Assembly: GCA_016783505.1 (NCBI GenBank)
Contig: JADHWK010000009.1
Coordinates: 1 to 63,201, forward strand
Origin: Candidatus Zhuqueibacterota bacterium
GTDB lineage: Bacteria; BS750m-G25
DNA: 63,201 nt
Direction of reading: 5' to 3'
Shown here: in pieces, positions 1 through 63,201 of the stretch
Layout: each line of letters opens with the position of its first letter
How positions within the stretch are numbered: the first letter of the stretch is position 1
Made by a program: the position numbers and the translations under genes
Notes under the pieces: generated by a model
What the model was told of the DNA's origin: nothing
The model's database searches: none
The model's input: the letters and a program-made list of their open reading frames with translations, nothing else

Positions 1-118
1 TCCCATAACCGTTTAACGAATGACGAGACGATCCCGAAGCTTTCCCGAATTTTCGGGACAACCGTTCGACGCAACCGGATGTCTCAGGAATTCTCCAAAC
101 CTTAAGATTGATAAAGTT
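1..118. repeat. Long dispersed repeat, copy 1
   Basis: This stretch is an inverted copy of 13443-13539. Bases 1-31 match the complement of 13539-13509 exactly, and 60-118 match 13501-13443 at 56 of 59 positions. Between these blocks, this copy carries 28 bases built of CCCGAA/TTCGGG palindromes (32-59) where the other copy has seven unrelated bases. The repeat probably continues past the left edge. No coding function is seen. Confidence 0.85.
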
Positions 119-234
119 GCCCAGAAGGGGCTAAGTTCTATTTTCTTCTCTCACACTTCAATCCCGAATCCTCGGTATTCAATATTCGATATTCATTATT
201 CCAAAACTGTTTTCGCAAATAAATACACGAAAAT

Positions 235-744
235 TTAAGGGGGAGCACCCAGAACCATAAGTACCTCGTTTTTTTTCACCGATTGTCCCACTTTTACCCT
301 GACGGCCTCCACTGTCCCTGCCATTGGGGTACGGATTTCATTTTCCATCTTCATGGCTTCTACCACCATAACCCCCTGCCCGGTGGAAACCGGATCGCCC
401 GGACCCACCTCGACCTTGACCACCATCCCCGGCATGGGGGCCCGGATTTCATGGTGAACCGAGGGTCCTTCTTTCGACCTGCCAAATTCTTTAAACAGCC
501 TCTGACGCTCATCCTCAAGATTAACCAGGAACCGATTTCCCCCGACCTCCACGCGGTATCCAGGGCCGTCGGGATGGATGCGCACCTGATAACTCCTGTG
601 GTTTACGATCAGGGAAAAGTTGGAAGGATCCCCCACCGGCCGAAAATCCACCCCGTAGGAGTTTTTTTCGATGCGTATTTTTCCATCCCCCCGGCTGGTT
701 TCCACCCTGTATTCCCTGTCGCCAATTTGTGCCCGGTATTTCAT
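235..744 (-). CDS. Biotin carboxyl carrier subunit of acyl-CoA carboxylase
   Basis: This 169-residue protein carries covalently bound biotin between the carboxylase and carboxyltransferase active sites of an acyl-CoA carboxylase (acetyl- or propionyl-CoA type). The last 70 residues are a biotinyl/lipoyl domain with the biotin-lysine motif EAMKMENEI. The first 95 residues form a less conserved beta-rich region, as in carrier subunits of propionyl-CoA or oxaloacetate-type enzymes rather than the Pro/Ala-rich linker of classical AccB. It lies downstream of the biotin carboxylase gene on the same strand with 257 bases between them, so co-transcription is plausible. No carboxyltransferase subunit is in the window, so the acyl-CoA substrate cannot be fixed. 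Confidence 0.88.
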   Translation of the reverse strand: MKYRAQIGDREYRVETSRGDGKIRIEKNSYGVDFRPVGDPSNFSLIVNHRSYQVRIHPDGPGYRVEVGGNRFLVNLEDERQRLFKEFGRSKEGPSVHHEIRAPMPGMVVKVEVGPGDPVSTGQGVMVVEAMKMENEIRTPMAGTVEAVRVKVGQSVKKNEVLMVLGAPP

Positions 745-806
745 ATCACGGATTTCACGGATTAAAACGGATTTTTATTCCAATCTTATCCCAAATCGAT
801 CAATTT

Positions 807-893
807 AATCCCAAGGTTTCGGGATTTTAAAAGGCTGACGTTTTAACTCCAATAATTTCAAAACAATGGATTTAATCCCGATGCTTCGGGATT
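807..893. repeat. Two CCCGAA/TTCGGG palindromic repeats
   Basis: Two short palindromic units, at 807-826 and 874-893, share the pattern AATCCC-(4-6 bases)-TTCGGGATT. They are members of a family seen about ten times in intergenic DNA of this window. They sit between the carrier and carboxylase genes and would form hairpins in a shared transcript. No gene is seen in 745-1001. Confidence 0.7.
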
Positions 894-1001
894 CGTGATG
901 GAGGTTACATTAAATTATACCGCTTATCCTAGTCTCCCTTTCTCCCCATCTCCCCGTCGCTTGGTTGTCTACCCTTCCGTTAAAAAAAAACTATCTCATT
1001 T

Positions 1002-2507
1002 TTATCTCAACCCTTGCATAATCCCCTGGGTCTTCCAGCGGTTTTCTTTCCCCCTTTGATTCCCTTGAACAAGACCGATAGTCTTACTTTTCTCCCACTC
1101 CTGGAAAAGAATCGCCCCCAGAACCGCTGTCTCCTTTAAATCCTCACCTGCAATCCCTACCGATTGACCATTGAATTCCTCTTCGACAAAGTGGGTGTCA
1201 AATTCTCCTGTAACGAACCGGGGATTGTTCATCACGAATTGGCAAAACGGGATAGTTGTTTCGACCCCCCCGATCTCGTATTCCCCCAGGGCCCGTTTCA
1301 TCCGCTCAATGGCCTCGCTGCGGTCCCTACCCCAAGTGATAAGCTTGGCGATCAAAGGGTCGTAGTATATGGTGATCTCACATCCCTTATAGAGGGCGGA
1401 ATCCTCCCTGACCCCATAACCACCAGGTACGTTCAGGTGACGGATGGTGCCGATGGAGGGCATGAAGCCCTCACCCACGTCCTCGGCGTAGATGCGGCTT
1501 TCAATGGCATGGCCGTTTCGTTTCACTTCTTCTTGGGTCAGGGCTAAAGGTTCGCCGGAAGCGATCCGGAGCTGCTCCCCCACCAGGTCCAGCCCGGTGA
1601 CCCATTCGGTGACCGGATGTTCAACCTGAAGCCGGGCGTTCACCTCGAGAAAATAAAAATTCCGGTTCTGGTCCAACAAAAATTCGATGGTACCCGCATT
1701 GTGGTAGCTACAGGCCCGGGCCACGGAAAGCGCCGTCTGGGCCATTTTTCCCCGGAGGTCATCATCCAGCAAGGTGGAAGGGGATTCCTCAATCAACTTC
1801 TGGTGCCGGCGCTGGATAGAACACTCCCTCTCCCCCAGATGAATGAGGTTGCCGTATTGGTCGGCCAGAATTTGAAATTCGATGTGGCGGGGATGCTCCA
1901 GGTACTTTTCCAGGTAGATTTCGGGATTGCCAAACGCCGATTTAGCCTCCCCCTGGGCTCCCCTCATGGCACTCGCCAGTTCCTTCTCTACGTATACGAT
2001 GCGCATTCCCTTCCCCCCACCCCCGGCTGAGGCCTTGATCAGCACTGGGTAACCAATTTTCGCTGCTTCCAGGCGACACTCTTCGATATCCCTGATGCCC
2101 ACCATAGTTCCGGGAATGATGGGCACACCGGCAGCCTGCATAGTGTGCCGGGCCTGGGTCTTGTCCCCCATAGACCGTATCGTCCTCCCGGTAGGGCCGA
2201 TGAAGATCAGACCCCCCTCCTCAACCCTATCAGCGAAATCAGCGTTCTCGGCCAGGAAGCCGTAACCGGGATGGATGGCTTCGGCGCCAGCCTTCTTGGC
2301 TACCTCAATAATTTTTTCCTGTCTGAGGTAGCTCTCTATCACCGGGGGCGGGCCGATGAAATAGGCCTCATCGGCCATCCGGGTATGGAGGGACAGCCGG
2401 TCAGCCTCCGAATAAATGGCCACCGTCTCGATCCCCATCTCCCGACAGGTGCGGATGATACGCACGGCGATCTCTCCCCGGTTGGCGATCAAAATTTTCT
2501 TAATCAT
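1002..2507 (-). CDS. accC: Biotin carboxylase subunit of acyl-CoA carboxylase
   Basis: This 501-residue ATP-grasp enzyme carboxylates the biotin of the carrier subunit using ATP and bicarbonate. The N-terminal domain opens with KILIANRGEIA. The glycine-rich ATP loop (SAGGGGKGMR) is near residue 165, the metal-binding segment FLEVNARLQVEHPVTE is near 285, and a biotin carboxylase C-terminal domain follows. It is about 50 residues longer than E. coli AccC, the extra part being a poorly conserved tail. The ATG at 2507 begins directly with the conserved N-terminal strand. A strong sigma70 promoter lies 38 bases upstream. The carrier protein gene follows, so this promoter probably drives both. Confidence 0.95.
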   Translation of the reverse strand: MIKKILIANRGEIAVRIIRTCREMGIETVAIYSEADRLSLHTRMADEAYFIGPPPVIESYLRQEKIIEVAKKAGAEAIHPGYGFLAENADFADRVEEGGLIFIGPTGRTIRSMGDKTQARHTMQAAGVPIIPGTMVGIRDIEECRLEAAKIGYPVLIKASAGGGGKGMRIVYVEKELASAMRGAQGEAKSAFGNPEIYLEKYLEHPRHIEFQILADQYGNLIHLGERECSIQRRHQKLIEESPSTLLDDDLRGKMAQTALSVARACSYHNAGTIEFLLDQNRNFYFLEVNARLQVEHPVTEWVTGLDLVGEQLRIASGEPLALTQEEVKRNGHAIESRIYAEDVGEGFMPSIGTIRHLNVPGGYGVREDSALYKGCEITIYYDPLIAKLITWGRDRSEAIERMKRALGEYEIGGVETTIPFCQFVMNNPRFVTGEFDTHFVEEEFNGQSVGIAGEDLKETAVLGAILFQEWEKSKTIGLVQGNQRGKENRWKTQGIMQGLR

Positions 2508-2544
2508 CTATCACCCATGATTTCCTAGTTTGTCAAGCTGATAA

Positions 2545-2573
2545 AATATAATGAATTGAGTCATCATTGTCAA
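2545..2573 (-). promoter_or_regulatory. Sigma70 promoter of accC
   Basis: On the minus strand a perfect TTGACA (-35, 2568-2573) and TATATT (-10, 2545-2550) are separated by 17 bases. Transcription would start about 30 bases before the accC start codon. Confidence 0.8.
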
Positions 2574-2909
2574 TACTAAAATAACCTAATACCTGAATGT
2601 CCCATATTTTCTCGGGTTATTCCATTGGCGTTAATCCCAATGTTTCGGGATAACTCCTTAAAATCCAAATGTCACTTCAGGGTTGCCCCTTGAAGCATTG
2701 CAGAGCCATCTTGGCCCTTTTTTGGAAGGGTTGATTTTTTCCTTGCATTTTTTAAAATAATTCCTAAATTATAAAGAAGTAGATGCTAAAATGAATATTA
2801 AAGAACCAGTTCGCATATACCATTGATTAATCCGTTAACCTGAACCTTTTGGTTTGGTAATACGGACAATAGGCACAATTGAACGCTTGCAACACAGGAA
2901 GATGAACCT
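2574..2909. other. Intergenic region between divergent accC and the broken SDR gene
   Basis: No gene is seen here. It holds one palindromic repeat of the TTCGGGAT family (2633-2651) and AT-rich DNA towards 2800. Confidence 0.5.
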
Positions 2910-3857
2910 ATGAACCAGACACACGTTGTATTTGGCGCTGCCGGAGCATTGGGAGCAGCTATAGTGCGGTGGCTGACCACTGAAGGCACATCTGTACGTG
3001 CCGTAGTGCGGGATGTGGAGCGAGCGCTCCGGGTGCTGCCACCATCGGCTGATGTCGTTGTTGGCGACGCGACGGGCGCCGAGAGCGTCCGCGCGGTCTG
3101 CCGAGAGGCGGCGGTAATCTACCAGTGCGTCAACGTACCGTACCACAAATGGACAGCCGTGATGCCGGGCGTGACAGATAATATCCTAACTGGAGCCCGC
3201 GAAGCCAAGGCGCGGTTGGTCTTCCCTGGCAATGTTTACGGTTACGGCCCGTTCCAAAAGATTCCAGTGACCGAAGATCACCCGCTGGCAGCGACGAGCA
3301 AGAAGGGTCGGCTTCGCAACACGATGGAACGCATGTTGATGGACGCGCATCAGGCGGGGGATGTGCACGTGGTCATCCCGCGTTTCCCAGATTACTACGG
3401 TCCGAACGTTACCAACAAATTAATGGCGCCGATCTTCGAGGCAGCGCTGGCGGGCAAGAAGGCGTCGTGGCCGGGCAAGTTAGATGTGCCGCACGACCTT
3501 GTTTACATTGACGATGCCGCCGCGTGTGTTCTGTTCGGCACGACCGAAAGTGCATACGGTCAGGTGTAGCACGTGCCCGGCGCAGGACCACTTACCGGGC
3601 GGCAGTTCATCGAAATGGCATTCAAGGCCGCTGGCACAAAACCGAATCTAGGCGTGATGGGGCGTGGCTTCTTCCGGTTCTTCGGGCTGTTCGTGCCAGA
3701 CGCACGTGAGATGGTAGAATTGATGTACGAATTCGAAGAGACGCTCATACTAAACGGCAGCAAATTCGCGGGGGCGTTCCCATCGTTCAAGTTCACACCA
3801 CACGAAGATGCTGTGCGTCAAACGGTCGAATGGTTCCGTCAGCGGTCATTCTCGTAA
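2910..3857 (+). pseudogene. NAD-dependent epimerase/dehydratase (SDR), interrupted by in-frame TAG
   Basis: Two segments in the same reading frame, 2910-3569 and 3573-3857, together make a complete 315-residue extended-SDR protein of the nucleoside-diphosphate-sugar epimerase type. The N-terminus has a Rossmann fold with a nucleotide-binding loop (FGAAGALGAA). A YGYGPF stretch and the substrate-side region follow near residue 110. The frame is broken only by TAG at 3567-3569, exactly where relatives have Trp before HVPGAGPLTG, so a single TGG to TAG change explains it. The base composition is richer in G+C than that of the following methyltransferase, suggesting separate acquisition. An attC-like hairpin follows 43 bases after the end. 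It could also be a sequencing error, or suppressed at low level. TAG is used as an ordinary stop elsewhere here (rfaE1). Confidence 0.85.
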
Positions 3858-3899
3858 TTCGGCGACGGATAATAAAGGCAGAATGCGGCGTTCAACTAC

Positions 3900-3992
3900 G
3901 CCTAACAGGGTGTTTGCGGGAAGCTAAAGCTCAACCAAATCCTGTTCCCAAACTTCGGGATCGAGACTTCGCAAACACGGACAACGTTGGGT
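3900..3992 (+). other. Integron attC-like recombination site
   Basis: The 93-bp segment begins with GCCTAAC (3900-3906, fits RYYYAAC) and ends with GTTGGGT (3986-3992, fits GTTRRRY). The two ends can pair, with wobbles. Inside them a perfect 9-bp inverted pair, GTGTTTGCG (3910-3918) and CGCAAACAC (3970-3978), gives the L-box stem. A TTCGGGAT palindromic unit lies in the loop. This is the architecture of integron cassette attC sites, placed just after one gene and just before the next. The spacers are unequal (3 and 7 bases), so it is a candidate. Confidence 0.55.
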
Positions 3993-4035
3993 GCAATTCC
4001 GCCCAATAAAAGTTCACACGAAGGGATTTTTTCAA

Positions 4036-4677
4036 ATGGAATATGATGAAACCTATAGTAACATTGATAACTTTTTTGGAGTGGAACCTGTGCCAATCCT
4101 AAGAAATTACTATCATATGTTAAATAAATATAAGCCAATCTTAGATATCGGGGTAGGACAGGGCCGTAATGCATTATTTTTTGCGAGAAAAGGCTTTGTG
4201 GTTGATGCGATTGATCCATCAAAAGTCGCCATCAATACTGTGTCAGCCATAGCTGTGAAAGAAGGGTTACCTATCCATACATGTCAATGTAGTTTCGATA
4301 CATTTATTCCCCAAACCGATTTCTACTCAGGAATTCTCATATTTGGTCTTATTCAAATATTGTCCTGGGAATCTATTGAGCTTCTTCTTGAAAAGGTCAA
4401 GATTTGGACCAAGGAGGGAAGTTTAATATTTGTCACGGGATTCACCACAGCGGATCCATCGTTTTCTCGATATTTACGGGAATGGAAAACCATTGGAAAG
4501 AACTCATTTATGGATAAGCAAGGTAACATCAGAACTTATCTGGAAGCAGGGGAAATCCTAAATCTATTTAGCGAATTTAATGTGATATACCACTGGGAAG
4601 GCATGGGTCCAGAACACAGGCACGGAGATGGCCCGCTCCATATACATGGGAAGTTCGAAGTGGCGCTTCAGAAATAA
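4036..4677 (+). CDS. Class I SAM-dependent methyltransferase
   Basis: This 213-residue protein is a small soluble methyltransferase of the TehB/UbiE-like Rossmann type. Motif I (LDIGVGQGRNALFFA) is near residue 36, followed by the acidic end of strand 2 (VDAID). The substrate is unknown. Relatives act on tellurite, small thiols or diverse metabolites. I take the ATG at 4036, since a longer reading from GTG at 3991 would start inside the attC-like site. The gene is clearly richer in A+T than the SDR gene before it. With attC-like hairpins on both sides it has the layout of an integron gene cassette. Confidence 0.8.
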   Translation: MEYDETYSNIDNFFGVEPVPILRNYYHMLNKYKPILDIGVGQGRNALFFARKGFVVDAIDPSKVAINTVSAIAVKEGLPIHTCQCSFDTFIPQTDFYSGILIFGLIQILSWESIELLLEKVKIWTKEGSLIFVTGFTTADPSFSRYLREWKTIGKNSFMDKQGNIRTYLEAGEILNLFSEFNVIYHWEGMGPEHRHGDGPLHIHGKFEVALQK

Positions 4678-4692
4678 CATCGGGTCAACTGC

Positions 4693-4753
4693 ACCTAACA
4701 GCGTTTGCCTGCCTGGTGGCAGACAAGCGGTTCGCTTCGCTTACCCAAATGCC
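4693..4753 (+). other. Degenerate attC-like site
   Basis: ACCTAAC (4693-4699, fits RYYYAAC) is followed by GCGTTTG, which pairs with CAAATGC (4747-4753). Between them are two nested small hairpins (CTGCC/GGCAG and AAGCG/CGCTT). A clear right-hand GTTRRRY box is not found, so the site is incomplete or eroded. It lies 15 bases after the methyltransferase stop, where a cassette's attC is expected. Confidence 0.35.
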
Positions 4754-4964
4754 TTCGGCTCCATGGTAGTTTTAATTCATGTCTCATGTCTATCTAATGG
4801 AAAAAATCAATCTGTGGGTTTAGCGGGGTATGCAAATTAATTCTGAATTCCTTTGCTGACAAACCCCCGTGCGATGAAGGATATATCGCAAGATATATAA
4901 TATCGAAATAAGCAAGGAAAGGAAATTCAGAAAGAAAAAATTAAGGCAAACAATAACCAGTATC

Positions 4965-6065
4965 ATGAATGTCCTTTTTTTACAGGAACAGCCCTGTATT
5001 CGGGCGTTGAAATATGCCCATGGTTTAAAGAAATACGGGAAAAAACTGAGACTGTTCTTCGGGTTCTGTGGGAAAACCCTAAGCGAACTTTACGGTCATG
5101 GTGATGAACTGTTTCTTGAATGGATCAAGTTGGATGGAGTCCCAGAGGAGGCTATCCCGGACATTATCAAGGGACTACGTATAGACCTGATCCACAGCCA
5201 AAACGCCCCGGACGACCTGACTGTTGCTTCCATACGCAGCCTGGGGAATGGGTTCCCCATCATCCACGATATTCATGACCTGATTTCCATCAGAAACACG
5301 CCTTACGACGATGGGATAGATCGGATCAATCCCCATCATCAACATGTCTGGAAACAAGAAAGGACGGCTATAGAACAGAGCCGGGGGATCATCGCCGTCT
5401 CGGAGGAAATAATCTCAATCGTTCGCCAGAAATACAATCTTGATTCCCCCAAAGTCCTCGTGTTTCCCAATCTTGTTTCCGAGGACATGATACCGGGTTT
5501 CCTGAAGCCGAAACTCTCTGAAATGTACGGCGGGACGCACATCGTCTATGAAGGGCATCTGGATAACCATAACCGAGGTGGTCATTACGATCTTTTAGAA
5601 ATTTTCAGGGAGATCGCCGGACAGGGGATCCATATTCATATCTACGGTTCCCGTGAAAGCGATTTATATAGGGATCTGGGTTCGGAGAACGGGTTCGTTC
5701 ATTATCACGGCAGTTTACCTTCAAAGTTATTGCTGGAGGAAATAACCCAATATGATTTCGGCTGGGCCGGGTTCAATATAAGCGTTAATAAAACCCATAC
5801 CGACACGGTGTTGGCCAACAAGACCATAGAATATATATCCGCCGGGCTGCCGGTCATATCCTTTCCACACCGGGCCCAAAAAAAGTTCATCGAAACACAT
5901 AATGTGGGAATAGTTATTGAGGATTTGTCCGGGCTCAAACGAAGCTTACAGCATCCCCGGATGGATGGTATTCGCAGTTCAGTCCTTCACCAGAGGTGTT
6001 CTTTTACGGTAAAAAATAACATCGGTACCCTCTATGACTTTTATCGTAACTGTTTGCTCCAATAA
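4965..6065 (+). CDS. GT-B fold glycosyltransferase, GT4-like
   Basis: This 366-residue protein is predicted to be a cytosolic glycosyltransferase adding a sugar to a cell-surface glycan. The N-terminal half has the acceptor-side Rossmann domain with HSQNAPDD and HDIHD segments near residues 70-105. The C-terminal half has the donor-domain signatures YEGHL near 190 and IEYISAGLPVISF near 287, where the Glu resembles the E of the EX7E motif of family 4. No membrane segment or signal peptide is visible. Donor and acceptor cannot be predicted. The acetyltransferase gene that follows suggests a small surface-polysaccharide modification pair, but 212 bases separate them. Confidence 0.78.
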   Translation: MNVLFLQEQPCIRALKYAHGLKKYGKKLRLFFGFCGKTLSELYGHGDELFLEWIKLDGVPEEAIPDIIKGLRIDLIHSQNAPDDLTVASIRSLGNGFPIIHDIHDLISIRNTPYDDGIDRINPHHQHVWKQERTAIEQSRGIIAVSEEIISIVRQKYNLDSPKVLVFPNLVSEDMIPGFLKPKLSEMYGGTHIVYEGHLDNHNRGGHYDLLEIFREIAGQGIHIHIYGSRESDLYRDLGSENGFVHYHGSLPSKLLLEEITQYDFGWAGFNISVNKTHTDTVLANKTIEYISAGLPVISFPHRAQKKFIETHNVGIVIEDLSGLKRSLQHPRMDGIRSSVLHQRCSFTVKNNIGTLYDFYRNCLLQ

Positions 6066-6277
6066 CCCATTATTCCCCATACGGGCCTTGCCTGCCCGGC
6101 CAGAGGGGCATCATTACACCATTCCCTACGGGCTGCAGGCCATTATTTCAATTGAAGCGTAGTCTCTAAGTTCTTTAATCCGTGAGAATCAGTCGCATCT
6201 GTGTTATCAGTGTTCTATTGTTTTGCTTCGAAAATAAAATTTTCATCCCTTGTTGAAATTTAAGGCAGGAGGGAACC

Positions 6278-6742
6278 ATGAAGATCACCGAAACAAGTAA
6301 GGAGATCATTTACTTCAGGCCCAACGATGCCAAAAAGGTGGGGAAGAACTGTTATTATCTTGACAAGATCATCTGGCTCAACGCCGACAATATTGAGCTG
6401 GGGGACAACGTCTGCTTCAATCACGGCTGTTACGTCAACGGCTATGGCGGTTTAAAAATGGGAAACAATTCGGGTTTGGGACCTTACTGTATGGTTCATA
6501 CCGCCAACCATGAATTTGACGAGAAAAAGGTCAGCATGACCTCCTGGACCAAAGCCCCGGTCACCATCGGGGAAAATTGTTGGATTGGTATGGGGGTCTG
6601 CATCCTTCCCGGGGTCACCATCGGAGACAGGGTTATAATCGGTGCCGGCAGCGTCATCGTCCATGACATCCCTTCGGACGTTATTGCAGTGGGGAACCCC
6701 TGCCGTCCCATCAAAACCCGGCGGGGGGAGAGAATACCGTAA
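6278..6742 (+). CDS. Hexapeptide-repeat acyl/acetyltransferase
   Basis: This 154-residue left-handed beta-helix protein belongs to the maltose O-acetyltransferase/WbbJ-like group, which transfers acetyl from acetyl-CoA to a sugar hydroxyl. Hexapeptide turns run from about residue 40 to 145, including IGENCWIGMGVCILPGV and IGDRVIIGAGSVI. A conserved His in HTANHEF near residue 68 is the likely catalytic base. The start at 6278 follows a good ribosome site (AGGAGGGAACC). It probably decorates a surface polysaccharide with the preceding glycosyltransferase, but the substrate is unknown. Confidence 0.82.
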   Translation: MKITETSKEIIYFRPNDAKKVGKNCYYLDKIIWLNADNIELGDNVCFNHGCYVNGYGGLKMGNNSGLGPYCMVHTANHEFDEKKVSMTSWTKAPVTIGENCWIGMGVCILPGVTIGDRVIIGAGSVIVHDIPSDVIAVGNPCRPIKTRRGERIP

Positions 6743-6805
6743 TAGGTTAGTTTACGCAGGTTTCTATGGAAACCTGCACCACTCTGTGGTTTGTAGATTT
6801 CGAAC

Positions 6806-6834
6806 TTGACATTTAAAAAAATTTTTTGTAAATA
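6806..6834 (+). promoter_or_regulatory. Sigma70 promoter of the papain-like protease gene
   Basis: TTGACA (6806-6811) and TAAATA (6829-6834) are separated by 17 bases, 45 bases before the start codon of the secreted protease. The spacer is a run of A then T. Confidence 0.65.
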
Positions 6835-6878
6835 TAGTGGACTTACGATAAAACCTTAACCTGACCAGGAGATAACCG

Positions 6879-9647
6879 ATGAAGCGATTAGGAATCGTTA
6901 TTTTGTTGGGTCTTGTCTTTTTAACCCCCGCGTTTTCACAGAGCCAAACGGATGTCCGCCTTGAGGCCATCCAAGCGGCCATCAGGACAAAGGGAGTTGA
7001 ATGGCAGGCAAGACCTAACCCCATCTGGAATTTGGCCCCGAAGGCCCGGAGGCAGCTTTTGGGATGGAAAAAGGAGTTGGAACCCCCCAGGGACCCCAGG
7101 GTTGACCACCTCTACTATCCCGAAGTTGAGGAAACGATCTTAGATTGGCGCGACTACGAAGGCCATAACTGGATGACCCCGGTAGAGGACCAGGAGAGTT
7201 GCGGTAGCTGCTGGGCCTTCGGTGCTACGGGGGCCCTGACGGCCAACATCAAGATCTCCGCCAACGCCCCCGACCTTCTGATCAACCTCTCAGAACAGTA
7301 TCTCCTTTCCTGCAGCGGTGGGAGCTGTAATGGTTGGAGCATCTACAACGTCCTTAACTTTCTCAGTAATTACGGCACTACCGATGAGGGCTGCTTTCCC
7401 TACCATGCTAGGGACGACATCCCCTGCACCAACCGTTGCCCTGACTGGCAACTGCGCATCAGAAGGATTGCAGACCTCGGCCATGGTGGAAGCTCCGTAA
7501 ATGCCATAAAAAACATGGTTGAGAATGGCCCTATCGAGGTGGGCTTTGACGTCTACGAGGACTTCTATTCCTATTCGGGGGGTGTTTATCACCATGTTTG
7601 GGGAGACTACGAAGGGGGGCACGCCGTGGTCCTCCTGGGCTGGAGTGACTCTTTGCAGTGCTGGATCTGCAAGAACAGTTGGGGCCCTAATTGGGGAGAG
7701 TACGGCTATTTTCGCATCGGTTGGGGGGAATGCGGCATTCAGGACTGGGCCTACTGGATGACCCCAGACAGCACCCAGTTTCCCTTCCTGAGCTATGACT
7801 CCGTCGCCTTTACCGAGATCACCGGTGATGAGGATGGGATCCTGAATCCGGGAGAAACCTGCACGGCGGAGATCACCCTCACCAATGCGGCAAGCTGGGC
7901 CCCTGCCACCTCGGTAAGCGCCGTGCTTCGAAGTGCCGACCCCCGGATCACCATTCTCGACAGCATCGCCGACTTCGGGGGCATCCCCCCGGGAACGACG
8001 GCAACCAACCTGAATCATCCCTTCACCCTTTCCGTAGTCCCCAATTCCGGGATCTGTGAGATTCTCCTAACCCTGGATGTAACCACCACCAATCAGAGTG
8101 GAGGAAACCAATACTACGCCACCTTCGACTTCAGTTTTCCCATCACCATTCATCAAGCGGGCTTCCCAATTCCCATCTGGGAGGGTATCCGTTCCTCCCC
8201 GGTGGTGGTGGACCTGGATGGGGATGGTCATCCTGAGATCATCTGCGGCGACAATGCCGGGCGTCTAAACGTCTGGAATGCCGATGGGTCCTTGAAGGAC
8301 GGCTTCCCGTTTTCCACGGACGGGTTCATCTGGTCTTCCCCGGCGGTGGGCGATGTCAACGGCGACGGAGATCTTGAAATCGTCTTCGGGTCAAAAGATG
8401 ATACCCTTTATGTCCTCGGGGCCGATGGTTCCTTAGTCTTCAAGCGGGGAACTAACGGTTATGTACTGGCAACGCCGGCCCTGGCAGACCTGAATGGGGA
8501 CGGCGCCCAGGAGATCATCTTCGGGGGGTATGATAAGCATCTCTATATTATTTTAGGGGACGGTAGCGATTATAATGGCTTCTTTCCCAGGTATTTGGAT
8601 TCCGGGGGAAAGGTGACAGTAGGGGCGGCAGTGGCCGACTTAAGCGGCGACAATATCCTGGACATCGTAGTGGTGACCTGGGACCACAAAGTGCACGCCT
8701 TTTCCAGCAACGGGGATTCCCTGTGGACGTATACAGCGGGCGGAAAGATAAAATCCGCCCCTTCTGTGGCTGATTTGGACGGAGAGGGGGGATTGGAAGT
8801 GGTCTTCGGATGCGATGACAGAAATCTTTACATTCTCGATGCCAGTGGGAACCTCCTGAGCAGTGTCCCCACAGATGGGAAGGTGCAATCATCCCCGGCT
8901 TTTGCCGACGTAGATGGAGATGGTGATCTGGAGATCTTTTCCGGGGCCAACGACGGCCACTTCTATGGCATCCACCACGATGGGAATGCGGTGACCGGTT
9001 GGCCGCTGCTGGCTGATGGAAGTTTTGTGGATACCTCACCCTCGTTTGCTGATCTGGACGGGGATGGGGAAGTTGAAGTTATTTTCTCCTCATCCGGGGG
9101 CAGCCTCTGGGCACTTCATATTGACGGCAATCCCATGGACTATTTTCCCCTCCACATCGGGGGCGGCTGGGAGCGCTCTTCATCTACCACCGCTGACCTC
9201 GACGGTGACGGTGATCTGGAGATCGTCTTAGGAAACGGGACCGGTCTGTGGGTGGAAGACATAAAGACTACCGCTGGCAGCAATAGTTATTGGAATACCT
9301 TCCGGGGAAACCCCCGCCGGACCGGATACTACGGCGACGTCGAAACAGCGGTTCCCATCCCCCCCAGGGAAGGTGGAATACCCCAGACCTTTTTTCTCTC
9401 AGCGAATTTTCCCAACCCGTTTAACCCATTCACCACATTTCGATATGGTCTACCCACAGCATCCTATGTGACGCTTAAGGTTTACAATCTCCTGGGCGAG
9501 GAAATCGCTACTCCTGTGGAGGGACATCAAAAGGCCGGATTCCACCAACTGCGGTGGAACGCTTCTGCACTTCCCTCCGGCGTTTACTTTTACCAACTCA
9601 AGGTCGGAAACTTCCAGTGGGCAAAGAAGATGATATTGTTGAAATAA
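6879..9647 (+). CDS. Secreted papain-family (C1) cysteine protease with beta-propeller and C-terminal sorting domain
   Basis: This 922-residue protein is exported by a signal peptide (residues 1-20, ending AFS). A peptidase C1 domain spans about 88-300 and has the full catalytic set: Gln105, Cys111 in GSCWAFG, His248 in GGHAVVLLGW, and Asn266 in CKNSWGPNWGEYG. A beta-sandwich region follows. About 430-800 is a series of FG-GAP/VCBS-type repeats with D-x-D-G-D-G calcium-binding loops, forming a propeller. The last 85 residues are the FCB sorting domain, with NFPNPFNP and ending KKMILLK, which usually directs passage through a type IX-like secretion system. The likely role is extracellular protein degradation, either cell-bound or released. 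It is transcribed alone from its own promoter and closed by a strong terminator. Confidence 0.93.
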   Translation: MKRLGIVILLGLVFLTPAFSQSQTDVRLEAIQAAIRTKGVEWQARPNPIWNLAPKARRQLLGWKKELEPPRDPRVDHLYYPEVEETILDWRDYEGHNWMTPVEDQESCGSCWAFGATGALTANIKISANAPDLLINLSEQYLLSCSGGSCNGWSIYNVLNFLSNYGTTDEGCFPYHARDDIPCTNRCPDWQLRIRRIADLGHGGSSVNAIKNMVENGPIEVGFDVYEDFYSYSGGVYHHVWGDYEGGHAVVLLGWSDSLQCWICKNSWGPNWGEYGYFRIGWGECGIQDWAYWMTPDSTQFPFLSYDSVAFTEITGDEDGILNPGETCTAEITLTNAASWAPATSVSAVLRSADPRITILDSIADFGGIPPGTTATNLNHPFTLSVVPNSGICEILLTLDVTTTNQSGGNQYYATFDFSFPITIHQAGFPIPIWEGIRSSPVVVDLDGDGHPEIICGDNAGRLNVWNADGSLKDGFPFSTDGFIWSSPAVGDVNGDGDLEIVFGSKDDTLYVLGADGSLVFKRGTNGYVLATPALADLNGDGAQEIIFGGYDKHLYIILGDGSDYNGFFPRYLDSGGKVTVGAAVADLSGDNILDIVVVTWDHKVHAFSSNGDSLWTYTAGGKIKSAPSVADLDGEGGLEVVFGCDDRNLYILDASGNLLSSVPTDGKVQSSPAFADVDGDGDLEIFSGANDGHFYGIHHDGNAVTGWPLLADGSFVDTSPSFADLDGDGEVEVIFSSSGGSLWALHIDGNPMDYFPLHIGGGWERSSSTTADLDGDGDLEIVLGNGTGLWVEDIKTTAGSNSYWNTFRGNPRRTGYYGDVETAVPIPPREGGIPQTFFLSANFPNPFNPFTTFRYGLPTASYVTLKVYNLLGEEIATPVEGHQKAGFHQLRWNASALPSGVYFYQLKVGNFQWAKKMILLK

Positions 9648-9678
9648 AGAAGGCCCCCAAATATCTGGGGGCCTTCTT
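9647..9678. terminator. Bidirectional intrinsic terminator
   Basis: AAGAAGGCCCCC (9647-9658) pairs with GGGGGCCTTCTT (9667-9678) around an 8-base loop. It sits between the converging protease and DUF1460 genes and can serve both strands. Confidence 0.88.
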
Positions 9679-9699
9679 AATAAACCTCACTTACTATCC

Positions 9700-10575
9700 T
9701 TAATACTTGTGTTGCTTCTGTTTAACTTCCACAAACTCCCACAAGATAATCCCATCATGGATGGGTTTATCCCGCTTGAAAAGGTAATCCAGAAAATTCA
9801 CCCTAATCGCCTTCCCATCGGCCATGGAGGCATGGATTAAATCCTTCTGGTCGACGATCATCCCCTCGTGGGCGATGACGATGCCCTTCTCAAAGTAACT
9901 TTTCTTCACAAATCCCACTCCGCAGACCCCCGGCAGACGCTTCATAAACTCAGCGTTAATGACTCCCAAGGGAAAGTAGGCCATGGTAATCTCCTTCTCC
10001 CAATCCAAGGGGAGGAAATGGGAGCCATCGGCCTTTCGGTTCAGAATAATAGTGACCGAATCCAACTCTCCGGGCTGGGCCAGTTCCCGGGTCAACTCAT
10101 GGAAATAGGGGGAGGTTAAAATGCGGTCTGCGGTGTAATGCCTCCGGTTCTCATAGAAAATGGGGTCTTCTCCTTCGGGGACGGGATAATAGTTAAGGTA
10201 TCGCATCATCCACCGGGCCTCCTTGAAGCTTGAGGCATGGGCGAGGGCGGAATTGGTCAGCACCAGCACGGTGCAATTGGTGGTATCTACCCGAAAGATG
10301 GGGCCTGTTTCCGGGGGTTTTTCTTCTGCAAGACATTTCAAATCATAAGGCGTCCCCAATCGCAGGATGGAAAAAGCCTTAATTCGTTCGTTAAAATCGG
10401 GAAATCTCCTGTTCAATCGAGGCAGAATCTTATCCACCTCCTTTTCAGTCATCATGTACATGGACTTCTGATGGGCCAGCCAGGTCCACCGATCTTCCTT
10501 TAGATCGGAGGCAATGATGATAACTAACAAGGCCGCAAAAAGTAAGGTGATAATCAAAATTGATTTCTTTTTCAT
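9700..10575 (-). CDS. DUF1460 family, N-acetylmuramoyl-L-alanine amidase-like protein
   Basis: This 291-residue protein has one N-terminal membrane segment or uncleaved signal (residues 5-24), so it acts in the periplasm. The rest matches the DUF1460 pattern (NlpC/P60-like papain fold): LGTPYD near 73, a TTNCTVLV segment near 98 with the likely nucleophile Cys, a RRHYTAD segment, then GIVIAHEGMIV with the likely catalytic His and LIHAS near 250. Family members cut or recycle peptidoglycan fragments. Here Asn replaces the Asp usually found before the Cys, so activity is inferred only. It stands alone, converging on the secreted protease gene. Confidence 0.72.
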   Translation of the reverse strand: MKKKSILIITLLFAALLVIIIASDLKEDRWTWLAHQKSMYMMTEKEVDKILPRLNRRFPDFNERIKAFSILRLGTPYDLKCLAEEKPPETGPIFRVDTTNCTVLVLTNSALAHASSFKEARWMMRYLNYYPVPEGEDPIFYENRRHYTADRILTSPYFHELTRELAQPGELDSVTIILNRKADGSHFLPLDWEKEITMAYFPLGVINAEFMKRLPGVCGVGFVKKSYFEKGIVIAHEGMIVDQKDLIHASMADGKAIRVNFLDYLFKRDKPIHDGIILWEFVEVKQKQHKY

Positions 10576-10777
10576 TATTAACCTTTCAGATTTATAGTTA
10601 AATAGAATAATTTTATATAATTATCCCTATTATCTCTACCCCCCTAAATCCAGAGTTCCCAAATCTATATCAGCAGCCCATTCCAAAGTGGTTTAGATCA
10701 GGCCTCTGGAAAAATGGGAGTTTAGTAGACCTCCTTAGATCAAATCTTTTCAGAACCCTATAAATAATAATAGGCAG

Positions 10778-13375
10778 CTACTTTACCGTTACCACCACCA
10801 GTTGGTTTGTTTGCAGGGTCTCCTGGGCAGCCTGCCTTACCCCCTCTGGGGTCACCCCTTGTAGGTAATCGGTATATCGTTTACTATAATCATACCCCAG
10901 CCCTTGTATTTCGTCAATACCCATAAAGTAAGCCTGATTGATGCGGGAAAGCCGCCTCATTGAGAACCTTCCCAACAATTTATTTTTTATTCTTTCAATC
11001 TCTTGTGTCCCCGGGGGTTCTGATTTCATCCGCCTAATTTCAGCGATGATGCCCTCCCTGGCCGCGGTGAGATTTTGGGGTCTGGTACCCATGGAGGCTA
11101 TCAAATACCCGAAATCATCAGCAAAATTAACGGTGGTTCCCAGGGAATAGGCCCAGCCCTTTCGTTCCCGCAGTTCAAACGCCATCCGGGCGGAAAGCAC
11201 AGCGTTCATCACTTCTAATGGCGCTCTGTCTCGCGCATCCACCCCGTCAATTAGGAAACCAATCTTAAGGTAGGATTGACCTTTACCCATCTTCTGGGTA
11301 ATCTGTTGGTAAACGGGTGAAGGCCTGGGATGGGGTTTCTCTACAAACTCTCCGGTAATCATGGGACCGAAGGATGCCTCTACCCTTTCCATCACCTCCG
11401 GGGCGGGAATGTTGGAAACCACGGTCAAGATCAGGTTGGCGGGGTCAAAATATCTGCGGTGGAAGGTTTTTAAATCGGCCTCTGTTATTGATTCTACCAT
11501 TTCTTCCGTTCCCAACACCCTTTTCCCCAGGTAATGATCCCCGAATAAATTTTCATAAAAGAGAACTTTGGCCCGCTGACTGGCCCGTTCTTCCCCGCTC
11601 TGGATAAGATTGAACATCTCCCTTTTCACTTCAGCCAGTTTCACCCCCGGGAAGGTCGGGTGTTGCACCAGATCGGCCACCAGTTCCAGCCCCGCCTGCC
11701 AGTATTCGTCAATGGTTTCAAAACGGATAAAGGAGAATTGGGGGCTGGTATAATAATTGTCAAAGGGTATCCAGGGGTTATCCACCAATTTCAGGCTGGC
11801 TCCCAGGCGACCGATGGCCTCGGAAATTTCCTCCTCAGAACGGTTCTCTGTTCCCTTACGCAGCATGCGGTGTAGACAGTCGGCGATGCCCATTTTACCA
11901 TCGGGTTCGTTCAACGACCGATCCCGGACTAAAATGTGGAGGGCGAACACCCGGGAATCGGCGTTCTCATCAACGATGACCGTTAATCCATTATCCAGAA
12001 CCTTTTTTATAGTCTGGCCCCTTTCCTCAACCTCCTCCACCCCTCCCTTCTCCCCCGGTTTGACCCAAACGGCCATGTAAGGAATGTCTTTGGTGGGGAA
12101 AAATTTCTTCGCCGCCCGGCGAATGCTAGCCGGGGTCACCAAGTCCAGGTTTTCTAAATAATGCCTAAGAAACCCGTAGCCCCCTAGTGCCAACTCCTGC
12201 CCCTTCATCATCCCGTAGTAATGGGGCCTCTCCGCCATCCGGACCTCCTCCACCTTCATACTGACCCGAACCCTTTGAACCTCCGCCAAAGACAAAGATT
12301 GGTAAGAAATATTCTCCAGCTCATCGAGAACGGTGGCGATCACTTCTTCTTCATCCCCATCCAGGGGGACCGAGGCGCTGATACGGAGTACGCTTAAGTC
12401 CTGATAAAAGTCATAAGAACTGGAAACATCAAAGGCCAATCCGGTCTCCTTCACCAATTTTGAGGTCAATCTATCCGACAATAACTGATTTAGAATGATG
12501 AAGGAATGAAATTCGGGATCTGTCCACAATGGAGCCTGTACCCCTAATCGCAGATATTTTCTCCCCGTCTGAACAGGCTTGGTATAGCTTTGAGTCCCCT
12601 CCGCTAACGAAGTTAATTTTAATCCCTTAGGGCTGGGGAGGTCCCTGGCCGGATGAGGCTTAAAGGCTTTCCGGAACAGTTCCAGCATATTCTGAGTCTC
12701 AAAATCCCCGATGATCATGGCAATCATGTTGTTGGGAACGTAATAGTTATGGTAATAATCAAGAACCTGATCCCGGGTCATATGGGAGATGCTGGTTTCC
12801 GAACCCAGAATCGGTCTGGAATAAGGGGTCCCTTCGTACATTTTAGAGGCGAAAAAAACATCAGCTTGGTTGCCCGGCCGGTCCCGGTCTTTGCCGATCT
12901 CTTCGATGACGATGCCCCTCTCTTTCTCCAACTTTTCCTGGGGAAAGACGGAATTAAACAGCATGTCCGTCTGAATATCCAGGGCCTTCTCGAAGTTATC
13001 CTTGGGCGCTAAAATAATGTAACCGGTGAAGTCCTCCCTGGTAAAAGCGTTGTTGTATGCCCCTAGAAAATCCATCTCATCGTAGAGCTGTTTCTGGGTC
13101 CGGGTTTTGGTGCCGTTGAACAGCAGATGTTCCAAGAAATGGGAGACTCCATTGTTGGCCACTGTCTCATTTCGCAGGCCCGTCTTCACCACCACAAAGG
13201 AGGCGATGACCGGATTGCCGTGATTTTCAATCAAAACAAGTTCCAACCCGTTATCTAACGTGGTGACCAGGGCCTTTTCAGCTTCCTGCCTTTCGAATGC
13301 TGCCTTCTTTTCACCCTGCGAGCAGGACATTAATAGAGTCACCACCGCTAATAAACCGATCCATTTTCGTCCCAT
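10778..13375 (-). CDS. M16 family zinc peptidase, lipoprotein
   Basis: This 865-residue protein is a double-length M16 (pitrilysin/insulinase) metallopeptidase. The inverted zinc motif HFLEH is at residues 79-83 (H79, E82, H83). The second half holds the inactive partner domain, including a GWAYSLG segment typical of the C-terminal M16 lobe. An ATG at 13375 preceded by GGGGAA gives a lipoprotein signal with Cys18 (LLMSC), so I prefer it to an upstream in-frame start at 13459. It would be anchored in the inner or outer membrane facing the periplasm and degrade peptides. No operon partner is visible. Confidence 0.93.
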   Translation of the reverse strand: MGRKWIGLLAVVTLLMSCSQGEKKAAFERQEAEKALVTTLDNGLELVLIENHGNPVIASFVVVKTGLRNETVANNGVSHFLEHLLFNGTKTRTQKQLYDEMDFLGAYNNAFTREDFTGYIILAPKDNFEKALDIQTDMLFNSVFPQEKLEKERGIVIEEIGKDRDRPGNQADVFFASKMYEGTPYSRPILGSETSISHMTRDQVLDYYHNYYVPNNMIAMIIGDFETQNMLELFRKAFKPHPARDLPSPKGLKLTSLAEGTQSYTKPVQTGRKYLRLGVQAPLWTDPEFHSFIILNQLLSDRLTSKLVKETGLAFDVSSSYDFYQDLSVLRISASVPLDGDEEEVIATVLDELENISYQSLSLAEVQRVRVSMKVEEVRMAERPHYYGMMKGQELALGGYGFLRHYLENLDLVTPASIRRAAKKFFPTKDIPYMAVWVKPGEKGGVEEVEERGQTIKKVLDNGLTVIVDENADSRVFALHILVRDRSLNEPDGKMGIADCLHRMLRKGTENRSEEEISEAIGRLGASLKLVDNPWIPFDNYYTSPQFSFIRFETIDEYWQAGLELVADLVQHPTFPGVKLAEVKREMFNLIQSGEERASQRAKVLFYENLFGDHYLGKRVLGTEEMVESITEADLKTFHRRYFDPANLILTVVSNIPAPEVMERVEASFGPMITGEFVEKPHPRPSPVYQQITQKMGKGQSYLKIGFLIDGVDARDRAPLEVMNAVLSARMAFELRERKGWAYSLGTTVNFADDFGYLIASMGTRPQNLTAAREGIIAEIRRMKSEPPGTQEIERIKNKLLGRFSMRRLSRINQAYFMGIDEIQGLGYDYSKRYTDYLQGVTPEGVRQAAQETLQTNQLVVVTVK

Positions 13376-13442
13376 AAAGTTCCCCACGTAATTGATAACA
13401 AAGAACTTAGCCCTTTCTGGGCATCGGTCAGGCGCCCGACTG

Positions 13443-13539
13443 AACTTTATCAATCCCAAGGTTTGGAGAATCCCTGAGACATCCGGTTGCGTCGAACGGT
13501 TGCGCAGCTCGTCTCGTCATTCGTTAAACGGTTATGGGA
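13443..13539. repeat. Long dispersed repeat, copy 2 (inverted)
   Basis: This is the inverted partner of the repeat at 1-118. It lacks the inserted palindromes of that copy. It is followed on its left by a GGTCAGGCGCCCGACTGA unit (about 13425-13442), which recurs with small changes near 17680, 23010 and 31520. Confidence 0.85.
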
Positions 13540-14104
13540 AACAAAAAAAGACAAACAAAGAGTTTTCACAACTTAAAGGTTCAGTGAATGTAAGGATGAA
13601 CGCAACCGACAGACGGGAGACGAAACGAGCCCTGTTAAATGCTCTTAACCTATTTAACAGGGCGAGCAGCCCAACCGATAGATCCCGTCCCGAAGTTTCG
13701 GGATCGGGACAACCCGTTAATTTCTTGTAGCTAATTCTTATCCCGAATATTCGGGACGAGACGTCAAAATATTAGAAGTCACCCACCTAGTTATTGTTAG
13801 GTACAATTTACCGATTTTGAAAAGTAAGAAAGGGAATTTGAAGTTCAGATAACATGATATAAGATTCCTGCTTTTCCCATAAGGGAGCACTTAGGTGCCG
13901 CAGGAATGACAATCAATCAACCTCTTTTCTTCTGTGTTCCAATCTTATTATAGTATTAACCTCAAAAATCAAGTGTTAGTCGGTAAATTAAAAATCAACA
14001 TTTTTAACCTCATTTGGAATATGTTCTGAAATTCACCATTATTAAATGTATTTTGTGATGTTTTTCAGTTGTTTTAGTATCGTACAGTGTTTTGAATTGG
14101 CAAA
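13540..14104. repeat. Intergenic cluster of hairpin repeats
   Basis: No gene is supported here. A 12-bp perfect stem lies at 13629-13640/13652-13663 (GCCCTGTTAAAT). CCCGAA/TTCGGG palindromes lie at 13681-13710 and 13740-13757. The rest (13760-14104) is AT-rich without clear structure. Confidence 0.6.
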
Positions 14105-14773
14105 CTAAATGCGCTTGGCACATTCTGTTTCCAAAACACAGGATTCACATAAGGGGATTCTCTGGCAGACCGTCTTACCCTGATGGACGATCAATGCGTG
14201 ATATTCGTTGTACAGGTCAACATTTAGGGGTAGATTATCCATGAAAAAACCCTGAAGTACTCCATAGGGATCCTTACCATTTACCATGCCCAGCCGATGG
14301 AAGACCCGCCTAGTGTAGGCGTCAATGACGAAAACAGGCTTGTCTAAGGCGTATAGTAGAATGCTGTCTGCTGTTTCCTCACCAATGCCCTTTACCCCCA
14401 ATAGCTTCCCCCGCAAGGACTGGGTTTCCACACCAGCCATATTATCCAGCTTCCCCCCAAATTCAGCGTTCACGAAATCCATAAACGCCCTGATCTTTTT
14501 GGCCTTTTGATTAAAATAGCCTGATGGACGGATTAGGGAGGTTAATTTTTTTTGGGAAACTTTTGTCAGGCCGTTGATGGACAGAAGATTTTCGGATTGA
14601 AGGTTGGCAATAGCTTTTTCTACGTTGACCCAGTTGGTGTTCTGGGTGAGGATGGCACCCACCATAATTTCCAGGGGAGAATTCCCGGGCCACCAGCCCC
14701 GGGGACCGAAATGGACTAAAAGAAGGTTGTAAATCCTCAGCAGTTTGTTTCTGAGCGAATCCTTAACTCCCAT
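14105..14773 (-). CDS. Endonuclease III-family DNA glycosylase, MagIII-like
   Basis: This 222-residue protein is a helix-hairpin-helix base-excision glycosylase. It has the segments WWPG near 28, ILTQNTNW near 44, RPSGYFNQKAK near 85, the hairpin LLGVKGIGEETADSILLYA near 126-145, and the catalytic Asp in VFVIDAYTRR. This layout resembles H. pylori 3-methyladenine glycosylase MagIII. The Lys of bifunctional endonuclease III is replaced by Glu (GIGEETAD), pointing to a monofunctional glycosylase. Unlike H. pylori MagIII, it keeps a C-terminal four-Cys [4Fe-4S] motif with spacing C-x5-C-x2-C-x5-C. The ATG at 14773 overlaps the creatininase stop by 11 bases, so translation is probably coupled. 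Confidence 0.85.
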   Translation of the reverse strand: MGVKDSLRNKLLRIYNLLLVHFGPRGWWPGNSPLEIMVGAILTQNTNWVNVEKAIANLQSENLLSINGLTKVSQKKLTSLIRPSGYFNQKAKKIRAFMDFVNAEFGGKLDNMAGVETQSLRGKLLGVKGIGEETADSILLYALDKPVFVIDAYTRRVFHRLGMVNGKDPYGVLQGFFMDNLPLNVDLYNEYHALIVHQGKTVCQRIPLCESCVLETECAKRI

Positions 14774-15506
14774 TTTTACCAATCCCAAGATCGTTCCGAT
14801 TGGAAAGCTCTTTCACCATCCCGGCCACACACCGTTCAAACAGGTTCTTTCCGTGTTCGGGTGAGGCCAGGTTCACGTCAGCACCGATAATTCCGTTCGG
14901 GTAGAGTGCCTTGAAGGCTTTAGCATCCGGATAGGTTTCTGGCCTCCGCATTCCAGGAAAGGGAACATCCTTTTCCTTTACCACGCCGGGATATAAAAAC
15001 ATCACCAGTGAGGTCTCCCCCGGGGTGCCATGATGTCCCTCCCGATCGCCAAAGGCCTCCTGTAAATATTCAGAAACCCCTTCGGCCTCCCACCAACTCC
15101 GGAATTTAACCTTCATTTCGGGTAATTCATTGACGATCTCCGCCAGGGCGCTCTCGACAGGGGCCCGGTTTCCCCCATGGCCGTTGAGGATGAGAACGCG
15201 CTTAAATCCGGTCTTTTCCAGTGATGCGATAAGATCCCTCAGCACCAAACCCAACGTGGAAGACCTTAAGGCCAGCGTTCCCGGAAAGCCCAGATGGTGG
15301 AGGGACATACCATAGGGGATCACCGGGGCGGTTATGGTGCCCGTCCGTTGGGCTACTTCCCTGGCAATCCCCTCCACGGTCAGATGATCGGAGCCGATGA
15401 CCGCCCGGGGACCATGCTGTTCCGTGCTGCCCAGGGGCAGAATAATCCGGTCGTCTGTCCGCAGATAGGCCTCTACCTCGGGCCAGTTCATAAAGCGAAG
15501 TTCCAT
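14763..15506 (-). CDS. Creatininase-family metal-dependent amidohydrolase
   Basis: This 247-residue protein belongs to the creatininase family, which hydrolyses cyclic or linear amide bonds using two metal ions. Metal-ligand segments are visible in order: GSTEQHGP near 27, GSDH near 39, NGHGGNR near 108, and EGHHGTPGETS near 155. Family members include creatininase, mycofactocin peptidase MftE and a formamide hydrolase of flavin/deazaflavin synthesis. Nothing in the context picks one. It overlaps the downstream DNA glycosylase gene. The true substrate is unknown. Confidence 0.87.
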   Translation of the reverse strand: MELRFMNWPEVEAYLRTDDRIILPLGSTEQHGPRAVIGSDHLTVEGIAREVAQRTGTITAPVIPYGMSLHHLGFPGTLALRSSTLGLVLRDLIASLEKTGFKRVLILNGHGGNRAPVESALAEIVNELPEMKVKFRSWWEAEGVSEYLQEAFGDREGHHGTPGETSLVMFLYPGVVKEKDVPFPGMRRPETYPDAKAFKALYPNGIIGADVNLASPEHGKNLFERCVAGMVKELSNRNDLGIGKNGS

Positions 15507-15558
15507 TTCAAATATACGGGTAGCAATTAAGGATAAGAATTGATTCCTATACTACATG

Positions 15559-15810
15559 TTATTTAATCACATCCGTCTCTTCAATGATAATCTTCTCCAC
15601 TCGGGCCCGGAAGGGATTCAAGGATGGTTTCAGGAATAGGATGAGCATAAGAAGCATGATGAGGAGGAACAAATACAGCCATAGTGATCGGGGCTTTTTT
15701 CTGCTACGAAGATTCCGGAATCGAATACGGTGCTTCCCTTCTTCCCCCTTTTCCTTAAAGGACCGGGGTTGGTAGTGGAAACGGCGGGGTTTTTGCCTTT
15801 CGAAAAGCAT
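15559..15810 (-). CDS. Small single-pass membrane protein
   Basis: This 83-residue protein (from ATG 15810) has a very basic N-terminus, with an RRFHYQPRSF stretch and an R/K-rich region to residue 45, then one transmembrane helix (about 46-65) and a short tail. Similar small basic proteins with an HYxPR motif occur in Bacteroidota and related phyla, but no function is assigned. A longer reading from 15834 would overlap the site-2 protease gene. The 15810 start lies five bases after that gene's end, so the two are probably co-translated. Confidence 0.6.
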   Translation of the reverse strand: MLFERQKPRRFHYQPRSFKEKGEEGKHRIRFRNLRSRKKPRSLWLYLFLLIMLLMLILFLKPSLNPFRARVEKIIIEETDVIK

Positions 15811-15814
15811 GATC

Positions 15815-16453
15815 TTATAAGAACAACCGGACAATAGAATAAAAAAAATTCATCAGCAGGTTCATGGGAATATAAATAATTCTCACCAACGGCGACATCA
15901 AAAAAAGAATGAGAATGATAAATCCATAAGGCCTCAGACGGTCGTAGAAGGCTTGACCTTGGGGGGGAAGATAATATCGCAGGATATGGGAGCCATCCAA
16001 AGGGGGGACAGGAATGAGATTAAAGACAGCTAAAACAACGTTGATCTGGATACCGTATTGACTGAACATCCATAGGACGGAATTCGATCCCAATGGGTGA
16101 CCAGAGAGAATCCCGAGAAAAATCATAAGGAAGGTGAAACCCAGGGCCAGGACCAGATTGGAGAGGGGACCGGCGGCAGAGACCACCATATTATCCCGCC
16201 CCGGGTTCCGGAAATTGTAGGGATTGACGGGAACAGGCTTTGCCCAGCCGATCAGTATTGAGGAGCCGCTTATTATCAAAAGGATGGGAACGAGGACACT
16301 GCCGATTAGGTCAATGTGGGGAACCGGGTTCAGGGTGATGCGGCCGGCGTATTTGGCGGTGGGATCCCCGGCGCGTAGAGCTGCCAAACCGTGGGCGCAT
16401 TCGTGAAAAACGATCGAAAATATGAGGATGGGAAAAAGGTAAATGTAATCCAT
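15815..16453 (-). CDS. Site-2 protease-like M50 metallopeptidase
   Basis: This 212-residue membrane peptidase has the zinc motif HECAH (HExxH) near residue 18 inside the first transmembrane helix. The third zinc ligand lies in NLIPVPPLDGS near 145. At least four hydrophobic segments are seen. It has no PDZ domain, so it matches the short Rv-type rather than RseP. Such enzymes cut substrates within the bilayer. The start follows AAGGAGATG at good spacing and an excellent sigma70 promoter lies upstream. The small membrane protein gene downstream probably shares the transcript. Confidence 0.92.
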   Translation of the reverse strand: MDYIYLFPILIFSIVFHECAHGLAALRAGDPTAKYAGRITLNPVPHIDLIGSVLVPILLIISGSSILIGWAKPVPVNPYNFRNPGRDNMVVSAAGPLSNLVLALGFTFLMIFLGILSGHPLGSNSVLWMFSQYGIQINVVLAVFNLIPVPPLDGSHILRYYLPPQGQAFYDRLRPYGFIILILFLMSPLVRIIYIPMNLLMNFFYSIVRLFL

Positions 16454-16481
16454 TATATAAGCATCTCCTTGTCTTATATTA

Positions 16482-16510
16482 AATGTAACAAATTTATCCT
16501 ATTCTGTCAA
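16482..16510 (-). promoter_or_regulatory. Sigma70 promoter of the M50 peptidase gene
   Basis: On the minus strand TTGACA (16505-16510) and TACATT (16482-16487) are 17 bases apart, about 30 bases before the start codon. Confidence 0.75.
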
Positions 16511-16554
16511 CTCATTTCGCAAACCCACACAAAATCCATTGGCGGGAAATATAT

Positions 16555-17460
16555 CTACCCCCGCGGATGAAAGGTCTTATGGACCTCCTTTAAGTATTCC
16601 CGGTCCACATGGGTATAGATCTGGGTAGTGGATATGTCGGCATGGCCCAGCATCTCCTGCACCGCTCTAAGATCGGCTCCCCCCTCCAAAAGGTGGGTGG
16701 CAAAGGAGTGACGGAGGGTATGGGGGCTGGCCTTCTTTTTTATCTCCGTTTTCTCAAAATAGTCATGAAGGATCTTCCAGAACCCCATCCGGGATAGGGG
16801 CCGACCCCAGAGGTTCAAAAACAGCACATCCCCGCTACGGGCTCTTTTCTTTTTCATCAGGCCGGGTCTGACCCGGGTTTGATAGTTACTAACGTGAAAT
16901 ATGGCTTCCTCCCCCACGGGGACCATCCGCTCCTTGGACCCTTTTCCCATAACCCGAATGAACCCCTCTTTCAGGAAAAGATCGGATTGCCGGATTGAGA
17001 TCAGCTCGGAGACCCGGAGACCGCAGGCATAGGCCAGTTCCAACAAGGCTCGACCCCTTAAGCCCCTGTCGGTGGAAAGATCGGGGCCGGCCATCAGCCT
17101 TTCGATCTCTGATTGGTCGAGTACAATAGGCAGTTTCCGCCCCAATTTGGGCAAATCCACATACTGGGTGGGATCATCGGCTACCATTCCCTCGTCAAGC
17201 AAAAACTTATGAAAGGCCCGCACCGCTGAAAAGTTACGAACGATACTGGTGGCCTTTAGCCCCAACCTGCTGAGAAATTGGATAAAGTCATTAACATGCT
17301 GGCGATTGACAGCGGCAACCCCGGCAACGTCTTTATCAGCCAGAAAAATTACATATCTTTTCAGGTCATTTTCGTAGGCAACAATCGTATTGGTGGAAAG
17401 CCCCCGCTCCAGTTTCAAAAAAGTAAGAAAATCCTGAAAATGCTTTTCCATTGAATTCAT
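16555..17460 (-). CDS. xerD: Tyrosine recombinase XerD
   Basis: This 301-residue site-specific recombinase resolves chromosome dimers at dif together with XerC and FtsK. A SAM-like core-binding domain spans residues 1-95. The catalytic domain has Arg in ACGLRVSELI near 153, Lys in GKGSKERMVP near 177, HTLRHSFATHLL (H-x-x-R) near 246, and the nucleophile Tyr in TTQIYTHV near 283. Length and motif spacing are those of housekeeping XerD/XerC rather than integron or phage integrases, which matters because attC-like sites occur in this window. It stands alone among metabolic genes. Confidence 0.92.
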   Translation of the reverse strand: MNSMEKHFQDFLTFLKLERGLSTNTIVAYENDLKRYVIFLADKDVAGVAAVNRQHVNDFIQFLSRLGLKATSIVRNFSAVRAFHKFLLDEGMVADDPTQYVDLPKLGRKLPIVLDQSEIERLMAGPDLSTDRGLRGRALLELAYACGLRVSELISIRQSDLFLKEGFIRVMGKGSKERMVPVGEEAIFHVSNYQTRVRPGLMKKKRARSGDVLFLNLWGRPLSRMGFWKILHDYFEKTEIKKKASPHTLRHSFATHLLEGGADLRAVQEMLGHADISTTQIYTHVDREYLKEVHKTFHPRG

Positions 17461-17526
17461 GTTTTAGGTGACATATAAAATAATGAACGTGTCAAAGATG
17501 AAATTTCAGTAAAGTACGTTATTTTG

Positions 17527-17660
17527 TTCAAATTCCCTCCCCCTTTATGGGGGAGGGCTAGGGTGGGGGTGACAACTTTAGCCAGAAATCTCAGAAAAAG
17601 AGCAGAGTGGCATTGTTCAAATCACCCACCCCTAACCCCTCCCATCAAGGAAGGGGAATT
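17527..17660. repeat. Inverted pair of C-rich/G-rich repeats
   Basis: The left arm (17533-17571, CCCTCCCCCTTTATGGGGG...) and right arm (17622-17660, ...CCTCCCATCAAGGAAGGGG) are imperfect inverted copies of one repeat, separated by about 50 bases. Each arm also has its own small hairpin. A GGTCAGGCGCCCGACTGA unit lies at about 17684-17700. No gene is seen in 17461-17732. Confidence 0.7.
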
Positions 17661-17732
17661 AATAAGATTTCCGAAATGATCGGTCAGGCGCCCGACTGAT
17701 AGAATAGAACGGGGTTCATTGAACTTTTACTC

Positions 17733-18350
17733 TCAAAGAAAAGTATTAAATAATTTCTCCTCGCCAATAACTGTTTCTGGGCCGTGACCTGGCAGTACCC
17801 GGGTCTGATCGGGTAGGATTAAAAGTTTCTCTTTGATGGAGACAATCAAGGTTTTATAGGAGCCGCCGGGAAAGTCCGTGCGCCCGATGGAGCGCCAGAA
17901 CAGGGTATCCCCTACCAACACCAGGTTGTCATGGTAAAGGCAGATACTCCCCTTTGAGTGGCCGGGGGTGTTGAAAACCTTAAATAATAGCGACCCCACG
18001 GTAAAGATGTCCCCTTCTTTCAGATGGCCATCGGCCCGGGGTGAACGGAGCGGGTGCCCGAAGAAAACAGAAAAATTTTTGATCGATGAGGTAAGCATCC
18101 CGGCGTCTTTAGGATGGATTAAAAGTCGGGCTCCGGTAGCCTCCTTCACCTTTCGGTTCCCCGTGATATGGTCCGAATGGCCATGTGTATTAACAATGTA
18201 TTTGATATTAATGCCCAATGCTTCGACTCGCGCCAAAATGCGCTCCTCATCCCCCCCGGGATCCACCACTGCTCCTTCCTTGGTCTCCTCACAGCCGATG
18301 ATATAACAGTTCGTCACCAAAGGACCCACTTCCAATCGTTCCAGGATCAT
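17733..18350 (-). CDS. MBL-fold hydrolase, glyoxalase II-like
   Basis: This 205-residue metallo-beta-lactamase-fold enzyme has the motifs THGHSDHITG (HxHxDH) near 54, a His in FNTPGHSKGS near 131, an Asp in VLVGDTLF near 148 and a final His in LPGHGP near 189. These supply two zinc sites. The compact form without the C-terminal helical domain of true glyoxalase II suits a general thioester or small-molecule hydrolase. I choose the ATG at 18350, which follows GGCGGGAG. Sixteen extra residues are possible from 18398. Confidence 0.88.
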   Translation of the reverse strand: MILERLEVGPLVTNCYIIGCEETKEGAVVDPGGDEERILARVEALGINIKYIVNTHGHSDHITGNRKVKEATGARLLIHPKDAGMLTSSIKNFSVFFGHPLRSPRADGHLKEGDIFTVGSLLFKVFNTPGHSKGSICLYHDNLVLVGDTLFWRSIGRTDFPGGSYKTLIVSIKEKLLILPDQTRVLPGHGPETVIGEEKLFNTFL

Positions 18351-18384
18351 TCTCCCGCCCCAGATATTAACCCAGATTCGGAAA

Positions 18385-18469
18385 ACACCAAATGACAATG
18401 AAATGATTGCTGATTGCTAATTGCTGCTGTAGCCAATGTTTTAACAATTAGCAATTAACAATCAACAAT
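18385..18469. repeat. AATTAGCAATC dispersed element, copy 1
   Basis: This 85-bp element has imperfect internal inverted arms (ATTGCTAATTGCT and its complement) around TTTTAAC. A second copy lies inverted at 25406-25498, also just upstream of a start codon region or downstream of a stop. A fragment lies near 48057-48090. Confidence 0.75.
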
Positions 18470-18509
18470 CTAATGGTTTTTTCCACGATGAACCTTCGGT
18501 CAGTGTTCT

Positions 18510-19205
18510 CTACAGACCGTTGGCAATTACTTGATTTAGGTTTAAGTTCCCCGGACAGGCCTTAACGCAGATTCCGCAGATATAAAGGTTGAAGTTAAGC
18601 TCTTTGGCCACGTGTTTGCAGAAGCTGAAACACCTGTCGAAATCGTAATCCGCCGGGCTCTCCCCCAAAGCCCCCACTGGACAGGCGGGAATGCAGTTCC
18701 GGCAATCCCCGCACCCAAAGGGAACCTCTACCCCGCTTTCTGCCAAGGGAAGATCGGTTAAAACGGTAACATAACGAACCTGAGATCCGTAATCAGGATT
18801 GACCACTAAATTATTACGGCCGATCCAGCCCAAGCCCGACCTGACCACCGCTTCCTTGTGGGAAAGATGACCCCTCTGGGCCTTCCAGTCCACGATCTGA
18901 GAGGCCGGGATTGGTAAGGCCTTTCCCCCTATTTTTTGAATCTGGTTGCTGATTGAAAAGGCAATTCGATCCAAAAGGATATTGGCCTGGCGATAATGCC
19001 ATTTGTAGAGCAGAGTTGGCTCAGATTCGATCCCATCAAGAACCGCCCGGGAAAGCCTGACCCCGATAGACAAGACCCAATCTAAACCTTTCAGTTCAGA
19101 AGGTATAAGATAAAGAATTTTCTTCAAGGTTTCCGTCCTACAACAGCCGAAAAGAGAAGCCCCCCAAGCCAAAGCTGCCTTCTTCAGGATTTCAAAATTA
19201 TCCAT
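18510..19205 (-). CDS. Epoxyqueuosine reductase-like iron-sulfur protein (QueG-like)
   Basis: This 231-residue protein resembles the N-terminal and ferredoxin parts of epoxyqueuosine reductase QueG. It has VRSGLGWIGRNN near 123, then two [4Fe-4S] motifs: CGDCRNCIPACP near 165 and CGICVKACP near 212. It lacks the C-terminal HEAT-like region of full QueG (about 350 residues). A queuosine role fits the presence of tgt in this window, but shorter QueG-like proteins may be other corrinoid-dependent reductases. A cobalamin uptake locus is also present, consistent with B12 need. It has its own perfect sigma70 promoter. Confidence 0.75.
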   Translation of the reverse strand: MDNFEILKKAALAWGASLFGCCRTETLKKILYLIPSELKGLDWVLSIGVRLSRAVLDGIESEPTLLYKWHYRQANILLDRIAFSISNQIQKIGGKALPIPASQIVDWKAQRGHLSHKEAVVRSGLGWIGRNNLVVNPDYGSQVRYVTVLTDLPLAESGVEVPFGCGDCRNCIPACPVGALGESPADYDFDRCFSFCKHVAKELNFNLYICGICVKACPGNLNLNQVIANGL

Positions 19206-19228
19206 AATACTATTCTAAATCCTGCTAT

Positions 19229-19257
19229 ATTATACGGCAAAATCCCCAATTTGTCAA
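19229..19257 (-). promoter_or_regulatory. Consensus sigma70 promoter of the QueG-like gene
   Basis: On the minus strand TTGACA (19252-19257), a 17-base spacer and TATAAT (19229-19234) form a perfect consensus promoter 24 bases before the start codon. Confidence 0.85.
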
Positions 19258-19275
19258 GTAAAATTTTATATGGTA

Positions 19276-19545
19276 CTGAATGTCCCCAATTTTGTCAGGT
19301 CATTTCCAAGATCATTTCCCCCTCTGGGAGCGTAGCCTCCTACCCTAGTCGCAAAGCGATCTTGGGACCGGGCACGACGGACCGGGCAGGCAAGACCCTT
19401 CGGGCCGATAATAACCAACCAATAGTTGCTTCAAGGTTGCACCTGGAAGCATTAAAAAACTTCTCAGTTAGACTCACCACTGATAAGTCTCCATTTATAT
19501 TGCTGTTATATCCCTCATCTAATCCCAGTTTTGGGGGACATTCAG
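19276..19545. mobile_element. MITE-like element with terminal inverted repeats
   Basis: A 270-bp segment has 12-bp terminal inverted repeats, CTGAATGTCCCC at 19276-19287 and its complement at 19534-19545. The bases directly outside match each other as a direct repeat (19261-19275 and 19546-19560, 13 of 15 identical, both starting AAATTTT). This looks like a small non-autonomous insertion with a target duplication. No transposase is encoded, and the 127-residue open frame across it has no recognisable content. Confidence 0.6.
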
Positions 19546-19572
19546 AAATTTTCTATCGTATCCCATTTAGGG

Positions 19573-19601
19573 TTGTATTTAAGGGAAAAATTTCTTATAT
19601 T
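19573..19601 (+). promoter_or_regulatory. Probable sigma70 promoter of the M49-like peptidase gene
   Basis: TTGTAT (19573-19578), a 17-base spacer and TATATT (19596-19601) lie 45 bases before the start codon, which has an AAAGGAGG ribosome site. Confidence 0.6.
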
Positions 19602-19646
19602 ATTTTCAAAACAATCCATTATCATTTCTTATAAAAGGAGGTACAA

Positions 19647-21320
19647 ATGAAGAAATTTTGGATCGTTTTTTGCCTAGGGCTGATCTTGGTGGGATTGTTT
19701 ATCGGCTGTGCCAGGAAGGAAAAACTCGCCAAAGCCGACCCCGCTCACATCCAGAACCAACTGAATAAACTGGCCCCCGTGAACATTGGAGCCGACCTTT
19801 CGGGAATGAGCGGTTCTGCGAGAAAGACCATTGATAAGCTGGTGGAAGCCGCCCAAGTAATGGATGAACTCTTCCTCAGGCAGGTTTACAGCGAGAACCT
19901 GAACATCAGAGAAACATTAAGAGCCTCCAAAGACCCCAGCAATTCGCTCTACCTGGAGTACTTCACCATTATGTTCGGACCCTTTGACCGGTTGGACGAG
20001 GATAAACCCTTCATTGGTACCACACCCGAGCCGGCTGGAGCCAATTATTACCCCGAGGATATGACAAAGGAGGAATTTGAAAGCTGGGTCGCCGACCACC
20101 CCGGGGATAAAGAGGCCTTTGAAGGTAACTTCACCCTCATCCGCCGGAAGGACGATTCCTTGCTGGTGGCCATCCCCTATTCAGAGGCCTATAAGGAATT
20201 GTTGGAACCAGCGTCAAAATTGCTAGAGGAGGCAGCTCTGATCACCGAAAATGTATCGCTGATGCGCTACCTCACCTCACGGGCCACCGCCTTCCGCACC
20301 AATGACTACTTTCAGTCGGACATTGACTGGATGGACCTGGAGGGACTCATTGAGGTGGTCATCGGGCCCTACGAGGTCTATGAGGATAACCTCTTTGGGT
20401 ATAAGGCCGCCTTCGAGGCCTTCGTCTGTGTGGTGGACCAGGCTGAGAGTGAAAAATTAAGCGAACTGGCCCAATACTTGAACGATATGGAGGCCAATCT
20501 CCCTATTCCGGCTAAACATAAAAACCTGGACCGGGGAACGGAATCCCCCATCAAGGTGGTCAATGAAGTTTTCACCGCTGGGGATACCAAGGCCGGGGTC
20601 CAGACCACCGCCTTCGTCCTCCCTAACGACGAGCGGGTGCGGGAGATCAAGGGATCCAAAAAGGTCATGCTAAAGAACGTGATGAATGCTAAGTTTGAAA
20701 AATGCTGGGTTCCCATTGTCAATACGGTTATGGACTCCTCTCAGCTTCCCTACGTAAGCTTCGACGCTTACTTCACCCACACGCTGATGCACGAGATCTC
20801 CCACAGCCTGGGGCCAGGCAACATCACCCTGAAGGACGGGAGCCAAACCACCGTGAACAAGGCCTTAAAAGAGCTCTATTCTACCATTGAGGAGGCCAAA
20901 GCAGACATCCTGGGGGTGTATAACACCCAATTCATGATTGATAAGGGGGTCTTTCCCCAGGAACTGGAAAAGCAAATTTATTGTTCCTATCTAGGGGGAA
21001 CGTTCCGTTCGGTGCGCTTCGGCATTCAGGAGGCCCACGGCCGGGGGATGATGCTCCAGTACAATTACCTGACCGAAAAAGGCGCCTATTCCTACGATGA
21101 TTCGACGAAACGCTTCCGGGTTAACTTGGATAAGGTGAAGGATGCGGTGAAGGAGCTGGCCCACGATCTTCTAATGATCGAGGCGGAGGGAAATTATGAT
21201 GGGGCCAGCGAGATGATTGAAAAGTACGGCGTGATGACCGCGGTCATGCAGGGGGCTCTCGACCGCCTGTCCCACGTTCCCGTGGACATTCGACCAATTT
21301 ACACGATTGAACAAAAGTAA
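19647..21320 (+). CDS. M49-like (dipeptidyl peptidase III-type) zinc lipoprotein
   Basis: This 557-residue protein starts with a lipoprotein signal (LFIGC, Cys21), so it is membrane anchored and outside the cytoplasm. A zinc site is seen as HEISH at residues 382-386, followed after about 30 residues by EEAKAD, where a Glu would be the third ligand. This HExxH plus EExxAD pair resembles the peptidase M49 clan, whose bacterial members are often mislabelled as hydrolases of other kinds. True DPP III has HExxxH, so the exact subgroup is uncertain. The likely role is trimming of peptides, together with the other exported peptidases here. A terminator follows. Confidence 0.78.
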   Translation: MKKFWIVFCLGLILVGLFIGCARKEKLAKADPAHIQNQLNKLAPVNIGADLSGMSGSARKTIDKLVEAAQVMDELFLRQVYSENLNIRETLRASKDPSNSLYLEYFTIMFGPFDRLDEDKPFIGTTPEPAGANYYPEDMTKEEFESWVADHPGDKEAFEGNFTLIRRKDDSLLVAIPYSEAYKELLEPASKLLEEAALITENVSLMRYLTSRATAFRTNDYFQSDIDWMDLEGLIEVVIGPYEVYEDNLFGYKAAFEAFVCVVDQAESEKLSELAQYLNDMEANLPIPAKHKNLDRGTESPIKVVNEVFTAGDTKAGVQTTAFVLPNDERVREIKGSKKVMLKNVMNAKFEKCWVPIVNTVMDSSQLPYVSFDAYFTHTLMHEISHSLGPGNITLKDGSQTTVNKALKELYSTIEEAKADILGVYNTQFMIDKGVFPQELEKQIYCSYLGGTFRSVRFGIQEAHGRGMMLQYNYLTEKGAYSYDDSTKRFRVNLDKVKDAVKELAHDLLMIEAEGNYDGASEMIEKYGVMTAVMQGALDRLSHVPVDIRPIYTIEQK

Positions 21321-21353
21321 AAACAGATTATTTCAAAGCCGCAATTTACAAAG

Positions 21354-21383
21354 AAGGCCGGGATTTTTTCCCGGCCTTTTTAT
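21354..21383 (+). terminator. Intrinsic terminator after the M49-like gene
   Basis: AAGGCCGGG pairs with CCCGGCCTT around ATTTTTT, followed by a T-rich tail. Confidence 0.88.
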
Positions 21384-21426
21384 TAAACTAAGATTAAGGG
21401 AAAATGATTTGCTTTACTTCTGTCTT

Positions 21427-22635
21427 TTAATAACTGTTGGGTGAATGCCTAATTATCCTCTCCCGTATTGGCCAATTAGGGTACAATCTTAACATTTGCA
21501 AACCACTCTTCCCGTCGCGTTTCTCGATTTGATTATTTTTAAAATTCGGTACTAACTGTGGGGATGGCCAATTATCTGGAGATAGTGGATAATTTGCCCA
21601 CGGATTATGCCAAAGAATAGGAGTAACTTTGGCAATTCTCCATGGAAATAAATTAACAGCTATAAGTGCTGCGCTAACTCGCCGATTTTTTGGGCCATTT
21701 GGGCCGTACCAAGCGCCATTTGGCTTTCGCCCAAGTTGCTGATCTATCAAATTATTTTCACGAAAAATGATCTTGACTTGCTCCTTCCCAAATAATGCTT
21801 TATTAATATCGATATCATCAGTTCCAAAATCATTAATAACATTTATAGCAACTACATAGGGCAAATTAAGATTACCATATTTAGTGGCTTTATTTTTAAT
21901 TGATTCACGAAGTCCAATATAAGGAGCATCCAGATATGGTCCTTGCGTTAGCATTCCAATCGGAAGTACACCTGGTTTGCCCCTAGCAGAGGCTAATTTA
22001 GGAATAGGGTGAAAAGTAATTTGCCAACTATCATGCTTCCAGGTCCATGAAGGTATTGCTTTAAAACCATCAACTTTGAATCGCTTAGCTATTTCATCCG
22101 GATCTAACTTAGCTAATTTGGCCTCAAGAAAGCGTCGTATTTTATTGCCTGGGGGAGGAGTAGCTGGTGTACCACGAACTCTAATTCCAATAAAAAAATT
22201 CGGTGAATCCATTTTATTGATAACATCATAAACTCTGTTCTCCCTGGCTGTTGCTGATTTCTTTGTTTCAGATGAAGATGACAAAGTTGCCTCTAAATAA
22301 AACTGTGGTTTTCCACCCTTTAGAACACTAAAATCTGGATGAGTTTTTTGATCCTCTATATTAGGATGTACCTTTACACAAAAGCCAGATTGAGAGAGCA
22401 ATTCATAAAGATAAAGTTCAAAGAATGCACTGAGATGTTGCCGGTCATCTTTAGATCGAAGACGCGATCGTAATTCTGATTGAGCCTCGAAAGGAAAAAG
22501 TTCAAACCATTGTTCTAAAAGGTTACGAATCTTTTCGTATTCCAGCCGAGCAGATTGATTCAAATAATCAAAACGCGGCTCTGTGTAATTCGTTGGCCTG
22601 ATTTCATTTCGGGCTATATCATCAAACAGTTTCAT
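21427..22635 (-). CDS. Hypothetical protein with PD-(D/E)XK-like core
   Basis: This 402-residue protein belongs to a widespread but uncharacterised family whose members start with a conserved RPTNYTEPRFDYLN segment (residues 13-26). A stretch near residue 105 (HPDFSVLKGGKPQFYLEAT) has the order Pro-Asp, then Glu, expected of a PD-(D/E)XK nuclease fold, but the final Lys is not in place (EAT), so nuclease activity is uncertain. A later DDIDINKALFG segment is also typical of the family. The gene is AT-rich relative to its neighbours and stands alone, which fits horizontal transfer. A defence role is conceivable but unproven. Confidence 0.65.
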   Translation of the reverse strand: MKLFDDIARNEIRPTNYTEPRFDYLNQSARLEYEKIRNLLEQWFELFPFEAQSELRSRLRSKDDRQHLSAFFELYLYELLSQSGFCVKVHPNIEDQKTHPDFSVLKGGKPQFYLEATLSSSSETKKSATARENRVYDVINKMDSPNFFIGIRVRGTPATPPPGNKIRRFLEAKLAKLDPDEIAKRFKVDGFKAIPSWTWKHDSWQITFHPIPKLASARGKPGVLPIGMLTQGPYLDAPYIGLRESIKNKATKYGNLNLPYVVAINVINDFGTDDIDINKALFGKEQVKIIFRENNLIDQQLGRKPNGAWYGPNGPKNRRVSAALIAVNLFPWRIAKVTPILWHNPWANYPLSPDNWPSPQLVPNFKNNQIEKRDGKSGLQMLRLYPNWPIRERIIRHSPNSY

Positions 22636-23027
22636 TGTCTCGACTCTAAAATCGTCGTCATGAGCACCATATTTATAGGCTTGTGTACAAACAATTAGAT
22701 TTACGAACCCAGGTTCGCTTTTGGATTTGTACTAATTAGGGAAAAATTGGGAATTTTCTCAATTATCAAAAGTCAATAATCACCTTCTTAAAGCAATTTT
22801 TTAATTCTTCAAAAGTAACATTAATATAAATTCTTTTGGGCAAATTGTCAAGGGAAAAATGCGGAATTTATAAAGCCTTGAAAAAAATTCCCAGTGGCTC
22901 TTACAGTGCTAACTAAGCTATTATCTTTTTCGATAAAGGGGTGTTTTAGAGTGCATCCCGATAATTCGGGATGGTAGATAAACGTTAGTTGAGACGATCT
23001 AAATCAGTCGGTCGCCTGACCGATGAG
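22636..23027. other. AT-rich intergenic region with repeats
   Basis: No gene is seen. It contains an ATCCCGATAATTCGGGAT palindrome at 22955-22972 and a GGTCGCCTGACCGAT unit at about 23009-23023, both members of families found elsewhere in the window. Confidence 0.5.
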
Positions 23028-23678
23028 TCAGTAGTCAGACTGGTCTGTTGTTGTTGCTGCCTTTATCTTAACGGCGAGGTCCTTACCTAAGATGTTTTGA
23101 ATTTTAATCAATAGCTCAGGATTTAGCTGCTTTAAACTCCTGAGCTTCTCCTGATTCCACGATATGTACTGTACCCGGCCGTTAGCTATAATATCAGCCG
23201 AGGCAGACTCACCAGTTACAAAGCTCATCTCAGCAATGAAGCTTCCTCTTGAAAGCTGTGCTATATTCTTTCCGTCTTTGACCACATTAACCGATCCAGA
23301 CAATATAAGCGAAAGTTCATGAAGATAGTCACCTTTACGGATTAACAAATTCTCGGATATTTCTTTTATACTTCCCATATTCCAGAAGAAAAGAAACTCT
23401 CTACGACTCATCGCCGAAAATATTTTTTCGTAAAGATCAGTCAGTCCTGAAGGTAGCTCGATCGGCCTTCGCTCTCTTATTAAACGAACCACCTGAATGG
23501 TGTTTATGAAGAAAAAGATTATGTTCCAAAAAGCTACCATGCGATTATTTACCAATAAGGCATAGACAACGAGACTTAAATGCCCGATTAACAAAATACT
23601 TCGAAGCCAAAGTATATCGCGAACAGCGAAAGCTATCAACATTAAGAAATATCCAAGGTTTAAGAGTATCTTATCCAT
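23028..23678 (-). CDS. Membrane protein with cyclic-nucleotide-binding domain (Popeye-like)
   Basis: This 216-residue protein has three hydrophobic helices in the first 70 residues and a cyclic-nucleotide-binding beta-roll from about 90 to 195. ENLLIRKGDYLHELSLILSG opens the roll, and a phosphate-cassette-like region FIAEMSFVTGESASADI lies near 150. The arrangement resembles Popeye-domain proteins and many bacterial membrane cNMP-binding proteins of unknown output. ATG 23678 is preferred because GGAGTGG sits at the right distance. A GTG five codons earlier is possible. It is monocistronic. Confidence 0.78.
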   Translation of the reverse strand: MDKILLNLGYFLMLIAFAVRDILWLRSILLIGHLSLVVYALLVNNRMVAFWNIIFFFINTIQVVRLIRERRPIELPSGLTDLYEKIFSAMSRREFLFFWNMGSIKEISENLLIRKGDYLHELSLILSGSVNVVKDGKNIAQLSRGSFIAEMSFVTGESASADIIANGRVQYISWNQEKLRSLKQLNPELLIKIQNILGKDLAVKIKAATTTDQSDY

Positions 23679-23904
23679 ATGATACCACTCCACTCCCTTA
23701 TAAAAACTGCTCCTTTTTAACCATCAAGTAGTTCACATAACAGAAATGCCCATTGGGTTATTATTGGTTTTAAGCGTTCAATACTTCGGCAGTCTAATCC
23801 CCTTTTAATTACTTGATAAGTTCAGTTTATTCTCACAAGCCAATTTCGCATGACTTCCCTTATAGTTTTCTTCTTCGATTTCAATGTCAAGTTTCATGTT
23901 AAAG

Positions 23905-24591
23905 CTAAGGGTTTATGTCGTAAAAAACCTTTTCCGCCTTTTGCCGGAGAAGGGATATAGCCCCGGGAATATCCTTGGTACCGAAGACGGCTGTACCGGC
24001 CACCAGGACCTCGGCCCCGGCCCGGGCGACACGCCCAATGGTATTAGCGTCAATTCCACCGTCCACTTCGATCAAAAAATCCAGGTTTTGTTCACTCTTT
24101 AGCTGGGCTGCCCGTTCGATCTTGGGCAGCACATCGGCGATAAAGCCCTGCCCCCCGAAACCCGGATGAACGGTCATCAGCAGCACCAGGTCAAAATGGG
24201 AAAGATGGGGAATTACCCCTTCCAAACTCGTTTCCGGATTGATGGCCACCCCGGCCCTCTTTCCCAATTTCTTGATCTGAGCCGCTATGGAAGGAAGGGA
24301 AGGACATACTTCGGCGTGGATGGTGATCAGGTCAGCCCCGGCCCGGGCGAAGGCCTCCAGAAATTCCCGGGGGCTTTCGATCATCAGATGGGCCGTCAGA
24401 GGAAGGGCGGTTAGTTTGCGCACCGCCTCCACCACTAAGGAACCGAAGCTAATATTGGGAACAAAATGACCATCCATCACGTCCAGATGAAGCCCATCAG
24501 CCCCCCCCACTACGCATCGGGCGACCTGGTCGGACAGGTTGCGAAAATCGGCAGAGAGCAGAGAGGGATAGATTTTAATTCTTTTTTTCAT
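23905..24591 (-). CDS. rpe: Ribulose-phosphate 3-epimerase
   Basis: This 228-residue TIM-barrel enzyme interconverts ribulose 5-phosphate and xylulose 5-phosphate in the pentose phosphate pathway. Family signatures are present: IYPSLLSADFRNL at the N-terminus, LHLDVMDGHFVPNISFG (metal His and Asp) near 35-50, LMTVHPGFGGQGF near 138, and the second catalytic Asp in IEVDGGID near 172. Length is normal. The start codon directly follows the stop of the PASTA-domain gene, so they are translated together. The cluster rsmB-PASTA-rpe appears to be one operon. Confidence 0.96.
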   Translation of the reverse strand: MKKRIKIYPSLLSADFRNLSDQVARCVVGGADGLHLDVMDGHFVPNISFGSLVVEAVRKLTALPLTAHLMIESPREFLEAFARAGADLITIHAEVCPSLPSIAAQIKKLGKRAGVAINPETSLEGVIPHLSHFDLVLLMTVHPGFGGQGFIADVLPKIERAAQLKSEQNLDFLIEVDGGIDANTIGRVARAGAEVLVAGTAVFGTKDIPGAISLLRQKAEKVFYDINP

Positions 24592-25353
24592 TTAGGGTTG
24601 TTTTTCTTTCACTACTTTAGACCTATCAGCAGTACTCACCACCAGGTCCACCGGTGACCCCTGGGGCACTTCTTCCTGGGGACGAATAGATTGGGAAAGA
24701 ACGATCCCGGGCAGAAGCTGCTGACGTAGCTCATAGGTGACGGATCCCACCGAAAGCCCCGCCTTTAGCAAGGTCTCCCGGGCACTGGCAAGGCTTTTTC
24801 CCATCACCCGGGGGACGACAAATTTGCTGGGTTGGTTCCCCAAGGAAACGGTAATCCAGACCCCGGTCGCCTTTTTGAGTATGAAATCTGGGGAAAAGGA
24901 CTGGGCTGCAACTACACCCGAAGGATGGTAGGAGGAATATTCGTAAGCAACGGAATCCAAGGCCAAACCCGTTCTTTCCAGGAGAAACCGGGCATCACGG
25001 TAAGAAATCCCTACCAGATCGGGCATTAACACCTGTTTTTCCCCGCTGGAAACGGTGACATATATCCTGCGTCCCCGTTTGGTAACCGAAAAAGGAGCAG
25101 GATTCTGGTCTAAAATAACCCCTTCGGGATAGTCAGAATCATATTTCTCCTTATCCTTAACGATCATAAACCCGCCGATCCGGACCACCTCCTGGGCCTC
25201 TTCGAAGGTAAACTCGGTCAGATCCGGAATCTCGTATTCCTCCCCGTGCCTGGTGTACCAGGGCATGAGGATTTGATCAAAGACCAGCATCCCTGCTAAT
25301 CCAATTCCAGCAAAAACCAACAAAAATAGACCGTATCCTGCAGCCGGTTTCAT
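24592..25353 (-). CDS. Membrane-anchored PASTA-domain protein
   Basis: This 253-residue protein has one N-terminal transmembrane helix (about 7-29) followed by three PASTA repeats, beginning near residues 42 (IPDLTEF), 108 (MPDLVGIS) and 176 (VPRVMGKS). PASTA domains bind peptidoglycan fragments. No kinase or penicillin-binding domain is attached, so this is the short form common in FCB bacteria, with a possible role in sensing or scaffolding the cell wall. It lies between rsmB and rpe with no gap to rpe. Confidence 0.9.
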   Translation of the reverse strand: MKPAAGYGLFLLVFAGIGLAGMLVFDQILMPWYTRHGEEYEIPDLTEFTFEEAQEVVRIGGFMIVKDKEKYDSDYPEGVILDQNPAPFSVTKRGRRIYVTVSSGEKQVLMPDLVGISYRDARFLLERTGLALDSVAYEYSSYHPSGVVAAQSFSPDFILKKATGVWITVSLGNQPSKFVVPRVMGKSLASARETLLKAGLSVGSVTYELRQQLLPGIVLSQSIRPQEEVPQGSPVDLVVSTADRSKVVKEKQP

Positions 25354-25405
25354 TCCTCAAGCTCGTTTAACCTAAATCCAAAAATTAAACACTGAAAAAC
25401 ACTGA

Positions 25406-25498
25406 ATTGTTGATTGTTAATTGCTAATTGTTAAAACCTAGGCTCCAGCATCAATCAGCAATCAGCAATTAGCAATCATTTCAGTGTCATTCGGTGTT
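25406..25498. repeat. AATTAGCAATC dispersed element, copy 2 (inverted)
   Basis: This is the inverted partner of 18385-18469. The shared region includes the flank AACACC[G/A]AATGACA[C/A]TGAAATGATTGCT, read on opposite strands. It fills the gap between rsmB and the PASTA gene. Confidence 0.75.
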
Positions 25499-25511
25499 GG
25501 GTATGAATTAG

Positions 25512-26852
25512 CTATTTTATCTTTCTCATCCGGGCGCAGAAGGAACCGTCCATCCGGTGGCGATGGGGAAAAGTCTCCACCCAGCCCGGCTTCGAAATTA
25601 GTGAAGGATCAATTAGGGAGGACGCATTCTCGAGATGAAACTCTTTTTTCTGATCCAGAAAGCTTCGGACGACTCCGCTGTTTTCCTCCTCCTCTATACT
25701 ACAGGTGCTGTAGACAAGGATCCCCCTTTTTTTCAAAAATCCAGCCGCCCTATTTAGCAGGGAAAGTTGAAGCCTGGTGATGTTTTCAATATCGGCTTCC
25801 GTCCTTCGCCACCGCAGGTCAACTCTCTTGGCCAACACCCCGGTGTCCGAACAGGGGGCATCTACCAGAATCCGGTCAAACGGGCGCCTGAATGATAACG
25901 CCAAACCGTCCCCATTGACCAGCCGAACGCTGCCGATCCCCAGCCGTCGGTAGTTCTCCTGTACCTTTAACAGCCGTCCCCAACCGGGGTCGTTGGCGGC
26001 CAAAACGCCCTTATCCCCCATCAGCTCGGCTATATGGGTGGTCTTTCCCCCGGGGGCAGCGCAGTAATCCAAAATCATTTCCCCTGGTCGGGGGTCCAGC
26101 AGACAGCCCACCAAGCCGGCGCTCTCGTCCTGCACAGTGCATAACCCCTGCTGGAAAGGGGGCCATTCATTGGGGACAATCCCCCCCTCCAGCCGCACAA
26201 ACGCTTTCAAGAAGGGCGACCGTTGGTAGGATACCCCCTCCTCATCCAACCGGCGACAGAATTCTTCCGGGGATATCTTCAGCCGATTCACCCGTAGGGT
26301 AAGCCTGGGTCTGGAATTGTTCGCCCGACACAGAGCGACGGTCTCGTTTACCCCGAACCTCCGTAGCCAGCGCTTTACCAACCACCGGGGATGGGAGTGT
26401 TCCACGGCGATTCCCTCCAAAGGGGATCGGTCTGGATCGGGATAAGTCAGACAGTCCTTCTGCCTGATGAGGTTTCGCAGCACCCCGTTTACCACATCCC
26501 CAGCCCCTTTACCACCTACCCTTCTGGCCAGCCTTACCGCCTCGTTCACCGCCGCCCACTCGGGGATGCGGTTCAGAAACAGGATCTGGTAGGCCCCCAC
26601 CCTGAGGATGCATTTAAGGGGTAAAGATGTCCTCTGGTATTTCCCCCCGCAGGTCTGGTCAAGCACCCAGTCAATCCGCCCCTGCCAGCGCAGGGTTCCG
26701 TTTACCAGCTCCAGGGTCAAGGCCTTGTCAACCGGGGAAAGGGCGGTTCGCTTCAGGTATTTGTGGACCAGATCATCGGCGAATGCTCCTTTTTTTTCCA
26801 CCCATTCCAATACCGAGACCGCCAACGACCTGGGGCCTGCTTTCCCGATCAT
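25512..26852 (-). CDS. rsmB: 16S rRNA (cytosine-967-C5)-methyltransferase RsmB
   Basis: This 446-residue protein methylates C967 of 16S rRNA. A NusB-like RNA-binding domain spans residues 1-140. The SAM domain has DYCAAPGGKTTHIAE near 265, the Pro-Cys motif VDAPCSDTGVL near 333, and the catalytic Cys in VYSTCSIEEEEN near 387. Length is typical (about 430-450). The 38-base block upstream of its start is also found upstream of rfaE2. It heads the operon containing the PASTA gene and rpe. Confidence 0.95.
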   Translation of the reverse strand: MIGKAGPRSLAVSVLEWVEKKGAFADDLVHKYLKRTALSPVDKALTLELVNGTLRWQGRIDWVLDQTCGGKYQRTSLPLKCILRVGAYQILFLNRIPEWAAVNEAVRLARRVGGKGAGDVVNGVLRNLIRQKDCLTYPDPDRSPLEGIAVEHSHPRWLVKRWLRRFGVNETVALCRANNSRPRLTLRVNRLKISPEEFCRRLDEEGVSYQRSPFLKAFVRLEGGIVPNEWPPFQQGLCTVQDESAGLVGCLLDPRPGEMILDYCAAPGGKTTHIAELMGDKGVLAANDPGWGRLLKVQENYRRLGIGSVRLVNGDGLALSFRRPFDRILVDAPCSDTGVLAKRVDLRWRRTEADIENITRLQLSLLNRAAGFLKKRGILVYSTCSIEEEENSGVVRSFLDQKKEFHLENASSLIDPSLISKPGWVETFPHRHRMDGSFCARMRKIK

Positions 26853-27023
26853 CAGTAGGTTATTATGGTGCTAAGAAGCTTGCAAATTGCCAAAATTGCC
26901 ATGAGAACAAATATTTGAGATTTTTTTTCAGTATGATTTCTTGGAAATTCTTTAAATTTATCTTTTAAAATAATTTTTGAAATTTTTTCAATCTTTGAAC
27001 TTTTTGAAATTTAGGCAATAACT
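26851..27023 (-). repeat. Conserved upstream block shared with rfaE2
   Basis: Bases 26851-26888 match 57923-57960 at 31 of 38 positions, including ATCAGTAGGTTA and TTGCAAATT. Further out, GAAATTTAGGCAAT at about 27008-27021 is also repeated near 58010. In both places the block ends at a start codon, so it may be a shared promoter/leader or a dispersed repeat. Confidence 0.55.
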
Positions 27024-27053
27024 AACCACTAAAATACAGAAAAAACCAATTTG

Positions 27054-27986
27054 TTATTCTAAAATCGTCCCCTCCTTTACCCGATAACCCGGCAGGAATG
27101 CGTCGATCGGCAGGCGTTTTTTCCCCTCCCGCTGCACCTCCTTAAGGGCAATGATACCCGATCCGGTTCTTACCAGAAGACCCTCCACCGGGTGGGCACG
27201 GACGATTTCGCCTGGTTTTCCCGGAAGATCAGGACTTCTCCCCACTCCGGTCTTAAAAATTTTTAACAGCTTTCCATCCAGATGGGTAAAAGCCCCCGGC
27301 TGGGGCGACAGTCCCCGGATGAAATTGTGAATCTCTCCCGCCCCTTTTGTCCAGTCAATCCGGCAATCGTCCTTAAAGATCTTGGGCGCTCGGCTAACCT
27401 GACTTTCATCCTGCGGCCGACCCTTAGCCTGTCCGGACTGAATAAGGTCAAGCGTTTTAACCAGCACCCCGGCCCCAACCTCAGCTAAACGATCGTGCAG
27501 GCTGCCGGTGTCGTCGGCCTCAAAAATGGGAACACCCTGCTGCAGGATGATATTGCCGGCATCCACCCCACCATGGATATACATGGTAGTCACCCCGGTG
27601 ATTTTCTCCCCATTGATGAGGGCCCAATGGATAGGGGCCGCCCCCCGGTATTTTGGCAATAAGGAAGGATGTAAGTTAACAACCCCTTTCGATGGGATGG
27701 CGAGGACCACCTGGGGCAAAATACGAAAGGCCACCACCAAAATCAGATCGGGATTAAGATCCCCGAGGGCTTTCAAAAATTGGGGGTCTTTCAGGTTGAC
27801 CGGTTGATAGACGGGCAGGGAATGCTGAAGCGCAAGTTTTTTCACCGGGCTAAAAGCCAGCCGCATACCACGCCCCTGCTTCTTATCGGGCCCCGTCACC
27901 ACCGCCCCAACTTCATGCCCCGTCTTAAGGAGCTTTTGCAGACTCACCACCGCAAACTCCGGGGTGCCCATAAAAACAATTCGCAT
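27054..27986 (-). CDS. fmt: Methionyl-tRNA formyltransferase
   Basis: This 310-residue enzyme formylates initiator Met-tRNA using 10-formyltetrahydrofolate. It shows IVFMGTPEFAVVSL at the start, the catalytic Asn/His/Asp region NLHPSLLPKYRGAAPIHWA near 105-125, and TGVTTMYIHGGVDAGNI near 133-150. A C-terminal tRNA-binding domain follows. Length is normal. The start is supported by AAGGAA upstream. rsmB lies just downstream, as often seen in bacteria. Confidence 0.96.
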   Translation of the reverse strand: MRIVFMGTPEFAVVSLQKLLKTGHEVGAVVTGPDKKQGRGMRLAFSPVKKLALQHSLPVYQPVNLKDPQFLKALGDLNPDLILVVAFRILPQVVLAIPSKGVVNLHPSLLPKYRGAAPIHWALINGEKITGVTTMYIHGGVDAGNIILQQGVPIFEADDTGSLHDRLAEVGAGVLVKTLDLIQSGQAKGRPQDESQVSRAPKIFKDDCRIDWTKGAGEIHNFIRGLSPQPGAFTHLDGKLLKIFKTGVGRSPDLPGKPGEIVRAHPVEGLLVRTGSGIIALKEVQREGKKRLPIDAFLPGYRVKEGTILE

Positions 27987-28180
27987 ATTTCCTTACCTAA
28001 ATAAATACAAAATTCAAACATTCCGCCGCAGGCGAATTCAAAACTTTATTCACTTTTACGGAATGGCTCTCACCTTTTTGCGAACGAAAGCGTGCCATCT
28101 TTTAAATCATATGGTTTCGGATTTTGTCCCGAATACTCGGGATCGGTCATTCCACTAAAATCCAGGAAGAACCGTTCCTT

Positions 28181-28519
28181 TTAACCTTTTTTCTTTTCTT
28201 CCCGCTGCTTGGGAATAATCACCCGGGTGATGGACCCCCGTTCGATCTCCAGCTTGTTGTTTTCACCCACCTTGACGAGCAGGGTGTTTTTCATCTCTTT
28301 GACACCCAGCACCGTCCCGTGGATGCCCCCCGAGGTGACCACGCGGTCCCCCTTTTTCAGGTTGGAAACCATTTGCCGGTGTTCCTTCTGTTTTCTGGCC
28401 TGGGGTCGGATCATCAGAAAATATATGATGACGATGATCAGCATGAACGGTAGCAGAGCGGTGAATCCCCCACCACCACCCCCCTGGGCCCCGGACATGG
28501 CTAAAATTCCTAATATCAT
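28181..28519 (-). CDS. yajC: Preprotein translocase subunit YajC
   Basis: This 112-residue membrane protein is an accessory of the SecDF-YajC complex. A glycine-rich start (SGAQGGGGGG) leads to one transmembrane helix (LPFMLIIVIIYFLMI), the signature RPQARKQKEH and a KGDRVVTSGGIHG segment, with a basic tail. The ATG at 28519 lies right behind GGAGGAGG, so I prefer it to the ATG at 28540. tgt lies upstream on the same strand, the usual order tgt-yajC. Confidence 0.93.
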   Translation of the reverse strand: MILGILAMSGAQGGGGGGFTALLPFMLIIVIIYFLMIRPQARKQKEHRQMVSNLKKGDRVVTSGGIHGTVLGVKEMKNTLLVKVGENNKLEIERGSITRVIIPKQREEKKKG

Positions 28520-28690
28520 ACCTCCTCCAGAAATATGCAATATTACCTCAATCTTTATTTTTTAAGATTGTAAGACTGTAGGACTTAAATGAAGTATTGG
28601 AATAATGGGGTGTTGGAGTATTGGAACATTGAAAAAAAATTTACACACTAATATTCAACAACATCATCACACTATCACTCCATAAATCCA

Positions 28691-28732
28691 TCTATCCATT
28701 TATCCATTTATCCATTTGTCCATTTATCCATC
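28691..28732. repeat. 8-bp microsatellite-like repeat
   Basis: The unit TATCCATT is repeated about five times with small changes (one TGTCCATT). It lies between tgt and yajC. It is too short in unit and too regular for a CRISPR array. Confidence 0.75.
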
Positions 28733-28751
28733 ATTCCACCCCTTCATTCTT

Positions 28752-29885
28752 CTATTCTTCCATCTTATTCTCTGTCGGAGCTTCAATCACCCCCTTTTTC
28801 CAATAAGAGAAATGGCCTTTGATAATCGCCTCTCTGGCCTCTTTCATCAGATGGATATAATAGGTGAGATTATGCAAAGTGGTCAGCCGGTATCCCAAAA
28901 TTTCGCCCGCCTGATGTAAATGCTTGAGGTAAGCACGGCTATATTGACGACAGGCATAACAGGGGCATTTCTCATCAATGGGGCGAAAGTCCTCTTTAAA
29001 ACGGGCATTTTTCAGATTGAGCTTTCCCCAGGGGGTAAATACGGTTCCGTTTCTTCCCAGCCGGGTGGGCAGAACACAGTCGAACATATCCACCCCCAGT
29101 GCAATAGCCTCCAATATGTCTTCAGGGGTACCCACCCCCATCAGGTAACGTGGCTTTTCGGGGGGTAAGTTTTCGTTAACAATCTCAACCATGGTCTTCA
29201 TTACCCCCTTTGGCTCTCCCACCGAGAGCCCCCCGATAGTGTAACCATCAAAATCCAATGAGACCAGACCCCGGGCACATTCTCTCCGCAGTTCAGGATG
29301 TGCACCCCCCTGGACGACCGAAAACAACAGTTGTAAATGTTCCCCCCCATCCCCTTTCTCCCTGAACGCCTTGAGGGATCGGTTAGCCCACTGCAAGGTT
29401 AGATCCACCGACTTTCGAACCCTTTCAGCATCAGAAGGATAGGGTAAACATTCGTCCAGAACTACCGCCACATCCGATCCCAGATCTCGCTGCGCCTGGA
29501 TGACGCTTTCCGGGGTAAAGCGACGCCGGGATCCATCAATATGGGAGGCAAAGGTAACCCCGTCGGGATCAATTTTCCGTAATACTTTAAGGCTAAAGAC
29601 CTGATAGCCCCCGGAATCCGTCAGGATGGGACCGGTCCAACCGATGAACTGGTGCAGCCCGCCCGCCTTCTTTATCGTCCCTTCGCCCGGCCGTAACACC
29701 AGGTGATAGGTATTGCCCAGGATCATCCCCGCCCCGATCTGGTGAAGCTCCTCGGATGTCAGGGTCTTAACAGTCCCCTGGGTGCCCACCGGCATAAAGA
29801 CAGGGGTTTCCACCGGCCCGTGACCGGTGTTTAACACCCCGGCCCGAGCACCGCTTTTGGGATCCTGTGATATTAGTTGAAACAT
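28752..29885 (-). CDS. tgt: Queuine/preQ1 tRNA-guanine transglycosylase
   Basis: This 377-residue TIM-barrel enzyme exchanges guanine-34 of GUN-anticodon tRNAs for preQ1, the first tRNA step of queuosine synthesis. It has TPVFMPVGTQGTVKT near 27, the catalytic Asp in LTDSGGYQVFSL near 90, GGLSVGEPK near 215, a second catalytic Asp in VDMFDCVLPTR near 260 and the zinc site CPCYACRQYSRAYLKHL near 305. The ATG at 29885 gives a standard N-terminus. Three extra codons from TTG 29894 are possible. A QueG-like gene elsewhere in the window may complete the pathway. Confidence 0.96.
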   Translation of the reverse strand: MFQLISQDPKSGARAGVLNTGHGPVETPVFMPVGTQGTVKTLTSEELHQIGAGMILGNTYHLVLRPGEGTIKKAGGLHQFIGWTGPILTDSGGYQVFSLKVLRKIDPDGVTFASHIDGSRRRFTPESVIQAQRDLGSDVAVVLDECLPYPSDAERVRKSVDLTLQWANRSLKAFREKGDGGEHLQLLFSVVQGGAHPELRRECARGLVSLDFDGYTIGGLSVGEPKGVMKTMVEIVNENLPPEKPRYLMGVGTPEDILEAIALGVDMFDCVLPTRLGRNGTVFTPWGKLNLKNARFKEDFRPIDEKCPCYACRQYSRAYLKHLHQAGEILGYRLTTLHNLTYYIHLMKEAREAIIKGHFSYWKKGVIEAPTENKMEE

Positions 29886-30079
29886 CCTGCTCAAGACCAG
29901 TCAAGAAAAAAATATACTAATGTAACTTTAAGAAACTTTAAAGTAAATATTTTCAATTAGTTCAGGACAAGCTCAGCTTAATTGTCAACTATGCCCCTTA
30001 AATAAGCTTTTAGTTACCTTATTCATTCATCATTAATAATTCTTAATTCATAATTCACTTTAACTGCGACTTCGCCGCG

Positions 30080-31378
30080 CTAAGGTAACCTACCAACGAG
30101 AAATGGATCCCTGACCCCTACTATTCGAACCCGGTAGAGCTCGTTTCCCCTCGCCCCATCCCCATCCAGCAGCACCCGGAGGTAATTATCCGAAAGCCCC
30201 AGGTTGGTCGGGTCATCCCATGATCCCTCAAAAAGAACTGGCAGCACCTGATCCACAAAACGTAATCTATAAGCCTTTCTTTTATCCTTATCCAATTCCC
30301 GCAGGGTGGCACTTCTTTCCTTAATGACTTTCGCCTTGGGGGAAGAAAAGGGGAAATGGGCCGCTTCGGTTAACCGTCGCTCTGAATACCGAAACACGTG
30401 GAGATAATCAATAGGCAGCCTCTCTATCAGTCTCACTGTATGGGAAAAGGCCCTTTCATCTTCTCCGGGAAAACCCACCATCACGTCCAGACCGATCCCC
30501 ACCCCGGGAATCCGGTCCGCTATTTTCCCCACCAGTTCTTGAAAATCTGATTGACGGTAGCCTCTCTTCATGCGTTTCAGGACCCCATCATCGCCACTCT
30601 GAAGGGGCAGGTGAAAATGACGACAGATCTTATCCCCCCCACTGGCCACTAGATCAATCAGCCGGTCTCCCACCTGCCAGGGTTCCAGGGAAGAGAGCCT
30701 TATTCTCACCAAACCTTCCAGTTTCATCAGGGCTTCTAAAAGATCGCACAGATCCCCTCCCTTCCCTTCGGGGGAACGATAATCCCCGATGTTAACCCCG
30801 GTCAAAACGATCTCCCGGTAGCCGTTCTTTACCAGTTTTTGGGCATGGGCTATCGCTTCCCCCAGGGGTAGGCTCCGGCTCCGGCCCCGGGCGTAGGGCA
30901 CAACACAGTAGGAGCAAAAATGATTACAGCCGTCTTGAATCTTCAAAAAGGCCCGGGTTCGGCCCCGACAGTGACACGGATTATCCCACCATAAACCCTG
31001 GGGTCCGTTCTTCCCCCCTATAAAAATTTTGGGGGAAACCCCATCCCCTCGCCTCATATAGTCCAGCAGATGGTTACGTTCAGCAGTGCCTAAGATGAAG
31101 TGAACTCCGGGGATGCGGGCGATCTTTTCTGCCTCCAAATCAGCGTAGCAGCCGGCCACTAAAATTTTTACCCCGGGAAACTCCCGGATGGCCCTTCGGA
31201 TCAACCGCCTCGATTTGCCCTCCGCCTGGGCAGTGACCACACAGGTATTCAGGACACACCAGTCAACGGGGTCGCCAAAATCCACCACCTGAAAACCGGC
31301 TTCCTCAAGCTGCTGCCCCATAAACTGGGTCTCGGCCTGATTCAACTTACACCCGATGGTCGCCAGGGAAACCCTCAT
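30080..31378 (-). CDS. mtaB: tRNA t6A37 methylthiotransferase MtaB
   Basis: This 432-residue radical-SAM enzyme converts t6A37 to ms2t6A37 in tRNAs reading ANN codons. The UPF0004 N-terminal domain opens with TIGCKLNQAETQ and carries three cluster Cys residues (near 10, 46 and 77). The radical SAM motif is CNHFCSYCVVPYARG near 150. LTGVNIGDYRS near 195 is typical of MtaB rather than MiaB or RimO. The TRAM region is short. It lies downstream of a small repeat-rich gap after rpsA, probably on its own transcript. Confidence 0.93.
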   Translation of the reverse strand: MRVSLATIGCKLNQAETQFMGQQLEEAGFQVVDFGDPVDWCVLNTCVVTAQAEGKSRRLIRRAIREFPGVKILVAGCYADLEAEKIARIPGVHFILGTAERNHLLDYMRRGDGVSPKIFIGGKNGPQGLWWDNPCHCRGRTRAFLKIQDGCNHFCSYCVVPYARGRSRSLPLGEAIAHAQKLVKNGYREIVLTGVNIGDYRSPEGKGGDLCDLLEALMKLEGLVRIRLSSLEPWQVGDRLIDLVASGGDKICRHFHLPLQSGDDGVLKRMKRGYRQSDFQELVGKIADRIPGVGIGLDVMVGFPGEDERAFSHTVRLIERLPIDYLHVFRYSERRLTEAAHFPFSSPKAKVIKERSATLRELDKDKRKAYRLRFVDQVLPVLFEGSWDDPTNLGLSDNYLRVLLDGDGARGNELYRVRIVGVRDPFLVGRLP

Positions 31379-31402
31379 TTCGCCTACCGTGGGAACGAAT
31401 TA

Positions 31403-31594
31403 GTGTCTGTCAGGAAATACCCATATTTTTTGTCATTCCCCGAAGGATCGGGACAAGCCGGCAATCTTTAAGCCGGAATCTACTTTAGATCAGCGATGGA
31501 TTCCCGCTATCGGCCAGGTCCGTCAGGCGCCGGACTGATGCCTAACTGACTCCCGACTGAAAAGCATTCGGGAATGACCAGTTCGGACAGACAC
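31403..31594. mobile_element. MITE-like element with 9-bp inverted ends
   Basis: GTGTCTGTC (31403-31411) and GACAGACAC (31586-31594) are perfect inverted ends, flanked outside by the direct repeat GAATTA (31397-31402 and 31595-31600), a likely target duplication. Nested within are GTCATTCCC (31432-31440) and GGGAATGAC (31570-31578), and a CGTCAGGCGCCGGACTGA unit. It has no coding capacity. Confidence 0.65.
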
Positions 31595-31617
31595 GAATTA
31601 GTGAAAAGAAAAGGAGC

Positions 31618-31733
31618 TGGATAGACGCCAACTCCTCTGCCTTCAGCCCTCCGGGCAACTGCAACGTTGGAATGCTGACCTACGGTCTGCTGGGAAGGGC
31701 GAAGTACTAATGGCTGAGTAGGAGGCGCCAAGG
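31618..31733 (-). ncRNA. Candidate structured RNA (rod-like)
   Basis: A GC-rich stretch can fold into a long rod. On the minus strand, GGCGCCTCCT near 31729-31720 faces AGGAGTTGGCG near 31636-31626, CAGCC faces GGCTGA, and TTCGCCCT faces AGGGCTGAA. An apical GACC-GTA-GGTC hairpin closes it. A TATAAT box lies at 31740-31745 on the minus strand, so transcription could begin at about 31733. The shape recalls 6S RNA but I do not recognise the sequence as 6S, SRP RNA, tmRNA or 5S. It lies between rpsA and mtaB. Confidence 0.35.
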
Positions 31734-31795
31734 ACAAATATTATACAACATTCTATAATGGCAATTCTAATAAGTTCCGGGATTTAAACGCTCCG

Positions 31796-34099
31796 TTAAT
31801 TTTCCACCGTATCCGCTTCATCCTTCCCCACATCGGGCCCCTCTACTACATCGCCCCCAGTATCTGTCTTTTTCTCTTCAACAGGGGGCTTTTTCTTCTG
31901 TTTCACGGGCTTTTTCTTCCGTTTTCCGGGCTTTTCTTCAGATTCAACAGCCTGAATTTCCTGCTGGGGAAACACCTTATCTTTCTTCGGGACAGTTTTC
32001 CCGGATTCCTGGGGTTGGATTTCCGCTTCCTCAGCGGATTTAGCTTCAGCCTGGATTTCTTCCTGCGGGGGTTCCCCTTCTCCCTTTGGGACAGCTTCTA
32101 CAGATTCCTGTGGTTTTGTTTCCGCTTTCTCGACGGGTTTGACTTCAGCCTGGATTTCTTCCTGCGGGGGTTCCCCTTCTCCCTTTGGGACAGCTTCTAA
32201 AGATTCCTGTGTTTTAGTTTCCGCTTCCTCGACGGGTTTGACTTCAGCCCGGATTTCTTTTTCGGCCTGCAGCTCTCGATATTTTTTGAGTTCCTCTTTA
32301 TCCATTTCTTTCTCAGCAGCGATAACAGAGAGAACGATCCGTTTATTCTCCTTATCAAATTCAATAACCTTCAGGGGAATGGTTTGTTCCACTTCCGGGA
32401 CTTTCACTGTTCGGGTTTGATCCAGGTGGGGCAGTTGGGACTTGGGCACAAATCCTTCTACTTCTAAGGGGAGGCGGACGATGATACCCTTCTCAATCTG
32501 TCTCACCACTTTCCCCTCGGTCACCCCACCCACCGGATATTTCTCCTCAAAAACATCCCAGGGGTTTTCCTGGATCTGCTTATAGCCCAGGGCGATCCTT
32601 CGCTCCCTCCGTTCCATTCCCAGTATAACCACCTCGATCTCATCTCCCTTTTTGAGGATCTCACCGGGATGCCTGACCTTTTTGGTCCAGGAGAGATCAG
32701 ATATGTGCACCAGTCCCTCTATACCTTCCTCCAGTTCAACGAAAGCACCGAAGGGCACCAGGTCTTTAACCAACCCCTTATGTCTGGTGCTGGGGGCGTA
32801 TTTCTTCTCTATTCCTTCCCATGGATCGGGCTCCAACTGCTTAAGTCCAAGGGAAATCTTCCGTCCCTCCTTGTTTATGCTCAGGATAATGGCCTCCACC
32901 AACTCCCCGATGGAGAGAACAGCAGATGGATGTTTGATATGCTGGGTCCATGACATCTCCGAGATATGAATTAAGCCCTCGATGCCCTTTTCCAATTGTA
33001 CGAACGCCCCGTAATTAGCGATGCTTACTACTTTTCCGGTTATCCGTTGGCCCACCTCATATTTCTCGCCAATCCCCTCCCAGGGATGGGGCTGAAGCTG
33101 TTTAAGCCCCACAGAGATCCGCTGCCTCTCCTTATCAAAGTTCAGCACCTTTACCTGAATTTTCTCATCCAAGGATACTATCTCAGAGGGATGTGAGACC
33201 CGGCCCCAGGAAAGATCGGTAATATGAAGTAATCCGTCAATGCCCCCCAGGTCAACAAAGGCCCCGAAATCGGTGATATTCTTGACCACCACTTCCCGCA
33301 TCTGACCCACCTCTAACTCGGACAGAATCTTCTCCCGCAGACCCTTCATGCTCTCTTCGAGGAGGACCTTCCGGGAGAGGACGATGTTCCGGCGTGCCTC
33401 GTTGATGTTGACGATCCGGAAATCCATGGTCTTCCCGATGGGCTCATCAAAGTCCCGCACCGGGCGAATGTCAATCTGGGATCCGGGCAGGAAGGCGTCT
33501 AAGCCCATAAGGTCTACCACAATACCCCCCTTGATGCGGCGGATGCATTTCCCCTGAACCACCTCGTTATTGCGATATTTTTCCTGAACCTTCTCCCATA
33601 ACCGAATGAAGTCCGCCTTTCCCTTGGACAGGACCAGCTCCCCGTCCTCCCCCTCAATCCGATCGAGGAAGACCTCCACGTCATCCCCGATACTCAAGGA
33701 CTCGGGGTTATCGAACTCCTCGATGGGAATGAGGCCCTCGGACTTAAACCCGATGTCCACTGCCACCTCACGGTCGTTGATGGTGATTATCTTTCCAGAG
33801 ACGATCTCCCCTTCTTTAATCTCCCTCATGGTGCTTTCATACAACCTTTCCATCTCCTGCACCTCATCCAGCAGAGCCGGTTTTTCCTCGGCTGCGGGTT
33901 CGGCTTCGTCCTGCCCAGCAGGGGAAACCGACTCTTCCCCTTCCCCCCGAGCTGGAACCAATCCCGGGGATTCCTCTTTTTCGGCCCCTGCCGCTTCGGT
34001 TTGATTCTGTAAAGCTTCCCTTCCCTGATCCGAAACATCTATTTCGGCTTTTTCGGATTCTTCAGATGTGGTCTCTTCATCTTTTTTTTCTTCATCCAT
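31796..34099 (-). CDS. rpsA: 30S ribosomal protein S1 with long acidic repeat tail
   Basis: This 767-residue protein binds mRNA on the small subunit and helps initiation. Residues 1-90 are an acidic lead. Six S1 domains follow between about 90 and 600, for example GAFVDLGGIDGLLHITDLSW and GAFVQLEKGIEGLIHISEMSW in domains 3 and 4. The last 150 residues are a low-complexity tail with about three copies of a 33-residue unit (99-bp period between 31990 and 32250), containing VPKGEGEPPQEE, and then a Lys-rich stretch. E. coli S1 has 557 residues, so both ends are extended. ATG 34099 follows AAAGGAGG at ideal spacing. The ATG at 34120 would include the ribosome site itself. It ends the cmk-plsC-ispH-rpsA cluster. 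Confidence 0.95.
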   Translation of the reverse strand: MDEEKKDEETTSEESEKAEIDVSDQGREALQNQTEAAGAEKEESPGLVPARGEGEESVSPAGQDEAEPAAEEKPALLDEVQEMERLYESTMREIKEGEIVSGKIITINDREVAVDIGFKSEGLIPIEEFDNPESLSIGDDVEVFLDRIEGEDGELVLSKGKADFIRLWEKVQEKYRNNEVVQGKCIRRIKGGIVVDLMGLDAFLPGSQIDIRPVRDFDEPIGKTMDFRIVNINEARRNIVLSRKVLLEESMKGLREKILSELEVGQMREVVVKNITDFGAFVDLGGIDGLLHITDLSWGRVSHPSEIVSLDEKIQVKVLNFDKERQRISVGLKQLQPHPWEGIGEKYEVGQRITGKVVSIANYGAFVQLEKGIEGLIHISEMSWTQHIKHPSAVLSIGELVEAIILSINKEGRKISLGLKQLEPDPWEGIEKKYAPSTRHKGLVKDLVPFGAFVELEEGIEGLVHISDLSWTKKVRHPGEILKKGDEIEVVILGMERRERRIALGYKQIQENPWDVFEEKYPVGGVTEGKVVRQIEKGIIVRLPLEVEGFVPKSQLPHLDQTRTVKVPEVEQTIPLKVIEFDKENKRIVLSVIAAEKEMDKEELKKYRELQAEKEIRAEVKPVEEAETKTQESLEAVPKGEGEPPQEEIQAEVKPVEKAETKPQESVEAVPKGEGEPPQEEIQAEAKSAEEAEIQPQESGKTVPKKDKVFPQQEIQAVESEEKPGKRKKKPVKQKKKPPVEEKKTDTGGDVVEGPDVGKDEADTVEN

Positions 34100-34116
34100 A
34101 AATTCACAGCCTCCTT

Positions 34117-34962
34117 TCATCCTCTATTTGGTTTGATTTGACGAATATATTCTTTAGCCCGCATAATCTGCCACATGGGGGTTGAGGCACTTCCCGAGAT
34201 CCCTACGCTCTGGGAATCCCCAAACCATTCATCCCGGATTTCGTCCACATCTTCAACAAAATAGGATGAAGGATTGGCGGACCTACAAGCCTTATACAGA
34301 AACCTGGTATTGGAACTGTTTTTCCCGCCGATAAAAACGATGGTATCGCAGCAGCGGGCGAATTGTCGCAAGCTTTTCTCCCTCTCGCCTACAAAACCGC
34401 AGATGGTATTGTAAATCTTCAAATCACCTACCCTTTTTTCCATTAACCTTCTTATCCGATGGAATATCGCAGGTGACACCGTGGTCTGGGCAATGAGTAG
34501 CGTTTTTTTTCGAATATTAACTATTTCAAGATCGGAAGGCTTCAGCACCACCATACCTTGACCGTTACAGTAACTCAACAGGCCCTTCACTTCCGGATGT
34601 TCCCGCTTCCCCACAATGACAATTTGATATCCCTTTATAAAGGCCTGATCCACGATTAGCTGGGATCGTTTGACAAGGGGACAGGTGGCGTTGGTAACTT
34701 GAATGCCCAGCCTGCTGGCCTGCTCGAAGATCTCCTTCCCCTCCCCATGCGTCCGGATAAACAGCCTCTTATTTTTTATGGGTTCCAGTTCCTCGGTTAC
34801 CATAAGTCCCTTCTGATGAAGCCTGTTCATCTCTAACCGGTTATGGATGAGTTCCCCCCGGACATAGATCTCCCCGTCCCGATCCAGTTCCTCCTCAATC
34901 AATTTTATGGCCCGGGTAACCCCCCTGCAAAAACCAGCCCCCTCATCAACCACCACCTTCAT
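34117..34962 (-). CDS. ispH: 4-hydroxy-3-methylbut-2-enyl diphosphate reductase IspH
   Basis: This 281-residue [4Fe-4S] enzyme makes isopentenyl and dimethylallyl diphosphate in the last step of the MEP pathway. The three cluster Cys residues are in GFCRGVTRAI near 12, VTNATCPLV near 96 and YNTICGF near 188. HTHGEG and the substrate-binding SGSAS-like segment (GISGSASTP) are also present. Length is normal. The start overlaps plsC by 17 bases, and the stop lies 17 bases before the rpsA start. The ispH-rpsA pairing is known from several phyla. Confidence 0.95.
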   Translation of the reverse strand: MKVVVDEGAGFCRGVTRAIKLIEEELDRDGEIYVRGELIHNRLEMNRLHQKGLMVTEELEPIKNKRLFIRTHGEGKEIFEQASRLGIQVTNATCPLVKRSQLIVDQAFIKGYQIVIVGKREHPEVKGLLSYCNGQGMVVLKPSDLEIVNIRKKTLLIAQTTVSPAIFHRIRRLMEKRVGDLKIYNTICGFVGEREKSLRQFARCCDTIVFIGGKNSSNTRFLYKACRSANPSSYFVEDVDEIRDEWFGDSQSVGISGSASTPMWQIMRAKEYIRQIKPNRG

Positions 34963-35563
34963 GACCCATCCCTTCTATTTTCTCCCATACCGTCTGACTG
35001 ATCTTCTGATAGAGGTCCTTTTTGTTCATGTTCTCGTTCTTGGACTCATAAACCGAAATTTTGGGTCCGAATCTTACCCATATCCTCTGGCGGGAGAAGG
35101 GACTCCACCGGAGTTTATGGGTTCCGATAACCCGGACAGGCACGATGTCAGCACCGCTTCGCAGGGCGATCATCCCCACCCCGGCTTTAAATCCCTGCAA
35201 GCGACCATCGGGACTCCGCCCCCCCTCCGGGAAAAGAATCAAGGCTCGCCCTTTTTCTAACATACGGTAGGCGGTGCGAATGGCACCAATGTCGGCGATG
35301 GACCGATTAATGGGAACGGTATTAAGCTTTCTGATGACTCCCCGTAAAATCGGTATCCGAAAGAGCTCCTCTTTGGCCAGATAATAAAGCTCCCGGTGGG
35401 CAGCAGCCCCGATCACCGGCGGATCGGCCAACGAGGGATGATTGGCCGCAAGAATTACCCTCCCTTTTCTGGGAAGGTTCTCCAGACCGCTGACCCGGAA
35501 ATCATAGAACATCCTAAGCAGGGAACGAACCACAAATTGGGATAAGCGATAAAAAAATTCCAT
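34946..35563 (-). CDS. plsC: 1-acyl-sn-glycerol-3-phosphate acyltransferase
   Basis: This 205-residue membrane-associated acyltransferase converts lysophosphatidic acid to phosphatidic acid. The catalytic motif NHPSLADPP (N-H-x4-D) is near 40, and the substrate motif LFPEGGRSPDG is near 117. An N-terminal hydrophobic stretch may attach it to the membrane. It lies four bases after cmk and overlaps ispH, in the conserved order cmk-plsC-ispH-rpsA. Confidence 0.93.
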   Translation of the reverse strand: MEFFYRLSQFVVRSLLRMFYDFRVSGLENLPRKGRVILAANHPSLADPPVIGAAAHRELYYLAKEELFRIPILRGVIRKLNTVPINRSIADIGAIRTAYRMLEKGRALILFPEGGRSPDGRLQGFKAGVGMIALRSGADIVPVRVIGTHKLRWSPFSRQRIWVRFGPKISVYESKNENMNKKDLYQKISQTVWEKIEGMGHEGGG

Positions 35564-35567
35564 AGAA

Positions 35568-36257
35568 CTATCCCTTCTGGGCTGCCTTGGCCTCCCGGAC
35601 CTTTTCGAGCACGAAGTTCACCTGCTCCTCAATAGTCAACCCCGAGGTATCCACATGAATGGCGCCCGGGGCCGCCTTCAGTGGGCTTTGTTTCCGTTCT
35701 GAGTCCCTTCGATCGCGACGATCTATTCCAGTTGCTATTGACTGGGAATCCTCCTTCAGTCCCTTCCGTTCCCACTCCTGCCGGCGGCGTCGGGTCCTTA
35801 CCTTTAGGGAGGCGTCCATAAAAATCTTCATGTCGGCGTCGGGGAAAACCACCGTCCCGATGTCCCTCCCTTCCACAACCACTCCCCCATCCTTCCCCCA
35901 CTGTCGCTGCAGGTCCACCAACTTTTCTCGCACCTGGGGTATTTCACAAACAGGCCCCACATAGGCGGTGACCTCTGGACTACGGATAGGGTCGGTGACA
36001 TCTTCCCCGTCTAAGAAGGTCCGAGCCCCGCTATTGGCTATCACCTGACTGATATCGGTTTCCTGGAGCACCCTTACCACCGCTTCCTGGTCATCCAGGG
36101 GCAAGGATTGACGCATAAATTTTAAGGCCACCGCTCGGTACATAGCCCCGGTGTCCACATACCGATAGCCCAAATCCCGGGCCACCCTTCGGGCGGTGGT
36201 GCTCTTCCCCGAGGCGGCGGTCCCGTCAATAGCGATAATCAATCCCCTGCGTCCCAT
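35568..36257 (-). CDS. cmk: Cytidylate kinase
   Basis: This 229-residue P-loop kinase phosphorylates CMP and dCMP. It has IAIDGTAASGKSTTARRVA (P-loop) at residues 8-26, YVDTGAMYRAVA near 33, the CMP-binding region with VVEGRDIGTVVFPDAD near 125, and the lid RRRQEW near 160. Length is standard. It starts a tight operon with plsC, ispH and rpsA. In E. coli cmk also precedes rpsA. Confidence 0.96.
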   Translation of the reverse strand: MGRRGLIIAIDGTAASGKSTTARRVARDLGYRYVDTGAMYRAVALKFMRQSLPLDDQEAVVRVLQETDISQVIANSGARTFLDGEDVTDPIRSPEVTAYVGPVCEIPQVREKLVDLQRQWGKDGGVVVEGRDIGTVVFPDADMKIFMDASLKVRTRRRRQEWERKGLKEDSQSIATGIDRRDRRDSERKQSPLKAAPGAIHVDTSGLTIEEQVNFVLEKVREAKAAQKG

Positions 36258-36326
36258 CTCTTCAAAACTGTAATATTGGAATGTTTGTAGAATATCTGTG
36301 ACATTACAGCGAACTTTAACGTCAAA

Positions 36327-37670
36327 TTAGACGGGATGATCCTCTTCAAATCGCCTGAGCCTAAAGTCAAGCCTCTCAAACTCCTCCTTCGGGGTGGTGG
36401 AAACACAAATTCTTAAGCCCTCACCCCGGGTGCTCCCCGTAATCTGAAGGGTGATGGAGCTGATACCGTAGTAGAGCAATTCCTCCAGCAACTGGGCTCC
36501 CGAAAATCCTGGGTAGCTGCAGGTAAAATAAAATCCGTCCGCCAAAGGTTCCCCAATATCGTTATCATAGACCAGATGAAACCCGTGGTCGAGGAATGCC
36601 TTTTTGAAAACCCTGGCCCTTTGGGCATACTCTTTAACCGGTGCCAGGAAATCATACTCCCCCCGGTTAGCTTTCTCCAGCATAGCCGCCAGCCCGTGCT
36701 GGGCGGAATGGGCCACCCCCGATGTGAGGGGATAAATCCCCCCGTGGAGGAAGGCGGTACCTACCCTTTCTTTACCGAAATTTTTTTCCAAATTGGGAAA
36801 CTTCTTTTCAATGAACTTCGGGGAAATAACCGTCACCGCCACCCGCTGGCCGGCATAACTGAAGATCTTGGACGAACTGATAATCATGAAATAATAGTTC
36901 GTGTAGCGGGCGATGGTGGGATTAAATGGGGCCCGACCGGGCTGGCCGTAGTTGGCCCGAAAATCCATTCCAAAATAGGCCAGGTCCTCAATGGCCACCA
37001 CCTTATACCGATTGAAAAGCTCCCCCATCCCCTTCAGTTCCTCTTCCTGAAGACATATCCAGGTGGGATTGTTGGGACTGGACCACATCACCCCCCCGAC
37101 ATCACCCCGGCTCAAGCGCTGATCCAGGGCCTCAATTAATCTTTCCCCCCGGAGATCGTAAAAATCAATGGAGTCGGACTGAAGCCCCAGAAACCGGTTT
37201 TGAATCTTGTTGACCGGAAACCCGGGGTCCAAAAAGAGGATGGTGTCCCTCCCCTCCTGCAGGCGCCCGGCAATGGCCTGGGCCAAAAGTCCCCCCTGCA
37301 TAGCCCCGCAGGTAGGGAAACAGCACTCCGGTGAAATATCAATATTGATGAAATTTTTGACAAATTCAGCGGCCGCCTTTTTCAGCCGGGGAATCCCATC
37401 GAAGGGGGGATAAAACTGGGGAACACCCATTTCCCGTAACGCTTCCACCTCAGCTTCAATCCCGATGGGACAGGGGGGCAGGCCGGGAATACCGAATTCC
37501 ATCCGGATAAACTTCACTCCTAATCTTTTCTCAATGGTGGTTACGATCTGATTTATCTCACGGATGGAGGCGCGGCCAATCTCAACATCGAACCTTTCGA
37601 GAATATTTGAAATAACGTCTCTATCGAAAGGGACTTCATCTTGTCTGACCGTGATTCTCACCGATTCCAT
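36327..37670 (-). CDS. PLP-dependent class I/II aminotransferase
   Basis: This 447-residue fold-type I enzyme has the PLP-lysine in IISSSKIFSYAGQRV near 257, an Asn-Asn-Pro segment SSPNNPTW near 198, and a Tyr in YPPFDGIPRLKKA near 87. An Arg near the end (GEGLRICVST) binds the substrate carboxylate. The substrate is unclear. Similar sequences are annotated as generic aminotransferases, some near aspartate/tyrosine types. Its start lies two bases after the rluB stop on the same strand, so it belongs to the scpA-scpB-rluB transcript, though a metabolic link to that group is not obvious. Confidence 0.9.
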   Translation of the reverse strand: MESVRITVRQDEVPFDRDVISNILERFDVEIGRASIREINQIVTTIEKRLGVKFIRMEFGIPGLPPCPIGIEAEVEALREMGVPQFYPPFDGIPRLKKAAAEFVKNFINIDISPECCFPTCGAMQGGLLAQAIAGRLQEGRDTILFLDPGFPVNKIQNRFLGLQSDSIDFYDLRGERLIEALDQRLSRGDVGGVMWSSPNNPTWICLQEEELKGMGELFNRYKVVAIEDLAYFGMDFRANYGQPGRAPFNPTIARYTNYYFMIISSSKIFSYAGQRVAVTVISPKFIEKKFPNLEKNFGKERVGTAFLHGGIYPLTSGVAHSAQHGLAAMLEKANRGEYDFLAPVKEYAQRARVFKKAFLDHGFHLVYDNDIGEPLADGFYFTCSYPGFSGAQLLEELLYYGISSITLQITGSTRGEGLRICVSTTPKEEFERLDFRLRRFEEDHPV

Positions 37671-37672
37671 AA

Positions 37673-38389
37673 TTAGAGTCCTACGCTTTTTCTTAATTTA
37701 TCCATCTCTTCCGCGTTTAAAACCCGCCATTCCCCTGTAGCCATCCCCACGCCGGTCAACCCGGCGAAGACGGTTCGCTTCAGGCTCAAGACCCCATAGC
37801 CCAGGGCCGCAAACATCCTTTTTATCTGTCTTTTTCTCCCTTCATGCAGGTGCAATTCGACCCAGCATCCAACCCGGTTTCGCCCCCCCTTGAAGTCAGC
37901 CTCACAGGGGGCAGTTTTTTTGTCACCAAGCAGGATTCCATTTCTAATTATCTCTAAATCCTTAACTTCCGGTTCCCTGTCCAACAACACCCGATACACC
38001 TTTTCCACTTCAAATCGGGGATGGGTCAGGCGAAAGGCCAAATCCCCGTCGTTGGTCAACAGCAGAACCCCTTCGGTATCCAGGTCCAGACGACCTATCG
38101 GGAACAGTCGCTCCGGGCGTCCGACCAGATCAACCACTGTAGACCGATCCCAATCATCCCTGACCGTGCAAAGAACACCCTGGGGTTTGTTCAGCAGGAT
38201 GGTAACGGGCGGCCCCGGTTCTATGATGACCTGGCCTTCTAAGGAAACCCCATCCTTCTCCCCATCCACCTGTGTCCCCGGTTCCCGCACCACCTTCCCG
38301 TTTATGGAAACCCGCCCTTGGCGGATAATCCGGTCGCATTCCCGACGGGAAGCCACCCCAGTCTGGGCCAAAAATCTATTGAGACGCAT
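37673..38389 (-). CDS. rluB: 23S rRNA pseudouridine synthase, RluB/RsuA family
   Basis: This 238-residue protein isomerises a uridine in rRNA. An S4 RNA-binding domain (RLNRFLAQTGVASRRECD) covers residues 2-60. The catalytic domain has the Asp motif GRLDLDTEGVLLLTNDG near 100 and KVYRVLLD near 130. RluB and RsuA are not reliably separated by eye. The context next to scpB favours RluB, as in many bacteria. It overlaps scpB by 14 bases. Confidence 0.92.
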   Translation of the reverse strand: MRLNRFLAQTGVASRRECDRIIRQGRVSINGKVVREPGTQVDGEKDGVSLEGQVIIEPGPPVTILLNKPQGVLCTVRDDWDRSTVVDLVGRPERLFPIGRLDLDTEGVLLLTNDGDLAFRLTHPRFEVEKVYRVLLDREPEVKDLEIIRNGILLGDKKTAPCEADFKGGRNRVGCWVELHLHEGRKRQIKRMFAALGYGVLSLKRTVFAGLTGVGMATGEWRVLNAEEMDKLRKSVGL

Positions 38390-38927
38390 CCGGTCGCACC
38401 ACCTCCTTTAGGGTGGGCAAGTCCTCAATCCGATCCAGTCCGAAATAGCGCAGGAACTCCCGGCTAGTGGCATAGAGCAAAGGCCGGCCCAAACCGGGCT
38501 GGCGCCCGGCTATTCGGATCAGGTTCCGCTCCAGGAGGGTAGCCAGAACCCCATCCACCCCCACCCCCCTGATGGCCTCTATCCCGACCCTGATAATGGG
38601 CTGGCGGTAGGCGATGATGGCCACCGTCTCCAGGGCGGCACGGGAGAGACGGGTCCGGGACCGACCCTTATACAGTCTGGACGCCCAGTCGCCGTATTCC
38701 TTCCGGGTAACCATCTGATACCCCTGAGCCACCCGAATAATTTCGAAAGAACGGCCTTCCTTTCGATATTCATCGTTCAGAGCGGCAACACAGGATCGGA
38801 TTTGGGGACCATCAAGCCCATTGCCGACGATCTCTTTTAACTTGGCTTCAGACAAGGGCACGTCGGAAACAAAGATTAGGGCCTCTATGATGGGCTTAAG
38901 ATCGTCCTTACCGTCCATGGCCGTCAT
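38376..38927 (-). CDS. scpB: Segregation and condensation protein B
   Basis: This 183-residue protein is the kite subunit of the SMC condensin complex. It has two winged-helix domains, with LKPIIEALIFVSDVPLSE at the start and ETVAIIAYRQPIIRVGIEAI near 110. It lies six bases after scpA and overlaps rluB, the standard scpA-scpB-rluB order. No smc gene is in the window. Confidence 0.95.
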   Translation of the reverse strand: MTAMDGKDDLKPIIEALIFVSDVPLSEAKLKEIVGNGLDGPQIRSCVAALNDEYRKEGRSFEIIRVAQGYQMVTRKEYGDWASRLYKGRSRTRLSRAALETVAIIAYRQPIIRVGIEAIRGVGVDGVLATLLERNLIRIAGRQPGLGRPLLYATSREFLRYFGLDRIEDLPTLKEVVRPDASQ

Positions 38928-38933
38928 TTCCCC

Positions 38934-39641
38934 CTACCGCCGTTGAATCCAGAAATCGCTGTATAATTTCCGCTGCCTGACCACGATCTGACCCCGTTTC
39001 ATCAGCTCCAATATAGCCAGAAAGGTCACGATTAAGACCAGCTTCCGCGCCTCGCCAGCGATCAACTCGGAAAATGCACACCTGTCTCGATCCTTCATAA
39101 AACCAATGATGTAGGCCATCCGCTGATCAACGGTTACATCTACCTTCTTCACCGAATGGGGGGATAAAGGGGGGGGCACATTTTTTAGCGCCTCATGAAA
39201 AACGGAGATCATATCAAAAAGGGTGAATTCCCCTTCTAAATCCCCTTCGCTATCCCGGACTGTCGCATCAAAGAAGGCCCGGGGAAAAATTTTTCTTTGT
39301 TCTTCCTCAAAACTGGAAAGTGCCGATGACGCTTCTTTGAATTTCTGATATTCTACCAGCCTTTTGACCAGCTCTGTCCGGGGGTCCTCAATCTCCTCCG
39401 CAGCAACAGATGGGGAGGGCAGGAGCGTTTGCACCTTGATCTGGATCAAGATGGCGGCCATGAGGATGAACTCACCCGCCATCTCCAGGTCCAGGGTTTG
39501 CATCAACTCAATATATTCCAGATACTGTTTCGTGATCAGGGCGATGGGGATGTCATAAATGTCTATCTCGTTTTCCTTGATCAGAAACAGGAGCAAATCT
39601 AAGGGACCTTCAAATTTTTCTAATTTGATTTGATAGGACAC
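38934..39641 (-). CDS. scpA: Segregation and condensation protein A
   Basis: This 235-residue kleisin bridges the SMC heads in bacterial condensin. The N-terminal segment FEGPLDLLLFLIKENEIDIYDIPI is diagnostic, and a C-terminal winged helix ends in VVRQRKLYSDFWIQ. Length is typical. In many genomes it follows trpS. Here a small lipoprotein gene flanked by direct repeats separates the two. Confidence 0.95.
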   Translation of the reverse strand: MSYQIKLEKFEGPLDLLLFLIKENEIDIYDIPIALITKQYLEYIELMQTLDLEMAGEFILMAAILIQIKVQTLLPSPSVAAEEIEDPRTELVKRLVEYQKFKEASSALSSFEEEQRKIFPRAFFDATVRDSEGDLEGEFTLFDMISVFHEALKNVPPPLSPHSVKKVDVTVDQRMAYIIGFMKDRDRCAFSELIAGEARKLVLIVTFLAILELMKRGQIVVRQRKLYSDFWIQRR

Positions 39642-39687
39642 CTATAATCCTCCCAGGCTTTTTCAAAACTTTCTGAGCAGTCGGATA

Positions 39688-39726
39688 TGTCCGAAAATCA
39701 CGAAGGTTTGGGGCATTTAGGACCTA
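39688..39726. repeat. 39-bp direct repeat, left copy
   Basis: It matches 40332-40370 at 32 of 39 positions, starting TGTCCGAAAATC and ending ACCTA. The two copies flank the small lipoprotein gene between scpA and trpS. Confidence 0.65.
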
Positions 39727-39798
39727 CGCGACTTAATCTGTCTTCTGCATTATGATTTCTTTATGCCTCTCGATTTGCTAAGTAAAAACATGCCCTAT

Positions 39799-40266
39799 CT
39801 ACTTATCGGCCCAATTGCGCAACTCACGTTTGATCTTCTCCTCAATCTTCTCGCCAATCTCTTTCCACTCTTTTTCTTTCTGCTCGGGTTCTTCCAGCCA
39901 ACTTTGGATGCCTTTGCGGATTTTTTCCTCAACTTTGAGGCCAATCTCTTCCCACTCCTTATCTTTCAGGCTTTTGGCTCGTTTTTTCTTCCCATACGGT
40001 CCCCAACTTCCACCCAAAAGGATTGCAGCGCCGAGCAAAAAGCCAAAGTCGTACCAGCCTCCAGTGTTGCTCGCCTCATATATGCGTACGCTGTCGGTGA
40101 ACAGACTAATGATAAACGTAACAACACAGATTAGGCCGTGCCATAGTCCGGCCCAAAAACCGGCGAGCTTCGTATCAAACATCTCATTACCGGGCGCACA
40201 ACTAGCAGTAACCAAGAATAATAAGGCCAGTCCAAAAACTACTATTTGCTTTTGACTATTCTTCAT
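39799..40266 (-). CDS. Small lipoprotein with C-terminal amphipathic repeats
   Basis: This protein of about 155 residues has a lipoprotein signal ending TASC (Cys near 23). Two hydrophobic stretches follow (FWAGLWHGLICVVTFIISLF and GFLLGAAILLGG), then a charged tail with two similar 23-residue repeats beginning EWEEIG and EWKEIG that should be helical. Proteins with the FWAGLWHG and FGF-LLGA features occur in many bacteria without a known role. ATG 40266 follows CGGGAG. The gene is enclosed by 39-bp direct repeats, which suggests it was inserted between trpS and scpA. Confidence 0.7.
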   Translation of the reverse strand: MKNSQKQIVVFGLALLFLVTASCAPGNEMFDTKLAGFWAGLWHGLICVVTFIISLFTDSVRIYEASNTGGWYDFGFLLGAAILLGGSWGPYGKKKRAKSLKDKEWEEIGLKVEEKIRKGIQSWLEEPEQKEKEWKEIGEKIEEKIKRELRNWADK

Positions 40267-40331
40267 AATCATCTCCCGTTTGATTTGTCTGTTATCAACT
40301 AATACATTTTCTTTCTAAGATAGCACAGTTT

Positions 40332-40370
40332 TGTCCGAAAATCCCCAAGATTCGGGACATTTCGAACCTA
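40332..40370. repeat. 39-bp direct repeat, right copy
   Basis: Partner of 39688-39726. This copy contains a CCCCAAGATTCGGGA palindrome-like core. Confidence 0.65.
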
Positions 40371-40386
40371 TTTCAATCTATTCCAA

Positions 40387-41373
40387 TCACCCAATCTTCA
40401 TCGTTTCCCTTACCTCATCCATTGTGGCCCGGGCAACCTGACGGGCTTCTTCTATGCCGGCCTCAATAATCCCTTCTATCTCATCCATTCTGTCTTCGTA
40501 ATACCGCCTCTTCTCCCCCCATGGTTCCAGAAAGGCGATCAGCTTTTGGATCAGGTTCTTTTTACAGGCCACACAACCCAGTTTTCCATTGCGGCAGTCC
40601 CTCTCAATCTCCGGGATCTCCGGCTGGTTGAAATTCCGGTGATAGGCAAAAACCACGCAGATCTCGGGATGCCCCGGGTCGCCCAGACGGATCTTCTCTG
40701 GATCGGTAAAGGCACTCATCACTTTTTGAGTCAATACCTCAGGGGGATCGGACAGGAGAATGGTATTACCCAGGGATTTGCTCATCTTCCTCCCATCCAA
40801 ACCGGGCATGCGGCTGAAGGGGGTCACCAGCCCCTCGGGTTCCGGGAAGAGATTCCCGTAAAGGTAATTGAAACGCCGGGCGATCTCCCGTGTAAGCTCA
40901 ATGTGGGGCATTTGATCCTCCCCCACGGGGACATAATCGGCCTTGTAAATTAAAATATCAGCCGCCTGCAACACCGGGTATCCTAAATGCCCATATGAAA
41001 TGTTTTTACCCAGATGTAAGTCCTTTATCCGCTCCTTCAAGGTGGGATTTCTCTGCAGTCGGGGAACTGTGATGAGCATGGAGAAGAGGAGATGCAGTTC
41101 GGCGTGTTCTTTAACCCGGGACTGAACGAAAACGACGCTCTTCTCCGGATCAATCCCAGCGCACAGCCAGTCAATCACCACGTCCAGGGTATTTGGGTGG
41201 ATCTGACGGGTATCCTCATAGTCCACCGTCAGGGTGTGCCAATCGGCCACCATGTGGAAATTCTGATACCCCTCATCCTGAAGCTTCACCCAATTCTCCA
41301 GCGCCCCCACGTAATTGCCCAGATGAAGTTTTCCGGTGGGCTGCATCCCGCTTAAGACTCTGTCTTTTTTCAT
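40387..41373 (-). CDS. trpS: Tryptophanyl-tRNA synthetase
   Basis: This 328-residue class I synthetase charges tRNA-Trp. The HIGH-type motif appears as TGKLHLGNYVGAL near 13-25 and the KMSKS motif is perfect (GRKMSKSLGN) near 196. Length matches the bacterial TrpRS-I group. The start is well defined (MKKDRVLSGMQPTG). The upstream neighbour on the same strand is a nucleotidyltransferase gene 53 bases away. Confidence 0.97.
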   Translation of the reverse strand: MKKDRVLSGMQPTGKLHLGNYVGALENWVKLQDEGYQNFHMVADWHTLTVDYEDTRQIHPNTLDVVIDWLCAGIDPEKSVVFVQSRVKEHAELHLLFSMLITVPRLQRNPTLKERIKDLHLGKNISYGHLGYPVLQAADILIYKADYVPVGEDQMPHIELTREIARRFNYLYGNLFPEPEGLVTPFSRMPGLDGRKMSKSLGNTILLSDPPEVLTQKVMSAFTDPEKIRLGDPGHPEICVVFAYHRNFNQPEIPEIERDCRNGKLGCVACKKNLIQKLIAFLEPWGEKRRYYEDRMDEIEGIIEAGIEEARQVARATMDEVRETMKIG

Positions 41374-41425
41374 AAGGCGTCTCTTTCTCCTAAATCCAAA
41401 CGAGCGTTTAGAGCGTCATGATCAA

Positions 41426-41863
41426 TCACAGTATCCCCTCTTTAACGATTCTTTCTAGTTTATTTTTTATGTGGCGTCGGTCATAATATTGACGGTCAAA
41501 ATAAAGGGACATGATCCGCACTTCCTTTCTGATTCTTTTTAATTCATCCCGGCAGAAGAGAATTTTCCCCTCCTTGATGGCCTTAAAATGGAGGGCTAAC
41601 GGACTGCTGTTCAGATCCACTAAGTCGAGGCGGTCCGTTTTTAAAATCCTTTGGATCTCCCCTATCAAGCGGAGCCGGAGATCAGAGCACTTAGGTTTAT
41701 CCAGGCTTTCATCAAAGAAAACCGCCAGGTCAATGTCGCTTAAGGGACCTTCATCATCCCTGGCGTATGAACCGAAAAGATAACAAGTCTCTACAGGATA
41801 GCCAGCTAACAGCTCGGTTAATTTCTCCGACCTTAAATTTATTTTACCCTCAGATCGCTCCAT
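41426..41863 (-). CDS. MNT-type nucleotidyltransferase, MntA antitoxin-like, without HEPN partner
   Basis: This 145-residue protein has the minimal nucleotidyltransferase motif GSYARDDEGPLSDIDLAVF (GSx10DxD) near 31-50. In the HepT/MntA (type VII) system such proteins AMPylate and silence a HEPN toxin. No HEPN gene lies next to it: upstream is a terminator and then the B12 locus, downstream is trpS. It may be an orphan antitoxin, or the toxin may have been lost. The C-terminal third (FDRQYYDRRHIKN) is basic. Confidence 0.82.
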   Translation of the reverse strand: MERSEGKINLRSEKLTELLAGYPVETCYLFGSYARDDEGPLSDIDLAVFFDESLDKPKCSDLRLRLIGEIQRILKTDRLDLVDLNSSPLALHFKAIKEGKILFCRDELKRIRKEVRIMSLYFDRQYYDRRHIKNKLERIVKEGIL

Positions 41864-41936
41864 CTTCTAAACATAATTCCTTTTTTTTAAACCTATTTAA
41901 GTTAAGAAAAATTCCCAAAAAATGCAAATACTTTTT

Positions 41937-41976
41937 TGTAAAATGGAAAGAGCCAATTCCGGATAGAATTGGCTCT
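41937..41976 (-). terminator. Intrinsic terminator after the BtuG-like gene
   Basis: AGAGCCAATTC (41949-41959) pairs perfectly with GAATTGGCTCT (41966-41976), 11 bp with a 6-base loop. On the minus strand the stem is followed by CTTTCCATTTT. It closes the B12 locus. Confidence 0.85.
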
Positions 41977-42009
41977 CCGCTCCCTTGTTTGACGGGTGTT
42001 ATTTTCATT

Positions 42010-43350
42010 CTATTTAATTAATATCATTCTCCTCACAGCAAGCACCCTATCGGTTTTCAGGCGATAGAAATAGAACCCACTGGGGGTGCTCTTCCCCTGG
42101 CCATCAGTGCCGTTCCAGCAAACCGTATGCTCACCCGGCGGTTGAACAGACTTTACCAGGGTATCTACCCGCTGGCCGAGCAAGTTGTAGATGGTAAGCT
42201 CCACCTGCACCGCTTGGTCAAGCCCATAACGGATGCTGGTGCTGGAGTTAAAGGGATTGGGATAGTTCTGTGACAGAGAAAATGTGGTGGGAATGGCTTT
42301 CCTGTCATTGTCCACAGCTGCGTAGATGGGTTCTAAAATGGTCATGTCCTGGGCCCCGTCGCCAAAATCTAGGGTAACCAACACCGAATCATTTTGGGGG
42401 TTGAACCTCTGAACGGTATCATCCCCAAAATTGCTTACGTATATTATCCCTTCAGTGCTGTCATAGAGCACCCGCATGGCTCCCTTACCCACCCGAATGG
42501 GGTCGGAACTGCCGTGATATATCGAATCAGTGTAGACGTTATAGCTATAGAGAAAGCCGTCCTCCTCATCGCCCCAGTCGGGAAGATAGCCCTTGCCGTC
42601 AGCGGTTATGGCAATATCCCCGGGCCATCCGCCGATTTCGATGGTATCCATCACCGCTGGCGTCCCGCCCGGACCGGCCCAACGATCAATTACACAAACC
42701 CTCCCTGCATTGGCGCCCCAGGGCCCGGAACAGACTACGTGTATCTTCTCATCGGGCGCCAGGGTCAAATCCTGGGCGTTGGGGGGTAGGGAAAGGGTTT
42801 GTATCACTGAATCGGTAAGGATATCAATGATGGAAACCGAGGAGAATTCGTAATTCGGATACCCACCGGTATTGGTAACAAAGGCGGTGTCTTCCACTAT
42901 TAAAATCCCCTGTGGTGCCAGACCTACTGGAATCTCTTTCACTACTACACCGCTGTCCAGATCAACCACGGACACCGTATTGGCTATCCAATTGGTCACG
43001 TAAACCCTATCGGCCCCCACCAAAGCCATGAACCATGGATTGCTCCCCTCAACCAAAGCAATCCTATTCTCCACTTCCTCGTTTTGCGGATTTATCACCA
43101 TAATCTCCGGCGGCGTGGAATTTACCACATAAACTTTTTCCCCAAAAGCCACCACCTGGCTGGGAACATCCCCTAATATGAAAATGTCGTTGATAATCTC
43201 CCCTGTTTCCAGATCCATCTTAGAGAGGGTTCTCCCCAGCCCGTTTAAGACGTAAAGGGTCCGGGGAAATTCGTCGCCCAGAGCAGCACTCGAAGCGATC
43301 ATGGAAAGAAAAACGATCATTAACGCCGCCTTAAGGTCTGTGCCTTTCAT
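42010..43350 (-). CDS. YncE/BtuG-like beta-propeller with C-terminal sorting domain, B12 locus
   Basis: This 446-residue exported protein has a signal peptide (residues 1-25). A seven-bladed YncE-like propeller spans about 30-350, with repeated blades such as VYVVNSTPPEIMVINP, VYVTNWIANTVSVVDL and IYVSNFGDDTVQRFNP. The last 85 residues are the FCB sorting domain (QNYPNPFNSS, ending RRMILIK). In Bacteroides, BtuG is a surface propeller that binds cobalamin and caps the TonB receptor BtuB. The position of this gene behind two TonB receptors in a cobalamin-riboswitch locus suggests the same job, with secretion through a type IX-like system in place of a lipid anchor. That function is inference. 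A weak terminator separates it from the receptors. Confidence 0.82.
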   Translation of the reverse strand: MKGTDLKAALMIVFLSMIASSAALGDEFPRTLYVLNGLGRTLSKMDLETGEIINDIFILGDVPSQVVAFGEKVYVVNSTPPEIMVINPQNEEVENRIALVEGSNPWFMALVGADRVYVTNWIANTVSVVDLDSGVVVKEIPVGLAPQGILIVEDTAFVTNTGGYPNYEFSSVSIIDILTDSVIQTLSLPPNAQDLTLAPDEKIHVVCSGPWGANAGRVCVIDRWAGPGGTPAVMDTIEIGGWPGDIAITADGKGYLPDWGDEEDGFLYSYNVYTDSIYHGSSDPIRVGKGAMRVLYDSTEGIIYVSNFGDDTVQRFNPQNDSVLVTLDFGDGAQDMTILEPIYAAVDNDRKAIPTTFSLSQNYPNPFNSSTSIRYGLDQAVQVELTIYNLLGQRVDTLVKSVQPPGEHTVCWNGTDGQGKSTPSGFYFYRLKTDRVLAVRRMILIK

Positions 43351-43368
43351 GTTCTCCTCAAATTTTAA

Positions 43369-43396
43369 AAACTAAGTTTCTAAAAGAAACTTAGTT
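43369..43396 (-). terminator. Terminator hairpin at the TonB receptor stop
   Basis: AACTAAGTTTCT (43369-43381) pairs with AGAAACTTAGTT (43385-43396), followed on the minus strand by TTTTAAAATTT. The stem includes the receptor stop codon. Being AT-rich, it may only reduce read-through into the BtuG-like gene, which has its own GAGGAGAAC ribosome site. Confidence 0.7.
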
Positions 43397-45610
43397 TTTC
43401 ACTTTCAGAGTCAAACCAATCCTCCACTCCCGGGGGGGAACCGGGGCACGCTCCACCATCTCGTATTTCACATTCCCGAGGTTGTACACCGAGCCCCTGA
43501 TCTGGATATGAACCCCCATGGCTTTAGTACTTACCCCAACGGTCAAATCGTCAACCCCATATCCCGGCATCTTCACGGTGTTTGCCTCGGTGACATATCG
43601 TTCCCCAATCACCCGCCGCTGGTATTGGAGCTGGAAGATTTTGTATCTTAAATCCACGCCGAGTCGGATATTCTTCCTGGGGCGGTATGGAAGGTCTTTA
43701 TTATGTGTGGTTCGTTCGTTGCTTTTATTTATGGGTTCAAGATAGGTTCGGCTCCAGCGGAGAATGAGAATGTCATTGGGACTGCACCAGCTCAGGTGGT
43801 ATTCTTGACCGGATATTTCAGCATCAGTGTTAAAAGGGGAAAAAGTGGCAAAGGAACCCAGTCGCCAGACGATGAGGTCTTTTACCCTGGTGTAAAAATG
43901 GGAAGCTTCGGTTTGAAGCTCGCCCCAGCCATACCAACTCCCACCCAGGCCGATTTCGTAATCGAGACTCCTTTCTGGTTTCAAGTCCGGCCTGCCAGCA
44001 ACCCGATACTCCTGGTAGAACAAATCGGCGAAGGTAGGGGGCCGAAAGGAACGGCCCCAATTGGCCTTCAGGGAAATCTTGTTCTGTTGACCCCGTGACA
44101 ACAACAGACCGATCTTGGGGCTCCACTGCCGTTCGGAACGAACGGTTCCCTCGTGTTGAATGTGAATCTGATCATAGCGTACTGCCTGGGACAAAAAGCC
44201 CCGGTGAAACCCAACGGGAAAAGGAAACTGTTGTTCACTATGAAGGGTAACCCCATGGGTATAATCCCTTGCTTCTCCAATGGGTCTTTTCCTCAACCCG
44301 ATCAGATTTTCATCGGCATAGTGGGTCCAATCCCCTTCATAGCCAGATCGGAGAATAACCCATCTTTTCAGAAAAACCTGACTGGTTAAACGTATCTGGT
44401 ATTTAGCCAGGCAATTCTTGGAATAATACTGGGGAACGGTCCTATAACGCAGGGGCGCATCTGGAGGATAGATGTGCTTGTATTCTGAGTGTGTGAGGTG
44501 ATAACCCATATGAAGGTCAAACCGAGCCGGTTTCAACTGGGCACGATAATGGCCCCCCAAAATATCCCGTTTGGTCACCGCTCGTGCGTAAGGGGTCAGG
44601 CCAAAGATCAATCCCGGCAGCCCCCGCTTCGTGTAAAATTGATGCCCGTGTAATTCAATCCCATGGTACTCCCATTGATAACCAAACTTGGCGAACAGGC
44701 TGTTTGACTCAAAATCAGCATTGTTTCGATTTTCCTGAATCAACGTTCCATCTGCGCGCTCGTATAAGTAGGGATAATCCCGGGTACTTTTGAGGTGCTC
44801 AAAGGAAACGAAATATCCCAGTTTTTTTAGATTACCGGAAATGGTTGGGCCTCCACCCTCGGCGCCAAATGCCCCGGCTTTCCCCCCTAAGATGATTTCA
44901 GATTTGAAAGACCTCTTAGTGGTGATATTAATGACACCACCGAGGGCACCAGCACCAAATCGGGCTGAGTTTCCACCCTTAATGACCTCAATCTTCTCCA
45001 CCATATTAAGGGGAATAGTGGACAAATCCACCTGTCCAATCATGGCCTCGTTGAGCTTTACACCATCCAGCAAAACCAGCACCTGATCTGGGCGACAGCC
45101 GCGAATGGATATGATCTTTTCGCCACCCCTGTCCTGAATTTCAATTGCCGATAGATGCTGGAGGATCTCCCCCACGTTTTGAGCATTGGTTTGCTCAATA
45201 TCCCGGGCCGTGATCACTTCCACTGAGGCTGCTGTCTCCTCTGGAACCCTATCCACCCGAAGGGTAATGCCTGGGAATTCAATAATCCTTGGAGCGAGGT
45301 AAAAATCAACCCGCAACGGTTGATCCAGACCTATCTTAACCCTGGATTTGGTTTCGTTCTTATAGCCTATATAACTGGCGGTGAGGTTGTATTCGCCCAC
45401 AAACAGATCTTTAATGACATACCGCCCCCGTTCATCAGAACAGACCCCATAGCCAGTGCCTTCCACCATGACATTGGCGCCATAAAGAGGCCTACCCGTA
45501 GATCGGTCCCGAATGACCCCCGTAATTTTCACTACGGACTGGGACCAGACGGTTGAGGAAGTAAGCAAGATAAGAAAATAGATCTTTGACAGATTGATAA
45601 ATTGTCTCAT
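43391..45610 (-). CDS. TonB-dependent receptor with N-terminal carboxypeptidase-regulatory-like domain
   Basis: This 739-residue outer-membrane receptor has a signal peptide (1-22). A beta-sandwich domain (VKITGVIRDRSTGRPLYGAN, about 27-105) typical of Bacteroidota SusC-like and BtuB-like receptors follows, then a plug domain (ISIRGCRPDQVLVLLDGVKL near 165-185; GALGGVINITTKRS near 222) and a 22-strand barrel to the C-terminus. It lies seven bases after another TonB receptor under a cobalamin riboswitch, so it probably takes up a corrinoid. It is larger than its neighbour and not a simple duplicate. Confidence 0.9.
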   Translation of the reverse strand: MRQFINLSKIYFLILLTSSTVWSQSVVKITGVIRDRSTGRPLYGANVMVEGTGYGVCSDERGRYVIKDLFVGEYNLTASYIGYKNETKSRVKIGLDQPLRVDFYLAPRIIEFPGITLRVDRVPEETAASVEVITARDIEQTNAQNVGEILQHLSAIEIQDRGGEKIISIRGCRPDQVLVLLDGVKLNEAMIGQVDLSTIPLNMVEKIEVIKGGNSARFGAGALGGVINITTKRSFKSEIILGGKAGAFGAEGGGPTISGNLKKLGYFVSFEHLKSTRDYPYLYERADGTLIQENRNNADFESNSLFAKFGYQWEYHGIELHGHQFYTKRGLPGLIFGLTPYARAVTKRDILGGHYRAQLKPARFDLHMGYHLTHSEYKHIYPPDAPLRYRTVPQYYSKNCLAKYQIRLTSQVFLKRWVILRSGYEGDWTHYADENLIGLRKRPIGEARDYTHGVTLHSEQQFPFPVGFHRGFLSQAVRYDQIHIQHEGTVRSERQWSPKIGLLLSRGQQNKISLKANWGRSFRPPTFADLFYQEYRVAGRPDLKPERSLDYEIGLGGSWYGWGELQTEASHFYTRVKDLIVWRLGSFATFSPFNTDAEISGQEYHLSWCSPNDILILRWSRTYLEPINKSNERTTHNKDLPYRPRKNIRLGVDLRYKIFQLQYQRRVIGERYVTEANTVKMPGYGVDDLTVGVSTKAMGVHIQIRGSVYNLGNVKYEMVERAPVPPREWRIGLTLKVKN

Positions 45611-45617
45611 CGCTCCT

Positions 45618-47372
45618 TTAATCCCAGAATACCCAGATAATTCCCCATACCTCCTCCCGGTGCATCATGGGATAGCCAGCCACCAGTTCATATTTCTCAC
45701 TCAGTATATTGTTCAGTTCGTAATAGAAAGTCAAATCCTTGATGCGAAAGCGGGCCCGGAAATTAATAACCGCAGCCGGTGACAAAGACACCTTATCCCC
45801 CTCCCAGAATCCCGTTCTTTCTCCGAAAACATGCCCCGAGAACTGAATATTGACGTCCAACCCATCTTTAAAAAAGGTATTCCTGTAGGATAGATAACCG
45901 TAGGCGCTGTTCTGGGGCGTGTAATACATGAAATCCTTCGGGTTTTGATAACAATAAACCGCCCGCCCGGTTAGTTCTTCAACGGGGCGAACGGAAAAGC
46001 CCAGATCAAGGCCAAACAGTTCGGATGTGTTATCATTGGTGGGAATGACGTTCGTGCCTGTAGTGTCATAATAAATACCATGTTCGGTAACCCTTCGGAA
46101 AAGGCTTCCCTCAAGCCAGACCCATCCCCCCTTTTGAAAGCTTCCCCCCAACTGATAGGTGTGGCCAACCCCCGGCCCTAAATCGGGATTACCTGTGAAA
46201 GAAAGACTATCTATCCCGGAAAAAATCGGTCCCAAATGATAGGGTTTATCCCTAACGTCAAAGCTTCCGTAACGTTCTTCTAAGCTGGGAAGGCGCAGCG
46301 ACCGCTGGTAAGCCCCATACAGCGTCATGTTCAGGGACAGGTCATATAAAACCTTCATCCCGCCGGAAAAATTCTGCAAACCGTTACCCTTAGCCGGAAG
46401 GAGTAATCTCAGATTGGGGTTTAGGGTTAGCCGGTCCCCAAAACGGAAAGGCCTTTCCGCCCATATTCCCCCTACTTCATCGGTGTGCTCTCCGTACCCG
46501 GCAGCGTTAAGCTGATGGGATTCGTAATCCATCCCGACTTTAAGGGCTATCCCTTTGAACCCCAGAATATTCCATAGCTGAATCCCCGTTTTTTTCCAAT
46601 TATCCCGATAGGTATTCCAATAATTATTATGCAACCGGCTTTGATAAAGGCAGAAATGAAAGTGATCCCCCTTTTTGATGGAAAAACTCAGATCATCCCG
46701 GTCCAGTTTTTGATGACCCCCTCCGACGGCCAAGTCCCTATGTTTCAGATTGGTAAGGGCTAAAAAGGTCATTTTCCAGTCCTCTCCCCACCGATAGGCG
46801 GATAGTCCCCACAGGTTCTGACTTTTTAGATCAGCCGGCTCTCTCGCTAACAGGGTCAGGCCACCGCCCAGGGCCAAATTCAGACGGGGAGTAATGTTCT
46901 GAATCAGCTCAATATCGGTCCTTGAATAATCATAAAAACCATTCTGGTAAAGAATACGGGTATAGGGTTTAGGGAATTCTTGATCTTTAATTACTACGTT
47001 GATCACCCCACCTGGGGCACTGTAGCCATTAAAGGATTCCCCTTCATAAATTTCAATTCTGGAAATCATTTCCACCGGGATTAAATTCACCTCGAAGTAA
47101 CCGGTCTGGACATCATTCATAGGTTGACCATCCACCAAGAATAGCACCGATTTGGAATCGGCCCCGCGCAGGGTAACGGTGGAGGGTTGACCCACATTGC
47201 CCAGGTTCAACCCGTAGACTCCCGGAAGAACTTGCAGGATATCTCCGAGCTCTTTGTAATGCATATGTGATATTTCTTCCCCATCAATAATACGCACATT
47301 GCCCAAGATTCTGCCAATGGTAATAATTGCTATAATAAATACATACGCCGGTAACTTCAACCTATTCCTCAT
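45618..47372 (-). CDS. TonB-dependent receptor, BtuB-like
   Basis: This 584-residue outer-membrane receptor has a signal-like start. A plug domain (LGDILQVLPGVYGLNLGN near 40; TVTLRGADSKSVLFLVDGQP near 66-85; GYSAPGGVINVVIKDQ near 115) and a barrel ending with a terminal Trp-containing strand (VFWD) follow. The size is like E. coli BtuB (about 590 after processing). It overlaps the ECF S-component gene by 11 bases and is seven bases from the next receptor, so they form one operon behind the cobalamin riboswitch. Uptake of cobalamin or another corrinoid is the likely role. Confidence 0.9.
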   Translation of the reverse strand: MRNRLKLPAYVFIIAIITIGRILGNVRIIDGEEISHMHYKELGDILQVLPGVYGLNLGNVGQPSTVTLRGADSKSVLFLVDGQPMNDVQTGYFEVNLIPVEMISRIEIYEGESFNGYSAPGGVINVVIKDQEFPKPYTRILYQNGFYDYSRTDIELIQNITPRLNLALGGGLTLLAREPADLKSQNLWGLSAYRWGEDWKMTFLALTNLKHRDLAVGGGHQKLDRDDLSFSIKKGDHFHFCLYQSRLHNNYWNTYRDNWKKTGIQLWNILGFKGIALKVGMDYESHQLNAAGYGEHTDEVGGIWAERPFRFGDRLTLNPNLRLLLPAKGNGLQNFSGGMKVLYDLSLNMTLYGAYQRSLRLPSLEERYGSFDVRDKPYHLGPIFSGIDSLSFTGNPDLGPGVGHTYQLGGSFQKGGWVWLEGSLFRRVTEHGIYYDTTGTNVIPTNDNTSELFGLDLGFSVRPVEELTGRAVYCYQNPKDFMYYTPQNSAYGYLSYRNTFFKDGLDVNIQFSGHVFGERTGFWEGDKVSLSPAAVINFRARFRIKDLTFYYELNNILSEKYELVAGYPMMHREEVWGIIWVFWD

Positions 47373-47928
47373 TATCTATGCCATATTCTTTATGAATTAT
47401 CGGGGTTAATTTATTTAGAGCAGCAGGAAGTACGATCAAAAAAATAAGTGTATTGGTAAGGATGTGAATTTGGGCAAAGGCCAGGCCGCCGGCCAGATAA
47501 AGCAGGATCTTTTGAAGGTTAAATCCCACCACCAGAAAGGAACTTCCTAAATTGGTCAGGATCTGGTAAAAAAGGGTGAGGAAAAGTCCAATCCCCGCCC
47601 CCATAATCCTCCCACTCAATCCCCTGGAAATCTTCCCATCGCACCATCCCCCGACATAGCCAACGGCAGCCATCCCCAAGATTTGGGCGGCAAAAAGGGG
47701 TGGATTGGATAGCCCGGAACCCATGGGGTTCAGCCCGGAAAAGATGGATTCAGCCAGCGCTCCGACCATCGCCCCCTTGCTCTTTCCCCCTACTGCTCCG
47801 CTGATAAAGACCGTAGCGGTAACCAGCTCAACGTTAGGCAGGGCCGCCAGTAGAAACCCGACGGCCACCGCTGCCGCCGAAAAGGCCGCGATGTAAGAAA
47901 TGTTCTTTGTTCTCCATCTTGATTTCAC
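47362..47928 (-). CDS. ECF transporter S component, probable cobalamin/corrinoid type
   Basis: This 188-residue membrane protein has five or six hydrophobic helices and the pattern of ECF substrate-binding subunits, including an N-terminal basic lead, then AAFSAAAVAVGFLLAALPNV and GSGLSNPPLFAAQILGM. ECF S-components bind a vitamin and use a shared EcfAAT motor, which is not encoded in this window. As the first gene after a cobalamin riboswitch, the likely substrate is a corrinoid precursor or cobalamin (CbrT-like). The family assignment rests on fold pattern and context, not on a specific motif. Confidence 0.75.
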   Translation of the reverse strand: MKSRWRTKNISYIAAFSAAAVAVGFLLAALPNVELVTATVFISGAVGGKSKGAMVGALAESIFSGLNPMGSGLSNPPLFAAQILGMAAVGYVGGWCDGKISRGLSGRIMGAGIGLFLTLFYQILTNLGSSFLVVGFNLQKILLYLAGGLAFAQIHILTNTLIFLIVLPAALNKLTPIIHKEYGIDNEE

Positions 47929-48130
47929 TTAAAAATAACCTCCACTAACTAGGGCGAAGGTATCCTCACCGAAGCCCAGATACCCCCCTTTTATTCCCCC
48001 CCGAGAATTCGGGGGGGATCTAGGGGGGTCAGTAGTTTAGTCAATAATCGGTAAACAATTAGCAATCAACAATCATCAACCAACAATTCCCCCTTCCTCC
48101 TCTGCCCCTCTGCGTATGTCTTAGGGCAAC
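47929..48130. other. Leader between riboswitch terminator and first B12 gene
   Basis: No gene is seen. It holds a CCCCCCGAGAATTCGGGGGG hairpin (about 47996-48016) with a CTAGGGGGGTC extension, and a partial AATTAGCAATC element (48057-48090). Confidence 0.5.
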
Positions 48131-48166
48131 AAAAAATCCCCCCTCCTAATCAGGAAGGGGGATTTC
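48131..48166 (-). terminator. Riboswitch-associated intrinsic terminator
   Basis: On the minus strand AATCCCCCTTCCT pairs with AGGAGGGGGGATT and is followed by six T residues (48131-48136). It lies about 55 bases after the aptamer, so it is the likely expression platform: B12 binding would favour termination before the transport genes. Confidence 0.85.
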
Positions 48167-48221
48167 ATCTTCCGCATTACAATTTCAGATTTCCTTCCCT
48201 CGAAGGATGTGATCAGAATTA

Positions 48222-48388
48222 CTAGGCAGGTCTCCTGACTTACGGACTTTAAACCCGACCCGCCTTCCCATCCCGACTTAAAGTCGGGGCAGTGGCTACT
48301 AGGCCGGATATTTCCCGATCACAGTTGCGGGGCAGTTCCCGATTCTCACGGGATTCCCTTTTAATCCCCTACGGGGAACCTATACCTT
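48222..48388 (-). promoter_or_regulatory. Cobalamin riboswitch
   Basis: The minus strand holds the aptamer hallmarks in order: AGGTTCCCC near 48380, GGGAATCCCGTGA near 48357-48342, GGGAACTGCCCCGCAACTGT near 48341-48320, GCCACTGCCCCGAC near 48296, GGGAAGGCGGG near 48270, and the closing GTCAGGAGACCTGCC (48239-48225). This is a class with full peripheral arms, as expected for adenosylcobalamin. It controls the ECF S-component, two TonB receptors and probably the BtuG-like gene. Confidence 0.95.
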
Positions 48389-48395
48389 CAGATTA

Positions 48396-48424
48396 AATAT
48401 ACAGATATTTCTTTATTTTGTCAA
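48396..48424 (-). promoter_or_regulatory. Sigma70 promoter of the cobalamin riboswitch transcript
   Basis: On the minus strand TTGACA (48419-48424) and TATATT (48396-48401) are 17 bases apart. The -35 box overlaps the rplS stop codon. Confidence 0.8.
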
Positions 48425-48810
48425 GAACTTTCTCGTTTTTCCTTAATTCGTGCCGCTTTCCCCTTCAGCTTCCTGAGATAGAAAAGCTTGGCCCTTCTCA
48501 CCTTCCCCTGTTTGACCCGTTCAATCTTCTCCATGCGGGGAGAGTGGAGGGGAAATATCCGCTCCACACCGATCCCCCCCGAAATTTTACGCACAGTAAA
48601 GGTCTCGTTAATCCCGCTCCCCCGGCGTTGAAGGACCACCCCCTCAAACACCTGGGTGCGCGCTTTATCCCCCTCCACGATCTTGAAATGCACCTTGACT
48701 GTGTCCCCGGGACCAAACTCAGAAATATCGGTTCGCATCTGATCTTGGCTCGCTTCCCTCAGAATATCCATAGAGCTCCCGCCTATTTTAAACTTCATTT
48801 TTTTCTGCAA
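48421..48810 (-). CDS. rplS: 50S ribosomal protein L19
   Basis: This 129-residue protein sits at the 30S-50S interface. It carries the family segments [22 protein letters not shown] near 27, [22 protein letters not shown] near 55 and [20 protein letters not shown] near the end. It is slightly longer than usual (115) due to extra residues at both ends. It overlaps trmD by 23 bases and ends the rpsP-khpA-rimM-trmD-rplS operon. Confidence 0.96.
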
Positions 48811-49489
48811 TCAATAAGTCCTTTCGCCGTTGCTGGGTACGCTTGAACGCCTGCCTTGCCCTCCACCGGGCAATTTCTCGGTGGTTACCCGAGAGCAAAA
48901 CTTCGGGCACCCGCCATCCCTCAAATATTTCGGGTCGGGTATAGTAGGGACAGTCCAACAACCCTGACTGGAAGGAATCGGAGCCCGCGGAGGCTGAATC
49001 TCCCAGAACTCCGGGCAGCAACCTTACTACCGCATCCACGACGATAAGGGCGGCGGGTTCCCCCCCGGTCAATACGTAATCCCCCACCGAAAGCTCCTCG
49101 TCGGCCAGGAATTCTGCTACCCGTTCATCCACCCCCTTGTAGTGCCCGCAAATTAGAACAATATGTTCGAAGGCGGCCAGCTCGGTGGCTTTTTCCTGGG
49201 AAAATTTTTCCCCTTGGGGGGACATGAGTATGGTTTTTACAGAGGAGGTTCCCTTCCTCTGCGCCCGAATTGACCGCACCCCCCGAAAAATAGGCTCCGG
49301 CTTCAAGATCATGCCGGCTCCGCCACCATAAGGATAATCGTCCACCTGGCGGTGTTTATCATCGGTAAAGGCACGAAGGTCATGAACGACCATGGAAACC
49401 AATCCCTTTTCCTGGGCCCGTTTCAACATACTCACCCGGAAGGGGCCGTCGAAAAAATCGGGAATAACGGTCAGGATGTCTATTATCAT
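48788..49489 (-). CDS. trmD: tRNA (guanine-37-N1)-methyltransferase TrmD
   Basis: This 233-residue SPOUT methyltransferase makes m1G37 in tRNA. It has [15 protein letters not shown] at the start, [16 protein letters not shown] near 51, the knot region [12 protein letters not shown] near 113, and [19 protein letters not shown] near 132. Length is normal. It overlaps both rimM (4 bases) and rplS (23 bases), so the operon is translated in a coupled way. Confidence 0.97.
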
Positions 49490-50013
49490 TCCTGCCTCCC
49501 TTCCAGAAGACCGGGCATCTTCTCAATGACCACCCGCTGGCGGATTATATCCACCTCTTTGATCACATCCTCAACGGCCGGAATAAGTAGTTCCCCATTC
49601 TTCCCGTCCACCTCGTAGACATCGTTAGCGGGTAATTTGAGAACGTTCCGGATACGACCCAGCTTTTCGCCCCCGGTGCTGAAGATCTGACAGCCGATCA
49701 AATCGTCCACAAAGTAAGAATCGGGTGGCAAGGTAACCCGCTCTGAGTGGGGAACCTTCAACCATCCCCCCCTCAAACCCTCCGCCTGCGTGCGGTCAGC
49801 AATCCTCACGAACTTAACCCGGATGGATTTGTTCTGAAAGCGCACCCCCTCCACCTTAAGGAGCCTCCGGCTTCCCTTAGCGTTCTCCCACACAACATCT
49901 TGTAATTGAAGAAAACGTCGAGGCTCCTCAGTCATCGGGGTTACCTTAACCATTCCCCATCTCCCCCAGGGGCGGTTAACCCTGCCAACGGCTATCAATT
50001 CGGGCTCTTTCAT
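49486..50013 (-). CDS. rimM: Ribosome maturation factor RimM
   Basis: This 175-residue protein assists 16S processing near S19. An N-terminal RimM domain starts ELIAVGRVNRPWGRWGMVKV and a PRC-barrel domain starts with PPDSYFVDDLIGC near 100 (numbered from this start). ATG 50013 gives the standard N-terminus. A longer reading from GTG 50067 would add 18 atypical residues. It overlaps trmD by 4 bases. Confidence 0.94.
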   Translation of the reverse strand: MKEPELIAVGRVNRPWGRWGMVKVTPMTEEPRRFLQLQDVVWENAKGSRRLLKVEGVRFQNKSIRVKFVRIADRTQAEGLRGGWLKVPHSERVTLPPDSYFVDDLIGCQIFSTGGEKLGRIRNVLKLPANDVYEVDGKNGELLIPAVEDVIKEVDIIRQRVVIEKMPGLLEGRQE

Positions 50014-50069
50014 GGACGATGATTTTCTGCTATGCCATCCTCTGGATGCTCCCCATTGGGGCGGCACCT

Positions 50070-50300
50070 CTATTCCAAAATCTCGAGGAGGGCTCTTTTG
50101 CCGCTCTTTGCCGAAGCGGCCGCCAACAGTGTCCGAATGGAGCGGGCCGTCCGCCCCTCTTTTCCGATCACCTTGCCCAGATCATCCGGGCTCACCCGAA
50201 GCTCGTAAACGATCGTCCGGTCACCGTCCACCTCGGTTACCTCCACCGCATCCGGGTTGTCCACCAAATGCTTGGCTATGAATTCCACAAACTCCTTCAT
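50070..50300 (-). CDS. khpA: KH-domain RNA-binding protein KhpA
   Basis: This 76-residue protein is a single KH domain with the GxxG loop in [16 protein letters not shown]. It begins [17 protein letters not shown], typical of the YlqC/KhpA family. It pairs with KhpB in other bacteria to bind many RNAs and influence cell division. Its place between rpsP and rimM is conserved. Confidence 0.95.
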
Positions 50301-50342
50301 CTTCCACCTCCCCAGGAATATTTGAAACAGGACCAGCCTACG

Positions 50343-50912
50343 TTAAGATTTATTCTCCTCTTCTTCGCCGGACCCGGAAATCTCGGATTTTCCCCCTTCT
50401 ATTATTTCCCCTGGTTCTTCTTCATTCCCCGCTGATTCCACCCCCTCATCCTTTTGGGACACTGCCTCTTCAGGGGCTGCTTCAGGAGTCAAAGCCTCTG
50501 GTGCTCCTTCTTCCACCACAGGGGAAGCCTCCGGCTCTTTTTCCTTTCCGGCCTCTTCTTTCGCGGCTTTTCTCCGCCTTTTTTCTATCTGAAGAACCTC
50601 CCACCTCTTCCATTCCTCAGTGATCTTTTCGTCGCTTAGCCCCCGCTTTTTCAGCCTCCATTTCAGCATGATACCCCGCTGGCTTAAAAGGCTGCGGACC
50701 GTGTCTGATGGCTGGGCGCCATAACCCAACCATTTTAACGCCTTTTCCTCATCCACCACAATTTCGGGGGGGTCGGTCATTGGGTTGTAGTGACCGATCT
50801 TCTCCAGATATTTGCCGTCCCTCTTCTTGCGGGAATCCACTGCTACAATCCGGTAAAAGGGACTTTTCTTCCGCCCCATGCGCCTCAATCGTATTCTTAC
50901 TGCCAAAGTCAC
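50343..50912 (-). CDS. rpsP: 30S ribosomal protein S16 with acidic C-terminal extension
   Basis: This 189-residue protein contains a standard S16 in its first 80 residues ([20 protein letters not shown], then [13 protein letters not shown] and [15 protein letters not shown]). A 60-residue basic stretch and a long Glu/Pro/Ala-rich tail (for example [15 protein letters not shown]) follow. Normal S16 has 80-90 residues, so the tail doubles it. S1 in this window has a similar acidic tail. The gene is followed by khpA. Upstream, where ffh would be expected directly, about 5 kb of foreign DNA is inserted. Confidence 0.94.
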
Positions 50913-51111
50913 CTCCAGGTTTTGTTTAAAAATCCATTTTTGATAATATCTACCTTCTTATAACTCCTTCATTGTAACAGGCCGATAAATCTCATTTTGC
51001 CTCCCTTCTGAAATCATATATTCAAGGTAGAGAAGCATACTGATTTCCCTCTTTCTTTACAAGACAAGTGAATGATTGCATCTTTAGACATCCTCTTCTT
51101 ATGGCTTTATC

Positions 51112-51168
51112 TCCTAACGCAAACTCGCCTGTTATCCAAAGTTGTCGGGGGTAATATGACAGCTAGGC
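51112..51168 (-). other. Very degenerate attC-like hairpin
   Basis: On the minus strand GCCTAGC (51168-51162) and GTTAGGA (51118-51112) can pair over five or six bases and enclose a CTGT/ACAG stem. It follows the YgiT-like relic directly. Boxes deviate from the attC consensus, so this is weak. Confidence 0.2.
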
Positions 51169-51317
51169 GTAAGATTTCGCTGGCACCTCAATGTAGCGGT
51201 CCGGCTTTTCAGCCTTCATAGCGGTCGCTGCCGCAGAAGTTACATTGAATTTTCCGCATAATGGATATAGACATATTGTCCGGCACGAATTTTTGCTTTA
51301 ATCTCTTCAATGACCAC
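51163..51317 (-). pseudogene. Relic of a DUF4258/YgiT-type toxin-antitoxin pair
   Basis: Two short reading frames remain. From GTG 51317 to TAA 51250 the peptide VVIEEIKAKIRAGQYVYIHY resembles the N-terminus of DUF4258 proteins. In another frame, ending at TAG 51163, the peptide KPDRYIEVPAKSYA resembles the C-terminus of YgiT/MqsA-type zinc-finger antitoxins. DUF4258 and YgiT genes are often adjacent, so this looks like a pair collapsed by internal deletion. Matches are short and from memory of family patterns. Confidence 0.4.
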
Positions 51318-51335
51318 AATTTAACCAACAATTTA

Positions 51336-51421
51336 TGCTAACGTTTCCAACATAAAAGAAGTTTTTGCTAAGCAAAAATTTGGGTGAGCCCGTAGGGAGA
51401 ACCTTTTATGTTGTGTTATTT
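51336..51421 (-). other. attC-like hairpin between nuclease gene and relic
   Basis: On the minus strand AAATAAC is followed by a perfect 11-bp stem (CAACATAAAAG at 51413-51403 with CTTTTATGTTG at 51358-51348), then GGAAAC and GTTAGCA. The loop carries a second palindrome, TTTTTGCT-A-AGCAAAAA (51362-51378). The arrangement copies that of 3900-3992 (stem, then GGACAAC, then GTTGGGT), but the end boxes do not fully fit RYYYAAC/GTTRRRY. It directly follows the nuclease gene. Confidence 0.35.
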
Positions 51422-51439
51422 GAAATGTCGCCATATACA

Positions 51440-52367
51440 TTATTCAATTTTTCCTTCTGCTAAAATAATTGTTCCATTTTTGCCAGAATACATTCTTTTG
51501 TTATCGGAATTAAATTCATATTTTACATCCAAAGATAATGACTCTATTGACAATATCTTATAATGTTTACATTTATAGATATGTTTACCTCGTTGCTCTC
51601 CAGCAACATAAATCTCAAACGATAATATGAAATGAGGTGCGTCATAGATTACTTTAAATTCATCAGAAGGTGAGAAATAAAAACTTCTTTGTGTTGTTTC
51701 TATATTTTCAATGTTATATGTTTTGCATTCTAAATAATACGGTTTCTTATTAAACCAGAAAAATATATCGGGATATCCTGTAGATTTTTTGCGTCCTTTT
51801 GGTCCTGTCGGGACATCGGCATTTAAGCCTAATGAATTTAAAGCGGACTTAGCATAAGGTTCTATATCATTTCCCACTTCATTTGGTCTTGGTCTTAAAA
51901 TTCCCAACATCATACGCCTTTTTACCTCCAAGTTGTGCAGCTTTGCTAAGTTGCCCTAACAATTTCTTTTTTTGCTCAACTGATGACTCAAAAGTAAAAA
52001 CTTTAAAACCTGTGAGTGCCTTTTCACTAATTGGAACTTTTACAACAATGACAGAAACCCCAAATTGGCAACCATCAACTATCTCATTTCTTAATACTTC
52101 AAAATCCCCGTATTTATTCACAAACTCGACTTCAAATACTTCATCATGCTTATTTCCAATCATTTCATAGATATATTCATCATCATCCCAGTCTCCGTTC
52201 TCTTTTATCATCTGCTCAGCTATACATTCTGCTTCCCAACCTTCTATAAGATAAACATACCTGTAAAATGGAGTCCTGACCTCACCTCGTGCAAACTTAG
52301 TTTCATCAAGTAATTTATTTATATGGTTTAATATACCCTCCTCATTGTAACATTGACACATAGTCAC
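51440..52367 (-). pseudogene. Restriction-endonuclease-like gene broken by a frameshift
   Basis: Two overlapping frames, 52367-51879 (162 residues) and 51931-51440, are best read as one gene of about 305 residues. The first part ends GGKKAYDVG then drifts into NFKTKTK and stops. The second frame continues GILRPRPNEVGNDIEP. Removing one A from the GGGAATTTT run near 51900 joins them as AYDVGILRPRPNE. The C-terminal part has a PD-(D/E)XK core: GYPDIFFWFNKKPYYLECKT (Pro-Asp, then Glu-x-Lys). The first half shows no known domain. With the methyltransferase upstream it may be the cleaving subunit of a restriction-modification system, now inactive unless the shift is an error or is programmed. Confidence 0.72.
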
Positions 52368-52370
52368 ATC

Positions 52371-53612
52371 TCATCCTTGGAAATACAATAACTTCAGCAA
52401 TGATCTAAATCTTGCTGCAGCTTGGCTTGGGAAATAGCGTAATGAATATTTTGAATCTTTTACCTCAACAATGTTGATTATGTTTGAAGATAGAAACTTT
52501 AAGATTTCTTCAATTTCTTTTTTAGATATAAATGGCCTTTTCATCAATTCACATTTTGCATCAAGACCTCCCCTAATTACGTCAATATTTTTAGATTTAA
52601 AATCTAAATTCTCAACAATAAATAACACGTTATCCAAAAAAAGTTTAATCTCTTGGATTTTTTCTTCCAAAGGTTTCAAATCTTCATCGCTAATTAATCC
52701 TTTTTTAGAAAAAATTGCTACATATTCATGAGGAGATAATGGTAAATTTCTATGTATTTCCAGAAGTCTCAGAAGAGTTTTGACGTTTACAAGACTTGAT
52801 TCCTCAAGTTCGGCATCCCTTATCACCGCAGGATCAAAACCAACACTAACTACTAAAATGAAATCTGCATCATGTGATTTTTTATGTTGCTTAAGCCTTG
52901 TAAAATTGATACGAGATATTGAGCTTGACTTTGTACTTTTCCCATCCACAATAAAACTCACAGGTTTTTCCACCAAGACATCAGTGTCTCCGGGACCTCC
53001 AATCTTCCGAGCTTTAAAACCTATTTCATTAAAAAATTCACATAATGCGTTCTCAAAATTATCAGGATTTTCGCTGTCTCTCAGGGAAGTTTTTAATCTA
53101 TCCTCGAGCGTTAAAATACCTTTAACTTTTCCTTTCTCCTCAACTGTCTCCTTTGGCTTTTTTACCGGGATAAAATCTTTAACTTTGGGGATATATCCCT
53201 TCCTGAACTCCATAGGTGTGAAATCGTAATAATTTAAGTAATCTGTAACATCAAATTTCCCTTTTCCGCTCACTCGTAAATAAAATTTATTATTCTCTAC
53301 GAATATATTGAGTTTCCATTGTCCTGAGGCAACTTTGGAATCTACAATAAGTTTCTCCAAATCGTTGGAAGGCATGACAATAACATTATTCTCATCAGCA
53401 CATATAAAAAGGATGAAAAAGTTGTTTGAGGCGTATTTCTTGAAATCAGTTTCTGTTATCCCAAAGTAGTATTTCCCATTGTGATCCTTAGAATAGCGTA
53501 AATAGATCACAGCCCTTGAATTTAATTGAAACACGCTTTCACCTGCAATGACTTCAATATTATGTCGCTTTTCTAAAAGCTGTAAGATTGCCCTTTTTAA
53601 TTGTTTTGCCAT
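52371..53612 (-). CDS. Predicted PD-(D/E)XK nuclease of the restriction-modification island
   Basis: This 413-residue protein has an N-terminal region (1-150) without a recognised domain and a central nuclease-like core. GGPGDTDVLVEKPVSFIVDG with the following Lys gives Asp, Asp and Asp-x-Lys in the spacing expected for an Mrr/restriction endonuclease fold (near residues 204-226). A helical linker follows, then a C-terminal winged-helix-like part. It overlaps the methyltransferase by 16 bases with GAGGAAGATAGC before the ATG, so the two are made together. Its role may be cleavage or target recognition in the same system. It is AT-rich like its neighbours and unlike the housekeeping genes around. 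Confidence 0.65.
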   Translation of the reverse strand: MAKQLKRAILQLLEKRHNIEVIAGESVFQLNSRAVIYLRYSKDHNGKYYFGITETDFKKYASNNFFILFICADENNVIVMPSNDLEKLIVDSKVASGQWKLNIFVENNKFYLRVSGKGKFDVTDYLNYYDFTPMEFRKGYIPKVKDFIPVKKPKETVEEKGKVKGILTLEDRLKTSLRDSENPDNFENALCEFFNEIGFKARKIGGPGDTDVLVEKPVSFIVDGKSTKSSSISRINFTRLKQHKKSHDADFILVVSVGFDPAVIRDAELEESSLVNVKTLLRLLEIHRNLPLSPHEYVAIFSKKGLISDEDLKPLEEKIQEIKLFLDNVLFIVENLDFKSKNIDVIRGGLDAKCELMKRPFISKKEIEEILKFLSSNIINIVEVKDSKYSLRYFPSQAAARFRSLLKLLYFQG

Positions 53613-54769
53613 GCTATCTTCCTCAAATAAGTTGTATTACCGATAACTATCACCGCATATTTATTAGGCTTTAAGACTCTAAACATTTCTCTCAAGCTCT
53701 CCTTCATGTCTTCATTATAAAGTTCCACTCTACTTCTGCCATTTCCCCTGACTCCAATGAAATCATTCCTCATTTTTAATACATCGTATCCTAAATCTTT
53801 AAGTGAATGAACATCATTTTGAACATAATCAAGAGCAATCGAGTATGGCGGAGATGTAATTATCCCATTAACAGAGTTATCAGGTAATTTTACATTTCTT
53901 GAATCTCCAATTTCAATTTTTACATCTCCCAGTTTTAAATTCAGTCTTTCTTTTATTTCTATAAACTCTTTTACCGAAGCAATCATCAGATTCAGATTTT
54001 TAATAAAAGAAGTTCTGAAGTTTCTATTTCTCCTTGAACTGTCACTTACTGCTAAAAGTCTCGTCATTTTATAGAAATTTTTTACTCTTTTATCAGATGT
54101 TAAGTTTTCTATCATTTTATAGTAATTTGTTTCAGGAGAAAATAGATTTGGAACAAGTTTAGAAACCACCTCATCTTTTATTCTCAAAATTTCATCCAAA
54201 ACATAAATGGATTCTGTTTTTACCTTTCCCTGTATAACACAAAGTGGAGAAATATCTATCCCTATGAAATTTATTCCTAATAATTGAGCCTCAAGTGCTG
54301 TTGTTCCACTCCCTGAAAAGGGCTCAAAAACAATATCACCTTCTTTTAACCCAATTATATTCAGTAATGCCCTTATCATTTGTGGATGAAATTTTCCTTT
54401 ATATGGATATATCCAATGAGTTAAATATTGATTTACAGAACGAGTTTGATTTTTCTGGATTATATGAAAATAATTAGCATACTCGCCATCAATAGTTCTA
54501 AAATAAGAAGCTTTGTTCTTTATCAACTCTTTTAGTTCTTTAGACTGGCTCAATATTTTAAATTCTCTTAATCCATTTGTTACCTCAAACTCTATTCCTA
54601 AAGCATTTAATTCCAACTCCGCTAAAGACAGTTCATAAATAAATTGAACATTATCTAACAATACCAAGTCCTTTTTTACATCTTTAATGCCCGTATCATA
54701 AGCCCAGAATTGACTTTCTGCTCTGTCAATCATTATTTCACCTTTTTGCTTCAAAATTTTATTTTCCAT
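53597..54769 (-). CDS. Amino-type DNA methyltransferase (SPPY motif)
   Basis: This 390-residue protein methylates an exocyclic amine (N4-cytosine or N6-adenine) in DNA. SAM motif I is FEPFSGSGTTALEAQ near 163, and catalytic motif IV is TSPPYS near 303. A helical variable region between them probably reads the target. The C-terminus ends soon after motif VI (VIVIGNTTYL); many relatives continue for about 40 residues, so a small truncation is possible. ATG 54769 follows AAAAGGAGATG. It begins the restriction-modification island inserted between ffh and rpsP. Confidence 0.88.
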   Translation of the reverse strand: MENKILKQKGEIMIDRAESQFWAYDTGIKDVKKDLVLLDNVQFIYELSLAELELNALGIEFEVTNGLREFKILSQSKELKELIKNKASYFRTIDGEYANYFHIIQKNQTRSVNQYLTHWIYPYKGKFHPQMIRALLNIIGLKEGDIVFEPFSGSGTTALEAQLLGINFIGIDISPLCVIQGKVKTESIYVLDEILRIKDEVVSKLVPNLFSPETNYYKMIENLTSDKRVKNFYKMTRLLAVSDSSRRNRNFRTSFIKNLNLMIASVKEFIEIKERLNLKLGDVKIEIGDSRNVKLPDNSVNGIITSPPYSIALDYVQNDVHSLKDLGYDVLKMRNDFIGVRGNGRSRVELYNEDMKESLREMFRVLKPNKYAVIVIGNTTYLRKIAWQNN

Positions 54770-54814
54770 AAATGCATCTCCTTTTAAAAGTAATGGCAAC
54801 ATTTCATATAACTA

Positions 54815-54850
54815 CTGGATTTGCGAACAAACTTTCGCCAATCCTTCCAG
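54815..54850. terminator. Hairpin upstream of the methyltransferase gene
   Basis: GGATTTGCGAA (54817-54827) pairs with TTCGCCAATCC (54834-54844) with one mismatch and a six-base loop. CTGGA/TCCAG extends the base. It lies between the ffh fragment and the methyltransferase gene. There is no clear T-run, so termination is only one possibility. Confidence 0.4.
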
Positions 54851-54878
54851 TTTGGGATATTTTACGAAATAAGTTTCG

Positions 54879-55060
54879 CTAATCCTCCTTTGCTGCGAAA
54901 GGTCCTATCGGATTATTAAACTTGCCCAATTTTACAATGTCTTTCATCTTGAAGTCACCCATTCGCTTCATCATCTTCTGCATCCCGAAAAACTGTTTTA
55001 GCAACTGGTTTACCTGATGGACGCTGGTGCCGCTTCCGGCGGCGATCCGCTGCCGTCGGC
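54879..55060 (-). pseudogene. Detached 3' end of ffh
   Basis: This fragment encodes the last 60 or so residues of an Ffh M domain (RRQRIAAGSGTSVHQVNQLL through GDFKM) and then a plausible native end, KDIVKLGKFNNPIGPF. Bases 54945-55060 match 56091-56206 of the intact ffh gene at 114 of 116 positions. It has no start of its own. The open frame before it comes from unrelated DNA after a small toxin-antitoxin-type gene. It is best read as the original ffh end displaced by an island that brought a replacement end. Confidence 0.88.
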
Positions 55061-55092
55061 ACTCTGTATTATTTGCCGTTGCGGGCTTTGGG

Positions 55093-55284
55093 TTATTTCT
55101 TCCAGTGTTTTTTAGCCCTTTCAAATATCTCTTCTATCGTCTGTCCCTCATAAAGCCGCCGAGAAATTTCTATATAATCGGTAGGTTCACGGTGTAGGAG
55201 AGTAAGAAACCTGAGGGCAGCGGTAGAGCCAAGAACCTTGTTTAAGGCCTCTATCCCACTAACCCTTATCTCTGTGTCATCCAT
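55093..55284 (-). CDS. Small antitoxin-like hypothetical protein
   Basis: This 63-residue protein (MDDTEIRVSGIEALNKVLG at the start) has no known domain. Short helical proteins with a RVxGIEALxKxLG start and a C-terminal EEIFERAK segment occur next to toxin genes in several phyla, but I cannot name a family. ATG 55284 follows GGGGAGAGC. Six extra residues from 55302 are possible. It lies 43 bases after the PIN toxin gene on the same strand, at the inner edge of the ffh duplication. Confidence 0.55.
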   Translation of the reverse strand: MDDTEIRVSGIEALNKVLGSTAALRFLTLLHREPTDYIEISRRLYEGQTIEEIFERAKKHWKK

Positions 55285-55344
55285 TATCTTTGCTCTCCCC
55301 ATTAGGTATAAACTCTGCCTTAATCTTTAGCCGACACTATTAAT

Positions 55345-55767
55345 TCACAAGGGTATATCTGGCGGTTCAAAGACCAGAATACCTTTCGGCGCCTTGATTT
55401 TCATTTCCTTGTCATTAGTTAGAAGGGGAATACCATACTGCTCCGCTACTTGTAAGACTATAGCATCTCCGCCTCGCAAACCAGTTTTGGCGCCTAGCAT
55501 GGATGCCCGCTCAGCCACTTCAAGAGTTATTCCAAACCAGTTTATGGACGGTAATCGCGCCAAATTTCTATAAATAGCAACAGCAAGCATTTCATCGTTC
55601 GTTCTCCTTCGCAGAACGCAAGTCGTTTCAACTAATACAAGAGCGGGGCATAAAGCTTCTATTTCAAGATTTAATATCCTCTCAAAAATGGGATAACACT
55701 CAGGATGAAATATATCCTTTGGGTCGAGGCTACTGATAAGGACATTACTGTCAATAACAAACTTCAT
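55345..55767 (-). CDS. PIN-domain ribonuclease toxin (VapC-like)
   Basis: This 140-residue PIN domain protein has the acidic active site: Asp in FVIDSNVLISSL near 6, Glu in VLVETTCVL near 48, Asp in RGGDAIVLQVAEQ near 99, and Asp in LLTNDKEM near 118. Such toxins cut tRNA or rRNA. Its start overlaps the stop of the preceding 82-residue gene by four bases, the common antitoxin-toxin arrangement. The pair sits inside the island that split ffh. Confidence 0.85.
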   Translation of the reverse strand: MKFVIDSNVLISSLDPKDIFHPECYPIFERILNLEIEALCPALVLVETTCVLRRRTNDEMLAVAIYRNLARLPSINWFGITLEVAERASMLGAKTGLRGGDAIVLQVAEQYGIPLLTNDKEMKIKAPKGILVFEPPDIPL

Positions 55768-56012
55768 CGCTGGCGTTCCCTTTTAATGTCTTCTACGCTA
55801 TGACCCCCAGTAGAGGAAAGCCCAATTTTTTCAATCAATTCTGAAAATACCTTTCTCCAGTTATTAGCATCTAATCCTTTAGCTAACAAACTAGGTAAAG
55901 TTGAGCCATATTCCATAGCCTCAGCTGAGGTAAGCCGACTCTTCTTTAGGTAGAGTTCTCGCTCGATCCGTTTAATCTCGTTGATCATCTGGAGTTTCTG
56001 TTCTTTTTCCAT
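55764..56012 (-). CDS. Putative antitoxin partner of the PIN toxin
   Basis: This 82-residue protein is mostly helical and charged (INEIKRIERELYLKKSRLTS near 10-30). It ends HSVEDIKRERQR. It lacks an obvious DNA-binding fold such as AbrB or ribbon-helix-helix. Its position directly before the PIN gene with a four-base overlap, and the Ser-Val-Glu-Asp-x-Lys tail common in such antitoxins, support the assignment. The start has a GGAGG ribosome site seven bases upstream. It is separated from ffh by only 30 bases. Confidence 0.65.
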   Translation of the reverse strand: MEKEQKLQMINEIKRIERELYLKKSRLTSAEAMEYGSTLPSLLAKGLDANNWRKVFSELIEKIGLSSTGGHSVEDIKRERQR

Positions 56013-56042
56013 GATATACCTCCACAGGCCCTATTCAATCAT

Positions 56043-57380
56043 TCAAAAATGGGTCAATTTTACAAAATCCCTTCCTACAGATCGTTCCGACATCTTGAAG
56101 TCACCCATTCGCTTCATCATCTTCTGCATCCCGAAAAACTGTTTTAGCAACTGGTTCACCTGATGGACGCTGGTGCCGCTTCCAGCGGCGATCCGCTGCC
56201 GTCGGCTCCCATCAATGATGCCAGGCTTTCTCCTCTCTTCGGGGGTCATAGACTGGATGATCGCCTCCACGGGAACCAGGGATCTTTCATCAAACTTCAG
56301 ACTTTTCAGCTTCCCCCCCAACCCGGGAAGCAACCCCAATAATTGATCCAAGGGCCCCATTTTTTTGAGTTGTTTGATCTGATCCAAAAAGTCCTCCAGG
56401 TCAAAGGTCTGCCGTGCCAGTTTTTCAGCCATCCGGGCTGCGGCTTCCTCCTCCACCGCCTCCTCGACTTTCTCAACCAAGGAAATCACATCCCCCAAAC
56501 CCAGGATGCGGGAGGCCATCCGTTCCGGATGAAAAACCTCCAGATCCCCCAGCCCTTCACCGGTTCCCCCAAAAAAGATAGGTTTTCCCGTCACCGCCCG
56601 AATGGACAGTGCGGCCCCACCCCTTTCGTCTCCATCCAGTTTGGTGAGAATAACCCCGTCGAAATCCAGCCATCTTAAGAATTCGGAGGCTGAGTTCACC
56701 GCATCCTGACCCGTCATCCCGTCGGCCACAAAAAAGATGTGATCGGGGGATATGGCCTCTTTCATCTCCTTCAGCTCGGCCATCATCCCCTCGTCAACGT
56801 GGAGGCGGCCGGCCGTGTCCAACACAGCGCCGTCCATTCGGTTCTCGCTGCAGAACTCGATAGTCCGCTGGGCCACGGATAAGGCAGATCCGTGCTCGTC
56901 AGTAACAATGGGAAGGTTCGCCCTCCGGGCCAGCACCCCAAGTTGATGCACGGCTGCCGGTCGCCGGAGATCAGTAGCCCCGAGGACAACCCTTTTACCC
57001 CGCTTCCCCAGAAATAAGGCCAGCTTCACCGCCGTGGTCGTCTTCCCCGACCCCTGCAGCCCCACCATCATAACAATTCCAGGAGACTTCAACAGGGAAT
57101 CTAAATTGGGGGCCTCACCCCCCAAAAGTACCGTCAGTTCATCCCTGAATATCTTAATTATCTGCTGACCCGGGCTAATGCTGCGCAACACCTTCTGACC
57201 CAATGCCCTCTCCTGAACCCGGGCGATAAAGTCCTTAGCTACCCGATAATTGACATCCGCCTCCAAAAGGACACGCCTCACCTCCCGCATGGAGTCAGCC
57301 ACGTTCTTCTCAGAAATCCGGCCGTAACCCCTCAAGGTTTTAAAAACCGAATCCAGCCGACCTGTTAGATTTTTAAACAT
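56043..57380 (-). CDS. ffh: Signal recognition particle protein Ffh
   Basis: This 445-residue SRP GTPase targets inner-membrane proteins co-translationally. An N domain spans 1-90. The G domain has GLQGSGKTTTAVKLA near 108, DLRRPAA near 139, VLDTAGRLHVDE near 187 and TKLDGDERGG near 247. The Met-rich M domain extends from about 300, with RRQRIAAGSGTSVHQVNQLL and MQKMMKRMGDFKM. The last 15 residues (SERSVGRDFVKLTHF) differ from the displaced native-looking end 1.1 kb away, showing that the 3' end was rebuilt when the toxin-antitoxin island inserted. Enough M domain remains for function. It should normally be followed by rpsP. Confidence 0.93.
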   Translation of the reverse strand: MFKNLTGRLDSVFKTLRGYGRISEKNVADSMREVRRVLLEADVNYRVAKDFIARVQERALGQKVLRSISPGQQIIKIFRDELTVLLGGEAPNLDSLLKSPGIVMMVGLQGSGKTTTAVKLALFLGKRGKRVVLGATDLRRPAAVHQLGVLARRANLPIVTDEHGSALSVAQRTIEFCSENRMDGAVLDTAGRLHVDEGMMAELKEMKEAISPDHIFFVADGMTGQDAVNSASEFLRWLDFDGVILTKLDGDERGGAALSIRAVTGKPIFFGGTGEGLGDLEVFHPERMASRILGLGDVISLVEKVEEAVEEEAAARMAEKLARQTFDLEDFLDQIKQLKKMGPLDQLLGLLPGLGGKLKSLKFDERSLVPVEAIIQSMTPEERRKPGIIDGSRRQRIAAGSGTSVHQVNQLLKQFFGMQKMMKRMGDFKMSERSVGRDFVKLTHF

Positions 57381-57434
57381 GTTTATTTAATATCTTAGGG
57401 GTATAACATAAAGAAATACTTTAAAAAACTAATC

Positions 57435-57920
57435 CTAGTATCGTTCCTTAATCCGGTTAATGATCTGGGTTGTGGATCGGCCTAAAATTTCGGGTATGAC
57501 CACCACCCTTCCCCCGTTCTCTTCTACTACCCCCCGGCCTACGATGTCTTCCGGGGTATAGTCTCCCCCTTTTACCAGCACGTCGGGCAATAGGGTCTCA
57601 ATCAGTTCCAGCGGGGTCTCCTGGTCGAAAAGGCAGACATAACTCACATCTTTCAGTCCCGCCAGGATAAAGGCCCGGTCCTCCTGGGGCACCAAGGGCC
57701 GTCTGTCACCCTTAATCTTGCGGACCGATCGGTCACTGTTCAAACCCACAATAAGAATGTCCCCAAGTTCTTTGGCCCTTCCCAGATATTCCACATGCCC
57801 CCGATGCAGAATATCAAAGACCCCATTGGTAAAGACGACTTTCTTTCCCCCTGTCCTTGCTTTTCTTCTGACGTTTGTCAATTCCTTAATACCAATAACC
57901 CGGCCCAATATGTCCACCAA
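57435..57920 (-). CDS. rfaE2: D-glycero-beta-D-manno-heptose 1-phosphate adenylyltransferase
   Basis: This 161-residue nucleotidyltransferase activates heptose 1-phosphate to ADP-heptose for LPS core synthesis. The HxGH motif is in GVFDILHRGHVEYL near 33-46, and the second signature GRSTTQIINRI is near 150. In E. coli this domain is fused to the kinase as HldE. Here it is separate, with the kinase (rfaE1) gene upstream beyond a tRNA gene. The frame opens at TTG 57920, a GTG follows, and the exact start is uncertain. A 38-base block shared with the rsmB upstream region lies just before it. Confidence 0.92.
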   Translation of the reverse strand: MVDILGRVIGIKELTNVRRKARTGGKKVVFTNGVFDILHRGHVEYLGRAKELGDILIVGLNSDRSVRKIKGDRRPLVPQEDRAFILAGLKDVSYVCLFDQETPLELIETLLPDVLVKGGDYTPEDIVGRGVVEENGGRVVVIPEILGRSTTQIINRIKERY

Positions 57921-57922
57921 TT

Positions 57923-58026
57923 ATCAGTAGGTTACAATGATTCTAAAAAATTTGCAAATTATCATAATTACCCGAATTTTAGGCATTTTTTATCCCGACA
58001 CTTCGGAGTGAAATTTAGGCAATTAT
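57923..58026 (-). repeat. Conserved upstream block shared with rsmB
   Basis: Partner of 26851-27023. The near-start 38 bases match at 31 positions, and GAAATTTAGGCAATTAT recurs further out, next to the tRNA-Val 3' end. Confidence 0.55.
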
Positions 58027-58028
58027 AG

Positions 58029-58102
58029 TGGGCGATACCCGATTCGAACGGGTGACCTCTGGTATGTGAGACCAGCGCTCTAACCTACTGAGCTAATCGC
58101 CC
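58029..58102 (-). tRNA. tRNA-Val (anticodon CAC)
   Basis: A 74-base cloverleaf on the minus strand: acceptor GGGCGAT/ATCGCCC, D arm GCTC/GAGC with AGTAGGTTA loop, anticodon stem CTGGT/ACCAG with loop CTCACAT (anticodon CAC, Val), and T arm ACCCG-TTCGAAT-CGGGT. CCA is not encoded. The 5' end overlaps the 3' end of rfaE1. Confidence 0.96.
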
Positions 58103-59093
58103 TACCCATTAACATTTCAAACAACTTCTCCCGGTCCACGGGCACGATGCCCACTTCTCCGCAGACAATCCCAGCGGCGTAGTTGGCGATGGTGGCCGCC
58201 TCTTTCAGGCTGGCTCCGGAAGCCAGGGCCACGGTCAGTGTGCCGATTACCGTATCACCAGCCCCGGAGACATCGTGGATTTTCATGGCCGTGGTGGGCA
58301 CCTGGGTTATCCTCCCCCCTTTCTCAAACAGGGTCATCCCCCGCTCCCCCTGGGTAATCAATACCGGGCAGTTTAACCTTTTCACCAAATCGTTCCCCAC
58401 CCCACGCAAATCCTCGTCCGACCCGACCCGACAGCCCAACACCCCCTCCGTCTCCCTGAGGTTGGGTTTGACCAAGGTGACGTCCCGGTACTGGAAGAAA
58501 TTATTGAACTTGGGGTCGGCAGTGATGATCTTATCCCCCATCCGACCCATCCCGATGATCCCGGCGATCACCTTCTTGGTCAGCACTCCTTTATTGTAAT
58601 CCTGAAGGATAATGCCGTCAATGCGGTCTAAAATATCCCTTAGATAGTTCAGAATTTTATCTTCAATCTGGGGACCGATGTTCTGCCTCACCTCCCTGTC
58701 GGTGCGCACCACGTGCTGGGAATGGGCGATGACCCGGGTCTTTACCGTGGTGGGACGCTGGTTCTCGCTGAACAGGCCCTCGGTGGTAAAGCCCAGTTGC
58801 TTGAAAAGGTTGCGGACCACCAGCCCTGAGTTATCATCCCCCACCACCCCTATTATGAGGGGAACAGCCCCCAGGGAATGAATGTTATGGGCAACGTTGG
58901 CCGCCCCCCCCAGACGCTCGGTCTCCTCGCTGATTTCAACCACGGGAACAGGGGCCTCGGGGGAAATGCGGGCTACCTCGCCCCAGAGGTAGCGATCCAG
59001 CATCAGGTCACCGATGACCGCAATCTTTCTCTCACAAAATCCTTCAAACAGTTGTTCAAGACGGGTTTTTGATATCTCAATCATATATTTCAA
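58080..59093 (-). CDS. rfaE1: D-glycero-beta-D-manno-heptose-7-phosphate kinase
   Basis: This 337-residue PfkB-family kinase phosphorylates heptose 7-phosphate at O1 in ADP-heptose synthesis. It has IGDLMLDRYLWGEVARISPEA near 27, RLGGAANVAHNIHSLG near 60 and the catalytic Asp in VSGAGDTVIGTLTVA near 278. Length matches the kinase half of HldE. The reading frame runs 23 bases into the tRNA-Val gene and stops at TAG in the D-loop, so the last seven residues come from tRNA sequence. It pairs with rfaE2 downstream. Confidence 0.92.
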   Translation of the reverse strand: MKYMIEISKTRLEQLFEGFCERKIAVIGDLMLDRYLWGEVARISPEAPVPVVEISEETERLGGAANVAHNIHSLGAVPLIIGVVGDDNSGLVVRNLFKQLGFTTEGLFSENQRPTTVKTRVIAHSQHVVRTDREVRQNIGPQIEDKILNYLRDILDRIDGIILQDYNKGVLTKKVIAGIIGMGRMGDKIITADPKFNNFFQYRDVTLVKPNLRETEGVLGCRVGSDEDLRGVGNDLVKRLNCPVLITQGERGMTLFEKGGRITQVPTTAMKIHDVSGAGDTVIGTLTVALASGASLKEAATIANYAAGIVCGEVGIVPVDREKLFEMLMGRAISSVG

Positions 59094-59179
59094 TTTTCAA
59101 AAAGTCAATTGTAAATATACAATTTTTAACGATAAAAAGCAAGAAATTTAATTTGATTCTTGCCCGTGGAGTTTAGATT

Positions 59180-59213
59180 AAAAAGCCGGTTTGCCCCCGT
59201 AGTAACCGGCCTT
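59180..59213 (-). terminator. Intrinsic terminator of the M14 carboxypeptidase gene
   Basis: On the minus strand AGGCCGGTT and AACCGGCT pair around a loop of about 12 bases and are followed by TTTTTAATC. Confidence 0.85.
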
Positions 59214-59235
59214 TCATTTTCCCAATTACTTTTGA

Positions 59236-62200
59236 TTATCTTAATAAGATCATCTTCTTAATCTTGACGAAATCCCCCGTTTCCATCCGGTAAAAATAAA
59301 CCCCGCTGGCCACCGCTCTGCCGAAACGATCATCACCATCCCAAATGGCCACATAATAACCCGGCTCTTTGTTCTCATTCACCAAAATTCTAACCTCCTG
59401 ACCCAGAATATTGTAAATTTTTAATGAAATAAATCTGGCATTGGGTATCTGGTATCTAATTTCGGTATTAGCATTGAAGGGATTGGGGTAGTTCTGCCCC
59501 AGGGCGAGTACTTCCGGAATGGCGAGCTGCCTTTCTGGGGTATCTATGCCCACTTCCCCAACCGCAAATTGAACCGAGATGTGGGTCTCGGGCTGATTGG
59601 GGTCATTAGAGGAAATGATAATCACGGCTTCGTAGAGGCCATCGGTCAGGAAGGCCCCGTTGGCCATGATCTCGATGGGAACAGAACCCAGACCGGGGAC
59701 CGTACCCTGGTCTGGAAATTCGCTGAGCCAGGTGGCCTCAACCTCAGTGCCCACCGTCCCGTGCCCAACATCGGGGGCGTAATCAATCCCAGCAGCATAC
59801 TGTCCTGCAACCGCCATGGCGCATACGTTGAAGTTGCCGTCATCGTTTCCTAATATATATAAAGGTATTGTGGCGGAAATCCGGGTAGAATCAACGGTGA
59901 TGGGAGCAAAGCCCAGGAAGCTCTGGCCGCTGCCATCCAGGATGATCACAGAGGAACCCAACCCGGACAGGTTGGGCACATCCCAGACTAACTCATATTC
60001 GGAACCCACATCCTGGGAAGGCAACCCGGCTCCCAGTCCCGGGGGATAGACCCCGGTGTTTACGTCCTGATCAGCATCAATAGAAAGAATACAGAAGGTG
60101 CTGTCCTCCACCACATCTTCATTAAATTCAAACTGAAAGGTCACCGACCCATCCTCTACTCCGGCGTAGATAGCCACAATATCCGGTTTTGTTACGGATG
60201 GATCGTACAGGATGTCCCCGACGGGGTCGGTAAGGATGAGCTCCACCTGCTGGGTTGAGGCCGGGTTATGGCCTGAAGCCCCGGTTGGAAACTTCCGGAG
60301 CAGAGCATCTATGTCAATTCCTTTAAGGCAGGACAGGTCAGGGAAAACCCTCTCTTCAACATTGAAGAGTGTCTCCGTTCTTGAAAAACCCCCTACTGAG
60401 GAATCCCGGATGCTAAAGTGCAAATCAAGAAGTCCCAGGTTAGAGATGTAGAGGGTATCCACCGCCATTTCTCCTTGGACAGCGATGAGACTTAAAGAGA
60501 TAGGCTCTATGGAAATCGCCGCCATTTGGTCGCTGACGATGAAACTGAAGACAAAATCGGGGGCTCCGGGGGGGTCGGTGGAAACGTTTGCGGAGTCATC
60601 CATTGCCCAGAGGTAGTAGTTCACGGTAGTCCCGTAGGGCTGACCGGGGATCCCACCCTGATAGAGATGATCCCCCATACTATCCATTGGCACATAAAAA
60701 AAGATGGCTCCCCCATCAGTGCTGTAAAACAGGGAGGCCTGGGCAATCCCGGTATCATCGGTGATGTAGGAACTGACCCAATAAGGCCCCTCGGTATTCG
60801 CTGTATTGGGCAGGTGGGTGGTATTTGTGAACAACGGAACTGCCGATACCCCCATCAACACTTCCACATCATCAATGTACCACCCCGGGGCATTCACGTA
60901 GGCATCGCTCCCGAAATGAAAGCGAACCACCACGGTGTGATTGACCCAGGGCGACAGGTCCACCGTCTCCTGGTGCCAGAAATTCCCCGTGGACGCCGGC
61001 CCGCCGTAGGCCGGTTCCCCCCCGATCACGGTATTGTAATTGTCCACGATTCCATCATATCCACCTACCGGAGTAATCAACTCGAAGGGACCTTCATCCA
61101 CCGATATTTTGAGGTTGCCACCATCCCAATAGATACCGTCGCTGTACTCGATCAGGTACCAGTGCCAAAAGGTGAGGACGGGATTCAACATATTGCTCAG
61201 GTCTATGGCGGGCATATCGAGGCGGGAATCGGAAAGATCAGAATAGTTCCCCCCAAGCCCGGTCGCCCAGACACGATCGCCGGAATGGGCCCCGAAGGGT
61301 CCCGAAGTCGGGGTTCCCCAGTCCCAGTCTCCCCCCCAGTTAGGGAAAAACCCCCCATCGTCAGCCTCGAAGTCGAAGGCCAGCCCCCCGAGGATGGTAA
61401 AACTATAATAACCTGTAATGGGTGCAGAGGCGGTATTGGCGGAGGCGGCGGCATCAATCGCCACCATGCAGTATTCGATGAGATCGCCCACCACCAGAGG
61501 GTCGGGGTCAATGAATCCTTCATATACATCCGGTGCAGCGGTGGGAACCATGACCGACGAGTCAACTGTCCCCCCATTCCGTCTGAAATAGATGGTTGCC
61601 GTAAAAATACCAATATTGTCAATGATTACCGCCCGGACCAGATAGGGTGCAAAGTGAATGGACTGATCCCCCAACGGGGTATGGCTGATGGTCGGGGGAA
61701 TGATATCAGCCCCGACATGGAATGAAAAAAGTTCTTCGGGCGCCCCTGGGGGAGCGTATCCCGCCCGGGGTATGGAATCCCAAGCACACAGGTAATAATA
61801 TATGGTAACCCCAGGGCCCTGGGAAGGTATGGAGGCTGCGTATTCATCAGGGCTGCCCGTAGGCAAAAGGGAAAGGGAATCAAAGGGTGATGTTCCCGCA
61901 ATATTAAAGTACACCCACAAACTTGATGTATCCAAGTGGAAAACGGGGGAGGTAACCGTTGCCACTATTAGGTAGGGGCCCACCTCATCCTCTGTATCCG
62001 TCAGAGGAGTATGTATGATTTCGGGACGTGGTGAGTATTGTTCAGCGGCGTAGGCCACGTAGAGGTTAGGGCCCATGTTATCCAGAATCTGGGGCATGAT
62101 CATCGAGGTATCAGGATGAAACCCGTCACCCGGAATGACCCCATCATTTATACTACCCACCTCGGGGGTGAACCCGAACACCTTATATTTGGTAGTCTGC

Positions 62201-63201
62201 TCCCCATACATCCAATCGTCGGTATCCCCGTTGGTGAGGTAGATCAACCCAGAAGCAGAGTTCCCGTGTTCGTAGCCATTATAGGCCACGCAGGAGTCGG
62301 CAATGGCCAAAAAAGTAGGGTGATCGGGGGTATCCTCATATATATATCCCCAGGGATAAAGAAACATCTCACCATAGGAGTGGTAGGAAAGGGAGATAAC
62401 GAAGTTATGGGCCTCGACCAGGTCCCGGATGGCCTGGGTCTCCGGCTCGGAGAAGGGCCCGGTGCCCCGGTAGGTCTGGGCTCCGGGGTTTGGGCTGGAA
62501 CCTAAGTTATCATAGCCCCATTGAAAACCATAGTTGCGGTTCAGGTCCACCCCATCCCAGTCGGGATCAAATTGACCGTTACCGTTGTTATCCCTTTTAT
62601 TCTTTCTCCACCAGAGGGGGTCGTTTGGATTGCCGGGATCGCTGCCAGTAAACACGTAGGCATACCCGTCGGGGTTGACGATGGGCACCAGCCAGAGCTG
62701 GTGGTTGTTCACCAGATAGGTCACCTCCGGGTCGGTCCCGTAGCGGTCAACCAGATAATGCATAAAATAGAGGAGAATCTCCGGGGTGATAATCTCCCGG
62801 GCATGGTGCAGAGCCAGGTAGAGCACTTCTGGTTCTTCTATCTCCTCTAAATCCACGTTATCGGAGATCTTGATGGCCCAGATGTCCCGGTCAGCTAAAC
62901 CCTGGGTCTTTTCCCACGAATCACCAATGTCATAAAGCCGGGCGATCTCCGGATAAGCCGCCTCCACAGCTTGCATTTCGGCCAGCGTTTGCTCGTAACT
63001 GTGAAAGTGATCCAGGTAATCCTGCTGCCTTAAGACCCGGGCGTAGGCGTCAATGTCCGCAATGATGACATCAAAGGGAAAACCAAGCTGCCCTATTCGC
63101 AGAAGTTCATCCTCGTCAGTCACTATAACCAGGGTTTGATCCTTGGGGTTATAGCTGGCGATGTCCGGATAATAGGACAACAAATTCTTAATGGCCTCCT
63201 C
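59236..63201 (-). CDS. Large secreted M14 zinc carboxypeptidase with sorting domain (5'-truncated by window)
   Basis: At least 1321 residues are visible and the frame stays open to the window edge, where the signal peptide should lie. The peptidase M14 domain has the zinc motif LHHAREIITPE (H-x-x-E), a third zinc His in SLSYHSYGEMFLYPWG, DLNRNYGFQWG for substrate binding, and the catalytic Glu in FGFTPEVGS. Several beta-sandwich modules follow, including a MAM-like/immune-inhibitor-type segment with GWYIDDVEV, and Ig-like repeats beginning ISHTPLGD. The last 85 residues are the FCB sorting domain (QNYPNPFNAN, ending KKMILLR). The likely role is extracellular peptide trimming. Residues before the TTG at 63183 are still in frame, so the gene begins outside the window. 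Confidence 0.93.
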   Translation of the reverse strand, partial: EEAIKNLLSYYPDIASYNPKDQTLVIVTDEDELLRIGQLGFPFDVIIADIDAYARVLRQQDYLDHFHSYEQTLAEMQAVEAAYPEIARLYDIGDSWEKTQGLADRDIWAIKISDNVDLEEIEEPEVLYLALHHAREIITPEILLYFMHYLVDRYGTDPEVTYLVNNHQLWLVPIVNPDGYAYVFTGSDPGNPNDPLWWRKNKRDNNGNGQFDPDWDGVDLNRNYGFQWGYDNLGSSPNPGAQTYRGTGPFSEPETQAIRDLVEAHNFVISLSYHSYGEMFLYPWGYIYEDTPDHPTFLAIADSCVAYNGYEHGNSASGLIYLTNGDTDDWMYGEQTTKYKVFGFTPEVGSINDGVIPGDGFHPDTSMIMPQILDNMGPNLYVAYAAEQYSPRPEIIHTPLTDTEDEVGPYLIVATVTSPVFHLDTSSLWVYFNIAGTSPFDSLSLLPTGSPDEYAASIPSQGPGVTIYYYLCAWDSIPRAGYAPPGAPEELFSFHVGADIIPPTISHTPLGDQSIHFAPYLVRAVIIDNIGIFTATIYFRRNGGTVDSSVMVPTAAPDVYEGFIDPDPLVVGDLIEYCMVAIDAAASANTASAPITGYYSFTILGGLAFDFEADDGGFFPNWGGDWDWGTPTSGPFGAHSGDRVWATGLGGNYSDLSDSRLDMPAIDLSNMLNPVLTFWHWYLIEYSDGIYWDGGNLKISVDEGPFELITPVGGYDGIVDNYNTVIGGEPAYGGPASTGNFWHQETVDLSPWVNHTVVVRFHFGSDAYVNAPGWYIDDVEVLMGVSAVPLFTNTTHLPNTANTEGPYWVSSYITDDTGIAQASLFYSTDGGAIFFYVPMDSMGDHLYQGGIPGQPYGTTVNYYLWAMDDSANVSTDPPGAPDFVFSFIVSDQMAAISIEPISLSLIAVQGEMAVDTLYISNLGLLDLHFSIRDSSVGGFSRTETLFNVEERVFPDLSCLKGIDIDALLRKFPTGASGHNPASTQQVELILTDPVGDILYDPSVTKPDIVAIYAGVEDGSVTFQFEFNEDVVEDSTFCILSIDADQDVNTGVYPPGLGAGLPSQDVGSEYELVWDVPNLSGLGSSVIILDGSGQSFLGFAPITVDSTRISATIPLYILGNDDGNFNVCAMAVAGQYAAGIDYAPDVGHGTVGTEVEATWLSEFPDQGTVPGLGSVPIEIMANGAFLTDGLYEAVIIISSNDPNQPETHISVQFAVGEVGIDTPERQLAIPEVLALGQNYPNPFNANTEIRYQIPNARFISLKIYNILGQEVRILVNENKEPGYYVAIWDGDDRFGRAVASGVYFYRMETGDFVKIKKMILLR

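Follow-up and report, generated by a model that had tools for sequence, protein, structure and literature searches.

BtuG proteins are known as surface lipoproteins with a lipobox and a lipoprotein export signal, and from Bacteroidetes only (PMC6143338, PMC10404256). Gut competition was given as the reason for this restriction to Bacteroidetes (PMC6143338). In BtuG2, the N-terminal linker serves as a hinge on BtuB (PMC10404256). The window analysed here comprises 63,201 nucleotides of Candidatus Zhuqueibacterota bacterium (GCA_016783505.1, contig JADHWK010000009.1, positions 1 to 63,201). It very probably contains a B12 uptake operon with a propeller of the BtuG type for which type IX secretion takes the place of lipidation.

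Organisation of the locus

All parts of the locus that a sequence-only reading had named were found again at the same positions, every one on the minus strand. The riboswitch, its terminator, the S component, both receptors and the propeller with signal peptide and sorting tail were present as claimed. The cobalamin riboswitch aptamer (RF00174, 48208..48398) was detected at full length (model 1-189) with 119.9 bits and an E-value of 1.6e-29, exceeding the gathering threshold. The intrinsic terminator (48132..48162) consists of a G+C-rich 10-bp hairpin (48162-48138; 9 pairs by scan count) followed by TTTTTT, with -18.5 kcal/mol. Inspection by eye and folding gave no convincing alternative structure for an antiterminator pairing between the two elements. 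The sigma-70-type promoter-like site TTGACA-17-TATATT (48396..48424) agrees with the consensus in 11 of 12 positions and overlaps the end of rplS. Of the sigma70 promoter proposed earlier, the site itself was confirmed; such sites are not above chance in the region (8 found versus 10.1 expected), and its function as a promoter is plausible rather than proven.

The candidate ECF-type S component (47362..47928, 188 aa, GTG start) has orthologues in the same operon of L085, L154 and L169. It gave a weak Pfam match with 17 bits to DUF6580, and the L169 orthologue reached 31.9 bits on ECF_trnsprt (PF12822, cut-off 30.7). It resembles CbrT of the ECF-type vitamin B12 transporters (PMC5997447) in being a membrane protein akin to S components and controlled by a B12 riboswitch, the likeness of the window protein being indirect, via the L169 orthologue above the PF12822 cut-off.

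Two genes for TonB-dependent receptors follow. Receptor 2 (45618..47372, 584 aa) contains a Plug and a barrel, and the BtuB-like receptor 1 (43391..45610, 739 aa) a CarboxypepD_reg domain, a Plug and a barrel. The best named family for both was the BtuB equivalog TIGR01779, albeit with 176.7 bits for receptor 1 and 77.2 bits for receptor 2, far under the curated cut-off of 599.7. The best-matching structures of both were mostly B12 receptors. Orthologues of receptor 1 directly precede the propeller gene in L084, L069, L070, L085, L086 and L139. Receptor 2 is a conserved companion in the operon; its plug starts right behind the signal peptide, and direct comparison of the N-termini left no room for a TonB box in the mature protein. 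The earlier suggestion of a separate corrinoid for each receptor found no support and was dropped.

Structure of the propeller protein and its kinship with BtuG

The BtuG-like propeller protein (42010..43350, 446 aa) has YVTN/YncE-type repeats and a C-terminal sorting tail. It is composed of a signal peptide (residues ~1-25), a seven-bladed propeller (26-343), a linker (~344-366) and a type A T9SS sorting domain (363-443). Structure prediction, which had been suggested as a check, yielded a seven-bladed propeller (pLDDT mostly >90), a disordered linker (~344-366) and a beta-sandwich tail in the AF2 model.

In Foldseek, ranks 2-17 were BtuG chains (E 1e-15 to 1e-12) and the following match had 1.6e-11. 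The top structure with both Foldseek and VIA-align was a generic YVTN S-layer protein, and the VIA-align Z-scores of BtuG (34-36) were level with those of other seven-bladed propellers, e.g. 6-phosphogluconolactonase (35). The fold alone is therefore no proof of BtuG. The sequence profile of the propeller (A1), on the other hand, matched all BtuG1, BtuG2 and BtuG3 structures and reached the lipoprotein L165 at 2e-41, which in turn matched Bacteroides BtuG3 at 4.7e-42 and BtuG2 at 2e-41. Homology to BtuG1/BtuG2/BtuG3 of Bacteroides thetaiotaomicron (PDB 8blw, 8bmx, 8p97) thus runs through a profile and an intermediate sequence, at an identity of about 16-22%. These proteins and the window protein are acidic seven-bladed propellers whose genes neighbour that of a BtuB-type receptor at a locus with a cobalamin riboswitch, and the assignment of the window propeller to the BtuG type is strongly supported.

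The propeller has a net charge of -31 and was acidic in 45 of 45 family members, which was counted as matching the negative B12 face of BtuG2 (PMC10404256). In a low-identity alignment, Trp211 and Trp242 correspond to the BtuG2 contact residues Tyr239 and Trp272, while three of the five contact residues (Trp194, Tyr316 and Tyr335) had no clear counterpart. The position aligned to Tyr239 is aromatic in nearly all homologues. By analogy with BtuG, the window propeller would be expected to bind B12 and to cap its receptor. The known BtuG proteins have a lipobox, whereas the window protein lacks a lipobox cysteine and carries a type A T9SS tail in its place. For this reason it is called BtuG-like and not BtuG; it is a lipid-free variant outside the published description of BtuG.

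Distribution of the family and linkage to the riboswitch

Relatives were searched for with a propeller-only profile, as a search with the whole protein was swamped by sorting tails. A scan of genome contigs with a single protein gave five loci. Homologues lying mostly away from B12 genes had been named beforehand as the outcome speaking against the proposal; the opposite was found. Of 61 strong homologues (profile match at E <= 1e-20) in 386 genomes, 49 had an RF00174 riboswitch 0.1-6 kb upstream of them on their own strand. Some of the seven profile seeds had been picked after the linkage was noticed; without all seven, the count was 42 of 54. The riboswitch-linked homologues occur in 44 genomes from 35 family-level groups; named non-Bacteroidota MAGs account for several of these groups. 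A phylum search found no phylum mate of the window genome among the compared genomes. In the window genome itself, eight B12-binding domains were above cut-off, which was counted as a sign of B12 need.

Cobalamin riboswitches control non-transport genes too. The operon could hence serve another substrate, e.g. a metal or another cofactor, under riboswitch control via a B12-dependent pathway, with the propeller as a generic YVTN surface protein. The commonness of the fold and the weak family assignment of the receptors fit this explanation as well. It is nevertheless very improbable, given the riboswitch linkage across so many family-level groups, the B12 receptors as best named family and mostly as best structures of both receptors, and the connection to genuine BtuG that L165 provides in sequence.

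A receptor gene was found in 36 of the 45 propeller loci tested. The nine loci with no receptor detected, some of them truncated at a contig end or at the edge of the stretch examined, would suit a T9SS-displayed B12 binder that caps no receptor. Such a protein would trap B12 freely at the surface or be shed from it, in the manner of the vesicle-borne B12 binders BtuJ1 and BtuJ2. The flexible tether would suit it too, being C-terminal where the linker of BtuG2 is N-terminal and hinge-like (PMC10404256). Such a free binder appears unlikely, however, as the propeller gene usually comes directly after that of a BtuB-like receptor and as the close clade (window, L084, L085, L086, L069, L070 and L139) retains the receptor-propeller pair. 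A lid on the receptor is preferred.

Type IX secretion as the probable route to the surface

The tail of the propeller protein scored 35.1 bits on TIGR04183 (cut-off 23), 41.6 bits on FlgD_ig (cut-off 27) and 25 bits on Por_Secre_tail, slightly below the cut-off of 27. The window genome encodes SprA (672 bits) and PorU (776 bits) with an adjoining PorV (282 bits), all three above cut-off, as well as 68 sorting tails. With its signal peptide, a C-terminal beta-sandwich sorting domain above the TIGR04183 cut-off and PorU, PorV and SprA encoded in the same genome, the protein resembles T9SS type A cargo. The GldM/PorM motor was not found in the window genome (~60% complete), and the same search had no match in any control genome. 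T9SS is absent from the genus Bacteroides (PMC11285876), and the Bacteroides control was negative for SprA. Tail-bearing homologues occurred in 13 of 40 SprA-positive and in 0 of 8 SprA-negative genomes (one-sided p 0.06), so that the association of the tail with SprA is suggestive only.

The higher score of FlgD_ig over Por_Secre_tail and the missing motor protein could also indicate an ordinary FlgD-like immunoglobulin domain, with no working T9SS signal in this phylum and a periplasmic protein. This is very improbable in view of the TIGR04183 score, the number of such tails in one genome, the translocon and sortase genes, and the homologues of several SprA-less genomes, which carry a lipobox in place of the tail. 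Type IX display of the propeller protein is supported by these sequence features. The BtuG-equivalent B12-capture protein on a type IX-like route, as originally proposed, is backed by operon conservation, by the links to BtuG in sequence and fold, and by the genes for translocon and sortase. No T9SS cargo acting as a vitamin-capture lid was found in the literature searched.

Exchange of the surface anchor and an additional domain

The homologues differ in their predicted anchor, which is a lipobox, a sorting tail or a set of dockerin-like repeats. On the tree it changed at least nine times; the anchor is therefore modular. The gene comparisons show that propeller and operon were kept across lineages while this putative surface anchor was swapped. 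A Fisher test of lipobox versus tail was not used; it is partly circular, as possession of a lipobox had been the criterion for the lipoprotein group.

In L069, L070, L085 and L086, a second domain (A2) is fused to the propeller; the window copy lacks it. In this, the relatives resemble BtuG1 with its fused BtuH domain and the DUF4465 proteins BtuJ1/BtuJ2 (PMC10404256, PMC13398666). A2 had no match in Pfam or among PDB sequences and no detected sequence link to BtuH or DUF4465. Its AF2 model was poor (pLDDT 46) and was not used.

Proposed mechanism and implications

When cobalamin is scarce, the riboswitch would permit transcription read-through. The signal peptide would take the propeller protein across the inner membrane, and the C-terminal domain may then steer it through the SprA translocon. 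PorU would remove this domain and leave the propeller tethered at the cell surface via its flexible C-terminal linker. There, the strongly acidic propeller could trap the cationic corrinoid and pass it, as modelled on BtuG, to the BtuB-like receptor of the adjacent gene. The ECF S component would finally move the corrinoid over the inner membrane. Compared with the N-terminally hinged BtuG2, a C-terminally tethered lid would have to have another mode of action, and the question is raised whether it can open and close in the same way.

Riboswitch-linked relatives in at least 35 families with swapped anchors suggest that the literature greatly understates how widely B12 lids occur. We lean towards a wider reading in which lids on TonB receptors, instead of being a lipoprotein invention peculiar to Bacteroidetes, use one propeller with varied display routes (lipid, type IX, dockerin-like), often together with the undescribed A2, and in which the window protein is the C-terminally tethered type IX lid. 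If this is true, the anchor, lipid or type IX, would be an exchangeable module. Surface capture of B12 would then be a broad environmental strategy, and the gut-origin account of BtuG would need revision.

Organisation of the cobalamin locus

The cobalamin locus is located on the minus strand between rplS (48810-48421) and trpS (41373-40387). Its leader region comprises a promoter-like site (48424-48396), the full-length cobalamin riboswitch (RF00174, 48398-48208, 119.9 bits) and a strong terminator, in which a hairpin is followed by six T (48162-48132). Downstream of it are the genes for an S-component-like membrane protein (47928-47362), receptor 2 (584 aa, 47372-45618), the BtuB-like receptor 1 (739 aa, 45610-43391) and the propeller (446 aa, 43350-42010). 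The arrangement proposed in the sequence-only reading was thus confirmed with all parts in order. With an 11-base overlap between the S gene and the receptor 2 gene and gaps of 7 bases between the receptor genes and 40 bases before the propeller gene, these four genes appear to read as a single operon. A nucleotidyltransferase gene (41863-41426) lies between the propeller gene and trpS.

A hairpin at 47938-47961 (-13.4 kcal/mol, z -1.8) surrounds GGAGGT, which is probably the ribosome-binding site of the S-component gene, and could add translational control of this gene. A G/C-run inverted repeat (CCCCCTAGATCCCCCCC...GGGGGGGAATAAAAGGGGGG, 47985-48030), present once within the window, was found between the terminator and the first gene. 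Close to ribosomal genes, three minus-strand ORFs (163, 162 and 413 aa, 51440-53612) are possibly a mobile or restriction-like insertion.

The gene order recurs at cobalamin riboswitches of related genomes. Locus L154 contains the entire block (trmD, rplS, riboswitch, S component, receptor 2, receptor 1, propeller with sorting tail, trpS, scpA). L169 comprises rimM, trmD, rplS, a riboswitch, an S component, two receptors and a propeller; L085 from Zixibacteria has an S component, a receptor, two propellers, another receptor, trpS, scpA and scpB. From this conservation, the two-receptor B12 operon is old. The last operon gene carries the sorting tail in the window and L154; the gene at the equivalent place of L169 has a lipobox (FLGC). 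Second propeller paralogues inside B12 operons were observed at L085:6914-8242 and L084:2898-4286. In genome G008, genes for a DUF4430 protein (63.7 bits) and for a membrane protein of the DUF6580 family (130.6 bits) come after the propeller gene in the B12 locus (L071:4428-5269).

Receptor 1 is the usual neighbour of the propeller, with 66% identity in L084 and 42% in L085 and L087. Receptor 2 has a conserved place in the operon and resembles receptor 1 in plug and barrel only. Its plug starts approximately where the signal peptide ends, equivalent to BtuB residue 22, as in the L154 counterpart, so that the segment that would hold the TonB box is missing; in the L169 counterpart, the plug itself looks degenerate. 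No evidence was found in favour of the suggestion that the two receptors may serve different corrinoids.

Relation of the propeller to BtuG

Residues 26-343 matched YVTN/YncE-type propeller families and residues 363-443 scored 35.1 bits (cut-off 23) against TIGR04183, the type A T9SS sorting domain. In an AF2 model from an alignment of seven proteins (window and loci), a propeller with seven blades was predicted with confidence, followed by a disordered linker (~344-366) and a tail folded as a beta-sandwich. In a Foldseek search against the PDB, a generic archaeal YVTN protein ranked first, followed by sixteen consecutive BtuG chains before a drop to Lp49. As the structural Z-score was tied across many seven-bladed propellers, BtuG identity was not decided by the fold alone. 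The propeller-only profile A1 (window and six relatives) matched L165 of genome G345 at 2e-41. L165 is a lipoprotein whose gene follows a cobalamin riboswitch at a distance of 2.4 kb, and it in turn matched BtuG3 (4.7e-42) and BtuG2 (2.2e-41) in full length. These matches form a sequence bridge from the window propeller to BtuG.

BtuG2 binds cationic corrinoids with its negative face (PMC10404256). The net charge of the window propeller is -31, and acidity is shared by every member of the family. Among five BtuG2 contact residues named in the same work, two are matched in the alignment, Tyr239 by Trp211 and Trp272 by Trp242; the other three had no clear counterpart in the aligned window propeller. 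The position of Trp211 is aromatic in nearly all homologues and that of Trp242 is not conserved. The contact-residue alignment hints weakly at corrinoid binding, and we infer that the window propeller binds B12.

Distribution and riboswitch linkage

A1 was searched against 386 genomes spread over the domain, and RF00174 in genomes with strong A1 matches. Propeller homologues located mostly away from B12 genes would have spoken against the proposed role, but the opposite was observed: 49 of 61 matches (E <= 1e-20), or 42/54 excluding the seven seed sequences, share their strand with a riboswitch and begin 0.1-6 kb downstream of it, with a rough chance expectation of about 0.0015 per gene. The linked propellers come from 44 genomes and 35 family-level groups. 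Seven of the 12 unlinked matches are in genomes without a detected riboswitch and five in genomes with a riboswitch elsewhere. A receptor gene was detected in 36/45 propeller loci. Among the named contigs with homologues are some from MAGs with the labels Zixibacteria, Gemmatimonadota and Calditrichota. Wexler et al. (PMC6143338), who reported BtuG from Bacteroidetes only, searched 313 genomes from the human gut with BlastP (1e-10); a broader distribution fell beyond the scope of that test.

An undescribed domain of ~185 aa (A2; 51-62% identity, consensus DPWADxVVSF..NVLGPPDP..FDLDAVVAV) was observed in cobalamin-riboswitch loci (L084:1732-2715, L085:4864-6777, L086:4618-6513, L069:5434-7308, L070:5525-7444, L081:4065-4715 and L082:5480-6700). 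It occurs either as part of the propeller protein or in a protein of its own that has a sorting tail or lipobox. The domain had no match in Pfam or in a PDB sequence search, and its AF2 model was poor. A2 is a candidate for a new B12-binding domain.

Anchors and the proposed type IX route

Of the 45 propellers used for the tree, 16 carry a sorting tail (13 found with a purpose-built profile and three by eye), 24 a lipobox without tail and five dockerin-like EF-hand repeats scoring below the Pfam cut-off. The tree implies at least nine changes among these three states, an exact number that is soft because several placements are weak (long branches); strongly supported branches by themselves force four changes for the tail. 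L162 (tail) and L075 (dockerin-like) are sisters and L069 (dockerin-like) is nested within a tail clade, both with 100/100 support.

The window's genome encodes SprA (2069 aa, 672 bits) and 68 sorting tails. It also encodes, next to each other on one contig, a PorU-type sortase (776 bits) and a PorV-type protein (282 bits). GldM had no match in this ~60% complete genome, in a search that matched in no control either. T9SS is absent from Bacteroides (PMC11285876), which fits the use of a lipid anchor there.

The interpretation of the window propeller as a BtuG-like lid for B12 that is anchored by the type IX route holds well as an inference, and as far as sequence can tell the propeller would work like BtuG. 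In contrast to BtuG, it does not qualify as a lipoprotein and is therefore a variant. More interesting than the identity of this one protein is the wider finding that the B12 propeller is widespread and its anchor modular.
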